This document shows positions 1 to 64,000 of a stretch of 64,000 nt of DNA, one piece after another. The notes beneath the pieces are model-generated. The model saw only the letters and a list, made by a program, of their open reading frames with translations, was not told the DNA's origin and made no database searches. The translations under genes were made by a program, and so were the position numbers. The stretch covers positions 1 through 64,000 of the forward strand of contig CAKZON010000054.1 of NCBI GenBank assembly GCA_937136425.1. The letters are read 5' to 3'. The DNA is from an uncultured Crocinitomix sp. Lineage in GTDB: Bacteria; Bacteroidota; Bacteroidia; Flavobacteriales_D; Crocinitomicaceae. Each line of letters begins with the position of its first letter. Position 1 is the stretch's first letter.

Positions 1-366
1 GTGCATTATCAATCATTGGAAAACTTGAACCGCGCCATTCAGATAATGAACCAAAATATGATGAGGCTATACCTGCAGCTTTGATTTCATTAATATCAAG
101 TTCCTGACTAAATACCATAGGTAGCGTTAAGTCCCCCATATCTCTTGAATCAAAAAATGGCGCTGGTAATAAACTTAAGTCATTATTTATCTTAGTTTTT
201 TTAGTTGATAGTAAAATGAAACTTTTGGAGCTAATTTCAGCCCAAATACTGCTGTCGCTTGGATTGCTGCATGACATTGAAGCATTTCCGACTAACTCAA
301 ACTTAATCTGGTTATAATCGGTAAATAAGCGAGGGTCTAAATTAAAATCAACAAAAGAATATAATC
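1..366 (-). pseudogene. bcsB: Internal fragment of cellulose synthase regulatory subunit BcsB, cut at both ends
   Basis: An uninterrupted minus-strand frame runs off the left edge of the window. Read from about 366 down to 2 it contains, in order, TDYNQIKFELVG, a Cys-x-NP motif, SSIWAEIS, NNDLSLLPAPFFDSRD, LTLPMVF, AAGIASSYFGSL and EWRGSSFP. These match, in the same order, the conserved middle of BcsB, the periplasmic partner of the BcsA cellulose synthase (carbohydrate-binding and flavodoxin-like regions). The similarity is to the proteobacterial type. No BcsB N-terminus or signal peptide lies upstream: beyond about 366 the same frame stays open but is antisense to a DinB-type gene and no longer looks like BcsB. 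The piece is therefore truncated at its 5' side by a junction and leaves the window at its 3' side. No other bcs gene is visible. Confidence 0.75.
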
Positions 367-611
367 CACTTATTAATAAGTCTTTGTCTTTAGAAAATGT
401 TGTTGATGAGTATTTAGAACATGTAAAAGACTTTAATGCTGTGCTGCAAGAAGGCGCACAAATTAATTTGCGTAAAACTAAATGCCCATTATCACTTAGA
501 CCTGTGGTTAAACTAAATCTTGGGGATGCTTTTATTTTTACGGCATTTCATAATGAGCGCCATTTAGAGCAAATTAAGCGTGTAATTCGTTCTTCAAGAT
601 TTCCTAAATAA
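318..611 (+). pseudogene. DinB-family protein, C-terminal part only
   Basis: The plus frame is open from just after a stop at 315-317 to the stop at 609-611. The C-terminal ~80 residues read like the end of a Bacteroidota DinB-superfamily (four-helix, putative metal-dependent) protein: LRKTKCPLSLRPVVKLNLGD followed by the typical FHNERHLEQIKRV, in which the His residues belong to the usual metal-binding set. Family members are about 150-180 aa, so the N-terminal half is missing. Upstream DNA instead encodes a BcsB fragment on the other strand. A TTG at 384 could start a 75-aa product, but this would be a fragment. It converges on the acyltransferase gene, with a short palindrome between them. 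Confidence 0.65.
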
Positions 612-637
612 TTTCAATTTATTGCGGTATTAAGATT

Positions 638-651
638 GCTCAAACTTGAGC
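638..651. terminator. Short palindrome between convergent genes
   Basis: GCTCAAACTTGAGC is a perfect 6-bp stem with a 2-base centre, followed by an AT-rich stretch. It lies between the DinB fragment and the convergent acyltransferase gene. It may act as a weak bidirectional terminator; the stem is short. Confidence 0.3.
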
Positions 652-657
652 TATTAT

Positions 658-1584
658 TTACCTTTTTCCGAATCGTTTCAAAAAACGTTCCTCATGTGCA
701 CTTTGCATTTCTGCAAGGTTTTCAGGAATTTGCTTTTTCCAACGCTTATGTGACCATAACCAAGCAGACGGCTTATCCTGAATATCTTCCTCAAGAAAGC
801 TGATATAATCACTTGTAATTTCCCCATATGGGGCTGAAGATGGGTTTATAGACACCTCTTTAAGCTCAATTTCGTAATGCCCTCTTTTTACCAAATGAAT
901 AACAGCATAAACCACCGCAGCACCTGTTTGATTTGCTAAAATTTCTGCTCCAAAATAAAATGCTGTTTTTTGGTTTAAAAAATCGACCCAATAACAATTC
1001 TCATCTTTTCCTGGAGATTGATCTCCTAAAATTAAAGTTGCCGTTGGCTCTGCAGTTTGTTCTGATAATACTTTTTTATAATTATTGGCATTAACGACTT
1101 TCATTCCGAAACGCTCACGTCTTTCATTAATTTTTTTATCCCAAAACTTATTGGACATTGGCATTCCAATGCCAATAGCTTGATGTTTAAAAACCAAATT
1201 TTGTGCAGTAATTAGCATTTCCCAATTATGATAATGAGATGACAATAACAAAACATCTCTCCCCTCTTCATAAAGTCGATCCATCATTTCTGGATTGCGT
1301 ACGATCATTCTTTTACGAAGAGACTCTTCCGAGATTGTCAAGTTCTTAATTGATTCAGCCAATAAAAAAGTAAGATAACGGTAGAATTCTTTTGCAACTT
1401 TAGTTCGTTCTTTTTTATCTTTTTCAGGAAAAGACTTTGCCAAATTGGCCAGAACTACTTTTTTTCGGTACGGGAAAACGTAGAAAATAAAAAAGTAAAA
1501 AAAGTGCGAAAACAGATATATGAGACCAAATGGCATATAGGACATTGGGCGCACAATACAATAATATAGAATTCTGTTAATCAA
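658..1584 (-). CDS. LpxL/HtrB-family lysophospholipid acyltransferase
   Basis: A 308-aa membrane-associated acyltransferase of the lipid A biosynthesis family. It has an N-terminal hydrophobic segment (about residues 15-40), then the catalytic H(x4)E motif as HYHNWE with His117 and Glu122. A GDQSPGK segment and the C-terminal WLWSHKRWK signature typical of LpxL-like enzymes follow. It probably transfers a secondary acyl chain to a lipid A or other lipid acceptor at the inner membrane; Bacteroidota members of this family may also act on amino-lipids, so the substrate is not settled. It is a single gene on the minus strand, length normal, with no intact partner next to it. Confidence 0.85.
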   Translation of the reverse strand: MINRILYYCIVRPMSYMPFGLIYLFSHFFYFFIFYVFPYRKKVVLANLAKSFPEKDKKERTKVAKEFYRYLTFLLAESIKNLTISEESLRKRMIVRNPEMMDRLYEEGRDVLLLSSHYHNWEMLITAQNLVFKHQAIGIGMPMSNKFWDKKINERRERFGMKVVNANNYKKVLSEQTAEPTATLILGDQSPGKDENCYWVDFLNQKTAFYFGAEILANQTGAAVVYAVIHLVKRGHYEIELKEVSINPSSAPYGEITSDYISFLEEDIQDKPSAWLWSHKRWKKQIPENLAEMQSAHEERFLKRFGKR

Positions 1585-1755
1585 ATTTAACTACTTATGC
1601 TTGTTACGAAGTTATCAATTATCACTTACAAAAATTAACTTGGTTCTCAAATATTCATCAAAAATCATTCCGAGAGAAAAAAAATGAGCACTAACTCATA
1701 CACAACCTCTTATCTTGACAATAACGTTAATTCAATTGATTCTTCTTTTAATACT

Positions 1756-2388
1756 TTATTTATATTTCTCCTTCATTATACCAATCAGTTCAGCAGTAAC
1801 GTCATGTGTTGGTGAGCCGTAATATAGGTTTTGACCTGCTTGGTAAGAAAACACATAATCGTAATCATTTTCTTCAGCAAATATTTTAGACACTTCAGAA
1901 ACTCGCTCAACCATTTTAAGCAATAATTCTTCTTGAGACTTTGCTAGTTCATTTTGAACTTGTTGTTGAAACCTTGAAATTTCTTGCTCTTTTATTTGTG
2001 CTTCATTTTGATATTGCCTTAACTCCGCGGGTAAAAGTCTTGATAGATCTCCCCAACTCTCTTGCCACCTTTGAATCTCTCTCTCTTTACTTCGCATTTT
2101 TGATTCTGCTTTCTTCTGAGCCTCTGCTCCTAGCTCTTTCAAATCTGACATTACTTCTAACCCTCCTATAGAATCAGCTTGAAAATAGCAAATCCTCATT
2201 GTTTTATCATCTGCCGCAAAACTGTTATTCTCATTGCTTAAATCATTTGAATGCTTAAACATAGAGAAATCTTTCATATTGAAGAATTGATCTATCCCCA
2301 TGCTTAACTCAGCTCTCACTAAAAGAAGAATTAAGACAATATTAATTCCGACAAGAATTTTCATATAATTATTTCCTTTAGTTTCCAT
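1756..2388 (-). CDS. OmpH/Skp-like membrane-anchored protein (paralogue B)
   Basis: An OmpH (Skp)-type protein of about 210 aa if it starts at the Met at 2388. This start gives the same METKGN... beginning as the paralogue at 3182-3859; a longer frame up to 2427 adds 13 residues with no counterpart. An N-terminal hydrophobic helix probably anchors it. Next comes the RICYFQADS strand that opens the OmpH core, then a long, highly charged, Glu/Lys/Gln-rich coiled coil, and a C-terminal YDYVFSYQAGQNLYYGSP segment, where the family folds back into its base. Skp-type proteins hold outer-membrane proteins in the periplasm. The two paralogues are strongly alike in the core but differ in the linker after the anchor. 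Confidence 0.7.
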   Translation of the reverse strand: METKGNNYMKILVGINIVLILLLVRAELSMGIDQFFNMKDFSMFKHSNDLSNENNSFAADDKTMRICYFQADSIGGLEVMSDLKELGAEAQKKAESKMRSKEREIQRWQESWGDLSRLLPAELRQYQNEAQIKEQEISRFQQQVQNELAKSQEELLLKMVERVSEVSKIFAEENDYDYVFSYQAGQNLYYGSPTHDVTAELIGIMKEKYK

Positions 2389-2620
2389 AATGTATGGTTT
2401 TAGATTAAGAACAAACAATATCAACAAATGACATAATTTTTTTTACGCGGAGTTTAACGAATTAAAGTAACTAATAGTATAACGAACTACTTATTTGAAT
2501 GACCTATTCTGAGCATTCAAAAAATAATTTTAATTATATAAGTTAAAATAGCTAACAGTTACAAACGGTTAATTGGGTATCAACCATAAAAACTGCGGCA
2601 GTTAATGAATTGGGCTTTGT

Positions 2621-3172
2621 TTAATTATTTGTAAAGTTCAAATCACCTTGCTTCATTTTTTTATAAAAATGAGCAAGCATACCTAGTAGTTGCGAAATGG
2701 CCTGAAAACCTTCTTCTGAAGCCGTGCTAATTTCAGTACCTCTTAGTTTCAATATCATTTTTCCATAAAGGGCATTAAAACCAACCTCAATCAAATTTAA
2801 GTCGCCGCCATTACTTTTATGTTGGAAGTCTTTTAAAATGGGCAAAGCAACCTCAAACGCTTCTAAATAGCGTTTTTCTCGACTAATGTTAATCAAAGTA
2901 TTGTGCAAAAGCAGCAATTCCATTAAAATTTCATTGATATCAGAAACATGTCCTTTCTCTTGCACCCGCTCTTGCCTCATTTTTTTTATGAGCCCTGCAT
3001 ACCAATCAGCATATTGCTGTGCCATGGCTTCGTCTGCAACAAGTGGTTGAATGACAGTGGTTGTAATCTTATCTAAATCGTGATTATTTGCACGAATTAA
3101 ATCTTCTACCTGAAACATATAAACAATATGCTCCGCGATATTATTCTCTTTGGTTCTCTGTGCTATGAGCAT
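2621..3172 (-). CDS. DUF4924 family protein
   Basis: A 183-aa protein with no signal peptide or membrane segment. It begins MLIAQRTKENNIAEHIVYM, which is how I recognise the Bacteroidota family DUF4924; its function is unknown. It is mostly helical and rich in charged residues. It starts only 9 bases after the stop of the OmpH-like gene at 3182-3859, so the two are very likely co-transcribed, and a second OmpH-like gene follows after about 230 bases. The arrangement suggests an envelope-related or housekeeping role, but nothing in the sequence names a reaction. Confidence 0.6.
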   Translation of the reverse strand: MLIAQRTKENNIAEHIVYMFQVEDLIRANNHDLDKITTTVIQPLVADEAMAQQYADWYAGLIKKMRQERVQEKGHVSDINEILMELLLLHNTLINISREKRYLEAFEVALPILKDFQHKSNGGDLNLIEVGFNALYGKMILKLRGTEISTASEEGFQAISQLLGMLAHFYKKMKQGDLNFTNN

Positions 3173-3181
3173 TTATTCTTC

Positions 3182-3859
3182 TTATTCTCCTGCGTCCTCA
3201 GCTCCTTCAGTACCCTCACCTTCAGTCAAAGAAACTTGATTCATTCTGTACTCTTCATTAATCAGGTTTACTAATTGCGCTGTTACATCAAAGTTAGGCG
3301 AACCATAGTATACATTTTGACCTTTTTGGTAAGAAAGTACAAAGTCATATCCATTTTCTTCTGCAAAGGTTTTAGATGCATCTGAAACTCTTGTAATTAA
3401 CTTAAGCATTAAATTTTCTTGCTCCATTGCTAGTTCCATTTGAACTTGTTGTTGGAACATTCCAATTTCTTGCTCTTTTTTCATTGCCTCTTCTTGGTAA
3501 CGTCTTAATTCAGAAGGTAAAAGTTTTGAAGGATCTCCCCAACTCTCTTGCCATCTTTGAATTTCATTTTCTTTACCACGCATTTTTGACTCAGCATTTT
3601 TTTGAGCATCTTCTCCTAATGCTTCCAACTCAGCCATCATTTCAAGGTTATTCAATGAATCTGCTTGAAAATAACAAATCCTCATTGTGCCATCATCTGG
3701 TATAACTGGATCAACAGTACTTGTTGAATCATTTACATCTGCAGTTTCGTCAGAACCTGCACCACTTGGCATCTTTACAAATAAAATAATAACCGCAATG
3801 ATTAGTGCAACATTAATACCTAATGATATTTTAGCTAATGAATTTCCTTTATTTTCCAT
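3182..3859 (-). CDS. OmpH/Skp-like membrane-anchored protein (paralogue A)
   Basis: A 225-aa OmpH-family protein. Residues about 8-28 form a hydrophobic helix with no obvious cleavage site, so it is probably anchored in the inner membrane facing the periplasm. A Ser/Asp/Thr-rich linker follows, then RICYFQADSL, a long charged coiled coil (about 85-165) and the closing YDFVLSYQKGQNVYYGSP segment. The tail is acidic and glycine-rich. It is first in a likely operon with the DUF4924 gene. The chaperone role for outer-membrane proteins is inferred from the Skp family. The paralogue at 1756-2388 probably arose by local duplication. Confidence 0.7.
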   Translation of the reverse strand: MENKGNSLAKISLGINVALIIAVIILFVKMPSGAGSDETADVNDSTSTVDPVIPDDGTMRICYFQADSLNNLEMMAELEALGEDAQKNAESKMRGKENEIQRWQESWGDPSKLLPSELRRYQEEAMKKEQEIGMFQQQVQMELAMEQENLMLKLITRVSDASKTFAEENGYDFVLSYQKGQNVYYGSPNFDVTAQLVNLINEEYRMNQVSLTEGEGTEGAEDAGE

Positions 3860-4003
3860 AATTATTTACTATTAATCCGCGAAAGTAAGAACAATATCTC
3901 AAATAAAGATTGTCTTTGACATGGAATTTGGTATTAAGCTTAATTGTTAAGTTTTTTTAACAGATGCAAAATGGACTAAAAGGAGTAGAAAATGATTCTT
4001 TTT

Positions 4004-4405
4004 TTATGAGGCTAAGATTACTTCATCTAAAGAATAACTAACAAAGTCAAACGGAACTTTTACCATAAAAGCATAGTCCTGCCCTACTTCAAACATATCC
4101 TCATCATCTTCATTATACATCCATTTAATACGAACGTTGTTTTGACTTGCATGCAAATCATTCAGTTTGTATAATAAAAACAATAATCTTTTAGAAGATG
4201 AAATATTGAAATACTCCAAATCAATAGACACTTGAGTTTCAGAATTTGGACGAACAAGATAATCGTCAAACCATTCTAATACTGCACTGTAAAACTCTTC
4301 AGCATCATCTGGAATTGATTTTCCTTTAATGCTGAAAATGCCTTGTTGAGGATTAAAATTAATTCCTGGGGTTTTAGGCGTTTCGGTTATGTACAATGGT
4401 TCCAT
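4004..4405 (-). CDS. SiaC-like regulatory phosphoprotein (DUF1987)
   Basis: A 133-aa cytosolic protein of the DUF1987/SiaC family. Visible family features are the opening ITETPKTPGINFNPQQGIFS, the KGKSIPDDAEEFYSAVLEWFDDYL helix region and the LEYFNISSSKRLLFLLYKL segment; the serines of the latter lie where SiaC is phosphorylated. In Pseudomonas SiaC works with a phosphatase (SiaA) and kinase (SiaB) to control a diguanylate cyclase; in Bacteroidota the partners are usually separate two-component or PP2C proteins. No such partner is adjacent here, so its pathway is not shown. It stands alone on the minus strand. Confidence 0.7.
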   Translation of the reverse strand: MEPLYITETPKTPGINFNPQQGIFSIKGKSIPDDAEEFYSAVLEWFDDYLVRPNSETQVSIDLEYFNISSSKRLLFLLYKLNDLHASQNNVRIKWMYNEDDEDMFEVGQDYAFMVKVPFDFVSYSLDEVILAS

Positions 4406-4543
4406 GTGTTATCGTGGTTTTCGGTGACAATATGACAATTTTAAATTAATCTCTTGCTGCTTTTTCTACTAATCCAGAAATAAACTAGACCAGTACATTA
4501 AAAGCGCAGACTATTTCTTCTATTTAATCTTCATTTTTTACTC

Positions 4544-5431
4544 TTATTTGTTTACGCAAATATCAGATTGGTGATATTCAAGCAATTTAATAGCTGGATA
4601 ACGCAAGATATCTTTCACCAATAAACCAAATTGTGTAGCAACTTTTTGGATGGGTTCCAGATAAACTTGAGCCAATGTTCCACTCAATTTTAATTCACGT
4701 TTTGTACCTTCTTTATAAAGCGGCATTAAATGACGCTTGAAAAATTCAGTAAAATAATTTGATATTAACATTTGAACAGTTTCATGATTGCGATAAGCTG
4801 CCGCTAACTGTACTGTATTTGCAATTTTTTGTAATCCTGCTGAACTATATCCTAATTTAGGATCAGAATAATAAGTGCTTGTAAAATTTTCTCTATTCGA
4901 TTGAAAAAGAGCTGCGATTTCAGTTTGCAAGGCTTCAGGCAGTTCCCCATTCAACCAAGCCGACACAACTCTTTTACCTAATTCATATCCTCCACCCAAG
5001 TCATCAATTAAATAACCGTACCCTCCATTTCTATCAGTAACACTCTCTCCATTATAATAACCAGCAACTCCGCCTGTTCCTAAAATGGCAAACACTCCGC
5101 TTTCTTTATTATAAAGTGCTCGTGCTGATCCTAAAATATCATCAAATACAGTTACTTCAACTTCAAAATATTCTTGAAAGGTATTAATGAGTTCGGTTTT
5201 CTTAATTTCAGTTCCTAAACCACTTCCATAAAAGAAAACCTTGTCCTCTTTGTGGATAGTAATGGTTTTTAATTCTTGTAAAAATGCTTTACTTTCTCGA
5301 TTAGGATTATAACCTGAAAGATTGAATTCTTGAACCTCATTTCCAACATCATTATTCTTTTCTCCAAGACACTCCTGCACCAATAAGGTGGTTTTTGTGC
5401 TTCCGGATTCGAATAATAATAATTTAGCCAT
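4544..5431 (-). CDS. BadF/BadG-type ATPase, N-acetylglucosamine kinase-like
   Basis: A 295-aa sugar-kinase-like ATPase of the ASKHA fold. The N-terminal MAKLLLFESGSTKTTLLV is the phosphate-1 loop (the usual D-G-G-S-T-K-T is E-S-G-S-T-K-T here). A GTGGVAGYYNG segment and GYGYLIDDLGGGYELGKR match the phosphate-2 and sugar-binding region of Bacteroidota GlcNAc-kinase-like proteins. Family members phosphorylate amino sugars released during cell-wall turnover; the exact substrate here is inferred. Length fits the family. It is not tightly linked to neighbours. Confidence 0.7.
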   Translation of the reverse strand: MAKLLLFESGSTKTTLLVQECLGEKNNDVGNEVQEFNLSGYNPNRESKAFLQELKTITIHKEDKVFFYGSGLGTEIKKTELINTFQEYFEVEVTVFDDILGSARALYNKESGVFAILGTGGVAGYYNGESVTDRNGGYGYLIDDLGGGYELGKRVVSAWLNGELPEALQTEIAALFQSNRENFTSTYYSDPKLGYSSAGLQKIANTVQLAAAYRNHETVQMLISNYFTEFFKRHLMPLYKEGTKRELKLSGTLAQVYLEPIQKVATQFGLLVKDILRYPAIKLLEYHQSDICVNK

Positions 5432-5585
5432 GATAGCAATGTTTACGACAAAGTTTTGTAAAAGTTTCTATTCTCGGATTTTCAAAACTTTATGAATCAA
5501 TATCTAAGAAGATATCAATTCATGAACTTGCATGGTTTAACCATCAAGCATCCCTTATTAACACCCCTCTAAATATATACAAAAA

Positions 5586-5620
5586 AGAAAGCGACCTCCC
5601 CTATTGGAAGGCCGCTTCAA
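5586..5620 (-). terminator. Terminator after the aconitase gene
   Basis: Read on the minus strand, a GC-rich stem (AAGCGGCCTTCC pairing with GGGAGGTCGCTT, loop about 5 bases, one or two bulges) is followed by TTCTTTTTTG. It lies directly downstream of the stop of the 753-aa aconitase. Confidence 0.75.
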
Positions 5621-5642
5621 CTAATTATATTCTTATTTTGAA

Positions 5643-7904
5643 CTATCCCTTTTTCAAGAAATTAAGAGCTGATCCTGCTTTGAACCAATCAATTTGAGAA
5701 TCATTATAAGTATGATTCAACATAATTGTATCAGTAGAGCCATCTGCATGAACAACCTCTAGAGTTAATTGCTTATCTGGAGCAAAGGCTGCTAAATCAG
5801 TAAAGTTGAAAGTATCATCCTCCTGAATTTTATCATAGTCAGCTTCGTTTGCAAAAGTTAAACCTAACATCCCTTGTTTTTTCAAGTTAGTTTCATGAAT
5901 ACGAGCAAAAGATTTAACAATAACTGCCATAACCCCTAAGTGACGTGGCTCCATTGCAGCATGCTCACGTGAAGAACCTTCCCCATAATTGTGATCACCA
6001 ACAACAACTGATGCAACACCAGCAGCTTTATATGCTCTTGCAGTATCTGGAACCGCTCCAAATTCACCCGAAAGTTGATTTTTAACACGGTTAGCTTCTC
6101 CGCCAAATGCGTTAATTGCACCAATTAAACAGTTATTTGAAATATTATCTAAATGTCCTCTATACTTTAACCATGGCCCAGCCATTGAAATATGATCTGT
6201 AGTACATTTACCGTGTGCTTTAACTAATAGTTTAGCTCCAATAATATTTTTACCATCCCAAGGAGAAAAAGGTGTTAATAATTGTAGTCTTTCAGAAGTT
6301 GGACTAACAATTACTTCTACTCCCGAACCATCCTCGGCAGGTGCTTGGTATCCATTATCTTCAACGTCAAATCCTTTTGCTGGCAATTCAACACCCGTTG
6401 GGTCAGCCAACATAACTTCTTCACCGTCCTTATTAGTTAAACTATCCGTCATTGGATTAAAATCTAACTTACCTGAAAGTGCTACTGCAGCAACCATTTC
6501 TGGAGATGTTACAAAGGCCATAGTATTTGGATTACCATCAGCACGTTTTCTAAAGTTTCTGTTGAATGAATGAACAATTGAATTCACTTCTTGCTTATCT
6601 GCTCCAGCTCTATCCCACTGACCAATACAAGGTCCACATGCGTTTGTAAATATAGTTGTACCGTTTAATGAATTGAAAATATCAATCAATCCATCTCTAT
6701 CAGCAGTGTATCTTACTTGCTCTGATCCAGGATTAATTCCTAGTTTAGCTTTTGCTTCAACACCTTTATCTGTAGCATCTTTAACAATAGAAGCAGCTCT
6801 TGTCAAATCCTCATAAGATGAGTTAGTACAAGAACCGATCAATGCCCATTCAATATCTGTTGGCCATCCATTTTCTGCAGCTGCAGTTTTCATTTCAGCA
6901 ACTGGTGTTGCTAAATCTGGCGTAAACGGTCCATTTAAATGCGGTGTTAATTCATCTAAGTTAATTTCAATTAATTCATCAAAATATTGCTCTGGATTTG
7001 CATATACTTCAGGATCTCCTGTTAAGTGCTCAGCAACTTTATCAGCAGCTTCTACAACATCCGCTCTTCCTGTAGCCGTTAAATAACGTCTCATTGAATC
7101 ATCATAACCAAAAGTTGAAGTTGTTGCCCCAATTTCAGCTCCCATATTACAAATCGTTCCTTTTCCTGTACAAGAGATTGAAGTTGCTCCTTCACCAAAA
7201 TACTCGACAATTGCACCAGTTCCACCTTTAGCAGTAACAATACCTGCCACTTTTAAGATAATATCTTTAGGCGCTGTCCAACCGCTTAATTTTCCGGTTA
7301 GTTTTACCCCAATTAATTTTGGAAATTTCAGTTCCCAAGGCATACCAGCCATAACATCAACAGCATCTGCTCCTCCAACACCAATTGCAACCATTCCTAA
7401 TCCTCCAGCATTCACTGTATGCGAATCAGTTCCAATCATCATTCCTCCTGGGAATGCATAATTTTCTAAAACAACCTGATGAATAATTCCTGCACCCGGT
7501 TTCCAAAACCCAATTCCGTATTTATCGCAAACTGAACTTAAAAAATCAAAAACTTCACCATTTGTATGGTTTGATCTTTCCATATCTGCAGCTGCTCCGT
7601 CCCTTGCTTGAATCAAGTGATCTGCATGTGCAGTAGATGGTACAGCAACTTTAGATTTACCTGCTTGCATAAATTGCAAAAGGGCCATTTGTGCAGTTGC
7701 ATCCTGCATAGCCACACGATCAGGATCAAAATCTACATAAGACTTTCCTCGAGTATGAGGAGCTGTTAATGGATTATCCCATAAGTGGGTATATAGAATT
7801 TTTTCCGCTAAGGTCATTGGTTTACCTAAAACTTCTCTCGCCTTTGCGATACGTTCTGGATAAATTTCATATACCTTTTTGATCATGTCAATGTCGAATG
7901 CCAT
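5643..7904 (-). CDS. Aconitate hydratase, mitochondrial-type (IRP/AcnA superfamily)
   Basis: A 753-aa TCA-cycle enzyme that interconverts citrate and isocitrate through cis-aconitate, using a [4Fe-4S] cluster. Cluster-ligating cysteines are seen at 359 (in IGSCTNSS) and at 423 and 426 (in [10 protein letters not shown]). The substrate-binding MIGTDSHT segment (about 156-163) and the C-terminal swivel domain with [10 protein letters not shown] are also present. It is closest to the eukaryotic mitochondrial type rather than the 890-aa AcnA/IRP1 type. It lies just downstream of AcnB in the same orientation, but a terminator and ~235 bases separate them, so they may be separate transcripts. Confidence 0.93.
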
Positions 7905-8085
7905 ATTGTAAATATATTTTTAAAGTAACGTTGACAATATAAGCAATAAACCAACAAGCTCTTTAAAAGTTAATAAATAAACCCGACAAGATTTTCCGAC
8001 ATACAGTAATCGTAATTCGCGATTGTTAATGAAATTGTTGTCACCCAATTATCACACTCCTTTTATAAAAAAATAAGCTTATAAA

Positions 8086-8118
8086 ACAAAAAGCCCAAGT
8101 CAATGACTTAGGCTTTTG
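8086..8118 (-). terminator. Terminator after acnB
   Basis: An inverted repeat (AAAAGCC-AAGTC pairing with GACTT-GGCTTTT around a 3-base loop, one mismatch) ends in a run of T on the minus strand. It sits about 25 bases downstream of the acnB stop codon. Confidence 0.8.
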
Positions 8119-8139
8119 ATTATAAATTAAGGTTTAAGC

Positions 8140-10917
8140 TTAGCTCACTAATTTCTTTTGAGAGGGTTTAAACTTAGTTAGAATAATTCCTTCAACAGCT
8201 GCTTCATATTCTTCCATTGTTGGAGTTCTACCTAAAATTGTAGACAACACTACAACAGGAGTAGACGATAACAAAGACTCTCCTTTTTTCTCCTTAGAAT
8301 CTTTTACAACTCTTCCTTGAAACAAACGAGTAGAAGTTGCAATTACTGTATCTCCAGGCTCAGCTTTTTCTTGATTTCCCATGCACAAATTACATCCTGG
8401 GCGCTCTAAGTAAAGCATATTTTCATACTTTGTTCGAGCTGCTCCTTTAGGGGCATTGTCATCAAACACAAACCCTGAATATTTCTCTAACACTTCCCAA
8501 TCTCCCTCGGCCTTTAACTCATCAACAATATTATAAGTAGGAGGCGCTACCACTAACGGAGCATTAAATACAACCTTACCTTGTTGCTTTTCAATATTCT
8601 TTAGCATTTGAGCTAAAATTTTCATATCGCCTTTATGAACCATACAAGATCCAACAAAACCTAAATCAACTTTTCTTGTACCACCATAAAAAGATAATGG
8701 ACGAATAGTATCATGCGTATAACGCTTAGAAACATCATCATTATTCACATCCGGATCAGCAATCATAGGCTCAGCAATCTCATCCAAGTCAATTACCACT
8801 TCTGCATGATATTTAGCATTAGCGTCTGGTCTTAATGTAGGTTTTGCTCCAGACTTAACTTCCTCAATTCTGGTATTTGCCTTATCAACTAAACCTTTTA
8901 AGACTTGCTTTTCATTATCCATTCCCTTTTCAATCATGATTTGGATACGATCTCTTGCAATTTCTAATGATTCAATTAAAGTCTCGTCTTCTGAAATACA
9001 AATAGATGCTTTCGCTTTCATTTCAGCTGTCCAATCAGTAAATGTAAATGCCTGATCTGCAGTTAAAGTTCCAATATGAACTTCAATTATTCTTCCCTGG
9101 AATACATTTTCACCACCAAACTGTTTCAACATTTGTTGCTGTGTCGCATGCACCACATCACGAAAATCCATGAAACTTCTCATATCACCTTTAAAGGTAA
9201 CCTTTACAGATTGTGGAATTGGCATTGTAGCTTCTCCTGTAGCCAATGCTAATGCAACCGTACCTGAATCTGCTCCAAAAGCAACTCCTTTAGACATACG
9301 TGTGTGAGAATCACCTCCAATAATGATATCCCAATCACTTACGGTAATATCATTCAGTACTTTATGAATTACATCAGTCATAGCATGGTAATTCCCTTTA
9401 GGGTCGCGACCAGTGATTAATCCAAAGTCATTCATAAACTTCATTAACCTTGGAATGTTTGCTTTTGACTTATCATCCCAAACAGAAGCTGTATGGCAAC
9501 CTGATTGGTATCCTCCATCAACAATTGGAGATATAACTGTAGCAGCCATCATCTCTAACTCTTGTGAGGTCATTAATCCGGTTGTATCTTGAGATCCTAC
9601 AATATTCACTTCTACACGAGCATCAGAACCTGCGTGCAACACTTTACCTGGTGTATTGCCTACTGCGTTTTTGTTGAATATTTTTTCAACAGCAGTTAAG
9701 CCTTGCCCTTCAATAGAGATTTCTTTTGAAGTTGCATAAACTTGAGGCACCTCTATTCCTAGCACCTTGGCTGCAAATGTTTGTAATTTTTTTCCAAAGA
9801 CAACAGCATAAGATCCACCTGCTTTAATAAACTCCATTTTTTGAGGAGTTAATGCAGTTGAAATATCTTTTAATTCTTTATCTCCGTTGTAAAGTTTCTT
9901 TGTTTTTGTATTTATTGTTAATACCGTCCCTGTATCAACAGAATAAGTTTGCTCTAATACTGGTTCACCATCTTCATCAACCACCGTATTTCCATCAACA
10001 TCTTTTTTCTTTTCCCAGTTTTTAAGGTCAATTCCGATTCCTCCAGTTACTCCAACTGTTGTTAAGAAAATTGGAGAAATACCATTTGTCCCTGCAATAA
10101 CAGGCGCTATATTAATAAATGGAACGTATGGACTAGAAGAAACACCTGTCCATAAAGCCACGTTATTTACTCCTGACATTCTAGAAGAACCAACTCCCAT
10201 TGTTCCTTTTTCGGCAATCAACATTACGCGTTTGTCAGGGTGTTGCTCTTTTAACGCAATTAGCTCATTTTGCATGTCTTTATTGTGTTCAAAAAGACAC
10301 TGTCCGTGTAATTCACGATCTGATCTTGAGTGAGCATCACTTCCTGGAGAAAGTAAATCTGTCGAAATATCCCCGACTCCAGCTATAAATGTAACTACTT
10401 CAATCTTCTCTTCTACCTCTGGTAACTTTGTAAAAAACTCTGCTTGCGCATAACTTTCAATAATCTCTTTAGCGATTGTATTACCTGCTTTATATGCATT
10501 TTCTAAACGTTCTGTATCAGCCTCATAAAGGAATACTTGCGTTTTCAAAACTTCTGCTGCTTTCGCAGCAATTTCTGCGTCATCTCCTAATGCTAAATCT
10601 AATAACACATCAACAGAGGGTCCACCCTTCATATGTGATAATTGCTCAAAAGCAAAATCCAATGTAATTTCTTCAACTACTGATTCTCCTAAAATAATTT
10701 CCTTTAGAAATTTTGATTTTACACCAGCAGCGCTCGTCGTACCAGGAAGAACGTTATAAATAAAGAAATTAAGAGAATCTTCTCGATCAGGATTATTAAC
10801 ATCCTTAATCTGTCCTATGATTTCTCCAATCAATTCAGCACCATCTATTGGTTTTGGGTGAAGCCCATTCCCTTTTCGGTCTTCAATTTCTTTAATGTAA
10901 TCTTTATATGTGTTCAT
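8140..10917 (-). CDS. acnB: Bifunctional aconitate hydratase 2 / 2-methylisocitrate dehydratase
   Basis: A 925-aa AcnB-type aconitase. The N-terminal HEAT-like domain and the swivel domain precede the catalytic domains, the reverse of the AcnA order. Cluster cysteines are visible at about 758 (in GFVGSCMVHKGD) and at 842 and 845 (in PGCNLCMGNQ). GGDSHTRMSKGVAFGADSG supplies the substrate-binding motif. It acts in the TCA cycle and can also act in the methylcitrate cycle. E. coli AcnB is 865 aa, so there are insertions here, including an acidic stretch around residues 305-330. Finding both aconitase types side by side is usual in this phylum. Confidence 0.93.
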   Translation of the reverse strand: MNTYKDYIKEIEDRKGNGLHPKPIDGAELIGEIIGQIKDVNNPDREDSLNFFIYNVLPGTTSAAGVKSKFLKEIILGESVVEEITLDFAFEQLSHMKGGPSVDVLLDLALGDDAEIAAKAAEVLKTQVFLYEADTERLENAYKAGNTIAKEIIESYAQAEFFTKLPEVEEKIEVVTFIAGVGDISTDLLSPGSDAHSRSDRELHGQCLFEHNKDMQNELIALKEQHPDKRVMLIAEKGTMGVGSSRMSGVNNVALWTGVSSSPYVPFINIAPVIAGTNGISPIFLTTVGVTGGIGIDLKNWEKKKDVDGNTVVDEDGEPVLEQTYSVDTGTVLTINTKTKKLYNGDKELKDISTALTPQKMEFIKAGGSYAVVFGKKLQTFAAKVLGIEVPQVYATSKEISIEGQGLTAVEKIFNKNAVGNTPGKVLHAGSDARVEVNIVGSQDTTGLMTSQELEMMAATVISPIVDGGYQSGCHTASVWDDKSKANIPRLMKFMNDFGLITGRDPKGNYHAMTDVIHKVLNDITVSDWDIIIGGDSHTRMSKGVAFGADSGTVALALATGEATMPIPQSVKVTFKGDMRSFMDFRDVVHATQQQMLKQFGGENVFQGRIIEVHIGTLTADQAFTFTDWTAEMKAKASICISEDETLIESLEIARDRIQIMIEKGMDNEKQVLKGLVDKANTRIEEVKSGAKPTLRPDANAKYHAEVVIDLDEIAEPMIADPDVNNDDVSKRYTHDTIRPLSFYGGTRKVDLGFVGSCMVHKGDMKILAQMLKNIEKQQGKVVFNAPLVVAPPTYNIVDELKAEGDWEVLEKYSGFVFDDNAPKGAARTKYENMLYLERPGCNLCMGNQEKAEPGDTVIATSTRLFQGRVVKDSKEKKGESLLSSTPVVVLSTILGRTPTMEEYEAAVEGIILTKFKPSQKKLVS

Positions 10918-11328
10918 AACAGAAGTCTTTTCAGTATCAGTTTCAATTTTATAAAATTGTTTGTCTGTTAATTACTTTTGAAAATGATTTCCGCAATAAT
11001 TAACATCCCTAAAGAGCTTTTCAATATAGACTCAATTCAATCTATATCTAACGTCTAATTAGGTTTATTTCACTTTATAAAATGCTCGAATTAGGCTGCA
11101 AATTTAATGATTTTAGCTTTTCTAAAAAGCAATCATTAAATATTTCTTTTACACCAATTATTATATAGAATGATTCCAAATAGTGTTTTTTTTATAGAAA
11201 ATTCAGGCAAATAAATAGCTAAGAAAATGGCTTAATGATTTACTTATTCGATTCAATCATTACAATAAATTATAAATGATTAGGTCAGTTACTTAAAGTA
11301 AACGTCCTTTATCAACTGCTAAAGATTA
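10918..11328. other. Gene-free AT-rich gap with long hairpins, upstream of acnB
   Basis: No coding frame of interest is seen. The gap must contain the acnB promoter (minus strand) and the 3' end of the adhesin transcript. TTTAATGATT at 11103-11112 pairs with AATCATTAAA at 11131-11140, and within that loop GCTTTT pairs with AAAAGC, giving a long imperfect hairpin. A second AATGATT/AATCATT pair lies at about 11233-11262. Confidence 0.4.
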
Positions 11329-13623
11329 TTAATTTCCCATGACAATCTGCAAACTTCCCTGCCCTACAATGTCTGTACTATTATCTGTTTTAGCGACGTA
11401 TTTATAAAAATAAACACCGTCAGTACACGGATCACCGTTTTTATCAGTTCCATCCCAGCCATCATTAATGTCATCCATTTCATGCACTACAATTCCCCAG
11501 CGGTTAACAATTACACATGTAAACTCTGCGATTGACGCGGCTTTAAATTCAAAGGTGAATTCATCATTTATGCCATCTCCATTGGGTGAGAAAATGTTGA
11601 CATCATCAAAAGAAATTGGTTCATAAACTGTAACCACTTTGCAAGTCGTGTCTGCACAGCCGTTTTTATTTAATGCAACTAAACAAACATCAACATAATA
11701 AGTTTGGCCTTGCGGCGTGAAAATAGTATCAAAAACTTCAAACACATCATGACTCACTTGCCAAGCTGCATTTGGATTATCTAAATTCCACAAAAATGTC
11801 GTATCTGCTCCTGGATCATTTGGATTTGCAAAGTTGATAGATTCGTTTACAAACTCTACTTCTATTGTTGCTGTTCCTTGACAATCTGTATTTAATTGAT
11901 CTGAAACTACCGTGAACGCAGCAACTGGATTTAAAGAATCTAAGAATAGTGTTTCTTGCAAGATACATCCGTTTGCATCTGTTGCAGTAAGTTCATAGTT
12001 TCCAGGATTAAGTCCTCCCCAAGTGCTGTTTATAGATTCATCTCCATTATCTAAGTTTGTCCAAACGTAAGAGTAATCTGGTGTTCCTCCACTTGCTGAC
12101 CCGAAAACAACTCCGTTTCCACTTTGATACTCATGCAAGCGACAAAAAGCGTGCTCAAAACCAAATTCAGGGAAAGTCATTTGTGTAGGCTCTGTAATGG
12201 TAAAATCAAACACTTTTGAACATCCATTTTCATCATTAATTGTTACTGTATAATCACCAGCGCCCATTGCCCAAGTTGAATCTTCTCCTACTCCACTATT
12301 TCCACCCGGGTTTGGATTCCAGATATAACTAATCATATCGTCACTACCTGTATAGTTAATTACCTCTGTTACCACTGCAATTCCAGTTTCATCTCCAAAA
12401 CATAAAGGATCAATCAAATCAATTTCAATGTCTAATTCGCCCGGATCAGTTAAGTATACAGAATCAATTCCTGAACATTCAGAATCATCATCAACATTAA
12501 TATAATACCAACCCTCGCCTAGAGTATTAGCTGTATTACTATTATCTTCATTAATTACCGTTCCGGCTTCATCTGTGATCACAAATATTAATTCTCCTAA
12601 CTCACCTGTTACATTAACTGTTACCGATCCATCAGTAAAGCCGTGACAAGTAGGATCATTAAATATGATATCCATTGATAAACCGTCTGTCATTACAATA
12701 TCTAGTGTGTAAGTATCTGTACAACCACTTTCTGTTGTTACGGTAAGTGTAATGGTATAAGTTCCACCTGCAGCGTACGTATGTTCAGGGTTTTCGTCAG
12801 TCGAAGTTCCACCGTCTCCAAATTCCCAAAACCAAGTATCAATTATTTCGGGATCTCCAACAGTAGAAAGATCATTAAACAAAACGGGGTTTACAATACA
12901 AGCTCCGGTTGCTCCATCTTCAGAAGAAACGCCACCAACAATAAATTCAAAATCAGCAATAGGGTTTGGAATATCATCACAATCAGTATCCGAAACTACT
13001 TCAACATCTGGATTAACTAATGCCCATAAAACACCTATATCACTTAAATCCCTGAAAGAATCGGAAGATGGACCGAGCGCAATCCACATGGTTGTATTTG
13101 TGGCTGTAAATGTCCAAGTTTCCAATATGAAATTAAGATCTGTAGTTACGTCTCTACCAATTTGCGTTGGACTATCACCTAAAGCTTCGATTGCTGCAAC
13201 TGACTCACCAACCCACATAGAAGAATGCACATCATCAACAGATGTTCCTGCAAAATGATTACTTCCTCCCGTATAAGTTTCAAAACTGTATGTTTCTCCT
13301 ATTGTTAACCCCGTTATTTCAATTCCAAAAGACTCTCCTTTTAATGTACTTGGCCCCCAATGATCTAAACAATGCGTATAGCAAATTCTATCTACTCCTG
13401 GCGGCAGTCCTGTTAAATCTGAAGGTAATGGTCCCCAACCTGCCCAAACAGGAGCAAGTGGTAAAGATTCAAAATCTGGTGATTCATCTATTAACGTCCA
13501 TCCTGCAGGAACCGTACTTAATCCTACAGGACCAACCAATGGAACACTTGGTATAACTTGAGCAATACCTTGCATTGATATAAATAGCGTGAAATAGAAA
13601 AAAGTAAGAACCTTGTTCAGCAT
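11329..13623 (-). CDS. T9SS type B adhesin-like protein with PKD and SprB repeats
   Basis: A 764-aa exported protein. A signal peptide (about 1-21, ending IAQ) is followed by a jelly-roll-like region (about 25-205), a PKD domain (about 225-312, with WFWEFGDGG), several SprB-type repeats (about 320-560), another PKD-like part and the C-terminal CHU_C/gliding-motility-associated domain. That domain has FSPNGDGINDEF, NRWG and GWDGTDKNGDPC, which direct type IX secretion and surface display. The probable role is surface adhesion or gliding. From about residue 417 to near the end it is almost identical to the next upstream gene, down to the DNA level. Confidence 0.8.
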   Translation of the reverse strand: MLNKVLTFFYFTLFISMQGIAQVIPSVPLVGPVGLSTVPAGWTLIDESPDFESLPLAPVWAGWGPLPSDLTGLPPGVDRICYTHCLDHWGPSTLKGESFGIEITGLTIGETYSFETYTGGSNHFAGTSVDDVHSSMWVGESVAAIEALGDSPTQIGRDVTTDLNFILETWTFTATNTTMWIALGPSSDSFRDLSDIGVLWALVNPDVEVVSDTDCDDIPNPIADFEFIVGGVSSEDGATGACIVNPVLFNDLSTVGDPEIIDTWFWEFGDGGTSTDENPEHTYAAGGTYTITLTVTTESGCTDTYTLDIVMTDGLSMDIIFNDPTCHGFTDGSVTVNVTGELGELIFVITDEAGTVINEDNSNTANTLGEGWYYINVDDDSECSGIDSVYLTDPGELDIEIDLIDPLCFGDETGIAVVTEVINYTGSDDMISYIWNPNPGGNSGVGEDSTWAMGAGDYTVTINDENGCSKVFDFTITEPTQMTFPEFGFEHAFCRLHEYQSGNGVVFGSASGGTPDYSYVWTNLDNGDESINSTWGGLNPGNYELTATDANGCILQETLFLDSLNPVAAFTVVSDQLNTDCQGTATIEVEFVNESINFANPNDPGADTTFLWNLDNPNAAWQVSHDVFEVFDTIFTPQGQTYYVDVCLVALNKNGCADTTCKVVTVYEPISFDDVNIFSPNGDGINDEFTFEFKAASIAEFTCVIVNRWGIVVHEMDDINDGWDGTDKNGDPCTDGVYFYKYVAKTDNSTDIVGQGSLQIVMGN
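11429..12375. repeat. 947-bp perfect direct repeat, copy 1
   Basis: Base-for-base identical, by eye, to 13910-14856 (offset 2481). It covers the SprB/PKD/CHU_C part of the adhesin gene. Both flanks inside the same genes are clearly diverged, so the identical block has sharp ends. Confidence 0.93.
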
Positions 13624-13742
13624 AATAAAATAAAGAATAATTGAGTTAATGTTATCGTTCGGTTTCCCTATTATATAAACGATAAATTCATTTCTTAAGT
13701 TGCTTGGGCTTATTCAATTAAGTAATGGTTAGTCCCATAAAA

Positions 13743-13775
13743 CGAAAACAGACCATTTTTATTGGTCTGTTTTCA
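13743..13775 (-). terminator. Terminator after the second adhesin gene
   Basis: AAAACAGACCA pairs with TGGTCTGTTTT around a short T-rich loop. The element is about 35 bases past the stop of the 895-aa adhesin gene on the minus strand and continues into an AT-rich tail, so the two adhesin genes are probably transcribed separately. Confidence 0.75.
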
Positions 13776-13809
13776 TTATTTTTTAATATTCATTCTCTAT
13801 TGAAAGGGG

Positions 13810-16497
13810 TTAATCCCCCAAGACAATCTGCAAACTACCTTGCCCTACAATGTCTGTGCTATTGTCTGCTTTTGCGACATATTTATAGAAGTAAACTCCC
13901 GCCGTGCAAGGATCACCGTTTTTATCAGTTCCATCCCAGCCATCATTAATGTCATCCATTTCATGCACTACAATTCCCCAGCGGTTAACAATTACACATG
14001 TAAACTCTGCGATTGACGCGGCTTTAAATTCAAAGGTGAATTCATCATTTATGCCATCTCCATTGGGTGAGAAAATGTTGACATCATCAAAAGAAATTGG
14101 TTCATAAACTGTAACCACTTTGCAAGTCGTGTCTGCACAGCCGTTTTTATTTAATGCAACTAAACAAACATCAACATAATAAGTTTGGCCTTGCGGCGTG
14201 AAAATAGTATCAAAAACTTCAAACACATCATGACTCACTTGCCAAGCTGCATTTGGATTATCTAAATTCCACAAAAATGTCGTATCTGCTCCTGGATCAT
14301 TTGGATTTGCAAAGTTGATAGATTCGTTTACAAACTCTACTTCTATTGTTGCTGTTCCTTGACAATCTGTATTTAATTGATCTGAAACTACCGTGAACGC
14401 AGCAACTGGATTTAAAGAATCTAAGAATAGTGTTTCTTGCAAGATACATCCGTTTGCATCTGTTGCAGTAAGTTCATAGTTTCCAGGATTAAGTCCTCCC
14501 CAAGTGCTGTTTATAGATTCATCTCCATTATCTAAGTTTGTCCAAACGTAAGAGTAATCTGGTGTTCCTCCACTTGCTGACCCGAAAACAACTCCGTTTC
14601 CACTTTGATACTCATGCAAGCGACAAAAAGCGTGCTCAAAACCAAATTCAGGGAAAGTCATTTGTGTAGGCTCTGTAATGGTAAAATCAAACACTTTTGA
14701 ACATCCATTTTCATCATTAATTGTTACTGTATAATCACCAGCGCCCATTGCCCAAGTTGAATCTTCTCCTACTCCACTATTTCCACCCGGGTTTGGATTC
14801 CAGATATAACTAATCATATCGTCACTACCTGTATAGTTAATTACCTCTGTTACCACAGCGATTCCGGTTTCATCTCCAAAACATAAAGGATCAATTAAAT
14901 CAATTTCAATGTCTAATTCGCCAGGTTCTGATAAGTATACAGAATCAATTCCAGCACATTCAGAATCGTCACTAACATTAATATAATACCAACCCTCACC
15001 TAAAGTATTAGCGGTATTACTATTATCTTCATTTAGTAAGTTATCATCTGTATCAGTAATTTCAAAAATCAAATCGCCTAAACCGCCTGTTACATTTACC
15101 GTAATTGAACCGTCAGTGAAACCATGGCAAGTTGGATTATTAAAAACTAAATCCATAATTAATGCCTCGGTCATAATAATATCTAACTCATAGGTGGCTG
15201 AACAACCTCCAGCAGTTGTGACAGTTAAAGTAACAGTGTAAGTTCCACTTGCTCCATAATTATGCTCAGGGGTTTCTTCATCAGAACTAGTTCCATCTCC
15301 AAAATTCCAATCCCACTCTGTAATTGTTCCAGGATCTCCAACTGTAGATAAATCATTAAACTGAACAGTGCTTACAACACAACCTCCAGTTGCACCATCT
15401 TCAGAAGAAACTCCATTAATAACAAATTCAAAATCGCAAACAGGTAATGGCGAAACTGTCACATCAACACTTGCTGTATTCTCGCAACCAAACTCATCTG
15501 TTCCAGTCACAGTATAGGTTTCTGTTCCAATAGCTAGCGGTTCAAAAGCCTCACCATCTTCCACGTCCATATCCCATTCATAAGTATCCGCTCCGCCCCC
15601 GGTAAAGATTACTGTCTCTCCTAAACAAATCTCTTCTGGTTCTGCTGTAGCTGTAACATCTGGTAAATCATGCACTGTGATGTCCACTGAGAAAACACAA
15701 TCCAATTCATTATCACTAGTTGCAGTGTAAGTTGTTGTTCCTAGCGGTGGCTCAAAAGCCTCACCATCTACTACACCGCCATCCCAAGTAATTACGCCGT
15801 CATTAATCGAAGAGGCTGTTAAAGTAACTGTTTCTCCAATACAAATATCAGTTGCAGAGACAGTTGTTACCAAATCATCACAATCAGGATCCACATCATC
15901 CTCACTAAATGAGATATTCCAAAAATTTCCATTAACCCCTGGGGATCCTTCATATTTAAAAGCTACGGCCATTTCTGCGGCATCAGCAGTAAAGGTCAAT
16001 TCTTGTGCTGACCAACTATTGTCCGTTCCACCAGAAAAAGGGTATAAATGATCTACTCCCCCAATGGTAATTTGTAAAGTACCGTCATATAATGTTGGTG
16101 TTCCTCCCGCACTTGATCGCATTTCAGCCATATAAAAATTCAATGTATACTCTACACCAATTGTCATATCACTAATTGTTGTACCAACAGATTCTGTATA
16201 AAAACCGGTAACCCAACGTGTGTGACCATTTGGTGGATCGTCTGGTGAATCCTCCCATGGGTATGCAGCCCATCCAGCCCAATAATCTTTATTGGAAATA
16301 TCTGTAGAACCAACAATTATTGTCCAACCTGTGGGTGCAGCAGCATCATCCTCAGGAGAACTGTTAGTTGGCAAAATTGTTTGCGCATTTACGCTAATTG
16401 TACTTAAAAAGAATAAGCAAAACAATAAATACGCTTGCTTAAAAGTTGGGGAACTAATTAATCGATTATGATTCATATTATCTTTAATATATGGCAT
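13810..16497 (-). CDS. T9SS type B adhesin-like protein, paralogue with Ig-like and PKD domains
   Basis: An 895-aa exported protein. The frame opens at 16497, but a second Met at 16476 gives a more usual signal peptide (ending VNAQ). The order is a jelly-roll-like domain (about 45-205), two Ig-like repeats (about 210-350, each with an I-C-x-GE-TV motif and GEAFEP), a PKD domain (about 352-445, WDWNFGDGT), SprB repeats and a CHU_C sorting domain with FSPNGDGINDEF. The N-terminal half differs from the downstream paralogue, while the last ~350 residues differ at only a handful of positions. It is probably displayed on the cell surface through the T9SS. Confidence 0.8.
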   Translation of the reverse strand: MPYIKDNMNHNRLISSPTFKQAYLLFCLFFLSTISVNAQTILPTNSSPEDDAAAPTGWTIIVGSTDISNKDYWAGWAAYPWEDSPDDPPNGHTRWVTGFYTESVGTTISDMTIGVEYTLNFYMAEMRSSAGGTPTLYDGTLQITIGGVDHLYPFSGGTDNSWSAQELTFTADAAEMAVAFKYEGSPGVNGNFWNISFSEDDVDPDCDDLVTTVSATDICIGETVTLTASSINDGVITWDGGVVDGEAFEPPLGTTTYTATSDNELDCVFSVDITVHDLPDVTATAEPEEICLGETVIFTGGGADTYEWDMDVEDGEAFEPLAIGTETYTVTGTDEFGCENTASVDVTVSPLPVCDFEFVINGVSSEDGATGGCVVSTVQFNDLSTVGDPGTITEWDWNFGDGTSSDEETPEHNYGASGTYTVTLTVTTAGGCSATYELDIIMTEALIMDLVFNNPTCHGFTDGSITVNVTGGLGDLIFEITDTDDNLLNEDNSNTANTLGEGWYYINVSDDSECAGIDSVYLSEPGELDIEIDLIDPLCFGDETGIAVVTEVINYTGSDDMISYIWNPNPGGNSGVGEDSTWAMGAGDYTVTINDENGCSKVFDFTITEPTQMTFPEFGFEHAFCRLHEYQSGNGVVFGSASGGTPDYSYVWTNLDNGDESINSTWGGLNPGNYELTATDANGCILQETLFLDSLNPVAAFTVVSDQLNTDCQGTATIEVEFVNESINFANPNDPGADTTFLWNLDNPNAAWQVSHDVFEVFDTIFTPQGQTYYVDVCLVALNKNGCADTTCKVVTVYEPISFDDVNIFSPNGDGINDEFTFEFKAASIAEFTCVIVNRWGIVVHEMDDINDGWDGTDKNGDPCTAGVYFYKYVAKADNSTDIVGQGSLQIVLGD
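13910..14856. repeat. 947-bp perfect direct repeat, copy 2
   Basis: The second copy of the identical tract described at 11429-12375. Homology continues at lower identity on both sides: about 80-85% over the last ~100 coding bases, and roughly 85-90%, falling further, on the upstream side. Confidence 0.93.
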
Positions 16498-16580
16498 TTT
16501 AGTCGTGGGTTAGAATAAGATCAACCTTCAATAGGAAGTTATAATCATTGCAGATTAACACTTTAACACCCATTTTCAAA

Positions 16581-16697
16581 ATGAAATTATTCGCTAATAA
16601 AATTACTGACCAAGCTATCCGTTTTGGTTCGAATTATTTGGCTCAATTATTAAACGAAAAAAAAGACTTAAAAGTTGTCCCGAGTTATAAACCTTAG
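16581..16697 (+). CDS. Possible 38-aa small protein
   Basis: An ATG frame of 38 codons between the adhesin start region and a convergent lipoprotein gene. The product starts MKLFANKIT and ends VVPSYKP. It is basic and probably helical, with no membrane segment. I do not recognise it and there is no clear ribosome-binding site, so it may be chance. Confidence 0.2.
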   Translation: MKLFANKITDQAIRFGSNYLAQLLNEKKDLKVVPSYKP

Positions 16698-16725
16698 TTC
16701 AATAAATTAAAGAATAACATGTTTC

Positions 16726-17328
16726 TTAATCTTCGTCTAGCAAATTATCATTGTCAGCATGGAACCAATTGATTGAAATAGAAGAGCATTTATCCTCTTG
16801 TTGTTCATATATTTTAAAAGCAACGGTTATCAAAAAATCATCTGAATCGTATGATAGTAATGTAACCCCCTCGGCTGACACTGCTTCTTCATCAGGAGAA
16901 CCTAACCTCTCCTTTATTTCATTTGCTGACATTCCAAACCAAATAACATCACAAGGATCAATTGAAAATTCTTGCACGGCCACTTCTAAATCTTCATCAA
17001 AATTCTTTCCTAAACTAATGACTTCCATGAAGATGGTATTGATTTTACCTGTTTTTGCATTTACCCAAACTGAAATTGGCACGCGGTTAACACGATCAAA
17101 GGAATAAATGAAGGATGAAGAATCGCTTGTAAACGTTCCTCCAGTAAATTTGCCTAGTTTACTTTCCAGCTGGTGCTCTTCGGTTCCGTAATCAATTCCT
17201 AAAAACCGATTAAAATCAGCTATTTTTTTATTTGGACATTCAACCTCTGTTTCTTCCTCTTCTCCTCCACATGCACTAATACATACTGATAATATCACGG
17301 GAATGATATAAATAAAAAGGTGTTTCAT
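16726..17328 (-). CDS. Putative lipoprotein of unknown function
   Basis: About 200 aa from the Met at 17328. This start gives a clean lipoprotein signal (MKHLFIYIIPVILSVCISAC) with the lipobox ISAC followed by an acidic GGEEEE tract; the open frame to 17397 adds 23 residues that would bury the signal. The mature part begins with a short conserved-looking GTEEHQLESKLGKFTGG region and later has WFGMSANEIKERLGSP. The second resembles the small repeat seen in SmpA/BamE-like or DUF-type lipoproteins, where a G-x-S-x-x-E-V-x-x-x-L-G-x-P motif recurs, so a BamE-like fold is conceivable. No function is assigned. Confidence 0.6.
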   Translation of the reverse strand: MKHLFIYIIPVILSVCISACGGEEEETEVECPNKKIADFNRFLGIDYGTEEHQLESKLGKFTGGTFTSDSSSFIYSFDRVNRVPISVWVNAKTGKINTIFMEVISLGKNFDEDLEVAVQEFSIDPCDVIWFGMSANEIKERLGSPDEEAVSAEGVTLLSYDSDDFLITVAFKIYEQQEDKCSSISINWFHADNDNLLDED

Positions 17329-17397
17329 ATTGTAACGGTTAGTTTTACAAATATACGTTTTTGGTACTTGGTATTTAGCAAACAGTTTTATTGGCAT

Positions 17398-17713
17398 AAC
17401 TATAGATTGTTCACTTCTTTATTGCATGATACGAGCGAAGCACACTATTTATTGCAAAGCAAATTTGCTTATATCAGTCAGGTTTACGATAGAATCAAGG
17501 ATTGCTACATTTAAAAACATATTCAATTTACGGTACACTTATTGCATTATCTTATTTAGAAACGCATGTAACTCACCTCTACATGGATAAAACTATAAAC
17601 TATGCTACTCGCAAATTTGAATACAAAAATTAAGAAGCAAAAGACGAAAGGACTTAGCGCAATTGATCAAAACTTATTAAAGTTAGGACCAAAATTAAAA
17701 TATGCTCTAATTA
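17398..17713. other. 316-bp gap with overlapping short frames
   Basis: No recognised gene. Two short plus-strand frames are present: 17583-17633 (16 codons from ATG) and 17602-17730 (see separate entry). The rest is AT-rich with no clear hairpin. Confidence 0.4.
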
Positions 17714-17730
17714 CTAAAAAGGGTTCGTAG
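17602..17730 (+). CDS. Possible 42-aa basic small protein
   Basis: An ATG frame that ends 17 bases inside the 3' end of the convergent SDR gene. The product is lysine-rich (KIKKQKTKG near the start, ITKKGS at the end) with no signal or membrane segment. It is not recognised and has no clear ribosome-binding site. It is reported only because the gap is otherwise empty. Confidence 0.2.
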   Translation: MLLANLNTKIKKQKTKGLSAIDQNLLKLGPKLKYALITKKGS

Positions 17731-18415
17731 CAAATACGGACACTTCAGGAATGAATCCTCTACGGTCCATCTTTAACGTTGCTATTAATACATCTGCAAT
17801 TTCTTGCGGTCGTAATTTATTTTCTTCTAAAGGACGTTCTTCACGATTCTCGGCGCTAAAAGCTGTAGGTACTTCTGAAGGATTAATTTGAATAACACGT
17901 ACATTATGTGGTCTTAATTCTGCTTGCCAGCATTGGCTTAATGCTCTTAATGCAAATTTTGATGCGGCATAAATACTCCCCATTTTAAAACCTTTCATTG
18001 AAGCTGTTGAGGCAATATTTACTATATCTCCGTAGTTTTGTTTCTTGAATATTTTTGCTGCATGAGAAGCCATCATAGATGCTCCAAATACATTAATTTC
18101 AAAAACGTGTTTCATTTTCTCACGGTCCATTTCATCAATTGCTGCCCAATCTCCAATTCCTGCATTATTCACCAAACCATCTAGCGTCCCAAATTTGGTC
18201 ATTACAAAATCAAATAGTGCTTCAATATCTTTATCACTTGCAACATCTGCATGAAAAACTGTTGCGTTAATTTCATTTCCAACACGATTCAATTTTTCCA
18301 AATTTCGCCCAGTAATAATTACTTTGGATCCATTTTCAATTAAAGAAACTGCCATTGCTTTTCCTAATCCTGAGCTTCCTCCTGTTACTATATATACTTT
18401 ATCTTTTAATTCCAT
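17714..18415 (-). CDS. SDR-family NAD(P)-dependent oxidoreductase
   Basis: A 233-aa classical short-chain dehydrogenase. It has the dinucleotide-binding TGGSSGLG at 11-18, NNAG at 83-86, a catalytic Ser around 136-139 and YAASK at 149-153 (Tyr149, Lys153). Residues TGRN after the second strand suggest an NADP preference, which is an inference. The substrate cannot be told from sequence; 3-ketoacyl or sugar alcohols are common for this subgroup. The DUF547 gene ends 20 bases upstream of its start, in the same direction, so the pair is probably one operon. Confidence 0.85.
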   Translation of the reverse strand: MELKDKVYIVTGGSSGLGKAMAVSLIENGSKVIITGRNLEKLNRVGNEINATVFHADVASDKDIEALFDFVMTKFGTLDGLVNNAGIGDWAAIDEMDREKMKHVFEINVFGASMMASHAAKIFKKQNYGDIVNIASTASMKGFKMGSIYAASKFALRALSQCWQAELRPHNVRVIQINPSEVPTAFSAENREERPLEENKLRPQEIADVLIATLKMDRRGFIPEVSVFATNPF

Positions 18416-18435
18416 TTCTTAATTTTTAATGTTTG

Positions 18436-19134
18436 TCACTTTTGAACAAAATTATTCAATTTAGCTCCCTTATCAAACTCTGTGAACTTGAATTTAAGAT
18501 TGAATTCATTATCGTTAATGATATTGTATTGTTTAAGGATAGTTTTTAATCCTTTACGCCCTCCAAAATCACCTAAGTAAAATAGAAAAAGTTTATTGAG
18601 AACAATTTTATCGTTTTCAACTGACACCTCTTGACTAAGATAACCTAATGTTGCATCCTCAAGTTCTGCTTCCACATTTTTTGAGGTTAAAGGATAGATA
18701 ATTGGACAACTTATAGCACCACAATTTAAAACAAAATGAATACGAAAATCCAATTGTTTAACTCGCAATTCTTTCTCCCAATTTTTAGAAAAAGGCTTAT
18801 TTAAATACCCGAAACTAAGCTTCCATTTTGAACGTCTTAATATAGTATGTTCAATATCATCAAAGCTCAATTTTAATCCCAGTAAATCAATTTGTTTACG
18901 CTTAAAAAAATTACTATTGCTCATTCGTAAATCCGTCTTATTTTCTGCAGCAATAATTTGGAAATAGCTATTATACACATTCACCCAAAACACTGTTTTG
19001 TCAGCATCAGATTCGAGTTCAGTAATTGCGTCTTGAAGCGAAAAAGTTTTGAACAGGTTTAAGATTCGAACAGTTTCACTACTTTGTCTTTTTTTGACGG
19101 CTTGCAAAAGGGCATTGGAGCAGTCTAGTAGCAT
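18436..19134 (-). CDS. DUF547 domain-containing protein
   Basis: A 232-aa protein without a signal peptide. It has the DUF547 hallmarks FWVNVYNSYFQIIA (about 48-62) and HFVLNCGAISCPIIYPL (about 142-158), the latter carrying the conserved Asn-Cys and Ser-Cys-Pro. The family is widespread and poorly characterised, and its fold has been related to cysteine-peptidase-like proteins. It starts opposite the divergent E1 gene, with about 240 bases between them, and runs into the SDR gene. Confidence 0.75.
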   Translation of the reverse strand: MLLDCSNALLQAVKKRQSSETVRILNLFKTFSLQDAITELESDADKTVFWVNVYNSYFQIIAAENKTDLRMSNSNFFKRKQIDLLGLKLSFDDIEHTILRRSKWKLSFGYLNKPFSKNWEKELRVKQLDFRIHFVLNCGAISCPIIYPLTSKNVEAELEDATLGYLSQEVSVENDKIVLNKLFLFYLGDFGGRKGLKTILKQYNIINDNEFNLKFKFTEFDKGAKLNNFVQK

Positions 19135-19330
19135 ATCTTCTTTTGGTCGAAGCCACCGTTAATTACTTACAAATAAAAGGAGTCTTTATTCTAAAAAGAC
19201 ATTTGCAATCTGATAAACAATGAATTACCTTATTTAATCCTATTGCTTTTAAGATAAATTAGAAAGTATAAATAGGACGATTAACATCTAATCTTTGTCT
19301 CGATAAAAAACCACCATCTAAGCCCCTATT

Positions 19331-19354
19331 TTTGCTAAAAAAATGCTATCTTTG
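19331..19354 (+). promoter_or_regulatory. Bacteroidota-type promoter of the E1 gene
   Basis: TATCTTTG at 19347-19354 is an exact match to the Bacteroidota -7 box TAnnTTTG. The start codon is 21 bases downstream. An upstream TTTG at 19331 is nearer than the usual -33 spacing, so the -33 element is uncertain. Confidence 0.6.
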
Positions 19355-19375
19355 CACCACTAAATTCAGATAGCT

Positions 19376-21784
19376 ATGTCAGAGCAAAAAGAAGTTTTGA
19401 ATTCATTAGATCAAAAATATAGAGAAGAAGTTTTAGCAGATTTTCGATTGGCCCGCGTTTCAAGAGAAACGTCTTTAATGGGACGTAGAGAGGTTTTAGG
19501 AGGGAAAGCTAAATTTGGAATTTTTGGAGACGGAAAGGAAATTGCTCAAATAGCAATGGCCAAACAATTTAAAAACGGAGACTTTAGATCAGGTTATTAT
19601 CGTGACCAGACCTTTATGATGGCTATTGGTGCCTTAACCGTTCAGGAATATTTTGCGGCTTTATATGCACATACTGATATTGAGAAAGAACCAGCATCAG
19701 GTGGACGCCAAATGGGTGGACATTTTGCAACAAGAAGCTTAAATGCAGATGGAAGCTGGAAAAATTTAATGGAGCAAAAAAATAGCTCTGCAGATATTTC
19801 TCCAACCGCAGGCCAAATGCCAAGGTTAGTCGGATTAGCACTTGCATCAAAAGTTTACCGTAACGACAAAGCGTTGCATGGTATGACTAATTTCACGAAT
19901 AAAGGAAATGAGGTTGCTTTTGGTACGATTGGAGATGCAAGTACATCTGAAGGTCCATTTTGGGAGTCTATAAACGCTGCCGGTGTTTTACAGATTCCGT
20001 TTGCAATGTCTATTTGGGATGATGGTTATGGTATCTCTGTTCCCAGAGAATATCAAACAACTAAAGGAAGTATTTCTACAGCATTATCTGGTATGCAACG
20101 TACAAAAGATAATCCTGGATACGAAATTTTTAAAACCAAAGGGTGGGATTATCCAGACCTTTGTGAAACATACCAAAAAGCGATTAAGCTTTGTCGTGAA
20201 GAACACGTGCCTGTAATGATTCACGTAGAAGAAGTGAATCAACCACAAGGACATTCAACATCAGGTTCGCATGAGCGATACAAGTCTGAAGAGCGATTAA
20301 AGTGGGAAACTGAAATGGATTGCATTGAAAAATTCAAGGCGTTTATTTTAGAAGCTGAAATTGCAACCTTAGAAGAGTTGGAATCAATTGAGAAGGAGGC
20401 TAAAAAACAAGTTAGAGAAGAAAAAGGGAAAGCTTGGAAAGAATTTAACGGACTAATTGACAATGACCTTAATACGGTTGTGCAATTACTAAATCAATTA
20501 GCAGGCGAAAGCAGTAATAAAGTATTTATTCAAAAAATTGCAGACGACTTAAAAGGGACTATGGGACCTATTAAACGTGATATTTTTTCTGCTGCGCGTA
20601 AAGCTTTGCGTTATACAAGAGGAACAAGTTCTCCTGCCAAAACAGCAATTATCAACTGGTTGAATAATGGTGTTGCAGATAATTTTGATCAATATTCTTC
20701 TCATTTATATTCACAATCAAATGAATCTGCTTTAAATGTGGCAGCAGTTGATCCAATTTATTCTACTGATGAGAAAATAGATGGACGTTTAGTATTGAGA
20801 GAGAATTTTGATGCTTTGTTTGAAATGCATCCAGAAATTATAACTTTTGGTGAAGATGTTGGAAAAATTGGAGGAGTAAACCAAAGTATGGAGGGCATGC
20901 AAGACAAGTTTGGTCAATTGCGTGTTTCAGATACAGGAATTAGAGAATGTACAATCATAGGTCAAGGTATTGGAATGTCTATGCGTGGTTTAAGACCCAT
21001 TGCTGAGATTCAATATTTAGATTACTTACTTTATGCTATTCAAATCATGTCTGATGATTTGGCAACTGTGCAGTATAGAACTAAAGGAGGACAAAAAGCG
21101 CCTTTAATTATTAGAACTAGAGGTCACCGCCTTGAGGGTATTTGGCATTCAGGTTCTCCAATGGGAATGATTTTAAATGCCGTGCGTGGAATGTATGTTT
21201 GTGTACCAAGAAACATGACAAAAGCAGCTGGTTTTTACAATACTTTAATTCAGGCAGACGAACCAGCACTAGTTATTGAACCATTAAATGGTTATCGATC
21301 AAAAGAAGCGAAACCTGATAATTTCACTGCATTTACAACAGAAATTGGAAAAGTAGAAACAGTTGTTGAAGGAACTGACTTAACATTAGTATCGTATGGT
21401 TCAACGTTTAACATTTGCCAAGAAGTTGTAAAACAATTAGCAGAGGTTGAAATTTCAGTTGAGTTGATTGATGCACAATGTTTGATTCCTTTTGATCGTA
21501 GTCATGACGTTGTTGAATCTTTAAAGAAAACAAACCGTTTAGTAATTGTTGATGAAGATGTGGCTAGCGGCGCAACGGCTTATTTGTTAGATCAAATTTT
21601 GGTAAAACAAAAAGGATATTATCATTTAGATTCTGAGCCAGTAACAATCTCGGCGCAAGATCACCGTCCTGCTTATGGGACAGATGGAGATTACTTTAGT
21701 AAACCAAATGCGGAAACTATTTTTGACGGCGTTTATGCATTAATGAATGAGGCTGATGCTGCAAAGTATCCTTCGATTTATTAG
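19376..21784 (+). CDS. Fused E1 alpha/beta subunit of a branched-chain-type 2-oxoacid dehydrogenase
   Basis: An 802-aa thiamine-diphosphate enzyme in which E1 alpha (about 1-400) and E1 beta (about 445-802) are joined. The alpha part has the ThDP/Mg motif starting GDASTSEG (186-193) and ending WDDGYGIS. The beta part has ITFGEDVGKIGGVNQSMEG, the E1-beta RIRECTIIGQGIGMS-like region (RECTIIGQG) and a transketolase C-terminal domain with EDVASGATAY. It would decarboxylate branched-chain 2-oxoacids and feed an E2 acyltransferase, which is encoded elsewhere. Fusion of the two subunits is common in Bacteroidota. Single gene, with its own promoter. Confidence 0.88.
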   Translation: MSEQKEVLNSLDQKYREEVLADFRLARVSRETSLMGRREVLGGKAKFGIFGDGKEIAQIAMAKQFKNGDFRSGYYRDQTFMMAIGALTVQEYFAALYAHTDIEKEPASGGRQMGGHFATRSLNADGSWKNLMEQKNSSADISPTAGQMPRLVGLALASKVYRNDKALHGMTNFTNKGNEVAFGTIGDASTSEGPFWESINAAGVLQIPFAMSIWDDGYGISVPREYQTTKGSISTALSGMQRTKDNPGYEIFKTKGWDYPDLCETYQKAIKLCREEHVPVMIHVEEVNQPQGHSTSGSHERYKSEERLKWETEMDCIEKFKAFILEAEIATLEELESIEKEAKKQVREEKGKAWKEFNGLIDNDLNTVVQLLNQLAGESSNKVFIQKIADDLKGTMGPIKRDIFSAARKALRYTRGTSSPAKTAIINWLNNGVADNFDQYSSHLYSQSNESALNVAAVDPIYSTDEKIDGRLVLRENFDALFEMHPEIITFGEDVGKIGGVNQSMEGMQDKFGQLRVSDTGIRECTIIGQGIGMSMRGLRPIAEIQYLDYLLYAIQIMSDDLATVQYRTKGGQKAPLIIRTRGHRLEGIWHSGSPMGMILNAVRGMYVCVPRNMTKAAGFYNTLIQADEPALVIEPLNGYRSKEAKPDNFTAFTTEIGKVETVVEGTDLTLVSYGSTFNICQEVVKQLAEVEISVELIDAQCLIPFDRSHDVVESLKKTNRLVIVDEDVASGATAYLLDQILVKQKGYYHLDSEPVTISAQDHRPAYGTDGDYFSKPNAETIFDGVYALMNEADAAKYPSIY

Positions 21785-21836
21785 TATCTAAAATAAGGAA
21801 TTACCTTATAGTTTGTATTTAGGAAAATAGTTTTAC

Positions 21837-22832
21837 CTACTTAATTATAGTTTTGTGCGTTGCATGATAATTAGGGCCATCTACTTGTAAAAAGTAAATA
21901 CCTTGGTTATAATCTTTGACACTAATCCGGTTATTGCCTACAACTAATCTTCCTGCATGCATCACTTTACCTGTTATATCTAACAGTTTATAATCAATGT
22001 TGTTAATATTGGCTGAGATATTCATATAATCACTTGTAGGTATAGGATAAATTTGAATTAAAACCTCTATTGCCTGCACCGCAATTGATAATTCACAATC
22101 TGTATTAAACGATTTATCTTCAGTAAAGGTATTTGTCCATTCCATTTCAGAAAATGAAGGATTATCCACCTCAATACAAGTAAGATTTGGTGTTTCTTCC
22201 GCATTCAATACAAAAAAGGAATCTACTACTCCATTGGCTAAATTCAAGTAAATCAAATTATCATTAAAACCACAGTATACCTCATGTAGTTTTGGTTTAT
22301 CACTCAAATCCATTTCAACAACTGATGGAATTGACCTAAATTCAAAATAAATTAATGAATCGTTCATACTCACATCCAAATCCTCAATATCATTTCTACC
22401 ACAAAGCAAATACTCTAACTCAAGGTGAGTTGAAAGGTCTAAACTTGTCAATTCATTGTAATCACAGAAAAGCCATTCTAAAGCCTCAATGCCTGTCAGA
22501 TTTAGTTCCGTTAAATAATTCAATTCACAGCTAAGGTATTTTAAGTTCACGTTTTCCGATAAGTCCAGTGCTACTAAAATATTGTTTTTGCACTCTAATA
22601 ACTCTAAAGATGTAAAGGCTTGAATCCCTTCCAAGTCTTCAATCAATAAAGTGTTTAAATGTAAGGCTAACACCGTATCAACACTTGCAACAAAGACAGA
22701 ATCATCCATAACATCATCAAGACCGATACTCACTAAATGCGATTCGAAATTGTTGTCAGGAACATACACTTTTTGTCCCCAACCTAAATTAGATAATAGT
22801 AAAAAGAAACAAAATACAACTGAACATTTCAT
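21837..22832 (-). CDS. Leucine-rich repeat protein with T9SS type A sorting domain
   Basis: A 331-aa exported protein. A signal peptide (1-19, ending GWGQ) is followed by the VPDNNFESHL opening typical of Bacteroidota LRR cargo, about six to eight short LRRs (about 60-210, e.g. LTSLDLSTHLELEYL) and a C-terminal sorting domain (about 250-331: YPIPTSDYMNIS, GIYFLQV). It is probably secreted by the T9SS and surface-bound or released, with a binding role. It resembles the next upstream gene (22989-24491) and is likely a shorter paralogue. Confidence 0.8.
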   Translation of the reverse strand: MKCSVVFCFFLLLSNLGWGQKVYVPDNNFESHLVSIGLDDVMDDSVFVASVDTVLALHLNTLLIEDLEGIQAFTSLELLECKNNILVALDLSENVNLKYLSCELNYLTELNLTGIEALEWLFCDYNELTSLDLSTHLELEYLLCGRNDIEDLDVSMNDSLIYFEFRSIPSVVEMDLSDKPKLHEVYCGFNDNLIYLNLANGVVDSFFVLNAEETPNLTCIEVDNPSFSEMEWTNTFTEDKSFNTDCELSIAVQAIEVLIQIYPIPTSDYMNISANINNIDYKLLDITGKVMHAGRLVVGNNRISVKDYNQGIYFLQVDGPNYHATHKTIIK

Positions 22833-22988
22833 AGGAATAGTTATTAGTTATTTTGACATTATTGTTCTAGAGTAAAGAAAGTAAAATGAGCTTAACGATC
22901 ATAGCTCATTATCACATGAAACAACCGATTTTATATCTATCTATCAGTCTGGCAGCTAAATTATGGCCAAAAATGGATTAAACTTAAA

Positions 22989-24491
22989 TTATTTAAAAAC
23001 CACTTTATGCGTTGTCTTTTCTGCGTCATTACTTAACTGAATAAAGTAAATACCTTTTGGAAAGTTAGACACTGTAATTGAATTTACACCAACAGTAAGT
23101 ATACCGCTTTTTACAACCTTGCCTGAAATAGACAACAATTGATAGGTCATTTCCTGATCCGTTTCAACATTTAATTGATTTGTTGCAGGAATTGGATAAA
23201 CAGACGTTAAGTTAAGTATGCTATTTTCAATATTTAAACCACAAAATTCTGACACCTCAGTCTGTATATCTAAATTTAAAAACCAATTATCTATTACGTA
23301 TTCTTCATCTTCCACCTGGAGACAAACAAACTTAGGACAAGAATGACCAATTATAGAAACTACACTTTCAGTATTTCCATTTTTTAAATCCACACTCACA
23401 AGCCCTTCATTTTGCATACAAATTAATGCAGCAAGATTTGGCTTATCACTTAAATCAAGATGAACCACAGCACCTTCGGGCAACTGTCTAATTGCAAGTG
23501 ATACAAGTGAATCATTTTCAGTAACATCTAAAGTATTTAACGGATTAAGTCCGCAGTTAAAAACTTTCAGTTCATTCAACGCTGTCAAATCCAATTCTAC
23601 AATATCATTATCGTAGCATTCAAACACCAACAAATTAGTAGCAACTGTTAAATCAAGCTCAACAATATCATTTGAATTTATTATCAATTCTTGTAAGTTT
23701 GCGTTATCCGACAATTCAAGCGTTTCTAAGTCATTAATTGCACAATTCAAAACTGACAATACAGTTAAACCGTCAAGATTTAAGTCTGCTAAACCACAGT
23801 CTTTTGCCACAACTTTAATTAATGCTGTATTTGCCGATAAATCAATATCGCTTAATGGATTTTCAGAACAAATTAAATCTGCTAGTGCTACACAGGTAGA
23901 AAAGTCAATTGCAGGTAAATCATTTGAAGAAATGTCCAATATTCTAAGATTTATGCACCCTGTTAAATCAATCTCTGTAAGATCACAATCCCTTGCATAT
24001 ATCTCTTCAACTAATGTATTACTTGATAAATCTAAACTCGTAATACCTGCATTCTCAACAATATATAATTTGACCAAGTTGGTATTTCCAGAAAGATCAA
24101 TATCAGTCAAGTTATTATTATCACAAGACAATGTTTTTAAATTCGTATTTTCAGATAAATTTAGAGTTGTCAAATTATTATAACCTAAAACAAGCGTTTC
24201 CAAATTGGAATTTTCGGACAAATCAATTGTCACTAAATCATTTGTAGAACAGAATAAGCCCTCTAACATTTCAAAGTCTTCAATTCCGGTTAAATCAGAA
24301 ATTTCTTGACCCGCAACATCTATTGTAATAAGGCTATTAATGTTTTCAGTTAAGACTACGCCATCTAAAACATCATCATACCCCAGATCTATAAGTCTTT
24401 GTTCAAAATTGTTATCTGGAATGGCTGTTGTTTGACCAAATCCAATTAATGTCAATAGTAATAATGTAGTTGTTGATAGTAATTGTTTCAT
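22989..24491 (-). CDS. Larger leucine-rich repeat protein with T9SS type A sorting domain
   Basis: A 500-aa exported protein. A signal peptide (1-19, ending GFGQ) is followed by IPDNNFEQRLIDLGYDD, about 15 LRRs of 20-22 residues (about 55-385, with repeated LxxIDLSxNxxL) and a type A sorting domain (about 425-500: YPIPATNQLNVET, PKGIYFIQLS). The irregular Cys/Asp-rich repeats are typical of the BspA-like LRRs of this phylum. Transcription is in the same direction as its shorter paralogue, with 156 bases between them. Ligand unknown. Confidence 0.82.
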   Translation of the reverse strand: MKQLLSTTTLLLLTLIGFGQTTAIPDNNFEQRLIDLGYDDVLDGVVLTENINSLITIDVAGQEISDLTGIEDFEMLEGLFCSTNDLVTIDLSENSNLETLVLGYNNLTTLNLSENTNLKTLSCDNNNLTDIDLSGNTNLVKLYIVENAGITSLDLSSNTLVEEIYARDCDLTEIDLTGCINLRILDISSNDLPAIDFSTCVALADLICSENPLSDIDLSANTALIKVVAKDCGLADLNLDGLTVLSVLNCAINDLETLELSDNANLQELIINSNDIVELDLTVATNLLVFECYDNDIVELDLTALNELKVFNCGLNPLNTLDVTENDSLVSLAIRQLPEGAVVHLDLSDKPNLAALICMQNEGLVSVDLKNGNTESVVSIIGHSCPKFVCLQVEDEEYVIDNWFLNLDIQTEVSEFCGLNIENSILNLTSVYPIPATNQLNVETDQEMTYQLLSISGKVVKSGILTVGVNSITVSNFPKGIYFIQLSNDAEKTTHKVVFK

Positions 24492-24667
24492 AAATAAGTT
24501 AGGTTATTAATTCTATGTTGTAGCCAAACATAGGTGTATTGACAGAAAGTTATTTCCTTAAAAATTTCAATTTAGAGCATTTTTATAGCCGTCTAGATTA
24601 AAAAGTGACGCAGATCACTGAAAAACACCGTTAGGAATTGTAAATTTGTGTAACCAAATAATAAGAG

Positions 24668-25687
24668 ATGAAACTAGCAACATTAAATAATAATACAAGA
24701 GATGGCCGTTTATTGGTTGTTTCAACAGATTTGACAAAAGCCGTGGAAGCTAAGGCGGCCAACACAATGCAAGGCGCTTTGGATGATTGGGCTACAATCG
24801 CTCCTCAACTAAAAGCTGAGTATGATGAACTAAATGCAGGAAATGCAGCTGCATTTGATTTTGACGAAACGGCATGTACTTCTCCACTACCCCGTGCACC
24901 ACAATGGTTAGACGGTTCTGCTTATGTTAACCACGTTGAGTTGGTTCGTAAAGCAAGAAATGCAGAAATGCCTCCAAGTTTTTGGGAAGATCCATTAATG
25001 TATCAAGGAGGTTCGGATACTTTTTTAAGACCACACCAAAACATTCATTTTGAAACGACTGATTGGGGTATTGATATGGAAGCTGAAACAGCTGTTATAT
25101 TGGATGATGTACCAATGGGTGTTAAAAAAGAAAAAGCGCTTGATTATGTTCGCTTAATCATGTTAGTGAATGATGTATCATTAAGAGGACTAATTCCACA
25201 AGAGTTAGGTAAAGGATTTGGATTTGTACAATCAAAACCTTCAAGTGCATTTTCTCCGATAGCAATTACTCCAGATGAGTTAGGCGACAATTGGAATGAC
25301 GGTAAAGTAACTTTGCCAATTTGTGTAGACTTAAACAATGCTCCTTTTGGACGTGCAGATGCTGGTGTTGATATGACATTCAACTTTGGACAATTGATTC
25401 AGCATGCAGTTAAATCAAGACCAATTAGTGCTGGAACAATTATTGGTTCTGGAACGATTTCAAACAAAGGAGCTGACGGTGGACCTGGAAAGCCAATTTC
25501 TGAAGGTGGACTTGGATATTCATGTTTAGCTGAAGAAAGAATGGTAGAGACGATTTTACACGGAAGCCCTTCAACTTCATTTATGCAGTTTGGAGACAAT
25601 GTTAAGATTTACATGAATGATGCTGACGGTAATTCCATTTTTGGAATGATTGATCAGGATGTTGAGCAGTATAATCCTCCGGCTTAG
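24668..25687 (+). CDS. Fumarylacetoacetate hydrolase family protein
   Basis: A 339-aa FAH-superfamily enzyme. An N-terminal FAH_N-like segment (about 1-75, opening LATLNNNTRDGRL) precedes the catalytic domain. The domain carries metal-binding carboxylates around FETTDWGIDMEAETAVILDD, a LRGLIPQELGKGFGFVQSKP segment and the late GTIIGSGTISN region. Such proteins cleave C-C bonds in fumarylacetoacetate (tyrosine breakdown) or related acylpyruvates; homologues of this length in Bacteroidota are usually placed in aromatic amino-acid catabolism. No other tyrosine-pathway gene is next to it, so the substrate stays open. A likely -7 box (TAAATTTG, 24641-24648) lies upstream. Confidence 0.82.
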   Translation: MKLATLNNNTRDGRLLVVSTDLTKAVEAKAANTMQGALDDWATIAPQLKAEYDELNAGNAAAFDFDETACTSPLPRAPQWLDGSAYVNHVELVRKARNAEMPPSFWEDPLMYQGGSDTFLRPHQNIHFETTDWGIDMEAETAVILDDVPMGVKKEKALDYVRLIMLVNDVSLRGLIPQELGKGFGFVQSKPSSAFSPIAITPDELGDNWNDGKVTLPICVDLNNAPFGRADAGVDMTFNFGQLIQHAVKSRPISAGTIIGSGTISNKGADGGPGKPISEGGLGYSCLAEERMVETILHGSPSTSFMQFGDNVKIYMNDADGNSIFGMIDQDVEQYNPPA

Positions 25688-25694
25688 TAGGGTT

Positions 25695-25732
25695 ATTCGC
25701 ATTTCGAGAGCCTCAATGCTCTGGCTCGTGTG
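25695..25732. repeat. 38-bp repeat, copy 1
   Basis: Begins ATTCGCAT and ends with TCAATGCTCTGGCTCGTGTG. It is nearly identical to 25776-25813. A half copy (TCAATGCTCTGGCTTGTG) sits between them at 25738. Found just after the FAH stop codon. Confidence 0.7.
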
Positions 25733-25775
25733 TCTATTCAATGCTCTGGCTTGTGCATTTGGTATTTCTGATGCA

Positions 25776-25813
25776 ATTCGCATTACGAGGACCTCAATGC
25801 TCTGGCTCGTGTG
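25776..25813. repeat. 38-bp repeat, copy 2
   Basis: The second full copy, differing from the first at only a few positions. It is followed by a T run and by an inverted CGCATTGCGA echo of the repeat's start. Confidence 0.7.
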
Positions 25814-25859
25814 TTTTTTTTAAATGCTATCGCATTGCGAAAATCATAGAATAATAATG

Positions 25860-25892
25860 AAGGCGTTCAATTTTTATTGGGCGCCTTTTATT
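25860..25892. terminator. Bidirectional terminator between convergent genes
   Basis: AAGGCG...CAAT pairs with ATTG...CGCCTT around a short A/T loop and is bordered by T/A runs on both sides. It separates the FAH gene (plus) from the hypothetical gene on the minus strand. Confidence 0.7.
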
Positions 25893-26640
25893 TATTGAGC
25901 GTTTTTTTGAGTAAATCAATGCGTTTTATAACATCCTCATCTTCGTCCCAATCTGGGTATTCATGTTTAAGATTATCTTCCGCCCACTTTAAAGTTCTCC
26001 CGGCTTTGTCCACCTCGTTATTCATCATGTAAAAATCAAACATCATTTCATAAGCGTACGGTTCGTTGCGCGATTCAAGTAAAGTGATCAAATCTTGAAT
26101 AGTGTTATACTTTTCTAAATCCGGAAGGCGAATTCTTAATGTTTGTTCCAAAAAATGTTCCATGACATTGCTGGTTGTATATCTGCTCAAATCATATTCC
26201 GTAATGCCCCTATGTTCTTTTCTATATTTACTACTTATTCGTTTATCATCTCCGTCAAACCAAGAATAAACACTAAACGCATTAGGTTCTTCATCAAAGT
26301 TCTTCAAATGCCAAGCTTCGTAGGGCAAATAGTCAATACTCCATTCTGCACTAAAGAGCAGACGCCCAGCATGTCCGTTTCGCTTAATAACTATAGTATC
26401 CAACATCTTTCCTCTTTCCCGTTCAAAAGAATCTCCAATAAATAATTTTTCGGGCGACTTAACGCTTGTAGATAAGCTCTTAACAATCTCAATTTCTTCT
26501 TCGCTAAAAGCTCTTTCTTTTGTCCATACAAAACCAAGTTCACTCAACTTAGGAGCTATGTATTTTTCTAGAATTTTTTCGAAGCGTTCTTTATTAACGA
26601 GTTCTCCAAATTCTCGTTTGGGTTTTAAAAAGGATAACAT
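25888..26640 (-). CDS. Hypothetical protein, cytosolic, ~250 aa
   Basis: A 250-aa soluble protein that I do not recognise. The N-terminal half (about 1-130) has the character of a small alpha/beta domain with many aromatics (WSIDYLPYEAWHLKNF, YSWFDGDD). The C-terminal part (about 165-250) is helical and ends with a TPR-like pair (YEMMFDFYMMNNEVDKAGRTL and the following helix). The start ATG lies 3 bases after the stop of the upstream TPR-protein gene, so they are co-transcribed. This suggests a shared, perhaps housekeeping, context. No signal or membrane segment. Confidence 0.6.
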   Translation of the reverse strand: MLSFLKPKREFGELVNKERFEKILEKYIAPKLSELGFVWTKERAFSEEEIEIVKSLSTSVKSPEKLFIGDSFERERGKMLDTIVIKRNGHAGRLLFSAEWSIDYLPYEAWHLKNFDEEPNAFSVYSWFDGDDKRISSKYRKEHRGITEYDLSRYTTSNVMEHFLEQTLRIRLPDLEKYNTIQDLITLLESRNEPYAYEMMFDFYMMNNEVDKAGRTLKWAEDNLKHEYPDWDEDEDVIKRIDLLKKTLNK

Positions 26641-26643
26641 AAT

Positions 26644-28545
26644 TTAATTGCAACTTTCTTTACGTAAAATTCCTGCGTATTGGTGCCCATTTTTTTCGGC
26701 CTTTTCCAATATTTCGCACGTTTTATTCATTTGACCTAACCTAGCGTAGCATTCGCCTAACGATAAATAAGAGTTAAGGCGATCTGGAGCCAGTTCTATT
26801 GCTTTTTCAAAATAAGGAATTGCCTCTTTTAAATTACCCGCTCTTAACTCTAAATTTCCAAGGTTGTTATAACTGGTGGGATCTACAGGGTTACGTTCCA
26901 TTGCCATCTTCAAATACTTTCTAGCAATATCATAATTCTCCCTTTTAACCTCAATATAGCCAATTGCACCATACGGGTCTGCAAAACTCGAGTCTAACGC
27001 AATTGCTTTATTAAAATCTATTATTGCTTCATCCGGTTTAAAGAGTTTTCTTTTTGCATAACCCCGCTCATAATAGAACAACTTATTATTAGGGTCTAAA
27101 GCAATTGCTTTTTCAAGTTCCTTTAGCGCCGAATAATGATCTCCCATCATCACAAATCCTCCAGCATTATAAAAATGCTCTAAACTCTGTACCTCAGCAG
27201 AATCAGTATACTCACCGCATTTAGTCAATACAAATTCCTTACTATCTCCAAATTGTCCTTTTGCCGGAATACTCATATCCTCACATGCACCTTCCATATC
27301 TCCTATACCTTCCTTTACCAATGCTCTTAAATAATAAGTTGTAGCCTCTGCAGAATCTATTTGAATTAATTCATTTAAATCTTCCAACGAAAGAGCAAAT
27401 TCTCCTCCATGATAATAAGCACTTGCCCGTTGGTAAAGAGCATCATAATCCTTCGGATGATTTTCCAAATACTCGTTAAGAACTTGGCTAGACTCTGCAA
27501 ATTTTTCTTGATTGATTAAACTGACTGAAAGTTGAATATAAGCGTAAGAATTATCAGGCTCCAAAGCAATTGCCTTTTTTAAGTCTACCATTGCTCCTTC
27601 ATAATCCTCCTGAATACTTTTAACAACTCCGCGCATAGCAAAAATTGGAGCAAACGTTGGATCATTCGCAATGTAAAAATCGCAATCTCTAATAACAGCA
27701 TCATAATTCTCCAAATCATAATTAGGACTAGTGCGAGAATAATACGCATATAAAAAATCTGGATTTAATCGGATTGCCTCGTCAAAATCTAAAATAGCAC
27801 CACTTTCATCTTCCACACAATCATCTCTTAATCTGCCTCGTTCAACATATGCTCTATAGTCATGAGGAGCAATTTCAATTGCTTTATCATAATCTTGAAT
27901 AGCACTAAAACATCTCCCCAATAAAAAAGAAGTTCTTCCGCGCTCCAAATATCCAGAAACCTCTTCAGGGTTTGTCATTACAAAATTATTTGCAACATCC
28001 CAAGCCTCAACACCCTTACCAATCTCCAAAAGTGCGTTTATCAAATTCTCATGCGCCTTTAAGTTGTGAATATTCAGTTGAATTGCCATTTTCAAATCAG
28101 GAATAGCCTTTTCAAACTCTCCCATTTGAATATAAAGATAACCTCTGTTATTTCGATTATCAGACCGTTTAGGCTCTAACTCAATTGCTTTATTAAAGTC
28201 CACCATTGCACCTCCATGCTCTAGCAGTTGAGTGCGAATAATTCCTCGATCTTTATAAGCATCATGAAAATTAGGATCAATGCTGATGGTTTTTGTATAA
28301 TCAGCAAGTGCACCTTCTAAATCATTTATCTCCAACTTAAAACTACCTCTTAAATGATAAGTTGATGCTAGGTCTGATTCATTTGAAACCGCCTGATCTA
28401 AGGTTTTGATTCCACCCACAACATCTCCTGCAATCAATTGATTTTGGGCAAGCTGAATTAGTTTAGTCGTTTTTTTATTCTGACTAAAACCTATATATGG
28501 ACTTGCTAATAAAAAGAAGAAGAAAAGAAGTAAAGTGTTTTTCAT
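26644..28545 (-). CDS. Large tetratricopeptide-repeat protein, exported
   Basis: A 633-aa protein with an N-terminal signal peptide (1-22, ending GFSQ) followed by about 16 TPRs spanning almost the whole chain. Typical units are ALADYTKTISIDPNFHDAY and AILDFDEAIRLNPDFLYAY, each 34 residues with the A-Y-P spacing. One stretch (about 415-450: EGACEDMSIPAKGQFG) departs from the repeat. It is probably a periplasmic scaffold for protein-protein contacts. Partner unknown. It is the first gene of a two-gene operon with the hypothetical protein downstream. Confidence 0.82.
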   Translation of the reverse strand: MKNTLLLFFFFLLASPYIGFSQNKKTTKLIQLAQNQLIAGDVVGGIKTLDQAVSNESDLASTYHLRGSFKLEINDLEGALADYTKTISIDPNFHDAYKDRGIIRTQLLEHGGAMVDFNKAIELEPKRSDNRNNRGYLYIQMGEFEKAIPDLKMAIQLNIHNLKAHENLINALLEIGKGVEAWDVANNFVMTNPEEVSGYLERGRTSFLLGRCFSAIQDYDKAIEIAPHDYRAYVERGRLRDDCVEDESGAILDFDEAIRLNPDFLYAYYSRTSPNYDLENYDAVIRDCDFYIANDPTFAPIFAMRGVVKSIQEDYEGAMVDLKKAIALEPDNSYAYIQLSVSLINQEKFAESSQVLNEYLENHPKDYDALYQRASAYYHGGEFALSLEDLNELIQIDSAEATTYYLRALVKEGIGDMEGACEDMSIPAKGQFGDSKEFVLTKCGEYTDSAEVQSLEHFYNAGGFVMMGDHYSALKELEKAIALDPNNKLFYYERGYAKRKLFKPDEAIIDFNKAIALDSSFADPYGAIGYIEVKRENYDIARKYLKMAMERNPVDPTSYNNLGNLELRAGNLKEAIPYFEKAIELAPDRLNSYLSLGECYARLGQMNKTCEILEKAEKNGHQYAGILRKESCN

Positions 28546-28788
28546 TATTAATTTTTCAATTATTGCAGATTGATTCGTTCACCAGATGCGCTTGGACTTC
28601 CCATTTCTTGCCCAACTATCAAATTTTCAGAACCAAAACAAAAGGTAAAATAAAATCTGATTTTTAATCTCAATTGAGCAATCAAGGTATACTTATTTTT
28701 TAGTGTAATTCAATATTGCAATAAGGTTACTAAATATAAATATTACCGCTCTATTGTCCACTATAATCTAATCATTTTTTTTTACCTT

Positions 28789-29625
28789 GTGAGGAAAGTT
28801 ATTGGAGTGCTAAAAAAGATCTTTAAACGAATTCTTGCAGCCGCTATTATCCTATATAGTGGTTTGTGCATTTTGGTTTACTTTATGCAAGAAAAAATCA
28901 TTTTTCATCCTGAAAAATTAGACACCGATTACACTTATAATATTTCAAGTGACTTTCAAGAGTTTAATATAAAAACAGGTGATGGTGTTACCCTTAACGC
29001 ATTACTTTTCAAAGCAGATTCAAGCAAAGGTGCAGTCATTCATTATCATGGTAATTCTGGTAACATTTCTCACTGGGAAGATAGAACTGATATATATACG
29101 GACTTAGGTTATGATTTTTTTATAATGGATTATAGAGGATTTGGAAAAAGCAGTGGAACCATTGAAAGCGAATCTCAATTATTTGATGACGCTCAATTAG
29201 TTTATGACACCTTGCTAACCTATTATAAAGAAGAGAACATAATCGTTGAAGGCTATTCGGTAGGGAGCGGAATTGCTGCTGAAATTGCATTAAACAATAA
29301 CCCTAAAGAATTACTCCTTTTAGCGCCCTATTACGGCTTAAAAGATTTAATGCGTCATACCTACCCTATTTTGCCCACTTTTTTACTGAATTATCCGCTT
29401 GCTACTTTTGAGCGGATTCCTAAAATAAACGTCCCCATTACTATTTTTCATGGAAATGAAGATCAAGTCATTCCATTCAATTCATCTGAACGCTTATCAA
29501 AACTTTTAAAAGAGGAAGACACATTTATTCCTTTAAATGGATGTGGGCATAACGCCGTGCAAAGTCAAGAAGGCTATTTGAATGAGTTAGCCCTTATTTT
29601 AGGAACTGAAATTAACTCAAATTAA
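28789..29625 (+). CDS. Membrane-anchored alpha/beta hydrolase
   Basis: A 278-aa alpha/beta hydrolase of the BEM46/YfhR-like group. The N-terminal hydrophobic helix (about 14-33) anchors it. The oxyanion HYHGNSGN lies at about 85-92, the nucleophile elbow GYSVG has Ser157, an acidic residue lies in HGNEDQVIP (about 221-229) and a His in GCGHN (about 255). The start is a GTG at 28789; no better ATG lies upstream in frame. Substrate unknown (probably an ester, acyl or peptide bond). It stands alone. Confidence 0.8.
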   Translation: MRKVIGVLKKIFKRILAAAIILYSGLCILVYFMQEKIIFHPEKLDTDYTYNISSDFQEFNIKTGDGVTLNALLFKADSSKGAVIHYHGNSGNISHWEDRTDIYTDLGYDFFIMDYRGFGKSSGTIESESQLFDDAQLVYDTLLTYYKEENIIVEGYSVGSGIAAEIALNNNPKELLLLAPYYGLKDLMRHTYPILPTFLLNYPLATFERIPKINVPITIFHGNEDQVIPFNSSERLSKLLKEEDTFIPLNGCGHNAVQSQEGYLNELALILGTEINSN

Positions 29626-29637
29626 GGCTGTCCGTCT

Positions 29638-29751
29638 TTATATGTCAAAACCATGAATTAATCTGCGCATAATAGGAAATAATAACAGCACTATTAAGGG
29701 TAAACAACAAATAAGAAGTGTAGTGACAAGAATAATTTTAAGTGTAGTCAT
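29638..29751 (-). CDS. Possible 37-aa single-pass membrane protein
   Basis: An ATG frame of 37 codons between the hydrolase and the NodB-like gene. Residues 5-28 form an uninterrupted hydrophobic helix (IILVTTLLICCLPLIVLLLF), followed by MRRLIHGFD, which by the positive-inside rule faces the cytoplasm. This composition is unusual for chance in an AT-rich gap but is not proof. It lies downstream of and in the same direction as the NodB-like gene, with 32 bases between, so it could be its last gene. Confidence 0.35.
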   Translation of the reverse strand: MTTLKIILVTTLLICCLPLIVLLLFPIMRRLIHGFDI

Positions 29752-29783
29752 TGATAATAATAATTAAGCGTAAGATTTTTTTT

Positions 29784-30566
29784 TTACCAGCGGCTATAGC
29801 CATTTATATACTCTTTATTGAAAATGCCAATTCCAAATTCGACTGATAAAAGAGAGGATAATTTAGCGTACAAAGGTCTTTTTGAATGAGAAAGTAAGCC
29901 TTTGACAATTAGTTTTTCAAGGGTTGAAATATTCGTGTTTGCTTTCACTGTAAAACGGTGTTGTAAAAGAGTATGCGTATTGGTGTTTATTTTTGCTCGA
30001 TTGGTCAATACTTTTTGATAACCTGCATTATATGCCAATTGCAATAATCGGCGATTATAGTTTCCTGATGAGGGTGCAAAAAAGACCACCTTTTTTCCAA
30101 GATTGTTTTCAATAATTCGTTTAGACAATTCCAATTCAAGTTGACAAGCGTTTTTACTTATTCGGCGGAGATTTTGTCCTGAAACCCCTTGAGAACCTAT
30201 TTCCATTCCATTATCAATTATTGATTTCAAATCCTTCCAAGTAACACCTTCTTTGGTATCTATAATGGAAAGGGTAGGAAAAAAAGTTGCCGTTAAACCT
30301 AGTGATTTAAGTAATGGAAGTACTATTTCACTATCCGATTTATGGCCACCACTAAATGTTAGCGCAACAGCAAATTGATCTTGAAAATCGCCTTTATTCC
30401 AATGGTCCAGTGCTATGATTGGAATGCCCGCAGCTTGAATTGAATTGAGTTGATTAATTAAATCCGCTTTTTTAACTGTCTGCTTATCCGTTAATATCGA
30501 ATCATCCACACATTCCCTTTCATCATCAATAATTCTATGATAATTCAAAATCAAAACGTTTCCCAT
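29784..30566 (-). CDS. NodB-homology (polysaccharide deacetylase) pseudoenzyme
   Basis: A 260-aa protein with the clear layout of a NodB deacetylase: NYHRI near the start, a T-F-x-x-G strand end, GATFF-like LTATFFPT, MEIGS..S..LRRIS and an FFxP..GNYN segment. Yet each catalytic motif is changed. TFDDG is TFSGG (69-74 region, Asp72 and Asp73 lost). The metal-binding H-x-x-x-H is Q126-x-x-x-G130. The Arg of RPPxG is Ala164. It should therefore lack metal binding and deacetylase activity and may instead bind glycans. The frame is intact with no stops, so this is selection on a non-enzyme or a very recent loss. No signal peptide. Confidence 0.8.
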   Translation of the reverse strand: MGNVLILNYHRIIDDERECVDDSILTDKQTVKKADLINQLNSIQAAGIPIIALDHWNKGDFQDQFAVALTFSGGHKSDSEIVLPLLKSLGLTATFFPTLSIIDTKEGVTWKDLKSIIDNGMEIGSQGVSGQNLRRISKNACQLELELSKRIIENNLGKKVVFFAPSSGNYNRRLLQLAYNAGYQKVLTNRAKINTNTHTLLQHRFTVKANTNISTLEKLIVKGLLSHSKRPLYAKLSSLLSVEFGIGIFNKEYINGYSRW

Positions 30567-30921
30567 AATGTTAATTATATCGTTTTATTGCGGTTCGATT
30601 TACGGAACCAATTATTAAAATTGTTGGGTTGAAGAAGAGAAGTGTTACTACTTGCTATAATTAAACACGACAGTTTAATTCAAAAGGTTGGTGATTAATG
30701 AGATTAATCTTGAATTAGTTCTTTTAAGAATTTCATGGAGCTGAATTAAGTTGATTAATGAATCTTAAATGAAGCTAGCAGCTATCGCCAAAATTCACTG
30801 CTAGCATTCAAATAAGTATAAAAGTCTTTTTGGGGTTATTCAATTTTGAGAATATCAAACTTAAATTCAGCAATAAACACGTTTGATATTAAAATAAGGT
30901 TGGGTAGATTTGAAAAAAAAA
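30567..30921. other. Gene-free gap with two perfect inverted repeats
   Basis: No supported gene. GCTAGCAG at 30774-30781 pairs with CTGCTAGC at 30798-30805 (16-base loop). AATATCAAAC at 30851-30860 pairs with GTTTGATATT at 30881-30890 (20-base loop). The second could be the end of the OMP-like gene's transcript (minus strand), though it lacks a strong T run; the first could serve the NodB-like gene's upstream control. The rest is AT-rich. Confidence 0.45.
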
Positions 30922-31677
30922 TTAACGAGCTTCTATAGGCAAATGAAAAAGTAAGCCTAAATTGAAGAATAATTTGCCCCTTCTATTCTCTACATTTATC
31001 TCAGTTGTTTCTATAGAATGTCCTGAATTTGTGATGGTATAATGAGACTTGTAATTTCCTACGCTAAAACTTGTTTTCAAAGCAATATATTCATTTCGTT
31101 TTAGAAAAAAATCTACACCACCACCAAAGCACCAATTCCCTCTACCAAATAAATAACCTTCCTTAGCTTGTCGATCTATTTCAACCTTTTGAAAATGGTT
31201 AGTTTCTGGTTCTCTAATTATATATGAATTTTTAAATTCTGGCCCAGACTGATACCCCGCAAACAAATGCGACCTGTAAATTAAATGTTTGCCATAATTC
31301 CAATAAGCAAATCCCGATCTCCAAGCCAATCGACCTGTGCCTGATAAGGCATCTATTATTATCTCATTTGCAATAAAACGATTTGCTAAATCATTCTTCA
31401 CCATATTCTTTCTTAGTCCTTCTTGACTACCTTGAAGATGAAAAAACAAACCTATTTTTTTCTTAAACCTCAACTCTGCTCCATACGCTACATACCCTCC
31501 CAAGCCATGTGCATTTTCAAAAATATCCATTCCAAAAGGCAATTCGTTTTGTGCAGCATAAACTCCGCACATTCCGCCTGCACCGAACATTATGCATAAT
31601 TCAAACTTTGCTGAATCTTGTCCAAAACTGAATTGGTTAACAGATAAAATGATTCCGATTAAAATTGGCAACCTCAT
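30922..31677 (-). CDS. Exported outer-membrane-barrel-like protein
   Basis: A 251-aa protein with a signal peptide (1-19, ending SFGQ). The mature part alternates short amphipathic strands rich in Gly and aromatics (YVAYGAELRFKKKIGLFFHL, GNWCFGGGVDFFLKRNEYIALKTSFSVG) and ends in strands like LFFNLGLLFHL, consistent with a small outer-membrane barrel; the very end (PIEAR) lacks the usual C-terminal aromatic. I do not recognise a family. Its start overlaps the stop of the upstream lipoprotein gene by 4 bases, so the two are translationally coupled. Confidence 0.6.
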   Translation of the reverse strand: MRLPILIGIILSVNQFSFGQDSAKFELCIMFGAGGMCGVYAAQNELPFGMDIFENAHGLGGYVAYGAELRFKKKIGLFFHLQGSQEGLRKNMVKNDLANRFIANEIIIDALSGTGRLAWRSGFAYWNYGKHLIYRSHLFAGYQSGPEFKNSYIIREPETNHFQKVEIDRQAKEGYLFGRGNWCFGGGVDFFLKRNEYIALKTSFSVGNYKSHYTITNSGHSIETTEINVENRRGKLFFNLGLLFHLPIEAR

Positions 31678-32249
31678 ATAGTCAAAACAACTTTAGGTGT
31701 ATTTGCAGAAAAGGAAGAATCATCACTAAAATAAAAGTCAATCGTAAATACATGTTCATTTTCCTCACTAGGTGAACCAATCAGCATCAAATCTATAAAC
31801 TCTGTGATTGGGTTATCCTTATAATCCTCTGCACAGCGTCTATGAAAATTAAAACTATTTACTGAAGTTGTGCAAAAATAAGACTCATTAAAAACGATAA
31901 AAAATTCATTTAAATTTGTGCCAGCAGGATATTCAACATTAAAGTTTGAGCTACTTGTAATTGCAATTGAATCGATTGATTTCACGTTTCTTGGATAACG
32001 CTCAGGATCTGTAACAAGGTAATCTCCTTCAGCTACAACAACAGGAAAAACAGCTAATTGAATAGTATATGTATTTGCAGGAATTGTATCCCAATTGGTG
32101 ACTACCGGACGTTCGCCTAGATTATGCGCATTTTTGGCTTCTAATCCTGTGTATTCGTAAATAATAGAAAAGTCATCATCATCACAACTTGTTAGAATCA
32201 ACGTTATAAACACAAGACAATTGCAATATATAATCAGTTTTTTTGTCAC
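31674..32249 (-). CDS. Putative lipoprotein, unknown function
   Basis: A 191-aa protein with a lipoprotein signal (about 1-22, lipobox LTSC at Cys22) followed by an acidic DDDD. The mature part is probably beta-rich (IDSIAITSSSNFNVEYP...) and contains two Cys in a stretch SYFCTTSVNSFNFHRRC that may pair. It is not recognised. It overlaps the following OMP-like gene by 4 bases and begins immediately after the DUF3052 gene, so all three are in one transcript. A role in the envelope, working with the OMP-like partner, is a plausible inference. Confidence 0.6.
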   Translation of the reverse strand: MTKKLIIYCNCLVFITLILTSCDDDDFSIIYEYTGLEAKNAHNLGERPVVTNWDTIPANTYTIQLAVFPVVVAEGDYLVTDPERYPRNVKSIDSIAITSSSNFNVEYPAGTNLNEFFIVFNESYFCTTSVNSFNFHRRCAEDYKDNPITEFIDLMLIGSPSEENEHVFTIDFYFSDDSSFSANTPKVVLTI

Positions 32250-32663
32250 CTATCGATCTTTCACTCTTATTACAAATTTTAAACCGCTCCAGTCGTCATC
32301 CACCGCACAAACTTTTACATCAACCAATCCTGTAGACAAACCAAATTCTCGAATAGCATCTCGCTTAATGTTAGTAGGAATAGTAGATTTACCTTTTGGC
32401 CAAGACACCCAAATCATTCCGTTTTTTTTGATTCTTTTTTTGTTCGCAATAAAAGCTGCTTTTAACTCATCAAAATCAGTTCCAAAAAGATGAACGAAAT
32501 CAATTTCATTTTCCTTTTCCTCCTCTACTAGCTCCAAATCTTTGGGCAAATCATTGAAGAGCATAAAATAATGCTCAGGCGGATTGTGGATCACTAATTT
32601 AAATCCCGCTTTTATTCCTAATTTTTTCGCTAATGGTGTTTCAGAATAAACTGCTGCCATCAC
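32250..32663 (-). CDS. DUF3052 family protein
   Basis: A 137-aa small cytosolic protein. It opens YSETPLAKKLGIKAGFKLVIHNPP and continues with DFVHLFGTDFDELKAAF and a KKNGMIWVSWPKGKS stretch; these features mark DUF3052 (function unknown). A Rossmann-like order of strands and helices is visible. It ends at the base before the lipoprotein gene frame starts. Its role in this operon is unknown; the coupling to envelope genes may be only shared promoter use. Confidence 0.75.
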   Translation of the reverse strand: MMAAVYSETPLAKKLGIKAGFKLVIHNPPEHYFMLFNDLPKDLELVEEEKENEIDFVHLFGTDFDELKAAFIANKKRIKKNGMIWVSWPKGKSTIPTNIKRDAIREFGLSTGLVDVKVCAVDDDWSGLKFVIRVKDR

Positions 32664-32725
32664 CCTTAAATTTGATTATTAAAACTAATACTGGATGAAA
32701 GGTATTAATATTTGTGAAACAAGAC

Positions 32726-33655
32726 TTAATTCTCTCCTAATAAATAAGTCCAAAAGTTGGGCAACCTCCAATTACCTCCTAAAGTAGCACCATGTTCAGA
32801 AATAGCAGCAATAGCTGTATGAAAAGCGTTCTTATCTTCATAAGCTCCTGTCAAATTATCCATTAAGGTTGTAGAATCTACAGCACTAATTAACCCTATT
32901 GCTCGAATGTTTGCTAATTGTCTTTCATACGGCACTACTTCATCATTAATATGCAAAAAAGCGTATTGCGAAGAAGTTGGTGTAACTCCTACTGTTGAAA
33001 GCCAATTACCAGGCGCTCCAAAATGCGTACTATAATCATTAGGGCCAGAAAACATGAGCACACGATTAACCACATTAGATTTGGCAATATAGCATGCATG
33101 ACCAGAACCTTGTGAATGACCAGCTATTATTATTTTGCTCCAATCAGGTGCATTTCCGTCAATTAAATATTGCCCCCAATTTTGAGTTGGATATTGGGTT
33201 GATAGGTGTATCAATAGTTTTGTCGCTCTGGTTACTATACAATTCAACTCATCAATCTCAACAGCATCACTAACCGGATTCCCAAAACATAATTCATCTC
33301 GATAATTATCAAAAGCATATAAATCTGTAGACTCTTTTAAAGACGCAGCAGCAACATTATTTGGATATGAAATACTGATTACATGACACCCCAATTTAGC
33401 CGCATGATTACAAAAGGTTCCATATGATTCAGGTTTGCTATAGGTACCTCCAACGAACAACAAAAGCTTATTGACATTGGATTCATTATTATAAAAAATA
33501 TAATGCTCCTTTTCGTCAGATTCATAATCATTATCTGTAGAATTTGGAGCAACAGTATAACTTGCAATGTCTTCCACCTCTATTGGTGGGTCTTCTTTTT
33601 TACAGGATACAATAATGAATAATGCAATGGGTAGTGTAAATGCGAGTTTATACAT
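32726..33655 (-). CDS. Lipoprotein with alpha/beta-hydrolase-like fold
   Basis: About 309 aa from the Met at 33655, which gives a good lipoprotein signal (lipobox IVSC, Cys18, then KKEDPP); the frame up to 33688 adds 11 residues with no purpose. It contains the strand-turn IIIAGHSQGSGHACYI with the nucleophile-elbow pattern G-x-S-x-G, an early LLLFVGGTYSKP oxyanion-like region and HINDEVVP / GATLGGNW positions for acid and His. It resembles the BPSS1187-like hydrolases. Likely an esterase on the periplasmic or outer face of the envelope; the substrate cannot be told. Confidence 0.7.
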   Translation of the reverse strand: MYKLAFTLPIALFIIVSCKKEDPPIEVEDIASYTVAPNSTDNDYESDEKEHYIFYNNESNVNKLLLFVGGTYSKPESYGTFCNHAAKLGCHVISISYPNNVAAASLKESTDLYAFDNYRDELCFGNPVSDAVEIDELNCIVTRATKLLIHLSTQYPTQNWGQYLIDGNAPDWSKIIIAGHSQGSGHACYIAKSNVVNRVLMFSGPNDYSTHFGAPGNWLSTVGVTPTSSQYAFLHINDEVVPYERQLANIRAIGLISAVDSTTLMDNLTGAYEDKNAFHTAIAAISEHGATLGGNWRLPNFWTYLLGEN

Positions 33656-33711
33656 AATTGGTTGGTTTAATTTACTGTCGATCAACATAGTGAAATCCCC
33701 TACATATCGGC

Positions 33712-33878
33712 TTAATACTTTCTTTTTAACTTTTTACCATTAATTTCAATATTCGAATGTTCTTCCAATACGTTAAATGCTACTTTTTCACCAATTATTG
33801 CAGTAACCTCAGCTGTAACAACAACTAAATTACCCGTGACTAATGAACCTTAAAGTTATGACTTTTAACTAAAATCAT
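33712..33878 (-). pseudogene. Orphan short coding-like stretch, possibly a frameshifted small gene
   Basis: In an otherwise empty gap two minus-strand frames abut. One reads from an ATG at 33878 for 12 codons (MILVKSHNFKVH). The other is open from 33849 to a stop at 33712 and contains LVVVTAEVTAIIGEKVAFNV and then EINGKKLKRKY. The second looks like real protein sequence (balanced strand-like composition, Lys-rich end) but has no start codon of its own. Joining them by a one-base shift around 33845 would give a ~55-aa product. I do not recognise the family. Confidence 0.3.
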
Positions 33879-33906
33879 TTACATAATGTATGGATTGGTG
33901 TTAGAC

Positions 33907-35952
33907 TTACTGAATAACCAACCTTAAATAGCCATAATTATAACCTTGTCCGTAAATCTTAACGATATAAGTACCCGGCAGCATCTGATCGACTGCAATT
34001 CTCCCAGACGTTTGTTCTTTAAAGTGCTGAACCAATTCTAGTTTTCCTGATGTTGAGAATATTTGAACACTCCAATTTTTACTGAGCCCTACAGGAACTT
34101 CAACTGTTGCAAAATCAGTAGCTGGATTCGGATAAAGTTTTAATATAGGTGCATTATCAACCTTAACTTCAGGTGCTTTTTCTACCACATAACCTGTCCA
34201 CATTTCTGCCGCGCTTTCCATCAGTCCTACAAACTCTACTCGTTTTTCATGACTTAATTTTTTAGCTTCATCCCCCAAGTTTTGACGGCCTCTATAAATT
34301 GCACGGCTCATATCTGCATTGTCACGATAGGCGCTTTCTTTTAAACACATAGCAAATTCAACAACGCAACTTGCAAAATTAAAATCTGATGACGGGGTAT
34401 TGTGTTGTCCAAATTCATGGCTGGCCAATTTACTTATGTCAGAATCCAGTGGCTTGTACCTAAAATCTAACCTACCTATAATCTCATCATTTTTTTGCTT
34501 CCGTTTAACTTGATAAAATGCAACAACATTTTGTCCCATTCCTAAATCTCCAGCATCAATTGAATCTGCCTCAAACTGCCAATTTTCAAGCACTCTATTT
34601 TCATAGCCTAATAAACGATATGAATCAACTATGGTAGAATCAAACTCAACCTGTAATTTAACATCTTTTGCTATGACATGCATTGTACCTGCAAATTCAA
34701 AGTCAAACATTCTATCTGCTTCTTTTTTAGAATCTATATATCCATAATTCCCGTTACCATTGTCAGCCAATTGCTCCATCATTGCATCATTCAAATTCCT
34801 CATTCCAAACCCAAGGACACTTAAGAAGACTCCTGATTCTCTCTTCTCTTCAATAATTTTGACCAGTTTGTCTTTATCGCTTACACCTACGTTCCAATCA
34901 CCGTCAGTAGCAATAATCACACGATTATTTGCGCTCGGATCATAGTTCTCACTTGCCAAATCATATGCCGTTTCAATACCTTTCGATCCTGCCGTTCCTC
35001 CTCCAGAAGTTAACCCGTTAATTGCATTATTAATTGTTTCTTTTTCAGCTCCAGATGTTGGTTCTAATACAATTTTAGACGAACCTGCATAGGTTACAAT
35101 ACTCACCTTATCCTCCGCTCTTAACTTCTTCACCAATTTCAACATTGATTCTTGCACTAAGGGTAGTTTCTTTTCAGAACTCATTGAGCCGCTTACATCT
35201 AACAAAAAAACTAAGTTTGAAGGAGGCAAATCTACAGCAGGAGGAGGCAACTTTCCTTGAAGTTTAATCATTACTAAATCATCTTCTTCATTCCATGGAC
35301 AAGGAGCAATCTCAGAGGTTATTTTAATAGGATCTTCACCAGTTTCATCTGGATACTCCAATTCATAATTGAAAAAATTCAACCACTCCTCCATACGAAT
35401 AGCATCTTTAGGAGGTAATTTTTCTTCATTTATATAGCGTCTAAAATTAGTATAAGACCCATTATCAACATCTATACTAAAAGTGCTCTTATTTTCTTCA
35501 GAAGATTTGATCCAGAGGTTTTCTTCATAAGCTGTGTATTGCTCATAAAGTGATGCTTCATCAGAAATGTTTCTTTTACTAAATTCCAAATGGTAGTTCT
35601 CATAATTTGTAAGCCGTGCTTTTTCTATACTATCTGCTCTAGCTTGTTCGGCTAAATCAATTTCAAGATTCTCATCATCTGATCGTAATTGAATATCACT
35701 TTTAAGCTCTTCACCATACTCTCGTCCTTCAGAACCGCTCGTTTTGACACCATCTACATAATTATAAGTAACATAATAAGAACTAGAGGGAACACTTTGA
35801 AAGCTTCCTCCACGACCAACATATCCGCTCCAACCTGTAGCATTAGACCTTTGCCTATAATGACAAGCAGATAATAATAAAATAATGAACAAAAAATACA
35901 CGGTTCTTGTTTTGAAAACGAATCGAATTAGGGGTTGAAATAAATTAGACAT
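33907..35952 (-). CDS. VWA-domain lipoprotein with T9SS type A sorting tail
   Basis: A 681-aa protein. The N-terminus is a lipoprotein signal (lipobox LSAC, Cys30), followed by a Ser/Tyr-rich linker, a von Willebrand N-terminal region (about 130-235: NTFS-like STFSIDVDNGSYTNFRRY) and the VWA domain with MIDAS DVSGSM (252-257) and ATDGDWNVG. A YfbK-type C-terminal region (about 430-580) and a T9SS-type tail (about 607-681: LYPNPATDFATVEVP, GTYIVKIYG) follow. YfbK-like VWA proteins bind metal and ligand at the cell surface, and this one is probably surface-displayed. The combination of lipoprotein signal and T9SS tail is noted as unusual. Single gene, divergent from the exported protein at 36053. 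Confidence 0.82.
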   Translation of the reverse strand: MSNLFQPLIRFVFKTRTVYFLFIILLLSACHYRQRSNATGWSGYVGRGGSFQSVPSSSYYVTYNYVDGVKTSGSEGREYGEELKSDIQLRSDDENLEIDLAEQARADSIEKARLTNYENYHLEFSKRNISDEASLYEQYTAYEENLWIKSSEENKSTFSIDVDNGSYTNFRRYINEEKLPPKDAIRMEEWLNFFNYELEYPDETGEDPIKITSEIAPCPWNEEDDLVMIKLQGKLPPPAVDLPPSNLVFLLDVSGSMSSEKKLPLVQESMLKLVKKLRAEDKVSIVTYAGSSKIVLEPTSGAEKETINNAINGLTSGGGTAGSKGIETAYDLASENYDPSANNRVIIATDGDWNVGVSDKDKLVKIIEEKRESGVFLSVLGFGMRNLNDAMMEQLADNGNGNYGYIDSKKEADRMFDFEFAGTMHVIAKDVKLQVEFDSTIVDSYRLLGYENRVLENWQFEADSIDAGDLGMGQNVVAFYQVKRKQKNDEIIGRLDFRYKPLDSDISKLASHEFGQHNTPSSDFNFASCVVEFAMCLKESAYRDNADMSRAIYRGRQNLGDEAKKLSHEKRVEFVGLMESAAEMWTGYVVEKAPEVKVDNAPILKLYPNPATDFATVEVPVGLSKNWSVQIFSTSGKLELVQHFKEQTSGRIAVDQMLPGTYIVKIYGQGYNYGYLRLVIQ

Positions 35953-36055
35953 ATGCTAATAACAACAAAAATGATCTTCGTTACAATTCGAATAAATCAT
36001 TGTGTGTACTCCACTAAATAGTTAAACAATTAAATTGTAAATTGCGATTGAAATG

Positions 36056-37471
36056 ATGCACAAATTAATTATTCTCTTTTTATTCCTTCAATGCTTTTCG
36101 GTTAGCAAGGCAGCAACTGTTAACTTTGAAGTTAATTTCATTGACCATGAAAAGCTATTAGCTTATAATTTTGAACCGCATGGATATGCGAACTATCAAA
36201 AGGCATTTCAAGATAGCATCCTTGACTTTTTTGCAGATTTTAAAGAAGCGCAAAACGTAAGAATCATTCAAACATTGGATCCGAACCTCTACCCTTATTA
36301 CAGTTTTTCTGCGAAGCCCGCCTTGCATGATACCTTGCGCCATTCATTGCAAAAAATTTTAATGAGTATTAGGCCCATCACGTCATTACACATTCCTTTT
36401 TCTAGTGAACATATCATAACTATTAATGGGGGAAACAAAGATAGAGGGCTTGATTATTCACCACAATTAACAAATCCTCTGAGCATGCGTCAAAGCAAGT
36501 ATGAATTTGGTGATTTTAAGCAAAACAATGATTTTTTATACCACTGGTTGCAAAGTGGCGCAATGCCTATTTTGAGTAAAATGATTAAAAGCAGCGTTCA
36601 ACATAACAATATTGAGCTGACAACTGACGAAAAAAAGGCTTTCAGAACTATTTCAGAGGGAGTAGATGCTAATTTTCAAACTGCATTGATTAGAAATACA
36701 AGATATTGGAATGTCATGCAAAAAATGCCTTCTGATGACAGAACTTTACTTGTTTTCAACGCTATGCACATGGGGGCAAATGGGCGTATTCAATACGCTC
36801 AAAAAACGTTGCAAATGGTTTACCAATTTGAATCTAGTCATACCTTATTGCGTTATGTGATGGACGAATTTAATTGGCGAATGAACTATTATTTACAAAA
36901 AGAACAAGGTTTGCTTTCCAGTATTAGCCGTAACTATGATGAAACGCGACATGAAGCTGACTTAGAAAAACTACAATCTATACTTGACATTAACCCTAAT
37001 AGCGAAGAAACGCTTGCTCGCTTATTTTTATTGGTGGACAATGTTCAATACGCCGTTTATCCTTGGGGAAATGAGCTTCGTAATTTCAATCTTTCTGATC
37101 CTATGCGTCAGGACACAATTGTGGCAAAATCCTCCCAAGAGGCATACAACAATTATTTAAGAGGAAGCACTGCAGATATGTTTGTAGATGCTGAGACTTT
37201 TGAAAATGACTTCCCTAAATATGCTGAGATTGCTTTAAAATTAAACGCTTATGAATTTGCTGCCGACCTTTATTGGATGCTTGCCAACAAAGCTAAATTC
37301 GAAGCAAATAAGTACGCAGACACATATTTTTTCAGACATCAATATGCTTTGCATAAACTGTTACCTGATGCTCCAATTAATAAAAAATTAAAGAAGCGAT
37401 TCAAACGTTTGGATAAAAAATTTCGTAAAGAAATGAAAAGACACCCACGTTATAAAAATTTTAAAAATTAG
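36056..37471 (+). CDS. Exported protein of unknown function
   Basis: A 471-aa protein from the second Met (36056), which sits best before the hydrophobic core; the frame also allows Met at 36053. A signal peptide (about 1-20, ending SKA) is followed by a mixed alpha/beta domain with many His and Tyr (HIPFSSEHIITINGG) and then a long helical region of acidic/basic residues to a Lys/Arg-rich tail (KKLKKRFKRLDKKF). Part of the middle (NPNSEETLARLFLLVDNVQYAVYPWG) hints at a TPR-like packing. I do not recognise it. The next gene starts 3 bases downstream, so they form one operon. Confidence 0.55.
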   Translation: MHKLIILFLFLQCFSVSKAATVNFEVNFIDHEKLLAYNFEPHGYANYQKAFQDSILDFFADFKEAQNVRIIQTLDPNLYPYYSFSAKPALHDTLRHSLQKILMSIRPITSLHIPFSSEHIITINGGNKDRGLDYSPQLTNPLSMRQSKYEFGDFKQNNDFLYHWLQSGAMPILSKMIKSSVQHNNIELTTDEKKAFRTISEGVDANFQTALIRNTRYWNVMQKMPSDDRTLLVFNAMHMGANGRIQYAQKTLQMVYQFESSHTLLRYVMDEFNWRMNYYLQKEQGLLSSISRNYDETRHEADLEKLQSILDINPNSEETLARLFLLVDNVQYAVYPWGNELRNFNLSDPMRQDTIVAKSSQEAYNNYLRGSTADMFVDAETFENDFPKYAEIALKLNAYEFAADLYWMLANKAKFEANKYADTYFFRHQYALHKLLPDAPINKKLKKRFKRLDKKFRKEMKRHPRYKNFKN

Positions 37472-37474
37472 CCC

Positions 37475-38572
37475 ATGAAAGTATTGACCAACCTCTTACT
37501 TATTTTTTCCGCAATACAAATTTACGCACAGGATATTGCTGTAACAACCGTTGTTCCGCTAGATGGATTGGTTTGGGAAACTTCAGGGTTAATATGGTTA
37601 GAAGATCGATTAATCACGCATAACGATTCTGGAGGTGGACATTATTTATACGAAATTGATACCGTGGATGGTGAAGTAATGAGAACTGTAGTTGTTGCAA
37701 ATGCTGCTAGTAGTGATTGGGAGGATATTTGCTATGATGACGATTATATTTATGTTGGTGATTTTGGTAATAATGCTGGAACACGTACTGATTTGAAAAT
37801 ATTTAGGCTTTCAATTACAGATTATTTAACGACTCCTAACGACACGGTTTATTGTGATACCATTGCATTTAACTATGCTGATCAAACAGACTTTGAACCT
37901 GCAGTTTACACCACTAACTATGATGCAGAAGCATTTATTGCACACAATGACAGCCTTTATTTATTTAGTAAAAACTGGGGAAATTTAGAAACAAACGTTT
38001 ATTCTATCCCTAAAGAACCTGGCACCTATACCGTTTCAATTATTGATAATTTTAATACAGATGGATTGGTAACTGGAGCAGCATATGATCCTATAAAAAA
38101 TGAAATCTTGCTTTGTGGTTATAATTTTATAACTCCATTTTTATACTTCATTAAAGGTTTTAGTGGCAATGAATTTTCAGCAGGTGATCAATTACGAGTT
38201 TCTCCTAGCTTTGAAGGTTCATTCCAGATTGAAGGAAGCACGGCTTTGGGTAATCACAGTTTTTTTGTGAGCTCTGAAAAGGTGGATACTGGCGGATCTT
38301 TTTTACACAGAATTGATATATACAATTTTGCGAGCTTGCCGATTCGACAAAATGAAAACATTGCCATTTATCCAAAAAGAGTAAAATCATTTTTGAATGT
38401 TACTGGAGCTAATGAGTACCAAATTCAAGTATTTAACTCCAATGGACAACTTGTTAATTCTGGTTTTGGAAATCAAATTGACTTAGGAGCTTTAACTAGC
38501 GGAATTTATATTATTCATGTCCTAGATCATGATAATAGACCTTTAGCTAAGGAGAAAGTTTTGAAATTTTAA
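37475..38572 (+). CDS. Exported beta-propeller-like protein with T9SS tail
   Basis: A 365-aa protein: signal peptide (1-19, ending YAQ), then a beta-rich domain (about 25-285) with repeated motif-like strands such as LIWLEDRLITHNDSGGGHYLYEID and DDDYIYVGDFGNN. This recalls SdiA-regulated/teneurin-type beta propellers. A short T9SS type A sorting tail ends it (about 295-365: YPKRVKSFLNVTG, SNGQLVNSG, TSGIYIIHVLD). The tail opens NIAIYPKRV where the family usually has YPNP. Surface or secreted; substrate unknown. Second gene of a pair with the protein at 36056. Confidence 0.7.
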   Translation: MKVLTNLLLIFSAIQIYAQDIAVTTVVPLDGLVWETSGLIWLEDRLITHNDSGGGHYLYEIDTVDGEVMRTVVVANAASSDWEDICYDDDYIYVGDFGNNAGTRTDLKIFRLSITDYLTTPNDTVYCDTIAFNYADQTDFEPAVYTTNYDAEAFIAHNDSLYLFSKNWGNLETNVYSIPKEPGTYTVSIIDNFNTDGLVTGAAYDPIKNEILLCGYNFITPFLYFIKGFSGNEFSAGDQLRVSPSFEGSFQIEGSTALGNHSFFVSSEKVDTGGSFLHRIDIYNFASLPIRQNENIAIYPKRVKSFLNVTGANEYQIQVFNSNGQLVNSGFGNQIDLGALTSGIYIIHVLDHDNRPLAKEKVLKF

Positions 38573-38579
38573 CGCTAGT

Positions 38580-38764
38580 GGTTTTAGCGCAGGATTTACA
38601 ATCCTGCGGAACATGGAAACCCTGTGAGTATGGATGCGTTATAGCGTAGGTATAAACCAAAGTTAGCGAAGCACCAAGGAAGTTATGGCTTAGTGATAAA
38701 TTAGAGCTTTGCAGGATTTGTAATCCTGCATATAAAATTCATGAAAGTATTTACGGCATAGTTT
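38580..38764. repeat. 185-bp repeat element, copy 1, with palindromic cores
   Basis: Contains two near-identical palindromes of the form GCAGGATTnnnAATCCTGC, one at each end (about 38589-38607 and 38711-38729). No coding frame is seen within. The second copy follows after 11 bases. Confidence 0.75.
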
Positions 38765-38775
38765 GTTAGCATAAT

Positions 38776-38960
38776 GGTTTAGCGCAGGATTGCAAATCCT
38801 ACGGAACATGAGAAACCCCGTGAGTATGGATGTGTTATAGCCCAGGTATAAACCAAAGTTAGCGAAGCACCAAGGAAGTTATGGCTTAGTGATAAATTAG
38901 AGCTTTGCGGGATTTGTAATCCTGCATATAAAATTCATGAAAGTATTTACGGCATAGTTT
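38776..38960. repeat. 185-bp repeat element, copy 2
   Basis: About 95% identical to copy 1. The palindromes are slightly decayed (left: GCAGGATTGCAAATCCTAC, right: GCGGGATTTGTAATCCTGC), while the inner sequence is almost unchanged. Confidence 0.75.
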
Positions 38961-39006
38961 AACGCAGGATTACAAATCCTGCGGAACATGATTGCAAATC
39001 CTGCGA
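38961..39006. repeat. Partial third and fourth palindrome of the same element
   Basis: AACGCAGGATTACAAATCCT with the following GCGGAACATG restarts the unit, then a half palindrome (GATTGCAAATCCTGCG) follows. Both look like truncated copies. Short tandem AGAAACATG units come next (about 39010-39029). Confidence 0.6.
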
Positions 39007-39050
39007 AGCATGAGAAACATGAGAAACATGAACCTAACAAAAAAGGAGAT

Positions 39051-39440
39051 TTAGAATAAATCTGTTGAATCAAACTCAATATCAGGAATAACACGACCAC
39101 CCTTGAACGAATAAAAAAAGATAATCAGCAAAACAAAGCCTATCAACATAATTGTAGGAATTGATAAATAAATTCCGCGTAAATGGAGTGTTAACGTAAC
39201 CGCATAATAGATGGCAGTTAAAACGACAAAAGCAATGTAAATTACCTTCTGCCGTTTTTTTATTCGTGTGGTGATTGTTTTATAATCTCTTTCAACATTT
39301 TCCTTGTTCACATCTGGATGTTTTAGCACTTTTTTTAATCCGTTTATTTTTTCCATATCGCGATTATAACGATTAGCGCCGCGGGAAAAAACAATCAAAT
39401 ATGCTAGTGCAAACAGATAAGTTAGAACAATAGGGTCCAT
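39051..39440 (-). CDS. Small multi-pass membrane protein
   Basis: A 129-aa protein with three predicted membrane segments: about 4-18 (IVLTYLFALAYLIVF), 65-85 (VIYIAFVVLTAIYYAVTLTL) and 92-110 (IPTIMLIGFVLLIIFFYSF). A charged loop (about 20-64, KRQK-rich) sits between the first two. I do not recognise a family. It starts 8 bases after the stop of the biotin carboxylase gene, so it is probably the last gene of that transcript. No function assigned. Confidence 0.55.
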   Translation of the reverse strand: MDPIVLTYLFALAYLIVFSRGANRYNRDMEKINGLKKVLKHPDVNKENVERDYKTITTRIKKRQKVIYIAFVVLTAIYYAVTLTLHLRGIYLSIPTIMLIGFVLLIIFFYSFKGGRVIPDIEFDSTDLF

Positions 39441-39448
39441 GTATTATC

Positions 39449-40915
39449 TTATCTATTTGATCTCCAAGCAGAAGTATTATCGGCCAATGCTTGAGGTTCT
39501 GCCTCTTTAGTGTTTTCAGTAAATACTTTATAAGCTGCTAATGAAACATCAGAAGCAGTTTCAGCACGTAGCATTTCTGGTTTATAATGGTCGCCTACAA
39601 AGTTAATTGTAAAGTTTCCATTTCTAAATTCAGGATGATCAATAGCAAAACGGCAGAAGCCCAATGTTGTACTAAAGCCCGCAATTTCGTAATTATTTAT
39701 AGCATCAATTGTTTTTTCAATAGCGCTATCACGATCCTTGGCATGAACAACCAATTTTGCAATCATTGGATCATAAGTAAGCGGAATAGCCATCCCTTGC
39801 TCATAACCATCATCAACTCGAACGCCTAATCCAGTTGGGCGTTTATAATGAACTAAAGTTCCTAAATCTGGTAAAAATTCGTTTTCAGGATCCTCAGCAT
39901 ACACTCTAATTTCAATTGAATGTCCATTTAACTGAACCTCATCTTGTGAATAAGACAATTCTTCACCGCGCGCAACTTTTATTTGCTCTTCTACTAAATC
40001 TAATCCCGTAATCATTTCTGTTACTGGGTGCTCAACTTGTAAACGCGTATTCATTTCTAAAAAGTAGAAATTTTTGTCTTTATCTAATAAAAATTCAACA
40101 GTCCCTACTCCTTCATAATTACATGAGCGTGCCACGTTGATCGCTGCAGCTCCCATTTTCGCTCTTAAATCTGCATCCACAACTGGAGAAGGTGCTTCTT
40201 CCACCACTTTTTGATGTCTTCTTTGAATCGAACATTCACGCTCATTTAAATGCAATACATTATCGTGTTGGTCAGCAATGATTTGAATTTCGATATGTTT
40301 AGGTTGTTGCACAAATTTTTCAATAAACACAGCCCCATTTCCAAAAGAAGAAATTGCTTCAGAAACAGCACGATCGAATTGACTTTCAAATTCCGCACTG
40401 TTTTCAACCACTCTCATTCCTTTTCCACCACCACCAGCAGATGCTTTAATCAAAATTGGATATCCAATTCCTTCGGCTATTTTTTTACCTTCAGCAATAT
40501 CAGTAATTTCCTCATCCGTTCCTGGTACCATTGGTACGTCGAATGCTTTCACGGCTTGTTTAGCATCCAATTTATCTCCCATCACATTAATCGCCTCAAT
40601 TGATGGTCCAATGAACTTAATACCCGCATCTTGCACGCGTTGTGCAAAGGTTGAGTTTTCAGACAAAAATCCGTATGCAGGATGAATCCCATCCGTATTG
40701 GTTTGAACAGCTACGTTTAGTACCTTATCCATATTCAAATAACTTTCTGAAGGTGTAGCTTCACCAATGCAATACGCTTCATCAGCATATTTAACAAAAG
40801 GTGCATCAGCATCAACTTCTGAATAAACGGCCACACTAGAAATATTCATTTTTCTCAATGTTTTCATTATTCGCAATGCAATTTCGCCTCTGTTTGCTAC
40901 CAATACTTTTTTCAT
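39449..40915 (-). CDS. accC: Biotin carboxylase subunit of acetyl-/propionyl-CoA carboxylase
   Basis: A 488-aa ATP-grasp enzyme that carboxylates biotin on a carrier protein with bicarbonate and ATP. It has the N-terminal biotin-carboxylase domain (LVANRGEIALRIM, about 5-17), the ATP-grasp glycine loop KASAGGGGKGMR, the active site EMNTRLQVEHPVTEM and the C-terminal biotin-carboxylase domain. There is no fused biotin carrier or carboxyltransferase part, so those partners are encoded elsewhere. Whether it serves acetyl-CoA or propionyl-CoA carboxylase cannot be told. It starts 3 bases after the TamB-like gene ends. Confidence 0.88.
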   Translation of the reverse strand: MKKVLVANRGEIALRIMKTLRKMNISSVAVYSEVDADAPFVKYADEAYCIGEATPSESYLNMDKVLNVAVQTNTDGIHPAYGFLSENSTFAQRVQDAGIKFIGPSIEAINVMGDKLDAKQAVKAFDVPMVPGTDEEITDIAEGKKIAEGIGYPILIKASAGGGGKGMRVVENSAEFESQFDRAVSEAISSFGNGAVFIEKFVQQPKHIEIQIIADQHDNVLHLNERECSIQRRHQKVVEEAPSPVVDADLRAKMGAAAINVARSCNYEGVGTVEFLLDKDKNFYFLEMNTRLQVEHPVTEMITGLDLVEEQIKVARGEELSYSQDEVQLNGHSIEIRVYAEDPENEFLPDLGTLVHYKRPTGLGVRVDDGYEQGMAIPLTYDPMIAKLVVHAKDRDSAIEKTIDAINNYEIAGFSTTLGFCRFAIDHPEFRNGNFTINFVGDHYKPEMLRAETASDVSLAAYKVFTENTKEAEPQALADNTSAWRSNR

Positions 40916-40918
40916 GCT

Positions 40919-43900
40919 TTAACTATTAATTAATTTCAAATTCTTTGTCTTTCTTGCCAATTTTGCCTGCCTTAACGGAATATCATTTCGATTAACCGCA
41001 AGCATCAATATCTCGTTTGGCTTAATATTACCTGTTTTAGGTTGAATCATTATTCCCAACTTTGTAGTATCATCTTCTGAAGGCAGGTCCTTATTCAAAT
41101 TTTCTCTTGCCCCTTTAACAGGTTTCTTTTTACCGTTAGATTTATCTTTCTTTAAATCAACATCATTTTCTTTTTTGCGGAATATATTCAAGAAACCTTG
41201 CAACAGTCTCGATTCTCTCCAAGTCCCAAACGTTTCTTCATAATGTAAACTTACCCCTTGTGTAAAAGGCCCTTTTTCCGCATCTGTTCCATGATTTGAC
41301 TCATTAAAAGCATTTACAGTAAATGTACCATCTTCATTCAATTTATATTCAACTCGAATATCTCCGATTAACCCGTTGGTTTGATCTTCGCCAGTTACTA
41401 CCCCTAAACTAGTTATAATGGTTAATTTATCTCCTAAATCTCTTTCATAATTTACACTTCCTCCATCTCCAATGTCAACCGTTAGCCCTTGATCAAAGCT
41501 TTCCAAAATTCCGTTAAGCTGACTTTCCATTGCTTTTTCAAACGCACTTCCGTTTCCACTTGACTTACCATTGGTTGAGATAAAGCGATCGAGCGCAACA
41601 AGAGCAAAGAATTGTTTGCTCAAATTATCTGCATTTCCTTTAATATTCGCGATTGCATCCTGACCATCTCGATTAGCATCTGGCGCAGAAATATCAAAAG
41701 TAATTTCAGGATCCATTAATTTACGTTGCATCACCAACGTTGCGTTAACCGACTCCTTAGTTTTACTTACATCTTTTGCGCCTAACGGCATAATTGGCTC
41801 TAACGAGGTGTTTGTATTGTACGTGGCTTTAATATCAATAATAGCGTCATATGGTGACTTGGTCCATTTTAACGTACTGTTTTCCTCAATGCTAAATTCT
41901 TTTTTCACTAATCCCTTCACATTCATCTTATACTTTCCTTCTAAAATTGTATAATCACCAAACATGTCCATTTCTCCAAATTCATCCACATTAAGGGTCA
42001 ACTTTCCTTCTCCTTGATCTACCTCTATTTGATCTTCATAAATAGGATCGAAAACAATTGTTGCTTTCGTCTCTTTTCTAATATCAAAATTCATATTCAT
42101 AATTAAACCAGATGTTTCTAACTGATCTGGATTATCATTAATAGCAGCTAGGTTAATTACTGGAACAATTGAATCGTAAACAATAAACGAGGACTCCTCT
42201 AAATCTCCTGTACCATACATAGCCAGTTTAATATCTGTTCCAGGTTCCGTAGTTGCGTTCACCGTAATTTCAGTAATTCCTTCATACCCAAATATATTCA
42301 CATCTCCAGTAATATATGCTTTTCCATAGTAAAAATCACCATCCTTATAATAAGTGTCCATAACCAAGAATCGATCAGAAACCAATGGCCCTTCCATGTC
42401 TAAAGTGATATCATAATTCCAATCCTTCCAATCGTAATGATAAATCTGCATGGATGCGATTGCATTATTTCCTTCTTGATCAGTAACATTCATGTAGTCT
42501 ACAATTATTTCGTCATGACCAAAGTTAATTCCTCCAGATGCGCCAAATGTTACATTAAACATAGGCACTTTCACATTCGCTGTAACAACATCCAGTTTAC
42601 CATCAATAATTGGATCTGATACTTCGCCTGAAATATTTAGTTTTCCATTTAAAATTCCGGCAATATTTGTATACAAATCAGGATCTGAAAAGGCATTTAA
42701 GAAACCAATATCTGTATAATCAAAAATAAGGTCTAGGTTAATATTATCTCGCTCTTTTTCTGTAAAGTAGTTTCCAGTGAATTTAAACGTTTCTTTATGG
42801 TCCCTTTTTAGATTTCCTCTTATTCCAACGCTATTACTTTCTTTATTCCACTTACTATCCACCAATAAATCTCCAACCAACTCACCTTCTACAAATAAAT
42901 CTTTAACGTCTGAAACAGACATGAAACGAATATTATGATAAACATCTGAGACACCACCTTGAATATTTAAAACTCCACCTAATTCCACCCCACCTGTTAA
43001 TCCATTTAACGCTTCCAAATCAAAATCTTTTACTTGGAAGTAGAGCCAATCTTTAGGGTCATGTGATACCTTTCCATGCAAATCAACCAAGTGGTCGCCG
43101 TTTACAATTTCAAAATCTGTAAACTCAAATATGTCTTTATTCCAAAGTAGTTTTGACGCCGGGTTAATATCCCACTTTTTAGATTTCAAGAAAAAGAATG
43201 ATGGTTTAAATTCGGTTACAACATCTTTATTCTCTTGAAGATGTGTGTTAAAAGCAAACAGAGCTGGTTCTACATTTCCCAATGCATCCCATCCAATATT
43301 AGTAGAGAACTCGTTGTTTTTAACATAACAAAATAAGGCTGCATTTGAAACACCGAGACTATCACTCAGTTCAACCTTTGAAATTTGATATTGAATATTT
43401 GCCCGAACACTATCAAAATAACTCACTAGCTTAATGTCCGTAAATTTCATTGCTTCGTATGTAATGAGGTCTGAAGAAATATCGACATTTAATTTTATCT
43501 TATCTGAATTATAAGACGAACGCACTCTTGAATCTTCCGCAACATAAATATCCTGCTCTAAAAATTGAAAGAATGGGTTTACATTTTTTAAATCTATCTC
43601 TAGATCAAAAAATTCATTTTTAGTTTTACTAATATCAACAGGTGCAACAATATTACTTGCAACTCGAGATAACTGATTTTGAATAACAGGCCACATGTCT
43701 AATAAATCATATTTTCCTGTTAATCTTAAATCCAGAAGTTCGGATGTTAATGTAATACTATCTGATAATGGATCTCGATCTATGTCTAATCGTAAACTGT
43801 CTAATTCAAAATTAATCTCATCCTCTTGATACGCGAATCCTTCAACAAATACAGAACCATCAATTGTTTCAAGCGACGAACCTACAATTTCTACCTTTAT

Positions 43901-45559
43901 TTTTGATTTCAACTTTTCAATTACTCCATCCGTTCTGTTGTTTAATTTTGAAAGCACGGCGCTATCTATTAACACATCAAACTTGAACTTCATTTCACCT
44001 TTTAAATCAACAGAACCGTCATAATGCAGGGCTAAATTATCGTCTTCAATATCAATTACTCCATCAAAAACTTCCTTTGCAAAGCGTCCTTCTCGAATAT
44101 TAATGCCTTGGTAGCTATAATCATTCAGTACAATCTCTTCAAACTCTCCCTTGAACTTAATGTCCATTTCATCCATATTTAGTCCTTTGGATCCTTCACC
44201 TATAGATAAATAACCAGAAGTTTTTCCAAGCATACTATTTCCTGACAGTGCACCTAAATCTAAATTTGTAACTTGAATATCTTTCCAAAGTCCCTCTTTC
44301 CCTGATTTATAATAATAAATATCTTCACCGTCTTTTTTATAGAAGTTAAGTCCATATTCAGACGAGACATTTCCTAAGCCTGAAGTTAAATCACCGTCTA
44401 CTTGAAAATCATTCAAATAACCTGTAAAATGACCATTTTTTAATTGAATTAAACCAGCACTTGCCATTGACGGAGGCAAGTTCAAATAATCATCCCCACC
44501 CAAGAAAGGCGTTAACTTTAACTGTTGTACATCAGATACCGTGGTTTGGAAAAGTGCAATATTATCTTGAAAAAAGGCATCCTCTGGGTGGTCTAAATCT
44601 GGTATTTGAAAATTACCGCGAATAATTGTTGAATCAAGCAGTGTAATGTCAGTATTCCCCAATTTCATACCATATACGTGCCCTGAAATATCAATATTAT
44701 TCAGGTTTACTTTTGCATCCATTCCTTGAATTGCAGGAACAAAATAACCAACATCTACTAAATCAAGTTTAGTGTCTCTTACATTACCGTTAATAGAAAC
44801 TTTATGAACAAAATCAGAAAAATCTTCTGCCCCATTTGGCGTCAATAATTCTAAATTATCAGAAATTAAAACCGAATTATTAAATCCAAGCACCAAATTA
44901 TCCAAACCAATTCTTGTAGGACTATAGGATGCATCTGAAGAAAATTTCGTTAAAACTAAGCCGCTACGCTCTTTAAAATGAAGATCGTTTATTTTAGCCT
45001 TAATAACTCCTGCATCCATTCCAAATTCAGAAAATTCTCCGCTTAAATTTTGTATGCCCAAGTTTGAATAATCAATTCCATAATCAAGCGGTCTGCTATT
45101 CTGATCCTCATAAACAAAATTTATATTGGTCAATGCTATTTTTTGCACATTAACCTTAAAATTTGAAGAGGCGGTTGTGTCTACTTCATCACTTGCAAAA
45201 TAATCAACAATATGTTGGAAATTAAACGTAGTATCACCTTCATATTTTTTTAAGTTGACACTGGCATTTGTTAAGGCTACCTCATCAATATCTACAAAGG
45301 ATTCTTTAATACTGAAATCAGCAATATTTATCCGAATATCCTCAGAATACAACAAGGTATCTTTGATTTTATCTTCAACGTAAATACCTTCAATATCTAC
45401 CAAGTCAAAAAAGACAATATCAACCTTATCTATACTTACTTCTGTTTGAAATTCTCCGGAGAGATAAGAGGCTACTTGCTGCGCCAAAAATGTTTGAAAC
45501 CAAGAGGTTCGAATGCCAAAAGCAAAAATAATCAAAATCAAGATGATCAATTCTACCAA
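40919..45559 (-). CDS. TamB-like translocation/assembly module protein
   Basis: A 1546-aa protein: an N-terminal membrane helix (about 4-20) and a very long stretch of beta-rich repeats typical of the AsmA/TamB superfamily, ending in the TamB domain (about 1100-1480, with DANRDGQDAIANIKGNADNL and GKLTIITSLGV-like strands). TamB-type proteins span the periplasm and are thought to move phospholipids or assist outer-membrane protein assembly. The first canonical start in the frame is a TTG at 45559. The frame stays open upstream and reads KLKKILKGIGASIHVLVEL, which looks like a normal TamB N-terminus, so the true start may be a non-standard codon further upstream. Confidence 0.82.
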   Translation of the reverse strand: MVELIILILIIFAFGIRTSWFQTFLAQQVASYLSGEFQTEVSIDKVDIVFFDLVDIEGIYVEDKIKDTLLYSEDIRINIADFSIKESFVDIDEVALTNASVNLKKYEGDTTFNFQHIVDYFASDEVDTTASSNFKVNVQKIALTNINFVYEDQNSRPLDYGIDYSNLGIQNLSGEFSEFGMDAGVIKAKINDLHFKERSGLVLTKFSSDASYSPTRIGLDNLVLGFNNSVLISDNLELLTPNGAEDFSDFVHKVSINGNVRDTKLDLVDVGYFVPAIQGMDAKVNLNNIDISGHVYGMKLGNTDITLLDSTIIRGNFQIPDLDHPEDAFFQDNIALFQTTVSDVQQLKLTPFLGGDDYLNLPPSMASAGLIQLKNGHFTGYLNDFQVDGDLTSGLGNVSSEYGLNFYKKDGEDIYYYKSGKEGLWKDIQVTNLDLGALSGNSMLGKTSGYLSIGEGSKGLNMDEMDIKFKGEFEEIVLNDYSYQGINIREGRFAKEVFDGVIDIEDDNLALHYDGSVDLKGEMKFKFDVLIDSAVLSKLNNRTDGVIEKLKSKIKVEIVGSSLETIDGSVFVEGFAYQEDEINFELDSLRLDIDRDPLSDSITLTSELLDLRLTGKYDLLDMWPVIQNQLSRVASNIVAPVDISKTKNEFFDLEIDLKNVNPFFQFLEQDIYVAEDSRVRSSYNSDKIKLNVDISSDLITYEAMKFTDIKLVSYFDSVRANIQYQISKVELSDSLGVSNAALFCYVKNNEFSTNIGWDALGNVEPALFAFNTHLQENKDVVTEFKPSFFFLKSKKWDINPASKLLWNKDIFEFTDFEIVNGDHLVDLHGKVSHDPKDWLYFQVKDFDLEALNGLTGGVELGGVLNIQGGVSDVYHNIRFMSVSDVKDLFVEGELVGDLLVDSKWNKESNSVGIRGNLKRDHKETFKFTGNYFTEKERDNINLDLIFDYTDIGFLNAFSDPDLYTNIAGILNGKLNISGEVSDPIIDGKLDVVTANVKVPMFNVTFGASGGINFGHDEIIVDYMNVTDQEGNNAIASMQIYHYDWKDWNYDITLDMEGPLVSDRFLVMDTYYKDGDFYYGKAYITGDVNIFGYEGITEITVNATTEPGTDIKLAMYGTGDLEESSFIVYDSIVPVINLAAINDNPDQLETSGLIMNMNFDIRKETKATIVFDPIYEDQIEVDQGEGKLTLNVDEFGEMDMFGDYTILEGKYKMNVKGLVKKEFSIEENSTLKWTKSPYDAIIDIKATYNTNTSLEPIMPLGAKDVSKTKESVNATLVMQRKLMDPEITFDISAPDANRDGQDAIANIKGNADNLSKQFFALVALDRFISTNGKSSGNGSAFEKAMESQLNGILESFDQGLTVDIGDGGSVNYERDLGDKLTIITSLGVVTGEDQTNGLIGDIRVEYKLNEDGTFTVNAFNESNHGTDAEKGPFTQGVSLHYEETFGTWRESRLLQGFLNIFRKKENDVDLKKDKSNGKKKPVKGARENLNKDLPSEDDTTKLGIMIQPKTGNIKPNEILMLAVNRNDIPLRQAKLARKTKNLKLINS

Positions 45560-45598
45560 AACATGGATTGAAGCACCAATTCCTTTCAGTATTTTCTT

Positions 45599-45606
45599 TA
45601 ATTTTG
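45599..45606 (+). promoter_or_regulatory. -7 box upstream of tsaD
   Basis: TAATTTTG matches TAnnTTTG. A transcript from here starts near 45613, downstream of the earlier possible start at 45568 and upstream of the TTG at 45640, so it supports the shorter TsaD start. Confidence 0.45.
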
Positions 45607-45639
45607 CGATTTCAAATAATTTTTGATAAAAATACTAAA

Positions 45640-46662
45640 TTGAACGGTAAAGACACCATAATATTGGGAATAGAATCTTCATGTGACGACACTTCCGCAG
45701 CCATAATTAAAAACGGTAAAGTATTGTCAAATATTGTAGCAGGACAGAAAGTTCATGAGCAATATGGAGGAGTGGTTCCTGAACTAGCTTCCAGAGCCCA
45801 TCAACAGAATATTATTCCTGTAGTTGACGCTGCATTAAAAACAGCCAATATTAACAAAACTGAACTAGACGGAATTGCCTTTACAAGAGGCCCTGGTTTA
45901 CTAGGTTCTTTGATTGTAGGAACTAGCTTTGCAAAGAGCTTTGCTTTAGGACTTGATATTCCGTTAGTAGAGGTTAATCATATGCAGGGTCATATATTGG
46001 CTCATTTCATTCAAAACGACGCTGAGCGTTACCCTGAATTTCCATTTATTTGCATGACAGTTTCTGGCGGACACACGCAAATAGTTTTAGTAAAGGATTA
46101 TTTTGAAATGGAGATTTTAGGCCAAACAATTGATGATGCCGCAGGCGAAGCATTTGACAAAGCCGCAAAAATAATGGGACTTCCTTATCCTGGAGGACCT
46201 TTAATTGATAAATATGCAAAGCAAGGTGATCGGAAAAAAATTCCGTTTCCAGTTTCAAACTTGGCAGGTTATAATTTTACATTTAGCGGATTAAAAACTA
46301 GCATTTTATATTTTTTGAAAAAGGAAATGGCTAAGAATCCTCAATTTATTGAAGAGAACTTGGCAGATATTTGTGCTTCGTATCAATCAACGATCATTCA
46401 ATCCTTGTTTAAAAAACTTGTTAAGGCTGCCGCAGACTATGATATAAAAGACATTGCTATTGCTGGTGGTGTATCAGCCAATTCTTTATTAAGAAGCGAA
46501 TTAGACCGAATTGGTACACGTGAAAACTGGAACGTTTTTATTCCAAGTTTTGAATACTGTACGGACAATGCCGCAATGATTGGAATTGCTGGTTATTATA
46601 AATTTTTGAAAGGTGAATTTGCTGGACAAGACGTTGTTCCAAGTGCACGGCTAAAATTTTAA
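45640..46662 (+). CDS. tsaD: tRNA N6-adenosine threonylcarbamoyltransferase TsaD
   Basis: A 340-aa enzyme from the TTG at 45640, making the t6A37 modification in ANN-decoding tRNAs with TsaB and TsaE. It opens TIILGIESSCDDTSAAI and has a metal-binding His pair around HMQGHILAHF, VSGGHTQ and CTDNAAMIG. The open frame begins at 45568 (24 extra residues), but that start lies before a -7 box, gives an atypical extension and overlaps the region likely encoding the TamB N-terminus; known TsaD proteins are about 340 aa. It is divergent from the TamB-like gene. Confidence 0.9.
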   Translation: MNGKDTIILGIESSCDDTSAAIIKNGKVLSNIVAGQKVHEQYGGVVPELASRAHQQNIIPVVDAALKTANINKTELDGIAFTRGPGLLGSLIVGTSFAKSFALGLDIPLVEVNHMQGHILAHFIQNDAERYPEFPFICMTVSGGHTQIVLVKDYFEMEILGQTIDDAAGEAFDKAAKIMGLPYPGGPLIDKYAKQGDRKKIPFPVSNLAGYNFTFSGLKTSILYFLKKEMAKNPQFIEENLADICASYQSTIIQSLFKKLVKAAADYDIKDIAIAGGVSANSLLRSELDRIGTRENWNVFIPSFEYCTDNAAMIGIAGYYKFLKGEFAGQDVVPSARLKF

Positions 46663-46714
46663 CAACCCTTTTGCTTTTTAATTCGTTTATTTCATCAGTT
46701 AAGCTTATTAAACT

Positions 46715-47092
46715 ATGAAGTACCTCTTACTCCTACTCTTTTTTGTCACTCTTTTATCTTGCCGCAAGAAAGAATACAAACCTTACCTAGGTACATACAC
46801 TTGTCAGATAACTGAGCATTTAGACAGCACACACAATGGGTTTGATTGGGATAGCACTTACACTGAAAATGAAGAGCTTTTTGAATTAGATGGTAAAAAC
46901 ATGCAGTTTCGTGACTTACCTGTTCCCTACAAATACATACAGGATAATGGCGAGTACAAAGCCAGTCATTTTGTAACAGGCATATATTGGGGTAGGGAAA
47001 TTACATTGAAAAATGACAGTCTATTCTTTTATCATTACGAAGGAACTTCTGCTGGGTTTTGGTCCATTCGGTATCGCGGAAAACGTAACTAA
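46715..47092 (+). CDS. Small lipoprotein, unknown function
   Basis: A 125-aa protein with a lipoprotein signal (MKYLLLLLFFVTLLSC, lipobox LLSC, Cys16) followed by RKKEYKPY. The mature part is probably a small beta barrel (YLGTYTCQITEHLDS, FDWDSTYTENEELFELDG, GIYWGREITLKND). I do not recognise the family. It may be co-transcribed with tsaD, 52 bases upstream. It ends before a bidirectional terminator. Confidence 0.65.
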   Translation: MKYLLLLLFFVTLLSCRKKEYKPYLGTYTCQITEHLDSTHNGFDWDSTYTENEELFELDGKNMQFRDLPVPYKYIQDNGEYKASHFVTGIYWGREITLKNDSLFFYHYEGTSAGFWSIRYRGKRN

Positions 47093-47135
47093 AACAACGT
47101 CGATTACTACTCAATTCTTATCAAATTCAATAAAT

Positions 47136-47176
47136 GCAAAAGGCTCCAATAAATAAATTATCAGAGCCTTTTTTCT
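47136..47176. terminator. Bidirectional terminator between the lipoprotein gene and lhgO
   Basis: AAAAGGCTC pairs with GAGCCTTTT around a 17-base loop, with a T run on the plus side and A-rich sequence on the other. It lies between two convergent genes. Confidence 0.8.
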
Positions 47177-47192
47177 AAGTCTATTTTTGTTC

Positions 47193-48434
47193 TTATTCTA
47201 CAATTACTGCAGTTTTTAACCCAAATTTTTCTTCAGCCATAACAGAAATATATTCGCCAATAGCTAGCGAGGCTGTAGCAGCAGGTGATGGTGCATTTAA
47301 AACATGAATGCTATCATCCGTATGTTCTATTCTAAAATCATCACGCGTATCTCCGTCAGCACCTAAAAGCAATGCGCGCACTCCAGATCTACCTGGTTTA
47401 ATATCATCCATTGTTAAATCTGGAATCATAGTTTGCAATGTTTTTAAGAAAAGACGTTTAGAAAAGGCACGGCGATATTCGTTAATTCCGAATTTCATAT
47501 TACCGAAAAACAATTTCCAAGTTCCTCCATAAGATAAAGCATCAAATGTATCTTTCCAGCTAAAGTCAGTTTTCCCGTACCCTTCTCTCTTAAAGGTGAA
47601 TACAGCATTTGGTCCGCATTCAGTTTCCCCATTGGTCATTCTAGTAAAGTGAACGCCCAAAAATGGAAAATCAGGATTAGGAACTGGGTAAATCAAGTGT
47701 TTTACTTTATGCTTGGCTTGCTCTGTCAACTCATAATAATCACCTCTAAAGCCAACCACTTTTTCTTTTAGTTTTACTTTATCCGCTTTAGCCATTCTAT
47801 CCGCTTGTAATCCTGCACAAAAAATCAATTTTTTCGCATTCAATACTTTCCCTTCTGTAACCACCTCTTTATAGCCCGATTTATCGTTGATAGCAATTAC
47901 TTTTTCACCTAAAACAAGTTTAGATTTTGGTTGTTTTCCTAAAGCGACCTCAGCCATTTTCTCTGTTGCTCCAACAAAATCAATAATTCCTGTGCATGGC
48001 ACATATATTCCACCAATGCTTTTAACGTGCGGTTCTATTTCGCGAACTTGATCTCCAGTAATTTTCTCAATTCCTTCGGTATTGTTAGCTTCACCATTGG
48101 CAAAAATCTTATCCATAAAAGGCAATTCAGACTCTTTGGTAGCAACTACAACTTTTCCGCACACATCATGATCAACTCCATATTCTTTTGAGAAAGCAAC
48201 CAATTCGTGCCTTCCTTGCACACAATTTTTCGCTTTTAAAGAACCTGGCTTATAGTATAATCCTGAGTGTATTACTCCTGAATTGTGTCCCGTTTGGTGG
48301 TTCGCTAATTTTGGTTCTTTTTCAACCAATACTATTTTCAAATCAGGATTCCGTAATTGCAATTTATATAAGGTTGCGGCACCAACGATACCCCCTCCAA
48401 TAATTGCAACATCAAATGTTTCTTTATTTTCCAA
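47193..48434 (-). CDS. lhgO: L-2-hydroxyglutarate oxidase
   Basis: A 413-aa FAD-dependent DAO-fold oxidase. The FAD-binding VAIIGGGIVGAATLYKL is at about 9-25. TGHNSGVIHSGLYYKPGSLK, the family's conserved cofactor- and substrate-contacting loop, and a C-terminal PGRSGVRALLLG are present. It oxidises L-2-hydroxyglutarate to 2-oxoglutarate, repairing a metabolite made by side reactions, and passes electrons to oxygen or the quinone pool. Single gene, convergent with the small lipoprotein gene. Confidence 0.9.
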   Translation of the reverse strand: MENKETFDVAIIGGGIVGAATLYKLQLRNPDLKIVLVEKEPKLANHQTGHNSGVIHSGLYYKPGSLKAKNCVQGRHELVAFSKEYGVDHDVCGKVVVATKESELPFMDKIFANGEANNTEGIEKITGDQVREIEPHVKSIGGIYVPCTGIIDFVGATEKMAEVALGKQPKSKLVLGEKVIAINDKSGYKEVVTEGKVLNAKKLIFCAGLQADRMAKADKVKLKEKVVGFRGDYYELTEQAKHKVKHLIYPVPNPDFPFLGVHFTRMTNGETECGPNAVFTFKREGYGKTDFSWKDTFDALSYGGTWKLFFGNMKFGINEYRRAFSKRLFLKTLQTMIPDLTMDDIKPGRSGVRALLLGADGDTRDDFRIEHTDDSIHVLNAPSPAATASLAIGEYISVMAEEKFGLKTAVIVE

Positions 48435-48504
48435 TTTCAGTTAAATTTGGTACAAAATTAATGATTTTCTCGATAAGCAACCTTTCAAACGTAAAAGAAC
48501 TATT

Positions 48505-49638
48505 TTGACCAAACAAAGCGCTAAAAAATCACCTACCATTTATTTTCCAAATTTGGATGCTGCTCGATTTTTAGCAGCCTTTGCGGTTTTTATGCTCCAC
48601 TTTTCAAACGAGTTACGCGGACTTTTTCCATCTATTAGTGAATCTACCATTTTTAAAGCGTTCTATTTATTTACAAGTAAAGGCAGTTTAGGTGTAAATT
48701 TCTTCTTTGTTTTAAGTGGGTTTTTAATCACATTTTTGATTTTAAATGAGCAAAAAAATTCTGGCAATTTTCATTTGGGTAAATTCTTAATTCGACGAAC
48801 TCTTAGAATTTGGCCTCTTTATTTTATAATTGGACTTATTGGTTTTGTTCTGTTTCCTCTTATTTTTTCAGATTATTTTACCTTACATGATCCGCTTTAC
48901 TATTTTCTTTTCATGGCAAATTTCGACGAAACATGGAATGCGGGTAATGATTCTATCAATTTTTTAACCTCTCCATGGTCTGTTGCGGTTGAAGAGCAAT
49001 TTTATCTTTTTTGGGGAATAGCATTATTTAGTTTATTCAAACTGAAAGTATTTAAATTAGAGGTTTTAATTCTAGTTCTATATATCGCATCATTCGTATT
49101 TCAATCCTTTAATTGGTTAGATGATAAGATTATCTATCATCACACTTTAGCCGTTTGTCAAGATATATTAATGGGATCTTTTATTGGATTAAGCTTGTTT
49201 AAAGGAAGAAACTGGATCAATAAAATAAAACGCCTACCTAAACTTGGCGTAATAGTCATTTATGCTGTGGGAATCATGCTGTGTTTGGCTAAAAACAAGT
49301 TATTTGATGGGCAGTTAATTATTATAGAACGGTCGGTACTTTCACTCTTTTTCGCCTTTGTAATACTTGATCAAATAAGAGGAGATCATTCGTTCATTAA
49401 ATTGGGGAGGATTAAAATATTCAACTACTTAGGCAAAATTTCTTATGGTATATACATGTATCATCTTGTAATCATGTATTTATTATTGCGATTTATTCCT
49501 TTCGAAAATTATTCAATCATAGCGGCTGCAGGAATTTTCTTTTTGTTGAGCGCAAGTTTAACTTTTATGCTCTCAGATTTAAGTTACCGATATATCGAAT
49601 CTAAATTTTTATCTTTGAAACCAAAGCACAAGCATTAA
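48505..49638 (+). CDS. Acyltransferase family 3 membrane protein (OafA/YrhL-like)
   Basis: A 377-aa multi-pass protein with about ten membrane helices. It opens with FPNLDAARFLAAFAVFMLHFSNE, which carries the characteristic Arg and His of the acyltransferase-3 family, and has VNFFFVLSGFLITFLI, IRRTLRIWPLYFII and SVAVEEQFYLFWG, all standard motifs. Members O-acetylate surface polysaccharides, peptidoglycan or antibiotics. The start is a TTG (48505), as the frame opens just before TKQSAKKSPTIYFPNLD. Its stop overlaps the next ATG by one base, so the two are coupled. Confidence 0.85.
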   Translation: MTKQSAKKSPTIYFPNLDAARFLAAFAVFMLHFSNELRGLFPSISESTIFKAFYLFTSKGSLGVNFFFVLSGFLITFLILNEQKNSGNFHLGKFLIRRTLRIWPLYFIIGLIGFVLFPLIFSDYFTLHDPLYYFLFMANFDETWNAGNDSINFLTSPWSVAVEEQFYLFWGIALFSLFKLKVFKLEVLILVLYIASFVFQSFNWLDDKIIYHHTLAVCQDILMGSFIGLSLFKGRNWINKIKRLPKLGVIVIYAVGIMLCLAKNKLFDGQLIIIERSVLSLFFAFVILDQIRGDHSFIKLGRIKIFNYLGKISYGIYMYHLVIMYLLLRFIPFENYSIIAAAGIFFLLSASLTFMLSDLSYRYIESKFLSLKPKHKH

Positions 49639-50420
49639 TGAAGAAACATTTCCTATTCTTATTTTTTATTCTGGCGACAATAACCTCCACGGCGCAAAAC
49701 GATACAGTTGCTGTATCAGTAGTTAAGATAGATCCAACCCTTATAGGTGATCCCATACAACCAGCACCAAAACCTACTTTTTTTTCGCGTGCTTGGGCAC
49801 CGATTGGGTTAAGTTTAATTAGTATTGATTTAATGCGTGATTCTAGCAAGTATGGTTTGCAAACATTGTCGCGCTCGTTTGTTGCAGACACTTTTCGTAC
49901 CCATGTTGATGATTGGATTCATTATGCCCCTGTTGTCACCATGTATGCCGCGGATCTTTTTCATGTCCCCGCAAAAAACACAGTTTGGAATCAAACTAAA
50001 TTTTTAATCATTTCAGAGGCCATAACTGCAGGAATAGTTTGGAGTTTAAAACTTGGATTAGGAGTACAACGTCCGAACAACGGAGCATACACTGCTTACC
50101 CTTCGGGCCATACTTCTCAAGCGTTTGTTCAAAGCCAAGTTCTTTTCAACGAGTTTAGAGAAACGGCCCCTTTACTAGCTGCAAGTGGTTTTCTTTTTTC
50201 AACAACAACAGGTGTCTTACGCGTGTTAAATAATAGACATTGGGTGCCAGATGTTTTACTCGGCGCAGGAATTGGAATGTTAGTTACTAATGCAGTTTAT
50301 CACTTTGAACCATTTAAAAAATGGAATCCTTTTAAAAAGAAAAACAATAATCACCAATTGAGTTTTGTTCCTAGTTTTCGCCAAGATTTTGTTGGAGGTT
50401 ATTTGAAAATTGGGTTCTAA
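49638..50420 (+). CDS. PAP2-family phosphatase, exported
   Basis: A 260-aa protein with a signal peptide (1-20, ending STAQ) and the complete phosphatase signature of the PAP2 superfamily: K138-x6-R145-P146, PSGH at 155-158 and R195-x5-H201-x3-D205. It may dephosphorylate undecaprenyl pyrophosphate or other lipid phosphates, or belong to the outer-membrane subgroup of the phylum. It overlaps the acyltransferase stop codon by one base, suggesting an operon for envelope lipid or glycan metabolism. Confidence 0.85.
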   Translation: MKKHFLFLFFILATITSTAQNDTVAVSVVKIDPTLIGDPIQPAPKPTFFSRAWAPIGLSLISIDLMRDSSKYGLQTLSRSFVADTFRTHVDDWIHYAPVVTMYAADLFHVPAKNTVWNQTKFLIISEAITAGIVWSLKLGLGVQRPNNGAYTAYPSGHTSQAFVQSQVLFNEFRETAPLLAASGFLFSTTTGVLRVLNNRHWVPDVLLGAGIGMLVTNAVYHFEPFKKWNPFKKKNNNHQLSFVPSFRQDFVGGYLKIGF

Positions 50421-50490
50421 TTAACAAACGGATACAGGTTTATACTTGCCTAGCATAGTTTTCTTTACTAAATTTAGTGAAACTCCCCAC

Positions 50491-50922
50491 ATGAAAACTA
50501 ATTCGAAATACAACGCCATTCACCACGGCGTTATACTAAACATCTCTGAAGATAATTTGGTTCACATTTTATTTCCGCAAGATCTTGACTTTGGTTTAAA
50601 ACAAGCCAAATCAATTGAAAGCATTATTTTGAAAAAGATAGGGTCAGAGAAATTCACCATAATTTCTGATTTTACAGACAGTTTTGGTTCTATGACAAGC
50701 GAAGCACAGCGCTTTTTTGCAAGTGAGGCAAAATCTATCAGTCAAATTAAAGCCTCTGCAATTATTGTCAATAATTTACCCATTCGAATTTTAGTTAAAT
50801 TTTACCTCAACTTTTTTAAACCTAATTACCCTACTAAAATTTTTGCAAATGTTGCACTTGCTAAAGAATGGTTTATGGAAATTGAAAATCAAAACGTCCA
50901 ACATGCTTCTAATGTTGGATAA
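50491..50922 (+). CDS. DUF7793/STAS-like protein
   Basis: A 143-aa cytosolic protein from the Met at 50491; the frame starting at 50446 adds 15 residues that seem unneeded. It fits the DUF7793 family seen in Bacteroidota: SpoIIAA/STAS-like alternation with FTIISDFTD, a SEAQRFFASEAKSISQIKAS helix and a late FFKPNYPTKIFANVALAKEWF signature. Function unknown; relatives have been linked to regulatory STAS proteins. Alone between two genes on the plus strand. Confidence 0.6.
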   Translation: MKTNSKYNAIHHGVILNISEDNLVHILFPQDLDFGLKQAKSIESIILKKIGSEKFTIISDFTDSFGSMTSEAQRFFASEAKSISQIKASAIIVNNLPIRILVKFYLNFFKPNYPTKIFANVALAKEWFMEIENQNVQHASNVG

Positions 50923-50941
50923 CCTAAACAATTAAAAGTTG

Positions 50942-50949
50942 TATTTTTG
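50942..50949 (+). promoter_or_regulatory. -7 box upstream of the NlpC/P60 gene
   Basis: TATTTTTG matches TAnnTTTG, 29 bases before the start codon at 50979. The -33 region was not clear. Confidence 0.45.
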
Positions 50950-50978
50950 AATTAAATCAATCCTTAAATATTTAATTC

Positions 50979-51746
50979 ATGCAACTTGAAATTAAGGCAT
51001 ACGGAATATGTAATTTATCAGTAGTACCGGTTCGTTCTTCGGCTTCTGATGAGGCAGAAATAGTTACACAATTACTATTTGGCGACACTGTTGAAATTAT
51101 TGAAAAAGGCCAACCATGGATAAAAATTAAATTTGCTCAAGATAATTATGAAGGCTGGATGGACTTTAAACAGCTGACATATATTGATCAAGAAGAATTT
51201 GAAAAAATCAATAATAATTCCACCCAATATTTACAAGATCCATTACTTACTATTACTGGACCAAGAGGCAAACAAAATATTATGTTAGGTTCTGCTTTGG
51301 TAAACCTTAAAGATGGCGCAATGATATTTGGTAATGAAATTTACACGGTTGAACAAACTGTAAATGCGGGTAATCAAAGTTTGCTTCAAACCACAATGGG
51401 TTATTTAAATACGCCCTATCTGTGGGGAGGTAAATCAATTTTTGGAATTGATTGTTCAGCCTTGGTTCAAAACATTTTTAAAGTACATGGTACGCTTTTA
51501 CCTCGAGATGCCTCACAGCAAGTAAACGCTGGAGAGTTAGTTGAATTTGCTGATCGTAAAGTGGGGGATGTTCCCTTCTTCATCAACGCGAAAGGTGTTG
51601 TTCACCATGTGGGTATATTAACGACTAAGGATGAAATTATTCATGCTGCAGGATCTGTACGTGTAGATGCGTTTGATGAAAAAGGAATTTTTAGAAAAGA
51701 TTTAGATAAATACACGCATCATTATCATAGCATTAGAAGATACTAG
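50979..51746 (+). CDS. NlpC/P60 family cysteine peptidase with SH3 domains
   Basis: A 255-aa protein. Two SH3b-type domains (about 1-65 and 85-125) precede an NlpC/P60 domain with the catalytic triad-type Cys159 (FGIDCSALV), His210 (VVHHVGIL) and a third polar residue near His222 (IIHAAG). It would cut gamma-D-Glu-diamino acid bonds in peptidoglycan or free stem peptides. No signal peptide is seen, so it probably works on recycled muropeptides in the cytoplasm, as other SH3-containing members of this phylum seem to. Confidence 0.85.
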   Translation: MQLEIKAYGICNLSVVPVRSSASDEAEIVTQLLFGDTVEIIEKGQPWIKIKFAQDNYEGWMDFKQLTYIDQEEFEKINNNSTQYLQDPLLTITGPRGKQNIMLGSALVNLKDGAMIFGNEIYTVEQTVNAGNQSLLQTTMGYLNTPYLWGGKSIFGIDCSALVQNIFKVHGTLLPRDASQQVNAGELVEFADRKVGDVPFFINAKGVVHHVGILTTKDEIIHAAGSVRVDAFDEKGIFRKDLDKYTHHYHSIRRY

Positions 51747-51768
51747 TACAAAAAAACAATGCATGTTA

Positions 51769-52257
51769 TTAATCCTCCTCTAAAGGTTGTATTTCTTCCA
51801 TCAAACCATCAATAAGCACATCTAAAGTATCCATATCAGTTCCATCTCCGCAATAAGCGGTTGTATCTTCTGCTATCATGCCAACATCATCTACCATGCC
51901 CACAGGTTCAATTTCTCCAAGAGTTGCCCCCCCAAAAGGTGATTCGCACCCTGTAAACAATGTTAAACCAAATACAAACATGCAAGCGTACAAGAACTTA
52001 CTTCTAAAAACTGGAATCGATTGATTTTCCCAAATGTGATAATTCGTATTTACCATATCCAATTGAGTATTTGAAATATGTCCGCATGTTTTCTGCCCAG
52101 ATCGTAATATTAATATTTCCCGAATTTCTTCTGGTTGTTTTGCCGTAAAATCAATCACATCAAACTGACATTTGCCACAATAAGCCCCTTTCTCTGTAGG
52201 CTGCATTTTGTTCCAATCCTCTGAACAAGGGCTTGGAATTCCAATTTTAGATTTCAT
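51769..52257 (-). CDS. Cys-rich N-terminal (C-EDW-K-M type) protein with membrane segment
   Basis: A 162-aa protein. Its first 35 residues (CSEDWNKMQPTEKGAYCGKC) show the Bacteroidota Cys motif, with Cys11, Cys27 and Cys30, that recurs at the start of many membrane-bound, sometimes carboxypeptidase-regulatory-like, proteins and may bind metal. A hydrophobic segment (about 85-106: FLYACMFVFGLTLFTGC) follows. Beyond it the tail is very acidic (EDTTAYCGDGTDMDT). Function unknown. It runs opposite to both neighbours. Confidence 0.6.
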   Translation of the reverse strand: MKSKIGIPSPCSEDWNKMQPTEKGAYCGKCQFDVIDFTAKQPEEIREILILRSGQKTCGHISNTQLDMVNTNYHIWENQSIPVFRSKFLYACMFVFGLTLFTGCESPFGGATLGEIEPVGMVDDVGMIAEDTTAYCGDGTDMDTLDVLIDGLMEEIQPLEED

Positions 52258-52346
52258 AGTTTCAATTTACATTATATACCTGAAAAAAGCAAAAGGTCAC
52301 CCAAAACAGAAAATTTTATTTAAAAAGAAGTAGATTTATAAAACGC

Positions 52347-52736
52347 ATGGAGATTTTTAGTAAAATATTTTTTATTGCTACATCAGGACTTTTCATTCTA
52401 CTGTTTATGCTCTTAATTGAGCATCCCAAACGTAATATGATTGGATGGACTATCTTTGGATTTGTTACGCTATTAATCATAGGATCAATTCCTATTTTGG
52501 CAATAATTTCTCCGCTATGTCCTCTATTTGTATTATTAGATCTTAAAAGATTAAGCCTAAAAACATGTCTCATTTACATAGGAGCTTTCTTTCTTGTATT
52601 TGGTGTTTGGGCGACTTTCATTTTCAATTCATTGCCTTTTTATTACTATCCAATCTTAGTATTTCTTTATGTTTTAATTGCTAAGTTCTCTTTTGACGGA
52701 GTACAAAAAAAAGAGCAATTGAAAGAAATCATATAA
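52347..52736 (+). CDS. Small membrane protein, four helices
   Basis: A 129-aa protein with hydrophobic segments at about 7-22, 31-58, 75-92 and 95-110, and short, mildly basic ends (KKEQLKEII). It is not recognised. The start codon is an ATG at 52347; the YjbQ gene follows 12 bases downstream, which suggests shared transcription. Confidence 0.55.
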   Translation: MEIFSKIFFIATSGLFILLFMLLIEHPKRNMIGWTIFGFVTLLIIGSIPILAIISPLCPLFVLLDLKRLSLKTCLIYIGAFFLVFGVWATFIFNSLPFYYYPILVFLYVLIAKFSFDGVQKKEQLKEII

Positions 52737-52748
52737 ACTAAATACCGA

Positions 52749-53156
52749 ATGCAACAATACCAAATCAGACTGCCTCAATATTCCCGTGGATTTCACATAA
52801 TTACAGATGACATTCTAAATCAAATTCATGAATTACCGCAAGTTGGTTTATTACACCTCTTCATTCAACATACCTCTGCAGGTATTTGTATAAATGAAAA
52901 TGCTGATCCTTCTGTGTTGGCAGATTTAAATGCTTGGTTTAATAAAAACATTAAAGAAAATGAACCCTATTATCAACACACTTTTGAAGGGCCTGATGAT
53001 ATGCCAGCACACATTAAATCTATTATAACTGGTTGTGAAGTTACAATACCAATTACTAATGGAAGATTAAATTTAGGTACTTGGCAGGGAATATATTTGG
53101 GTGAATTTAGAAACCACGGAGGTTCGCGCAAAATAATTGCAACACTTCATAGTTAA
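52749..53156 (+). CDS. YjbQ family protein (secondary thiamine-phosphate synthase-like)
   Basis: A 135-aa member of the UPF0047/YjbQ family. The conserved HTSAGICINENADPSVLADL segment (about 41-61), the DDMPAHIKSIITG block and the closing GTWQGIYLGEFRNHGG are all present. Some members have a weak thiamine-phosphate synthase activity in vitro and the physiological role is unsettled. Length is normal. Follows a small membrane protein with 12 bases between. Confidence 0.85.
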   Translation: MQQYQIRLPQYSRGFHIITDDILNQIHELPQVGLLHLFIQHTSAGICINENADPSVLADLNAWFNKNIKENEPYYQHTFEGPDDMPAHIKSIITGCEVTIPITNGRLNLGTWQGIYLGEFRNHGGSRKIIATLHS

Positions 53157-53247
53157 TTTTCAGACATCATATTCTAAAAAAATATGCCTCAATCCCACCA
53201 TTAATCAAACTCAACTCATTAATTTAGTCGTATAAACCTATTTAGCG

Positions 53248-54480
53248 TTGACAGTAATAAAACCATTCAAAGCCATTCGCCCAACAAGGGATAAAGCTTA
53301 TTTAGTTGCTACACGACCTTTTTATGCATATAATAAAGAAGTATTGCACGCCAAGCTTAATCATAACCCTTATACTTTTTTGCATGTTATTAATCCTGAA
53401 TTTCACACGGATGATAAAACGCAACCTAACACACCTGAACGTTTTCAAAAAATCAGGAACAAGTTCGTTGAGTTTATCAACGAAGGGATTTTTATGCAAG
53501 AGGAAAAGGAAAGTTATTATTTATATCGACAGACCGTTGAGGGGCATGAATATATTGGTTTAATAGCAGGTGCTTCAGTTGATCAGTATAATAGCGGGCA
53601 TATAAAAAAGCATGAAGAAACAATTACCGAACGGGAGACTGTTTTTTCTAACTATTTAAAGATTGTAGAGTTTAATGTAGAGCCTGTACTCCTATTTCAC
53701 CGCAAACATGAAGCATTGAACCAATTATTGTTGCCGTTAATGTTTGCAAGGCCCGAATATGAATTTACGTCGTGGGATCGCGGTAAACATGAAATTTGGA
53801 TTGTTAATGACACTGAAACAATTCAAAAAATTCAAAATTATTATAGTGAAATTGATGATGTTTATATCGCAGATGGGCATCACCGTTGCGCTTCATCTGC
53901 CCGCTATAGTAATAGCATCACCGATAAAACCAGTAAAAATCAGGACTTATTTCTAGCCTGTTTTATATCTGAAGAAAAATTAAAAATCTTTGATTATAAT
54001 CGCCTCGTAAAAGATTTAAACGGGCTTACAGCAAATGAATTTTTGGATAAAATTGAAAAGTCATTTATCATTACACAAGTTTTGCATGAAGATGCCTCAC
54101 CAACTGGACTGCATGAAATAAGCATGTATCTTGAAGGTCAATGGTATAAATTAACCGCTAAAGAGGGCACTTTTGATCGAGATCATGCTGTTTATAAATT
54201 AGACACTGATATACTCACAAAAAATATTTTAGAACCGATTCTAGACCTGCACGATTTAAAAACGAATGACCGCGTTAGTTTTATAAATGGCAAAAAAGGC
54301 ATGGAAGGTATTGAAACCGCCGTGGAAGAATCTCGCGCAAAAGTTGGTTTTGGCTTATTTCCTGTCTCAGTAACAGATTTGAAACGTGTATCTGACGGTA
54401 ATTTAATTATGCCACCAAAATCTACATGGATTGAGCCTAAACTAAGAAGTGGCTTAACCATTTTCCCACTAGATGATTAA
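53248..54480 (+). CDS. DUF1015 domain-containing protein
   Basis: A 410-aa cytosolic protein of the DUF1015 family. It opens with IKPFKAIRPTRDKAYLVATRPF and has the conserved YIADGHHRCASSARY and a closing MPPKSTWIEPKLRSGL. The function is not known, although the gene often lies near amino-acid or cofactor genes. The start is a TTG at 53248, no ATG being available at the right place. A YggS-type gene begins 3 bases after its stop. Confidence 0.85.
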   Translation: MTVIKPFKAIRPTRDKAYLVATRPFYAYNKEVLHAKLNHNPYTFLHVINPEFHTDDKTQPNTPERFQKIRNKFVEFINEGIFMQEEKESYYLYRQTVEGHEYIGLIAGASVDQYNSGHIKKHEETITERETVFSNYLKIVEFNVEPVLLFHRKHEALNQLLLPLMFARPEYEFTSWDRGKHEIWIVNDTETIQKIQNYYSEIDDVYIADGHHRCASSARYSNSITDKTSKNQDLFLACFISEEKLKIFDYNRLVKDLNGLTANEFLDKIEKSFIITQVLHEDASPTGLHEISMYLEGQWYKLTAKEGTFDRDHAVYKLDTDILTKNILEPILDLHDLKTNDRVSFINGKKGMEGIETAVEESRAKVGFGLFPVSVTDLKRVSDGNLIMPPKSTWIEPKLRSGLTIFPLDD

Positions 54481-54483
54481 ATT

Positions 54484-55146
54484 ATGATTAAAGAGAATTT
54501 AAATAAAATTAAAAGTGATATTCCTAAAGGAGTAACATTGGTTGCTGTTTCAAAAACTAAGCCTAATCAATTAATTGAAGAGGCATATGCTGCAGGTCAA
54601 CGTCACTTTGGTGAAAACCGTGTACAAGAGCTAGAAGAGAAGCATGCCGTTTTGCCAAAAGATATTTATTGGCATATGATTGGACATTTACAGTCCAAAA
54701 AAGTGAAAAAAATTGCGCCATTTGTTCATTTAATTCATGGGGTTGATTCATTTAAACTATTGCAGGAAATAAATAAACAGGCGCTAAAGAACAACCGCAC
54801 AATTGATTGTTTATTGCAATTTCATATTGCGCAAGAAGCCACTAAATTTGGTTTTTCAATTGAAGAGATTGAAGAAATACTAAAGTCAGATGAATTTTTA
54901 GCCCTAAATAATGTTCGGATATTGGGCGTTATGGGCATGGCAACTTTTACTGAATGTAATGAACAAATTCACTCAGAATTTGGCGTATTAAAAGATTACT
55001 TTGATGAACTTAAAGGTAAATACTCTAACGTCCTCCCTAACTTCACAGAAGTTTCAATGGGTATGAGCGGTGATTTTAAAATTGCGATTGAAGAAGGAAG
55101 TACAATGGTAAGAGTAGGTAGTTCTATTTTTGGTAGCCGCGGATAA
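54484..55146 (+). CDS. YggS-type PLP homeostasis protein
   Basis: A 220-aa alanine-racemase-fold protein binding pyridoxal 5'-phosphate. The Schiff-base Lys lies in LVAVSKTKP (about 19-27). Other family marks are HFGENRVQE, WHMIGHLQSKKVK, GVMGMATF and SMGMSGDFKIAIEEGSTMVRVGSSIFG, which frame the phosphate-binding site. YggS proteins are not enzymes but keep PLP and amino-acid levels balanced. It is 3 bases downstream of the DUF1015 gene and surely co-transcribed. Length normal. Confidence 0.9.
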   Translation: MIKENLNKIKSDIPKGVTLVAVSKTKPNQLIEEAYAAGQRHFGENRVQELEEKHAVLPKDIYWHMIGHLQSKKVKKIAPFVHLIHGVDSFKLLQEINKQALKNNRTIDCLLQFHIAQEATKFGFSIEEIEEILKSDEFLALNNVRILGVMGMATFTECNEQIHSEFGVLKDYFDELKGKYSNVLPNFTEVSMGMSGDFKIAIEEGSTMVRVGSSIFGSRG

Positions 55147-55175
55147 ATTCGTACATTGAGTGAAACAAAAAAATA

Positions 55176-55355
55176 ATGATATTTCTAGTGTCATTTATCT
55201 GTTGCATAGGCTGTAATCAAATTGATTATTCTGCTAATGATTTAATTATGAATTTTGTGGAGAGTACTTCTCTTCTCCTTCCTGCAATTCTATTAGTCAT
55301 ACTTTTTATTCGAATGAAGATAATGAAAGGACGTAATGCTGCGGCTTACGCTTAA
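55176..55355 (+). CDS. Possible 59-aa small membrane protein
   Basis: An ATG frame of 59 codons in a 356-bp gap. The first 13 residues (MIFLVSFICCIGC) look like a short hydrophobic, Cys-rich lead. A second hydrophobic helix (about 33-45) is followed by the basic IRMKIMKGRN. It has the make-up of a two-helix small protein or a minimal lipoprotein, but is not recognised. It lies 29 bases after the YggS gene. The rest of the gap shows nothing clear. Confidence 0.35.
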   Translation: MIFLVSFICCIGCNQIDYSANDLIMNFVESTSLLLPAILLVILFIRMKIMKGRNAAAYA

Positions 55356-55502
55356 TTGTCAAATAACATTCAATATTTTCTTCATTAAAATCATTCCTCC
55401 AATTATTACCATTGAGCGGAAACCATTGCCCGATTACCGAGTTTTAATCAGGCTGGGTGTTTTTATTCGTATATTCATTTCAAATCAATTAAAACCAATA
55501 AA

Positions 55503-56270
55503 ATGAAAAGAAAAATACTTTTACTAGCGGCTTCCGTTATGTTATCTACAGGGCTATCTGCACAATTTCAAATTGGACTAAAAGGTGGTTACGCACTAGG
55601 TGCCACTCAATCAAGCATTGGATATAGTTATGACGGAGACCAAGTAACAACCTTATATGGAACGTACGGAGAAGGAATTCCATTTGGTGTTGAATTTCGT
55701 TATTTGTTAGGAGACAATTTTGGATTACAATTAGATGCTACTTATTTATTGGGTAGTGAAATAACAAATTTTGAGCTACTCACTGCTGGATTTGAGCAAA
55801 GCACGGTAACAAAAACAACACAATTTAGAATCGCACCTACTATGGTATTTAAATCTGACCTTGGAATCTATTCAAGATTTGGTGCTATTATACCACTAAT
55901 GGGGAAAACAGTTGCAACCTCTAAAGACGTAAATGGCGGAGGAGTTGGTATACCATCAGAAATAGACATTGAAGCGAAAGGCAAGTTTGGTTTAGGATAT
56001 GTAGGCACCTTAGGTTATGAACTAACCATGGGTAATGTTGGTATTTTTGGAGAATTAGAATATATTGGATTATCCATTAAACGATCTTCAACTGAAATCA
56101 CTAAATACAATATTGGAGGAGTTGATCAGTTAGGAAACTTAACTGATGAGCAAAAAAACACAACTTACGAAGATGTTACAACCTTTGGAGGTACAACAGC
56201 ACAAGCTAGTAGCTCTGCCTATAATTCAATCGGTGTAAATATTGGAGTTAGATTCAATATTGGCGATTAA
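55503..56270 (+). CDS. Outer-membrane beta-barrel protein (porin-like)
   Basis: A 255-aa exported protein: signal peptide (1-21, ending LSAQ), then a barrel of about eight to ten strands with alternating hydrophobic residues (FQIGLKGGYALGATQ, FGLQLDATYLLG, FRIAPTMVFKSD, YVGTLGYELTMG, IGVNIGVRFNIGD). It ends RFNIGD, not with the usual aromatic residue, but the barrel pattern is clear. Probably an OmpW/opacity-like family with eight strands. A terminator lies just downstream. Confidence 0.75.
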   Translation: MKRKILLLAASVMLSTGLSAQFQIGLKGGYALGATQSSIGYSYDGDQVTTLYGTYGEGIPFGVEFRYLLGDNFGLQLDATYLLGSEITNFELLTAGFEQSTVTKTTQFRIAPTMVFKSDLGIYSRFGAIIPLMGKTVATSKDVNGGGVGIPSEIDIEAKGKFGLGYVGTLGYELTMGNVGIFGELEYIGLSIKRSSTEITKYNIGGVDQLGNLTDEQKNTTYEDVTTFGGTTAQASSSAYNSIGVNIGVRFNIGD

Positions 56271-56285
56271 GCTTAAACAATAAAT

Positions 56286-56340
56286 TTAAAGGGATTATTC
56301 GTTGGATATTTACTGTTCATTCTAGAATAATCCCTTTTTT
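56286..56340 (+). terminator. Rho-independent terminator after the barrel protein
   Basis: AAAGGGATTATTC pairs with GAATAATCCCTTT (13-bp perfect stem) and ends in a T run. Loop about 24 bases. Confidence 0.88.
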
Positions 56341-56376
56341 AATGCTCTTAAATTCAAGATATCATTCTAGTTCACT

Positions 56377-56384
56377 TATTTTTG
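56377..56384 (+). promoter_or_regulatory. -7 box upstream of the DEAD-box helicase
   Basis: TATTTTTG matches the Bacteroidota -7 consensus, 49 bases before the start codon. The -33 region is not obvious. Confidence 0.4.
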
Positions 56385-56433
56385 CAAGAGACTTTAGAAC
56401 AAATAAGCATTCTTGTAATAACGGATAACATAC

Positions 56434-57558
56434 ATGGCATTTAAAAACTTAGGATTACCCCTTGTTTTATTAGACACATTAACTGAGCAAAACTACACTG
56501 CTCCCTACGCTATTCAAGTCAAAGCAATACCTGCAATTTTAAATAATGAAGACCTTTTAGGAATTGCAAAAACTGGTTCGGGTAAAACAGCAAGTTATGT
56601 CCTCCCTATTCTGGCGCAAATGCTAAAGCGTCCAAAAGCAAAGAACAGACATGTTGATGTTTTAATATTGGTTCCTACTCGTGAACTTGCTGTACAAGTG
56701 CAAGACGTATTTTACCAGTTTTGTCATCATTTACCAGATAGCATTAAAGCTAAGGCTGTTTTTGGAGGAGTATCTATTAACCCACAAATGATTGGGCTTC
56801 AAAATGTCAATATATTAGTGGCAACCCCAGGTCGATTGCTTGACTTAGTTCGTTCGAACGCCGTACATCTTTCAAACATTTCAACACTCGTTTTGGACGA
56901 AGCAGACAAAATGCTCAACCTTGGTTTTAAAGATGAAATGACTGCCATTTTTAAATTATTACCAGCTAAACGTCAAAACTTACTCTTCTCTGCCACTTTA
57001 AGCGCAGATCTTAATTCGATTAATGAAATAATTTTGAATAACCCTACGGTTGTTAAAATTGAAGAAGAAAAAGAAAACCTGGACTTGATTCATCAAACCG
57101 GCTATTTTGTTGCTGCTGATAAAAAAGGCCCTCTACTTCGTCATCTGATTAAAAGTAAAGATTTGCAACAAGTTTTAATCTTTACAGCCTCTGTCTATAA
57201 AGCCGACAATGTTGCAAACAAATTGCGAAAAAATGGAATTGAAGCTGAAGCCGTGCACAGTAAAAAAAGTCAAGGTGCTCGTTTAAATGCATTGAACGAT
57301 TTTAAAGCAGGAAAAATAAGAGCCTTAGTAGCAACCGATTTATTGGCTCGTGGAATTGATATTGAACAATTGCCATGTGTTATTAATTATGAATTACCTC
57401 GTTCTCCTAAAGACTATGTACACCGTATTGGACGTACGGGGCGAGCAGGAAATGAAGGCCTAGCTATTACCTTAGTATCAGAAGAAGAAGAACATCATTT
57501 CAAAATCATTCAAAAGAAAATGGGTAGGCAAGTTGAAATACTTGAGAGTGATTTATAA
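56434..57558 (+). CDS. DEAD-box RNA helicase
   Basis: A 374-aa ATP-dependent RNA helicase of the DeaD/RhlE type. In order: an upstream Q-motif-like region (YTAPYAIQVKAIPAIL), Walker A AKTGSGKT (45-52), PTRELA (81-86), TPGRLLD, DEAD (155-158), SAT, and helicase-C motifs ending with HRIGRTGRAG. No C-terminal RNA-binding tail is present, so it is a minimal form; its likely jobs are ribosome assembly or cold-shock RNA remodelling. Own promoter; upstream gene ends in a terminator. Confidence 0.9.
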   Translation: MAFKNLGLPLVLLDTLTEQNYTAPYAIQVKAIPAILNNEDLLGIAKTGSGKTASYVLPILAQMLKRPKAKNRHVDVLILVPTRELAVQVQDVFYQFCHHLPDSIKAKAVFGGVSINPQMIGLQNVNILVATPGRLLDLVRSNAVHLSNISTLVLDEADKMLNLGFKDEMTAIFKLLPAKRQNLLFSATLSADLNSINEIILNNPTVVKIEEEKENLDLIHQTGYFVAADKKGPLLRHLIKSKDLQQVLIFTASVYKADNVANKLRKNGIEAEAVHSKKSQGARLNALNDFKAGKIRALVATDLLARGIDIEQLPCVINYELPRSPKDYVHRIGRTGRAGNEGLAITLVSEEEEHHFKIIQKKMGRQVEILESDL

Positions 57559-57689
57559 CTACAAAATTTTCTAATTCACACTTCCATTCTCCTTACATTT
57601 CAAAGGTCCATAATCCAACAGTTTTAGTTATCTTTGGTATTAAGAGGTTTGCCCGTAATGGCTCACTTCAAAAACGTAATACCTACCCT

Positions 57690-58433
57690 ATGAAAAGATT
57701 TCTCTTCCCAATTGTCACAATGATCTTGTTGTTTACGGCAGGTTCATGTCAAGAACTAACACCTGAAGAAGCTTTTGATAAAGGTCAAAGACAAGGTTAT
57801 AGTCAAGGGCATGAAGATGGTTATGAAAAAGGCTTTAATGCAGGGTTTGATCAACCTAAAGAAGGGCTTTTATTATTTAATAATGTCAACCCTAATCTTT
57901 GGAAAACCACTTATATTATTAGTGTTATTACTATTATTTTTTCGTTGCTTTTGGTATTAAGAGCGGTTATGTACATAAACTATAACGCAAGCGAATGGAA
58001 AAAAACGTTAGCGAAATGGTTGGTTCTATTAGTAGGATTACTTGTTTCATATTTTATTGTGCCGCGAATCAACCTCATTTGGTTTTTCGATCCTGGGTTC
58101 AATAAGTTCATTGGTTACCTAGTTTGTCTCATAGCCATTGTTGGAATTTATTTTGCAGGAAAAAAACTTTCGGTTCTTGTAAGTGAAAAAAGAACTGATG
58201 GAATGGATGTTATAATTATACTTATCACCAGTTTATTTCTTTGGTTTATTACCTATATCGTAATTAATGGACAATATTTATTTGGACATACAGCACTGTT
58301 TGGACACCACTTAATTATTTGCTTTGCTATTGGTATTATTGCTTTCAACATTCATTTATTACTAATAAGTGAACCTACACCTGAAGAAGATACTAACCGA
58401 ATACTTAATCACGACGAAGTAAAAGAAAAATAA
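57690..58433 (+). CDS. Lipoprotein with Gly-spaced repeat and multi-pass membrane domain
   Basis: A 247-aa protein. The lead (MKRFLFPIVTMILLFTAGSC, lipobox AGSC, Cys20) predicts a lipoprotein. Residues about 31-56 hold a regular glycine ladder every four residues (KGQRQGYSQGHEDGYEKGF), the pattern of a glycine-zipper or collagen-free linker. Five hydrophobic segments follow (about 72-92, 108-127, 138-155, 172-190, 203-222), ending in an acidic tail (EPTPEEDTNRILNHDE). A lipidated N-terminus joined to a polytopic membrane part is not a common arrangement. Family not recognised. Confidence 0.6.
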   Translation: MKRFLFPIVTMILLFTAGSCQELTPEEAFDKGQRQGYSQGHEDGYEKGFNAGFDQPKEGLLLFNNVNPNLWKTTYIISVITIIFSLLLVLRAVMYINYNASEWKKTLAKWLVLLVGLLVSYFIVPRINLIWFFDPGFNKFIGYLVCLIAIVGIYFAGKKLSVLVSEKRTDGMDVIIILITSLFLWFITYIVINGQYLFGHTALFGHHLIICFAIGIIAFNIHLLLISEPTPEEDTNRILNHDEVKEK

Positions 58434-58553
58434 AGCATAAGCTAATCCTCCAAAAATCATTGTGTTAATTGTATCTATTGATTATTAATTGTCAAATTAC
58501 TATCAATTGGACTTTCTTATTGTTAATTTCGCGCACACATTAAAATTACTGTT

Positions 58554-59741
58554 GTGGATATACCAAAAATTGTATTAAAACCTGGAAAAGACAAATCTAT
58601 CGTTAGAAAACACCCTTGGGTATTTTCAGGAGCCATTAAAGAACAAATTGGTGAAATAACAGAAGGGAGTTTTGTAGAAGTAGTAGCGAACAAAGGGCGT
58701 CACCTTGGATATGGACATTACCAAAATGGTAGTATTATGGTTCGTGTTTTGCTTTTTGATAAAGAAGAACTTACTGATAACCTGTATGAGCAAAGAATTG
58801 CATCTGCATGGGCGTTGCGAACTTCATTAGGTTTAGTGGATTCAGAAGAAACCAATATTTTCAGATTAATCCATGCCGAGGGAGATTTCTTGCCTGGTTT
58901 AATCATTGATCATTATGCAGGACACTTAGTTGTACAATGTCATAGTATTGGAATGTATAAGGACATTGACAAAATTAAGGATGCACTTTTATCTGTTATT
59001 GGAGATAAAGTAAATTCAATTTATTTAAAGTGTACAGGAACTTTACCTAAAACCTACACAGATTATACTGGCGACCGTTGGTTGCACAATGAGGTTGAAA
59101 CACCGCAAATAGCACTCGAATACGGAAATAAATTTGCTATTAACTGGGTAACAGGTCAAAAAACAGGCTTTTTTATTGACCAACGTGAAAACAGAAAACT
59201 ATTGAGCAGATACTCAAAGGGAAAAAAAGTTTTAAATACGTTTTGTTATTCAGGAGGCTTCTCTGTTTTTGCATTAAATGCTGGTGCCACTTTAGCACAC
59301 TCATTAGATGCTTCGCAAAAAGCCATTGATTTAACAGACGAAAATATTGAACTCGGTAATTTTGAAGAAGGCAAACACAAATCTATCGTGGCAGATGCAA
59401 TGGATTATATTAAAGATTTGCCAGAAGATTATGATGTTATCGTATTAGATCCTCCTGCATTTGCAAAGCACCGCAGCGCAAAGCACAACGCAATTCAAGG
59501 TTATAAACGTTTAAATGCACATGCCATGCGACAAATTAAACCTGGCGGAATCATTTTTACTTTCAGTTGCTCACAAGTTGTAGACAAAACATTATTTACC
59601 AATACAGTTATTGCAGCCTCTATTGCTGCAGAACGAAAAGTGCGAATTTTAGAACAACTTCACCAACCTGCTGACCACCCAATTAGTTCAACACACCCAG
59701 AGGGTGAATATTTAAAAGGCTTGGTTATCCAAGTCGAGTAA
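58554..59741 (+). CDS. Class I SAM-dependent rRNA methyltransferase (RlmI/RlmKL-like)
   Basis: A 395-aa enzyme with an N-terminal PUA-like domain (about 1-75, HPWVFSGAIKEQ) and a SAM methyltransferase domain: INWVTGQKTGFFIDQRENR, NTFCYSGGFSVFALNAGA, the catalytic-type VLDPPAFAKHR and FTFSCSQVVD with the Cys expected in a 5-methylcytosine enzyme. E. coli RlmI methylates C1962 of 23S rRNA; that target is inferred. The start is a GTG at 58554. It is first in a run of genes with the MATE pump and Fmt. Confidence 0.85.
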   Translation: MDIPKIVLKPGKDKSIVRKHPWVFSGAIKEQIGEITEGSFVEVVANKGRHLGYGHYQNGSIMVRVLLFDKEELTDNLYEQRIASAWALRTSLGLVDSEETNIFRLIHAEGDFLPGLIIDHYAGHLVVQCHSIGMYKDIDKIKDALLSVIGDKVNSIYLKCTGTLPKTYTDYTGDRWLHNEVETPQIALEYGNKFAINWVTGQKTGFFIDQRENRKLLSRYSKGKKVLNTFCYSGGFSVFALNAGATLAHSLDASQKAIDLTDENIELGNFEEGKHKSIVADAMDYIKDLPEDYDVIVLDPPAFAKHRSAKHNAIQGYKRLNAHAMRQIKPGGIIFTFSCSQVVDKTLFTNTVIAASIAAERKVRILEQLHQPADHPISSTHPEGEYLKGLVIQVE

Positions 59742-59745
59742 TTTC

Positions 59746-61089
59746 ATGAAGAAATACACTTACAGTGCAATATTAAAAATCACCGCGCCCTTAATGTTGG
59801 GTACATTTGTGCAATCAATTGTCACATTTACGGATGCGGTATTTGTAAGTGAATTAGGAGGAGTTGCAATTGGTGCTTTCGGAAACGGAAGCCTAGTCTA
59901 TATTTCTTTATTTATGTTTTGCCGCGGATTGGCAGATGGCGTGCAAATTACAGTCGCCAATAAAGATGGAGCGGGTGAAACATCTGCTATTGGCGCCACT
60001 TTGTTTAATGCGCAAATTTATCAACTCTTTTTAAGCAGTATTCTTTTCACCGCTTTGTTTCTATTTGGAGAAACCATAATTATTGGTCTTTCAGAATCAA
60101 AAGATATTGGACAAGCAATGATAGACTTTATTAATGTTCGTGGTTGGGGACTTTTTTTTGCGGCCCAGCACATGGCATTAGTTGGCTTTTTTATTGGATT
60201 GGGTAGAACCAATATTATTCTTATTTCAGCACTAATAATTGCCGTATGCAACATCTTCTTGGATTACCTATTTATTAATGGAAATTTAGGCATGCCCGCC
60301 CTTGGCTTGCAAGGTGCGCCATTAGCATCTTCCATTTCAGAATTTGTAGGCTTTGTCTTTTTATTAATCTACCTGATTAAAACTCCTGCATTAAAAAAAT
60401 ATGGTTATCAGCAATTGCGGAAAAAACTGAATCTAAAACGTCACCTTAGTTTACTTAAGTTGAGTTACCCGCTAATGCTTCAAGGAGTGCTTTCTTTAAG
60501 CACTTGGTTGGTGTTCTTTACCTTGATAGAACATATGGGAACAGAAGCGCTGGAAGCTGCCAACAATATTAAGTATATGTACTTTTTGGCATTTGTGCCT
60601 TTATTTGGATTTGGTGCTGCTACACGTACAATAGTTAGTAATTTGGTTGGACAAGGAGAAAAGAAAATTATTCCAAAAATTCAGCGAAGAATCATATTAC
60701 TCTCTGTTCTTTTTATTGTGGTTTTCTTCCATGGGGCCCTGCTTTATCCAGAAACACTAATAAGAATGGTTGATCATAATCCAGAACTTGATCCGCAAGT
60801 ATTACAGAACAGTGTATATATTTTAAAGTTTATTAGCGGATCTATTTTTATATATTCTTTTGCTGTGGTCTATTTTAATTCTGTAGCAGGACTAGGAGAA
60901 ACAAAAATGACCTTTATTGTAGAAGTAATTGCAATAGCACTTTACTTAGTAGGTTGCTATTATTTTATCTACCTATGGGAGTGGGATATTAAAGATGTTT
61001 GGTGGGTTGAGTATATTTATTTCTGTTCATTAGGCCTATTCAGTTTTATCTATTTATTATATTATCGAAAAAAAAGCGTGCATGAGTGA
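59746..61089 (+). CDS. MATE-family efflux transporter
   Basis: A 447-aa twelve-helix membrane protein with two MatE halves (about 10-210 and 225-440). Typical features are the paired PLMLGTFVQSIVTFTDAVFVSELGG opening and a second-half PLMLQGVLSLSTWLVFF. Members export drugs or metabolites driven by Na+ or H+. It starts 4 bases after the methyltransferase gene and overlaps fmt by 8 bases, so these three genes form a tight operon. Substrate unknown. Confidence 0.88.
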   Translation: MKKYTYSAILKITAPLMLGTFVQSIVTFTDAVFVSELGGVAIGAFGNGSLVYISLFMFCRGLADGVQITVANKDGAGETSAIGATLFNAQIYQLFLSSILFTALFLFGETIIIGLSESKDIGQAMIDFINVRGWGLFFAAQHMALVGFFIGLGRTNIILISALIIAVCNIFLDYLFINGNLGMPALGLQGAPLASSISEFVGFVFLLIYLIKTPALKKYGYQQLRKKLNLKRHLSLLKLSYPLMLQGVLSLSTWLVFFTLIEHMGTEALEAANNIKYMYFLAFVPLFGFGAATRTIVSNLVGQGEKKIIPKIQRRIILLSVLFIVVFFHGALLYPETLIRMVDHNPELDPQVLQNSVYILKFISGSIFIYSFAVVYFNSVAGLGETKMTFIVEVIAIALYLVGCYYFIYLWEWDIKDVWWVEYIYFCSLGLFSFIYLLYYRKKSVHE

Positions 61090-62038
61090 GAAAATAGTCT
61101 TTATGGGAACACCTGATTTTGCGGTGGAATCATTAAAACAAATTATTGAGAATGGTGAAAATGTAGCAGCTGTTGTTACCAGTCCTGACAGACCAGCAGG
61201 CCGTGGACAACAATTGCGTGAATCTGCTGTAAAGCAATTTGCAGTATCGCAAAACATCCCTGTACTACAACCAGAGAAATTAAAGGCCGAGGAATTTATT
61301 ACCGCCCTAAAAGATATTAACGCTGACCTTTTTGTTGTTGTTGCTTTTAGAATGTTGCCTGAAGTTGTTTGGGACATGCCTGCAAAAGGCACTATTAACC
61401 TACACGGTTCTTTATTACCAAAGTATCGTGGGGCTGCACCAATTAATTGGGCAGTTATTAATGGCGATAAAGAAACTGGCGCAACCACCTTTTTTATTGA
61501 AAAGGAAATTGATACTGGAAAAATTATTGATAATGTTAAAATTCCAATTGGTGATGAAGACAGTGCCGGATCCATCCACGATAAATTAATGGTTGCCGGA
61601 GCCACCTTATTAACTAAAACCATACGTGAAATATTTAATGGCACCGCAACCGCAAAAGATCAAGCAGATTTATTGGCGGAATCAGAATTAAAGCATGCGC
61701 CTAAAATATTTAAACCCGACTGTAAAATCAATTGGGACGATTCTACTGCAAACATCTATAATAAAATAAGAGGTTTGTCTCCTTACCCAGCTGCATGGAC
61801 AGCATTGCAACCTGAGGAAGGAAAAACAAAGTCATTAAAAATATTTCAAACAAAACCAATTGTTGATGGTAATAACCATGCAGGGGAAATTGCTTTAAAA
61901 GAAGATGGTCTTTATTTTGGAACAAATGACGGATGGTTGAAAATAGAACATTTACAGTTAGAGGGTAAAAAACGAATGCCAAGCGACCAATTTGTGCAAG
62001 GCTTTAAATTTGACGCTTATAGTTTGGTGATTCATTAA
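61082..62038 (+). CDS. fmt: Methionyl-tRNA formyltransferase
   Basis: A 318-aa enzyme that formylates initiator Met-tRNA with 10-formyl-THF. The catalytic Asn106 and His108 lie in INLHGSLLPKYRGAAP and Asp144 lies in KEIDTGKI, the same positions as in E. coli Fmt. The C-terminal oligonucleotide-binding-like part (about 205-318) is present. It overlaps the MATE gene by 8 bases. It is followed by a cupin gene 10 bases downstream. Confidence 0.93.
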   Translation: MSEKIVFMGTPDFAVESLKQIIENGENVAAVVTSPDRPAGRGQQLRESAVKQFAVSQNIPVLQPEKLKAEEFITALKDINADLFVVVAFRMLPEVVWDMPAKGTINLHGSLLPKYRGAAPINWAVINGDKETGATTFFIEKEIDTGKIIDNVKIPIGDEDSAGSIHDKLMVAGATLLTKTIREIFNGTATAKDQADLLAESELKHAPKIFKPDCKINWDDSTANIYNKIRGLSPYPAAWTALQPEEGKTKSLKIFQTKPIVDGNNHAGEIALKEDGLYFGTNDGWLKIEHLQLEGKKRMPSDQFVQGFKFDAYSLVIH

Positions 62039-62048
62039 TCTTATACTT

Positions 62049-62450
62049 ATGAAAAAAATTATCCTTTTTATAATTATCATATTTGGGTTTCAAGGAATCA
62101 GTCAGGACGTATATAAGCTAAAGAAAGAAAAGCCAAATGAAACATACGATAACATTCATGTTCAAAAGATTTCTGACTCACCAGAACAAACAACTTTTCT
62201 GATTTGGATAAAAAATAGTGTAAAGCTTCATAAACATGCTCACCATGCCGAAAACATATATGTAATCTCAGGAAAAGGTGAAATGACAATTGGTGACGAA
62301 AAACTCGTCATTAAAAAAGGAGACTTTTTCACCATTCCAAAAAACACTCCACATGGTTTAGAAGTGCTCTCATCCGCGCCTGTAAAAGTATTATCAATTC
62401 AATCTCCTCAATTTAAAGGAGTGGATAGAATCTTTATTAACAAGGGCTAA
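62049..62450 (+). CDS. Exported cupin-domain protein
   Basis: A 133-aa protein with a signal peptide (about 1-19, ending GISQ) and a small RmlC-type cupin. Metal-binding residues are visible in KLHKHAHHAENIYVISGKGEM (His-x-His and Glu) and PKNTPHGLEVL (His). It is likely a periplasmic metal-dependent enzyme or binding protein. It is the last gene of the operon, as a 160-base gap and the HU promoter follow. Confidence 0.75.
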   Translation: MKKIILFIIIIFGFQGISQDVYKLKKEKPNETYDNIHVQKISDSPEQTTFLIWIKNSVKLHKHAHHAENIYVISGKGEMTIGDEKLVIKKGDFFTIPKNTPHGLEVLSSAPVKVLSIQSPQFKGVDRIFINKG

Positions 62451-62546
62451 ACCTAGTAAAACCCACGTAAATAGGCGTTTTTAGGTGCACTTATCAACAT
62501 TTTGCCGATTTTATTAACAAAATCACCCTGTTTTTGCCTGTATTCC

Positions 62547-62576
62547 TTGCAGGATAAGGATTTAAAGATATATTTG
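62547..62576 (+). promoter_or_regulatory. Promoter of the HU gene
   Basis: TATATTTG at 62569-62576 fits the Bacteroidota -7 box TAnnTTTG, and a TTG at 62547-62549 sits 19 bases before it, as expected for the -33 element. The start codon is 39 bases downstream. Confidence 0.65.
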
Positions 62577-62615
62577 TCTCGACATTAATTTTTTAACCAT
62601 AAAATAAATTTGATT

Positions 62616-62888
62616 ATGAACAAATCAGAATTAGTAGATGCAATGGCATCACACTCAGGATTATCAAAAGCTGACTCAAAAAGAGCTTTAGACGCGTTAA
62701 CAACTTCTGTTGAAGGTGCTTTGAAAAAAGGAGATAAAGTTTCTTTAGTTGGATTCGGATCTTTCTCTATCTCTAAGAGAGCTGCAAGAACTGGTAGAAA
62801 CCCTCAAACTGGGAAAGAAATCAAAATTGCTGCTAAGAACGTTGTTAAGTTCAAAGCTGGAGCTGATCTTTCTGGAAAAGTAAACTAA
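62616..62888 (+). CDS. HU-family DNA-binding protein
   Basis: A 90-aa histone-like protein from ATG at 62616 (MNKSELVDAMASHSGLSKAD); the TTG at 62610 in the same frame is not needed. It has the helical dimer half, the beta-arm with GRNPQTGKEIKIAAKNVVKFKAG and the DNA-contacting Pro. It compacts the nucleoid and bends DNA. Its own promoter and terminator flank it, so it is a single-gene unit. Confidence 0.93.
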   Translation: MNKSELVDAMASHSGLSKADSKRALDALTTSVEGALKKGDKVSLVGFGSFSISKRAARTGRNPQTGKEIKIAAKNVVKFKAGADLSGKVN

Positions 62889-62904
62889 GAAAGTACTTCT
62901 AGAT

Positions 62905-62945
62905 ATTTATCCCCTTGCGACATTGTCGTGAGGGGATTTTTATTT
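62905..62945 (+). terminator. Terminator after the HU gene
   Basis: ATCCCCTTGCGAC pairs with GTCGTGAGGGGAT (one G-T pair and one mismatch, 3-base loop) and runs into T5ATTTT. A very strong hairpin. Confidence 0.9.
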
Positions 62946-63077
62946 TAGGAGGATTCCTGTTCTGTTTTATCGTCCTAAAACGATCAGGATAACACCACAT
63001 AAAAAATAATATTGATGCTATAAGGATGGCTATTCCAAAAAAGGTTAGTTCAAACCTCAAAGACATCATTCATTTTC

Positions 63078-63085
63078 TACATTTG
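63078..63085 (+). promoter_or_regulatory. -7 box just before the TrmH-like gene
   Basis: TACATTTG matches TAnnTTTG and lies only 4 bases before the ATG at 63090, so a transcript from it would be essentially leaderless. Confidence 0.45.
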
Positions 63086-63089
63086 CATT

Positions 63090-63782
63090 ATGGAAAAAGA
63101 AAAATGGTTGCTCGAAAAGTTCTATGAGCATATTTCAGATAATAAAAAAGAAAAGTTTGATTCAATCATTCAAGACAGAACACGTTACGTAACTGTTGTA
63201 CTTGAAAACATTTTTCAGCCCCATAATGCCGCAGCAGTTCTAAGGTCATGCGACTGTTTTGGTGTGCAAGATGTCCATGTTATTGAAAATGACAATGAAT
63301 ACGCACCAAATAAAGACATTGACATGGGCTCTTCAAAATGGCTCAACCTTAATCGCTATAATACCAAAGAAGAAAATACAATTGACTGTTTGAATGCTTT
63401 AAAAGCAAAAGGATATAAAATTGTAGCCACTACCCCACATACTGATGATTGCCAAATAGAAGAACTTCCATTAGACCAACCAGTTGCTTTACTTTTTGGT
63501 ACGGAAGCTACTGGATTGACAGAAACAGCTATGGAACATGCTGATGCATTTGTAAAATTACCCATGTATGGCTTTACAGAAAGTTATAATATTTCAGTTT
63601 CTGTAGCGCTGGCACTTTTTAGCGTAACAGAACGCATGCGTGGCAACAAAGATTTAAACTGGGAATTAAGTGAAGATGATCAAGTAGCGATAAAATTGGA
63701 GTGGGCAAAAAAAGTGGTAAAACACAGTGGCAAGGTAGAGAAAATTTTGAACGAGCGATTTGAAGGAAATTCGCAAGAATAA
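63090..63782 (+). CDS. TrmH-type RNA 2'-O-methyltransferase
   Basis: A 230-aa SPOUT enzyme. It has the N-terminal arm (1-45), then VLENIFQPHNAAAVLRSCDCFG with the catalytic Arg of motif 1, LLFGTEATGLTETAMEHAD (motif 2) and MYGFTESYNISVSVALALFSV (motif 3 with the SAM-binding trefoil knot). E. coli TrmH methylates G18 of tRNAs at 2'-O; tRNA as target is inferred. Length is normal for the TrmH group. It may be read from a leaderless transcript. Confidence 0.87.
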   Translation: MEKEKWLLEKFYEHISDNKKEKFDSIIQDRTRYVTVVLENIFQPHNAAAVLRSCDCFGVQDVHVIENDNEYAPNKDIDMGSSKWLNLNRYNTKEENTIDCLNALKAKGYKIVATTPHTDDCQIEELPLDQPVALLFGTEATGLTETAMEHADAFVKLPMYGFTESYNISVSVALALFSVTERMRGNKDLNWELSEDDQVAIKLEWAKKVVKHSGKVEKILNERFEGNSQE

Positions 63783-63860
63783 CCACTCATAACCAGAGGT
63801 TAACATAAAATAGCTCCCGCACTAAAATAAGACATTTCAAAAAAAATAGTACCTTTTCGC

Positions 63861-64000
63861 ATGTCCTTAACAAATTGCAAAAACTGTAAACAGGAAATTT
63901 CAGATGCAGATAAGTATTGTACCCAATGCGGTGGAAAAATTATTCGTGAACGTATTACCTTTAAAACGCTAATTGCAGATGCATTTTGGCGAGCTATTGG
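63861..64000 (+). CDS. DUF3667-like protein, N-terminal part (runs off the window)
   Basis: The frame from ATG 63861 stays open to the window edge (46 codons seen). It opens with a Cys4 zinc-ribbon: CKNC (residues 6-9) and YCTQCGG (residues 18-24). This is followed by ERITFKTLIADAF, the pattern of DUF3667 proteins, where a short zinc ribbon precedes several membrane helices. Only the start is inside the window. Confidence 0.6.
   Translation, partial: MSLTNCKNCKQEISDADKYCTQCGGKIIRERITFKTLIADAFWRAI

Follow-up and report, generated by a model that had tools for sequence, protein, structure and literature searches.

At the left end of the window, the whole 64,000-nucleotide stretch of DNA analysed here, a piece of a bcsB gene of proteobacterial type meets the C-terminal part of a host dinB gene. 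Does this junction record a gene transfer, or was it made during library preparation or assembly? The window comprises bases 1 to 64,000 of contig C54 (111,391 bp), so the two share their first base. The assembly holds 122 contigs (6.09 Mb) and is given as 99.89% complete and 1.82% contaminated; its genes look like those of a Bacteroidota. Judging from the sequence comparisons below, we estimate at roughly 96% the probability that the first 337 bases of C54 are a chimeric contig end, an artefact of library or assembly, and not a gene transfer.

The BcsB fragment at base 1 of the contig

Translation of the minus strand from 367 to 2 is free of stops, and residues 7–119 match the Pfam BcsB family (PF03170) with an E value of 3.4e-40 (138.4 bits; cut-off 21), over only 113 of the 606 profile positions (86–198). 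A search of solved structures (16 sequences listed, E up to 10) returned six BcsB-type chains with E values of 4.3e-24 to 1.1e-21 over residues 7–121; the other ten had E values of 0.76 or worse. These matches bear out the initial annotation, which had recognized the middle of BcsB on this strand. The extent that it gave, 366 to 2, fared less well: the fragment is real, but it is recognizable only to about 353–362. DNA matches of the window to four Aliivibrio genomes stop at 353, 359, 359 and 362, and residues 1–6 of the translation agree with an Aliivibrio sifiae locus (L023) at three of six positions. As delimited by profile, DNA and amino acid comparison, the foreign tail (1..337, minus strand) is an internal, in-frame, Aliivibrio-like bcsB fragment without stops. 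It touches the physical contig end, being 337 bases long and ending at C54 base 1. We also considered base composition as evidence and discarded it as uninformative (GC 0.357 over bases 1–300, against 0.25–0.39 over bases 1–6000).

If the host owned a bcs operon of proteobacterial type, the contig might simply run into it, and the open, well-conserved reading frame fits that explanation. Against it, the C54 fragment is the single match to the BcsB family in the 6.09 Mb of this 99.89% complete genome, and the cellulose synthase family PF03552 gave one match there, below the cut-off. The 116-residue BcsB piece had no relative in 58 other genomes of the host genus, family and order (1 of 59, its own genome). 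The piece shares 87–89% DNA identity with three Aliivibrio genomes and 78% with a fourth, and base 338 has another contig, C4, as its true neighbour, as described below. Given the single BcsB match, the lack of relatives and the PF03552 match below the cut-off, we dropped a host-owned operon as extremely improbable. Among the observations that would speak against a chimera, the initial annotation had named an upstream continuation of bcsB within this genome; with this single BcsB match, the assembly contains no such continuation. A plasmid origin was likewise dropped, as a search of the plasmid collection in distant mode with window 1–420 gave no match.

The missing half of the host dinB gene

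The plus strand of 330–611 includes the C-terminal half of a DinB-family protein, matching positions 64–128 of the 128 in the DinB_2 profile with an E value of 2.1e-4 and a score of 22.2 bits, just below the curated cut-off of 24.8. With this match and intact 194-residue homologues in relatives, the host-like DinB-family C-terminal piece described earlier is real. The host part of the gene on C54 (338..611, plus strand) includes the stop codon, and the next host gene is of the Lipid A biosynthesis acyltransferase family (Lip_A_acyltrans; 658..1584, minus strand), which also adjoins dinB in three relatives (G005, G006 and G003). There, dinB is whole (194 amino acids) and lies between the acyltransferase gene on its 3′ side and a divergent gene, presumably permease-like, on its 5′ side. 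Further into the window, two paralogous minus-strand proteins are encoded at 1756–2427 and 3182–3859 (77% DNA identity over 183 bases), which we take from their look to be OmpH/Skp-like; a gene for 183 amino acids lies between them and is found near such genes in the same three relatives.

To locate the start of host DNA, we searched with window 1–2000 in 40 genomes of the host genus, family and order, its own included, with seven candidates scored per genome. Matches were found in 23 of the 40. Eight relatives have matches extending as far as the dinB piece, and these start at 338 (G005, G006, G001, G003 and G007), 339 (G002), 345 (G004) and 354 (G016), and among the matches listed only the genome itself covers 1–337. 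When its own contigs were searched with the dinB–permease stretch of G005, two places were found, C54:338–623 and C4:8214–9736. Contig C4 (9,737 bp) carries the N-terminal part of dinB from base 9411 and terminates within the gene. Its final 16 bases (9722–9737) match window 338..353 exactly, and this overlap is the true continuation of dinB. Joining C4, less its last 16 bases, to C54 from base 338 yields a 194-residue protein that is identical to the DinB of G005 (L003) at 186 of 194 positions, of G006 (L004) at 178 and of G003 (L009) at 151. For the joined DNA, a single alignment to L003 (3,679 bases, 87.6%) extends over the join, as do single alignments to L004, L009 and L006. Because the join restores both the 194-residue protein and an unbroken DNA alignment to relatives, dinB is very probably unbroken in the organism, with C4 as the true left neighbour of base 338. 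The gene had been described as truncated; this is so on C54, but not in the genome, where the N-terminal half ends C4.

An Aliivibrio-like donor and the sequence at the join

The initial annotation had proposed a search for the donor lineage with bases 1–340, and the comparisons below identify the tail as Aliivibrio-like. We scanned for donors with peptide patterns against genome_contigs, a method that reaches close relatives only. Four of the 55 stretches returned encode a relative of the BcsB piece, and each is from Aliivibrio. Amino acid identity over 122 residues was 89% for two A. sifiae loci (L023 and L024) and 87% for an Aliivibrio sp. locus (L025); for A. fischeri (L026) it was 73% over 121 residues. 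In DNA, window 337–2 is identical to L023, L024 and L025 at 294, 298 and 296 of 336 positions (87.5–88.7%). Third codon positions hold 31 of the 42 differences from L023, 27 of the 38 from L024 and 24 of the 40 from L025, a bias that would be expected of a working bcsB gene in a related species. In searches of the four whole Aliivibrio genomes, the DNA matches had 89, 88, 87 and 78% identity. No Aliivibrio locus was identical to the tail, the nearest one compared being 89% identical in DNA.

The likeness to Aliivibrio continues past the tail into host sequence. Over window 338–359, bcsB agrees with the host at 20 of 22 bases in L024, 19 in L023 and 18 in L025, three relatives of the donor, not the donor itself, and at only 11 of 22 in A. 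fischeri L026. Over 338–353 the corresponding counts were 15, 14, 13 and 11 of 16. By comparison, among 359,168 random host 22-mers, agreement with the L024 22-mer never exceeds 16 bases. The false join sits inside 338–353, or inside the wider 22-base stretch 338–359 that resembles Aliivibrio bcsB too. Because of this likeness, and with no random host 22-mer exceeding 16 bases, the join was most likely made through a short sequence that host dinB shares with bcsB of the donor. The breakpoint was thought earlier to be unmarked by any repeat; this part of the claim does not hold, as 338–353 repeats the last 16 bases of C4 and 338–359 resembles Aliivibrio bcsB.

A short shared stretch is also usable by illegitimate recombination, and the junction is continuous in the assembled sequence. 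Both observations are compatible with a real recombination or horizontal transfer that inserted part of an Aliivibrio bcsB in the host's dinB, whether in every cell of the culture or only in some. However, the intact dinB path from C4 to C54 is present in the same assembly, the piece runs to the contig end while BcsB has no other match in the genome, and the end of another contig, C72, shows the same anatomy. Foreign DNA acquired by transfer should be flanked on both sides by host DNA. Here host DNA lies on one side only, which makes transfer less probable without deciding the matter, since sequence beyond a contig end is out of sight. We consider real recombination very unlikely, and no finding here requires it. 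There is a similarly slight chance that, in a minority of cultured cells, host dinB recombined illegitimately with bcsB of a co-cultured Aliivibrio through the 16–22-base stretch, and that both loci were assembled.

If, as we favour, C54 begins with a chimeric end, the join could have formed in the wet laboratory, by a template switch at the shared stretch, or purely computationally, by a false overlap. A stretch with 20 of 22 bases in common (L024), a likeness above 16 bases that 0 of the 359,168 random host 22-mers reached, could prime a template switch; conversely, C4 stops just 16 bases past the join, an end that branching at the shared stretch, during assembly or contig extension, could produce. 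We regard these two routes as evenly balanced.

A probable second chimeric end and the survey of contig ends

A search for further gene halves missing at contig ends yielded a second case in the same assembly. Contig C79 ends with the 15 bases of C72:116–130, and placing the two contigs side by side opens a frame of 757 codons, in a host gene that we take by its look to be caspase-like and whose N-terminal part lies at that end of C79. The join aligns in one piece with locus L212 of G001 (3,390 bases, 75.8%) and L213 of G005 (2,160 bases, 84.8%). Homology of C72 starts at 116 and 118 in the two of nine other genomes that have the locus (seven had no match), and the first 115 bases of C72 fall outside the match to both. 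The minus strand of C72:3–131 encodes a piece of a proprotein-convertase P-domain (E 4.8e-9). Bases 1–115 of C72 (L097) are thus a probable second chimeric contig end, carrying a 115-bp P-domain scrap. A search of two Aliivibrio genomes gave no match to this scrap, so one Aliivibrio contaminant does not explain the tails of both C54 and C72. Weak matches were found in the genome itself (38%, E 0.06) and in G005 (35%, E 0.21). Thirteen plasmid records matched, from Pseudoalteromonas (4), Vibrio (4), Streptomyces (3), Anabaena (1) and Microvirga (1), all at less than 60% identity; the best-ranked had 53.5% and the highest 59.4%, over 74% of the query. From these similarities the C72 scrap may be foreign or of host lineage, either origin being compatible.

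In the survey we examined 229 of the 244 contig ends, of which four (two contigs of N only) were unusable, leaving 225 counted. The terminal 14 bases of one end were sought in the first 1,500 bases of another. The scan gave 179 rows, about 150 of which belong to a single short-period repeat family found at six ends, and ten of which are 77-base end overlaps. Six rows had a tail of at least 100 bases beyond the overlap (L and R, left and right ends; overlap and tail in bases): C101L/C66R (17, 343), C4R/C54L (16, 337), C79R/C72L (15, 115), C11L/C94R (15, 824), C26L/C8L (14, 281) and C11R/C39R (14, 279). A control of 20 replicates gave 2.1 rows of at least 14 bases and 0.7 contig-end matches of at least 16 bases per replicate. 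A 16-base match between contig ends is therefore not rare alone; what is telling is a read-through gene with whole counterparts in relatives. Two pairs, C4/C54 and C79/C72, rebuild host genes of this kind. The last three of the six pairs look like chance, as judged by eye from their open frames and in line with the 2.1 rows of the control. The left end of C101 (L126) and the right end of C66 (L091) have near-identical long frames, presumably NRPS-like, and this pair probably marks a place where a repeat within a peptide synthetase cluster broke the contig. Sixteen pairs of contig ends were joined, and most gave some spanning frame, which by itself proves nothing; long frames that reach only a little way on one side also arose from several of the chance-like pairs.

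Among the other overlaps, C92L/C46L (17, with a tail of 28) is apparently a normal overlap that contains a mismatch, and C62R/C40R had overlaps of 54 and 39 with tails of 40 and 55. An overlap of exactly 77 bases recurs in five contig-end pairs, suggesting that a de Bruijn assembler was run with a word length close to 77. In nine further pairs the extreme ends share 11 to 20 bases, and these may be low-coverage breaks or chance. The ends of C20, C29, C60, C86, C113 and C119 share a short-period repeat, with overlap lengths that step by 7, and this repeat probably causes the contig breaks there.

Origin of the join and comparison with known chimeras

Because the tail starts at contig base 1, the other half of dinB lies on C4 with an exact 16-base overlap and the Aliivibrio-like bcsB lacks any remainder, a chimeric contig end, which the initial annotation had offered beside a non-homologous recombination, is well supported. 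Three features expected of a chimera were found: a tail at a contig end, the native locus elsewhere in the assembly, and a foreign lineage without the remainder of its gene. We judge C54 1..337 to lie outside the host chromosome. In the origin that we propose, trace Aliivibrio DNA in the culture, the library or the sequencing run would have supplied bcsB reads. Host dinB and this bcsB would be nearly identical over a short stretch within 338–359, and there one may have been joined to the other, either by template switching while DNA was amplified or by a spurious overlap when contigs were assembled or extended; the correct path from C4 to C54 base 338 would have been left as a contig break. 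The real chromosome would then carry an intact dinB, flanked as it is in relatives, and no bcsB.

Such an artefact is ordinary, and we claim no new biology for it. Left untrimmed, the record invites annotators to enter a proteobacterial cellulose-synthase gene and a spurious gene transfer and to call dinB broken; it needs trimming (C54:1–337). The test used here, which asks whether a host gene cut short on one contig has its other half at the end of another, with a short overlap that lies within the suspect contig and not at its end, could find such tails elsewhere.

The C54 piece resembles the four Aliivibrio bcsB loci at 73–89% amino acid identity, and differs from them in being a fragment only, identical to none. 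Chimeric contamination of assemblies, in which sequences of two organisms are joined in one contig, is described in section 2.7 of PMC10978663. C54 shares with the chimeras of that section the presence of two organisms' sequences in one contig; relative to the account given there, it is distinguished by a 337-bp scrap of a bacterial gene, a short shared sequence as the joint, and a correct neighbouring contig that could be identified.
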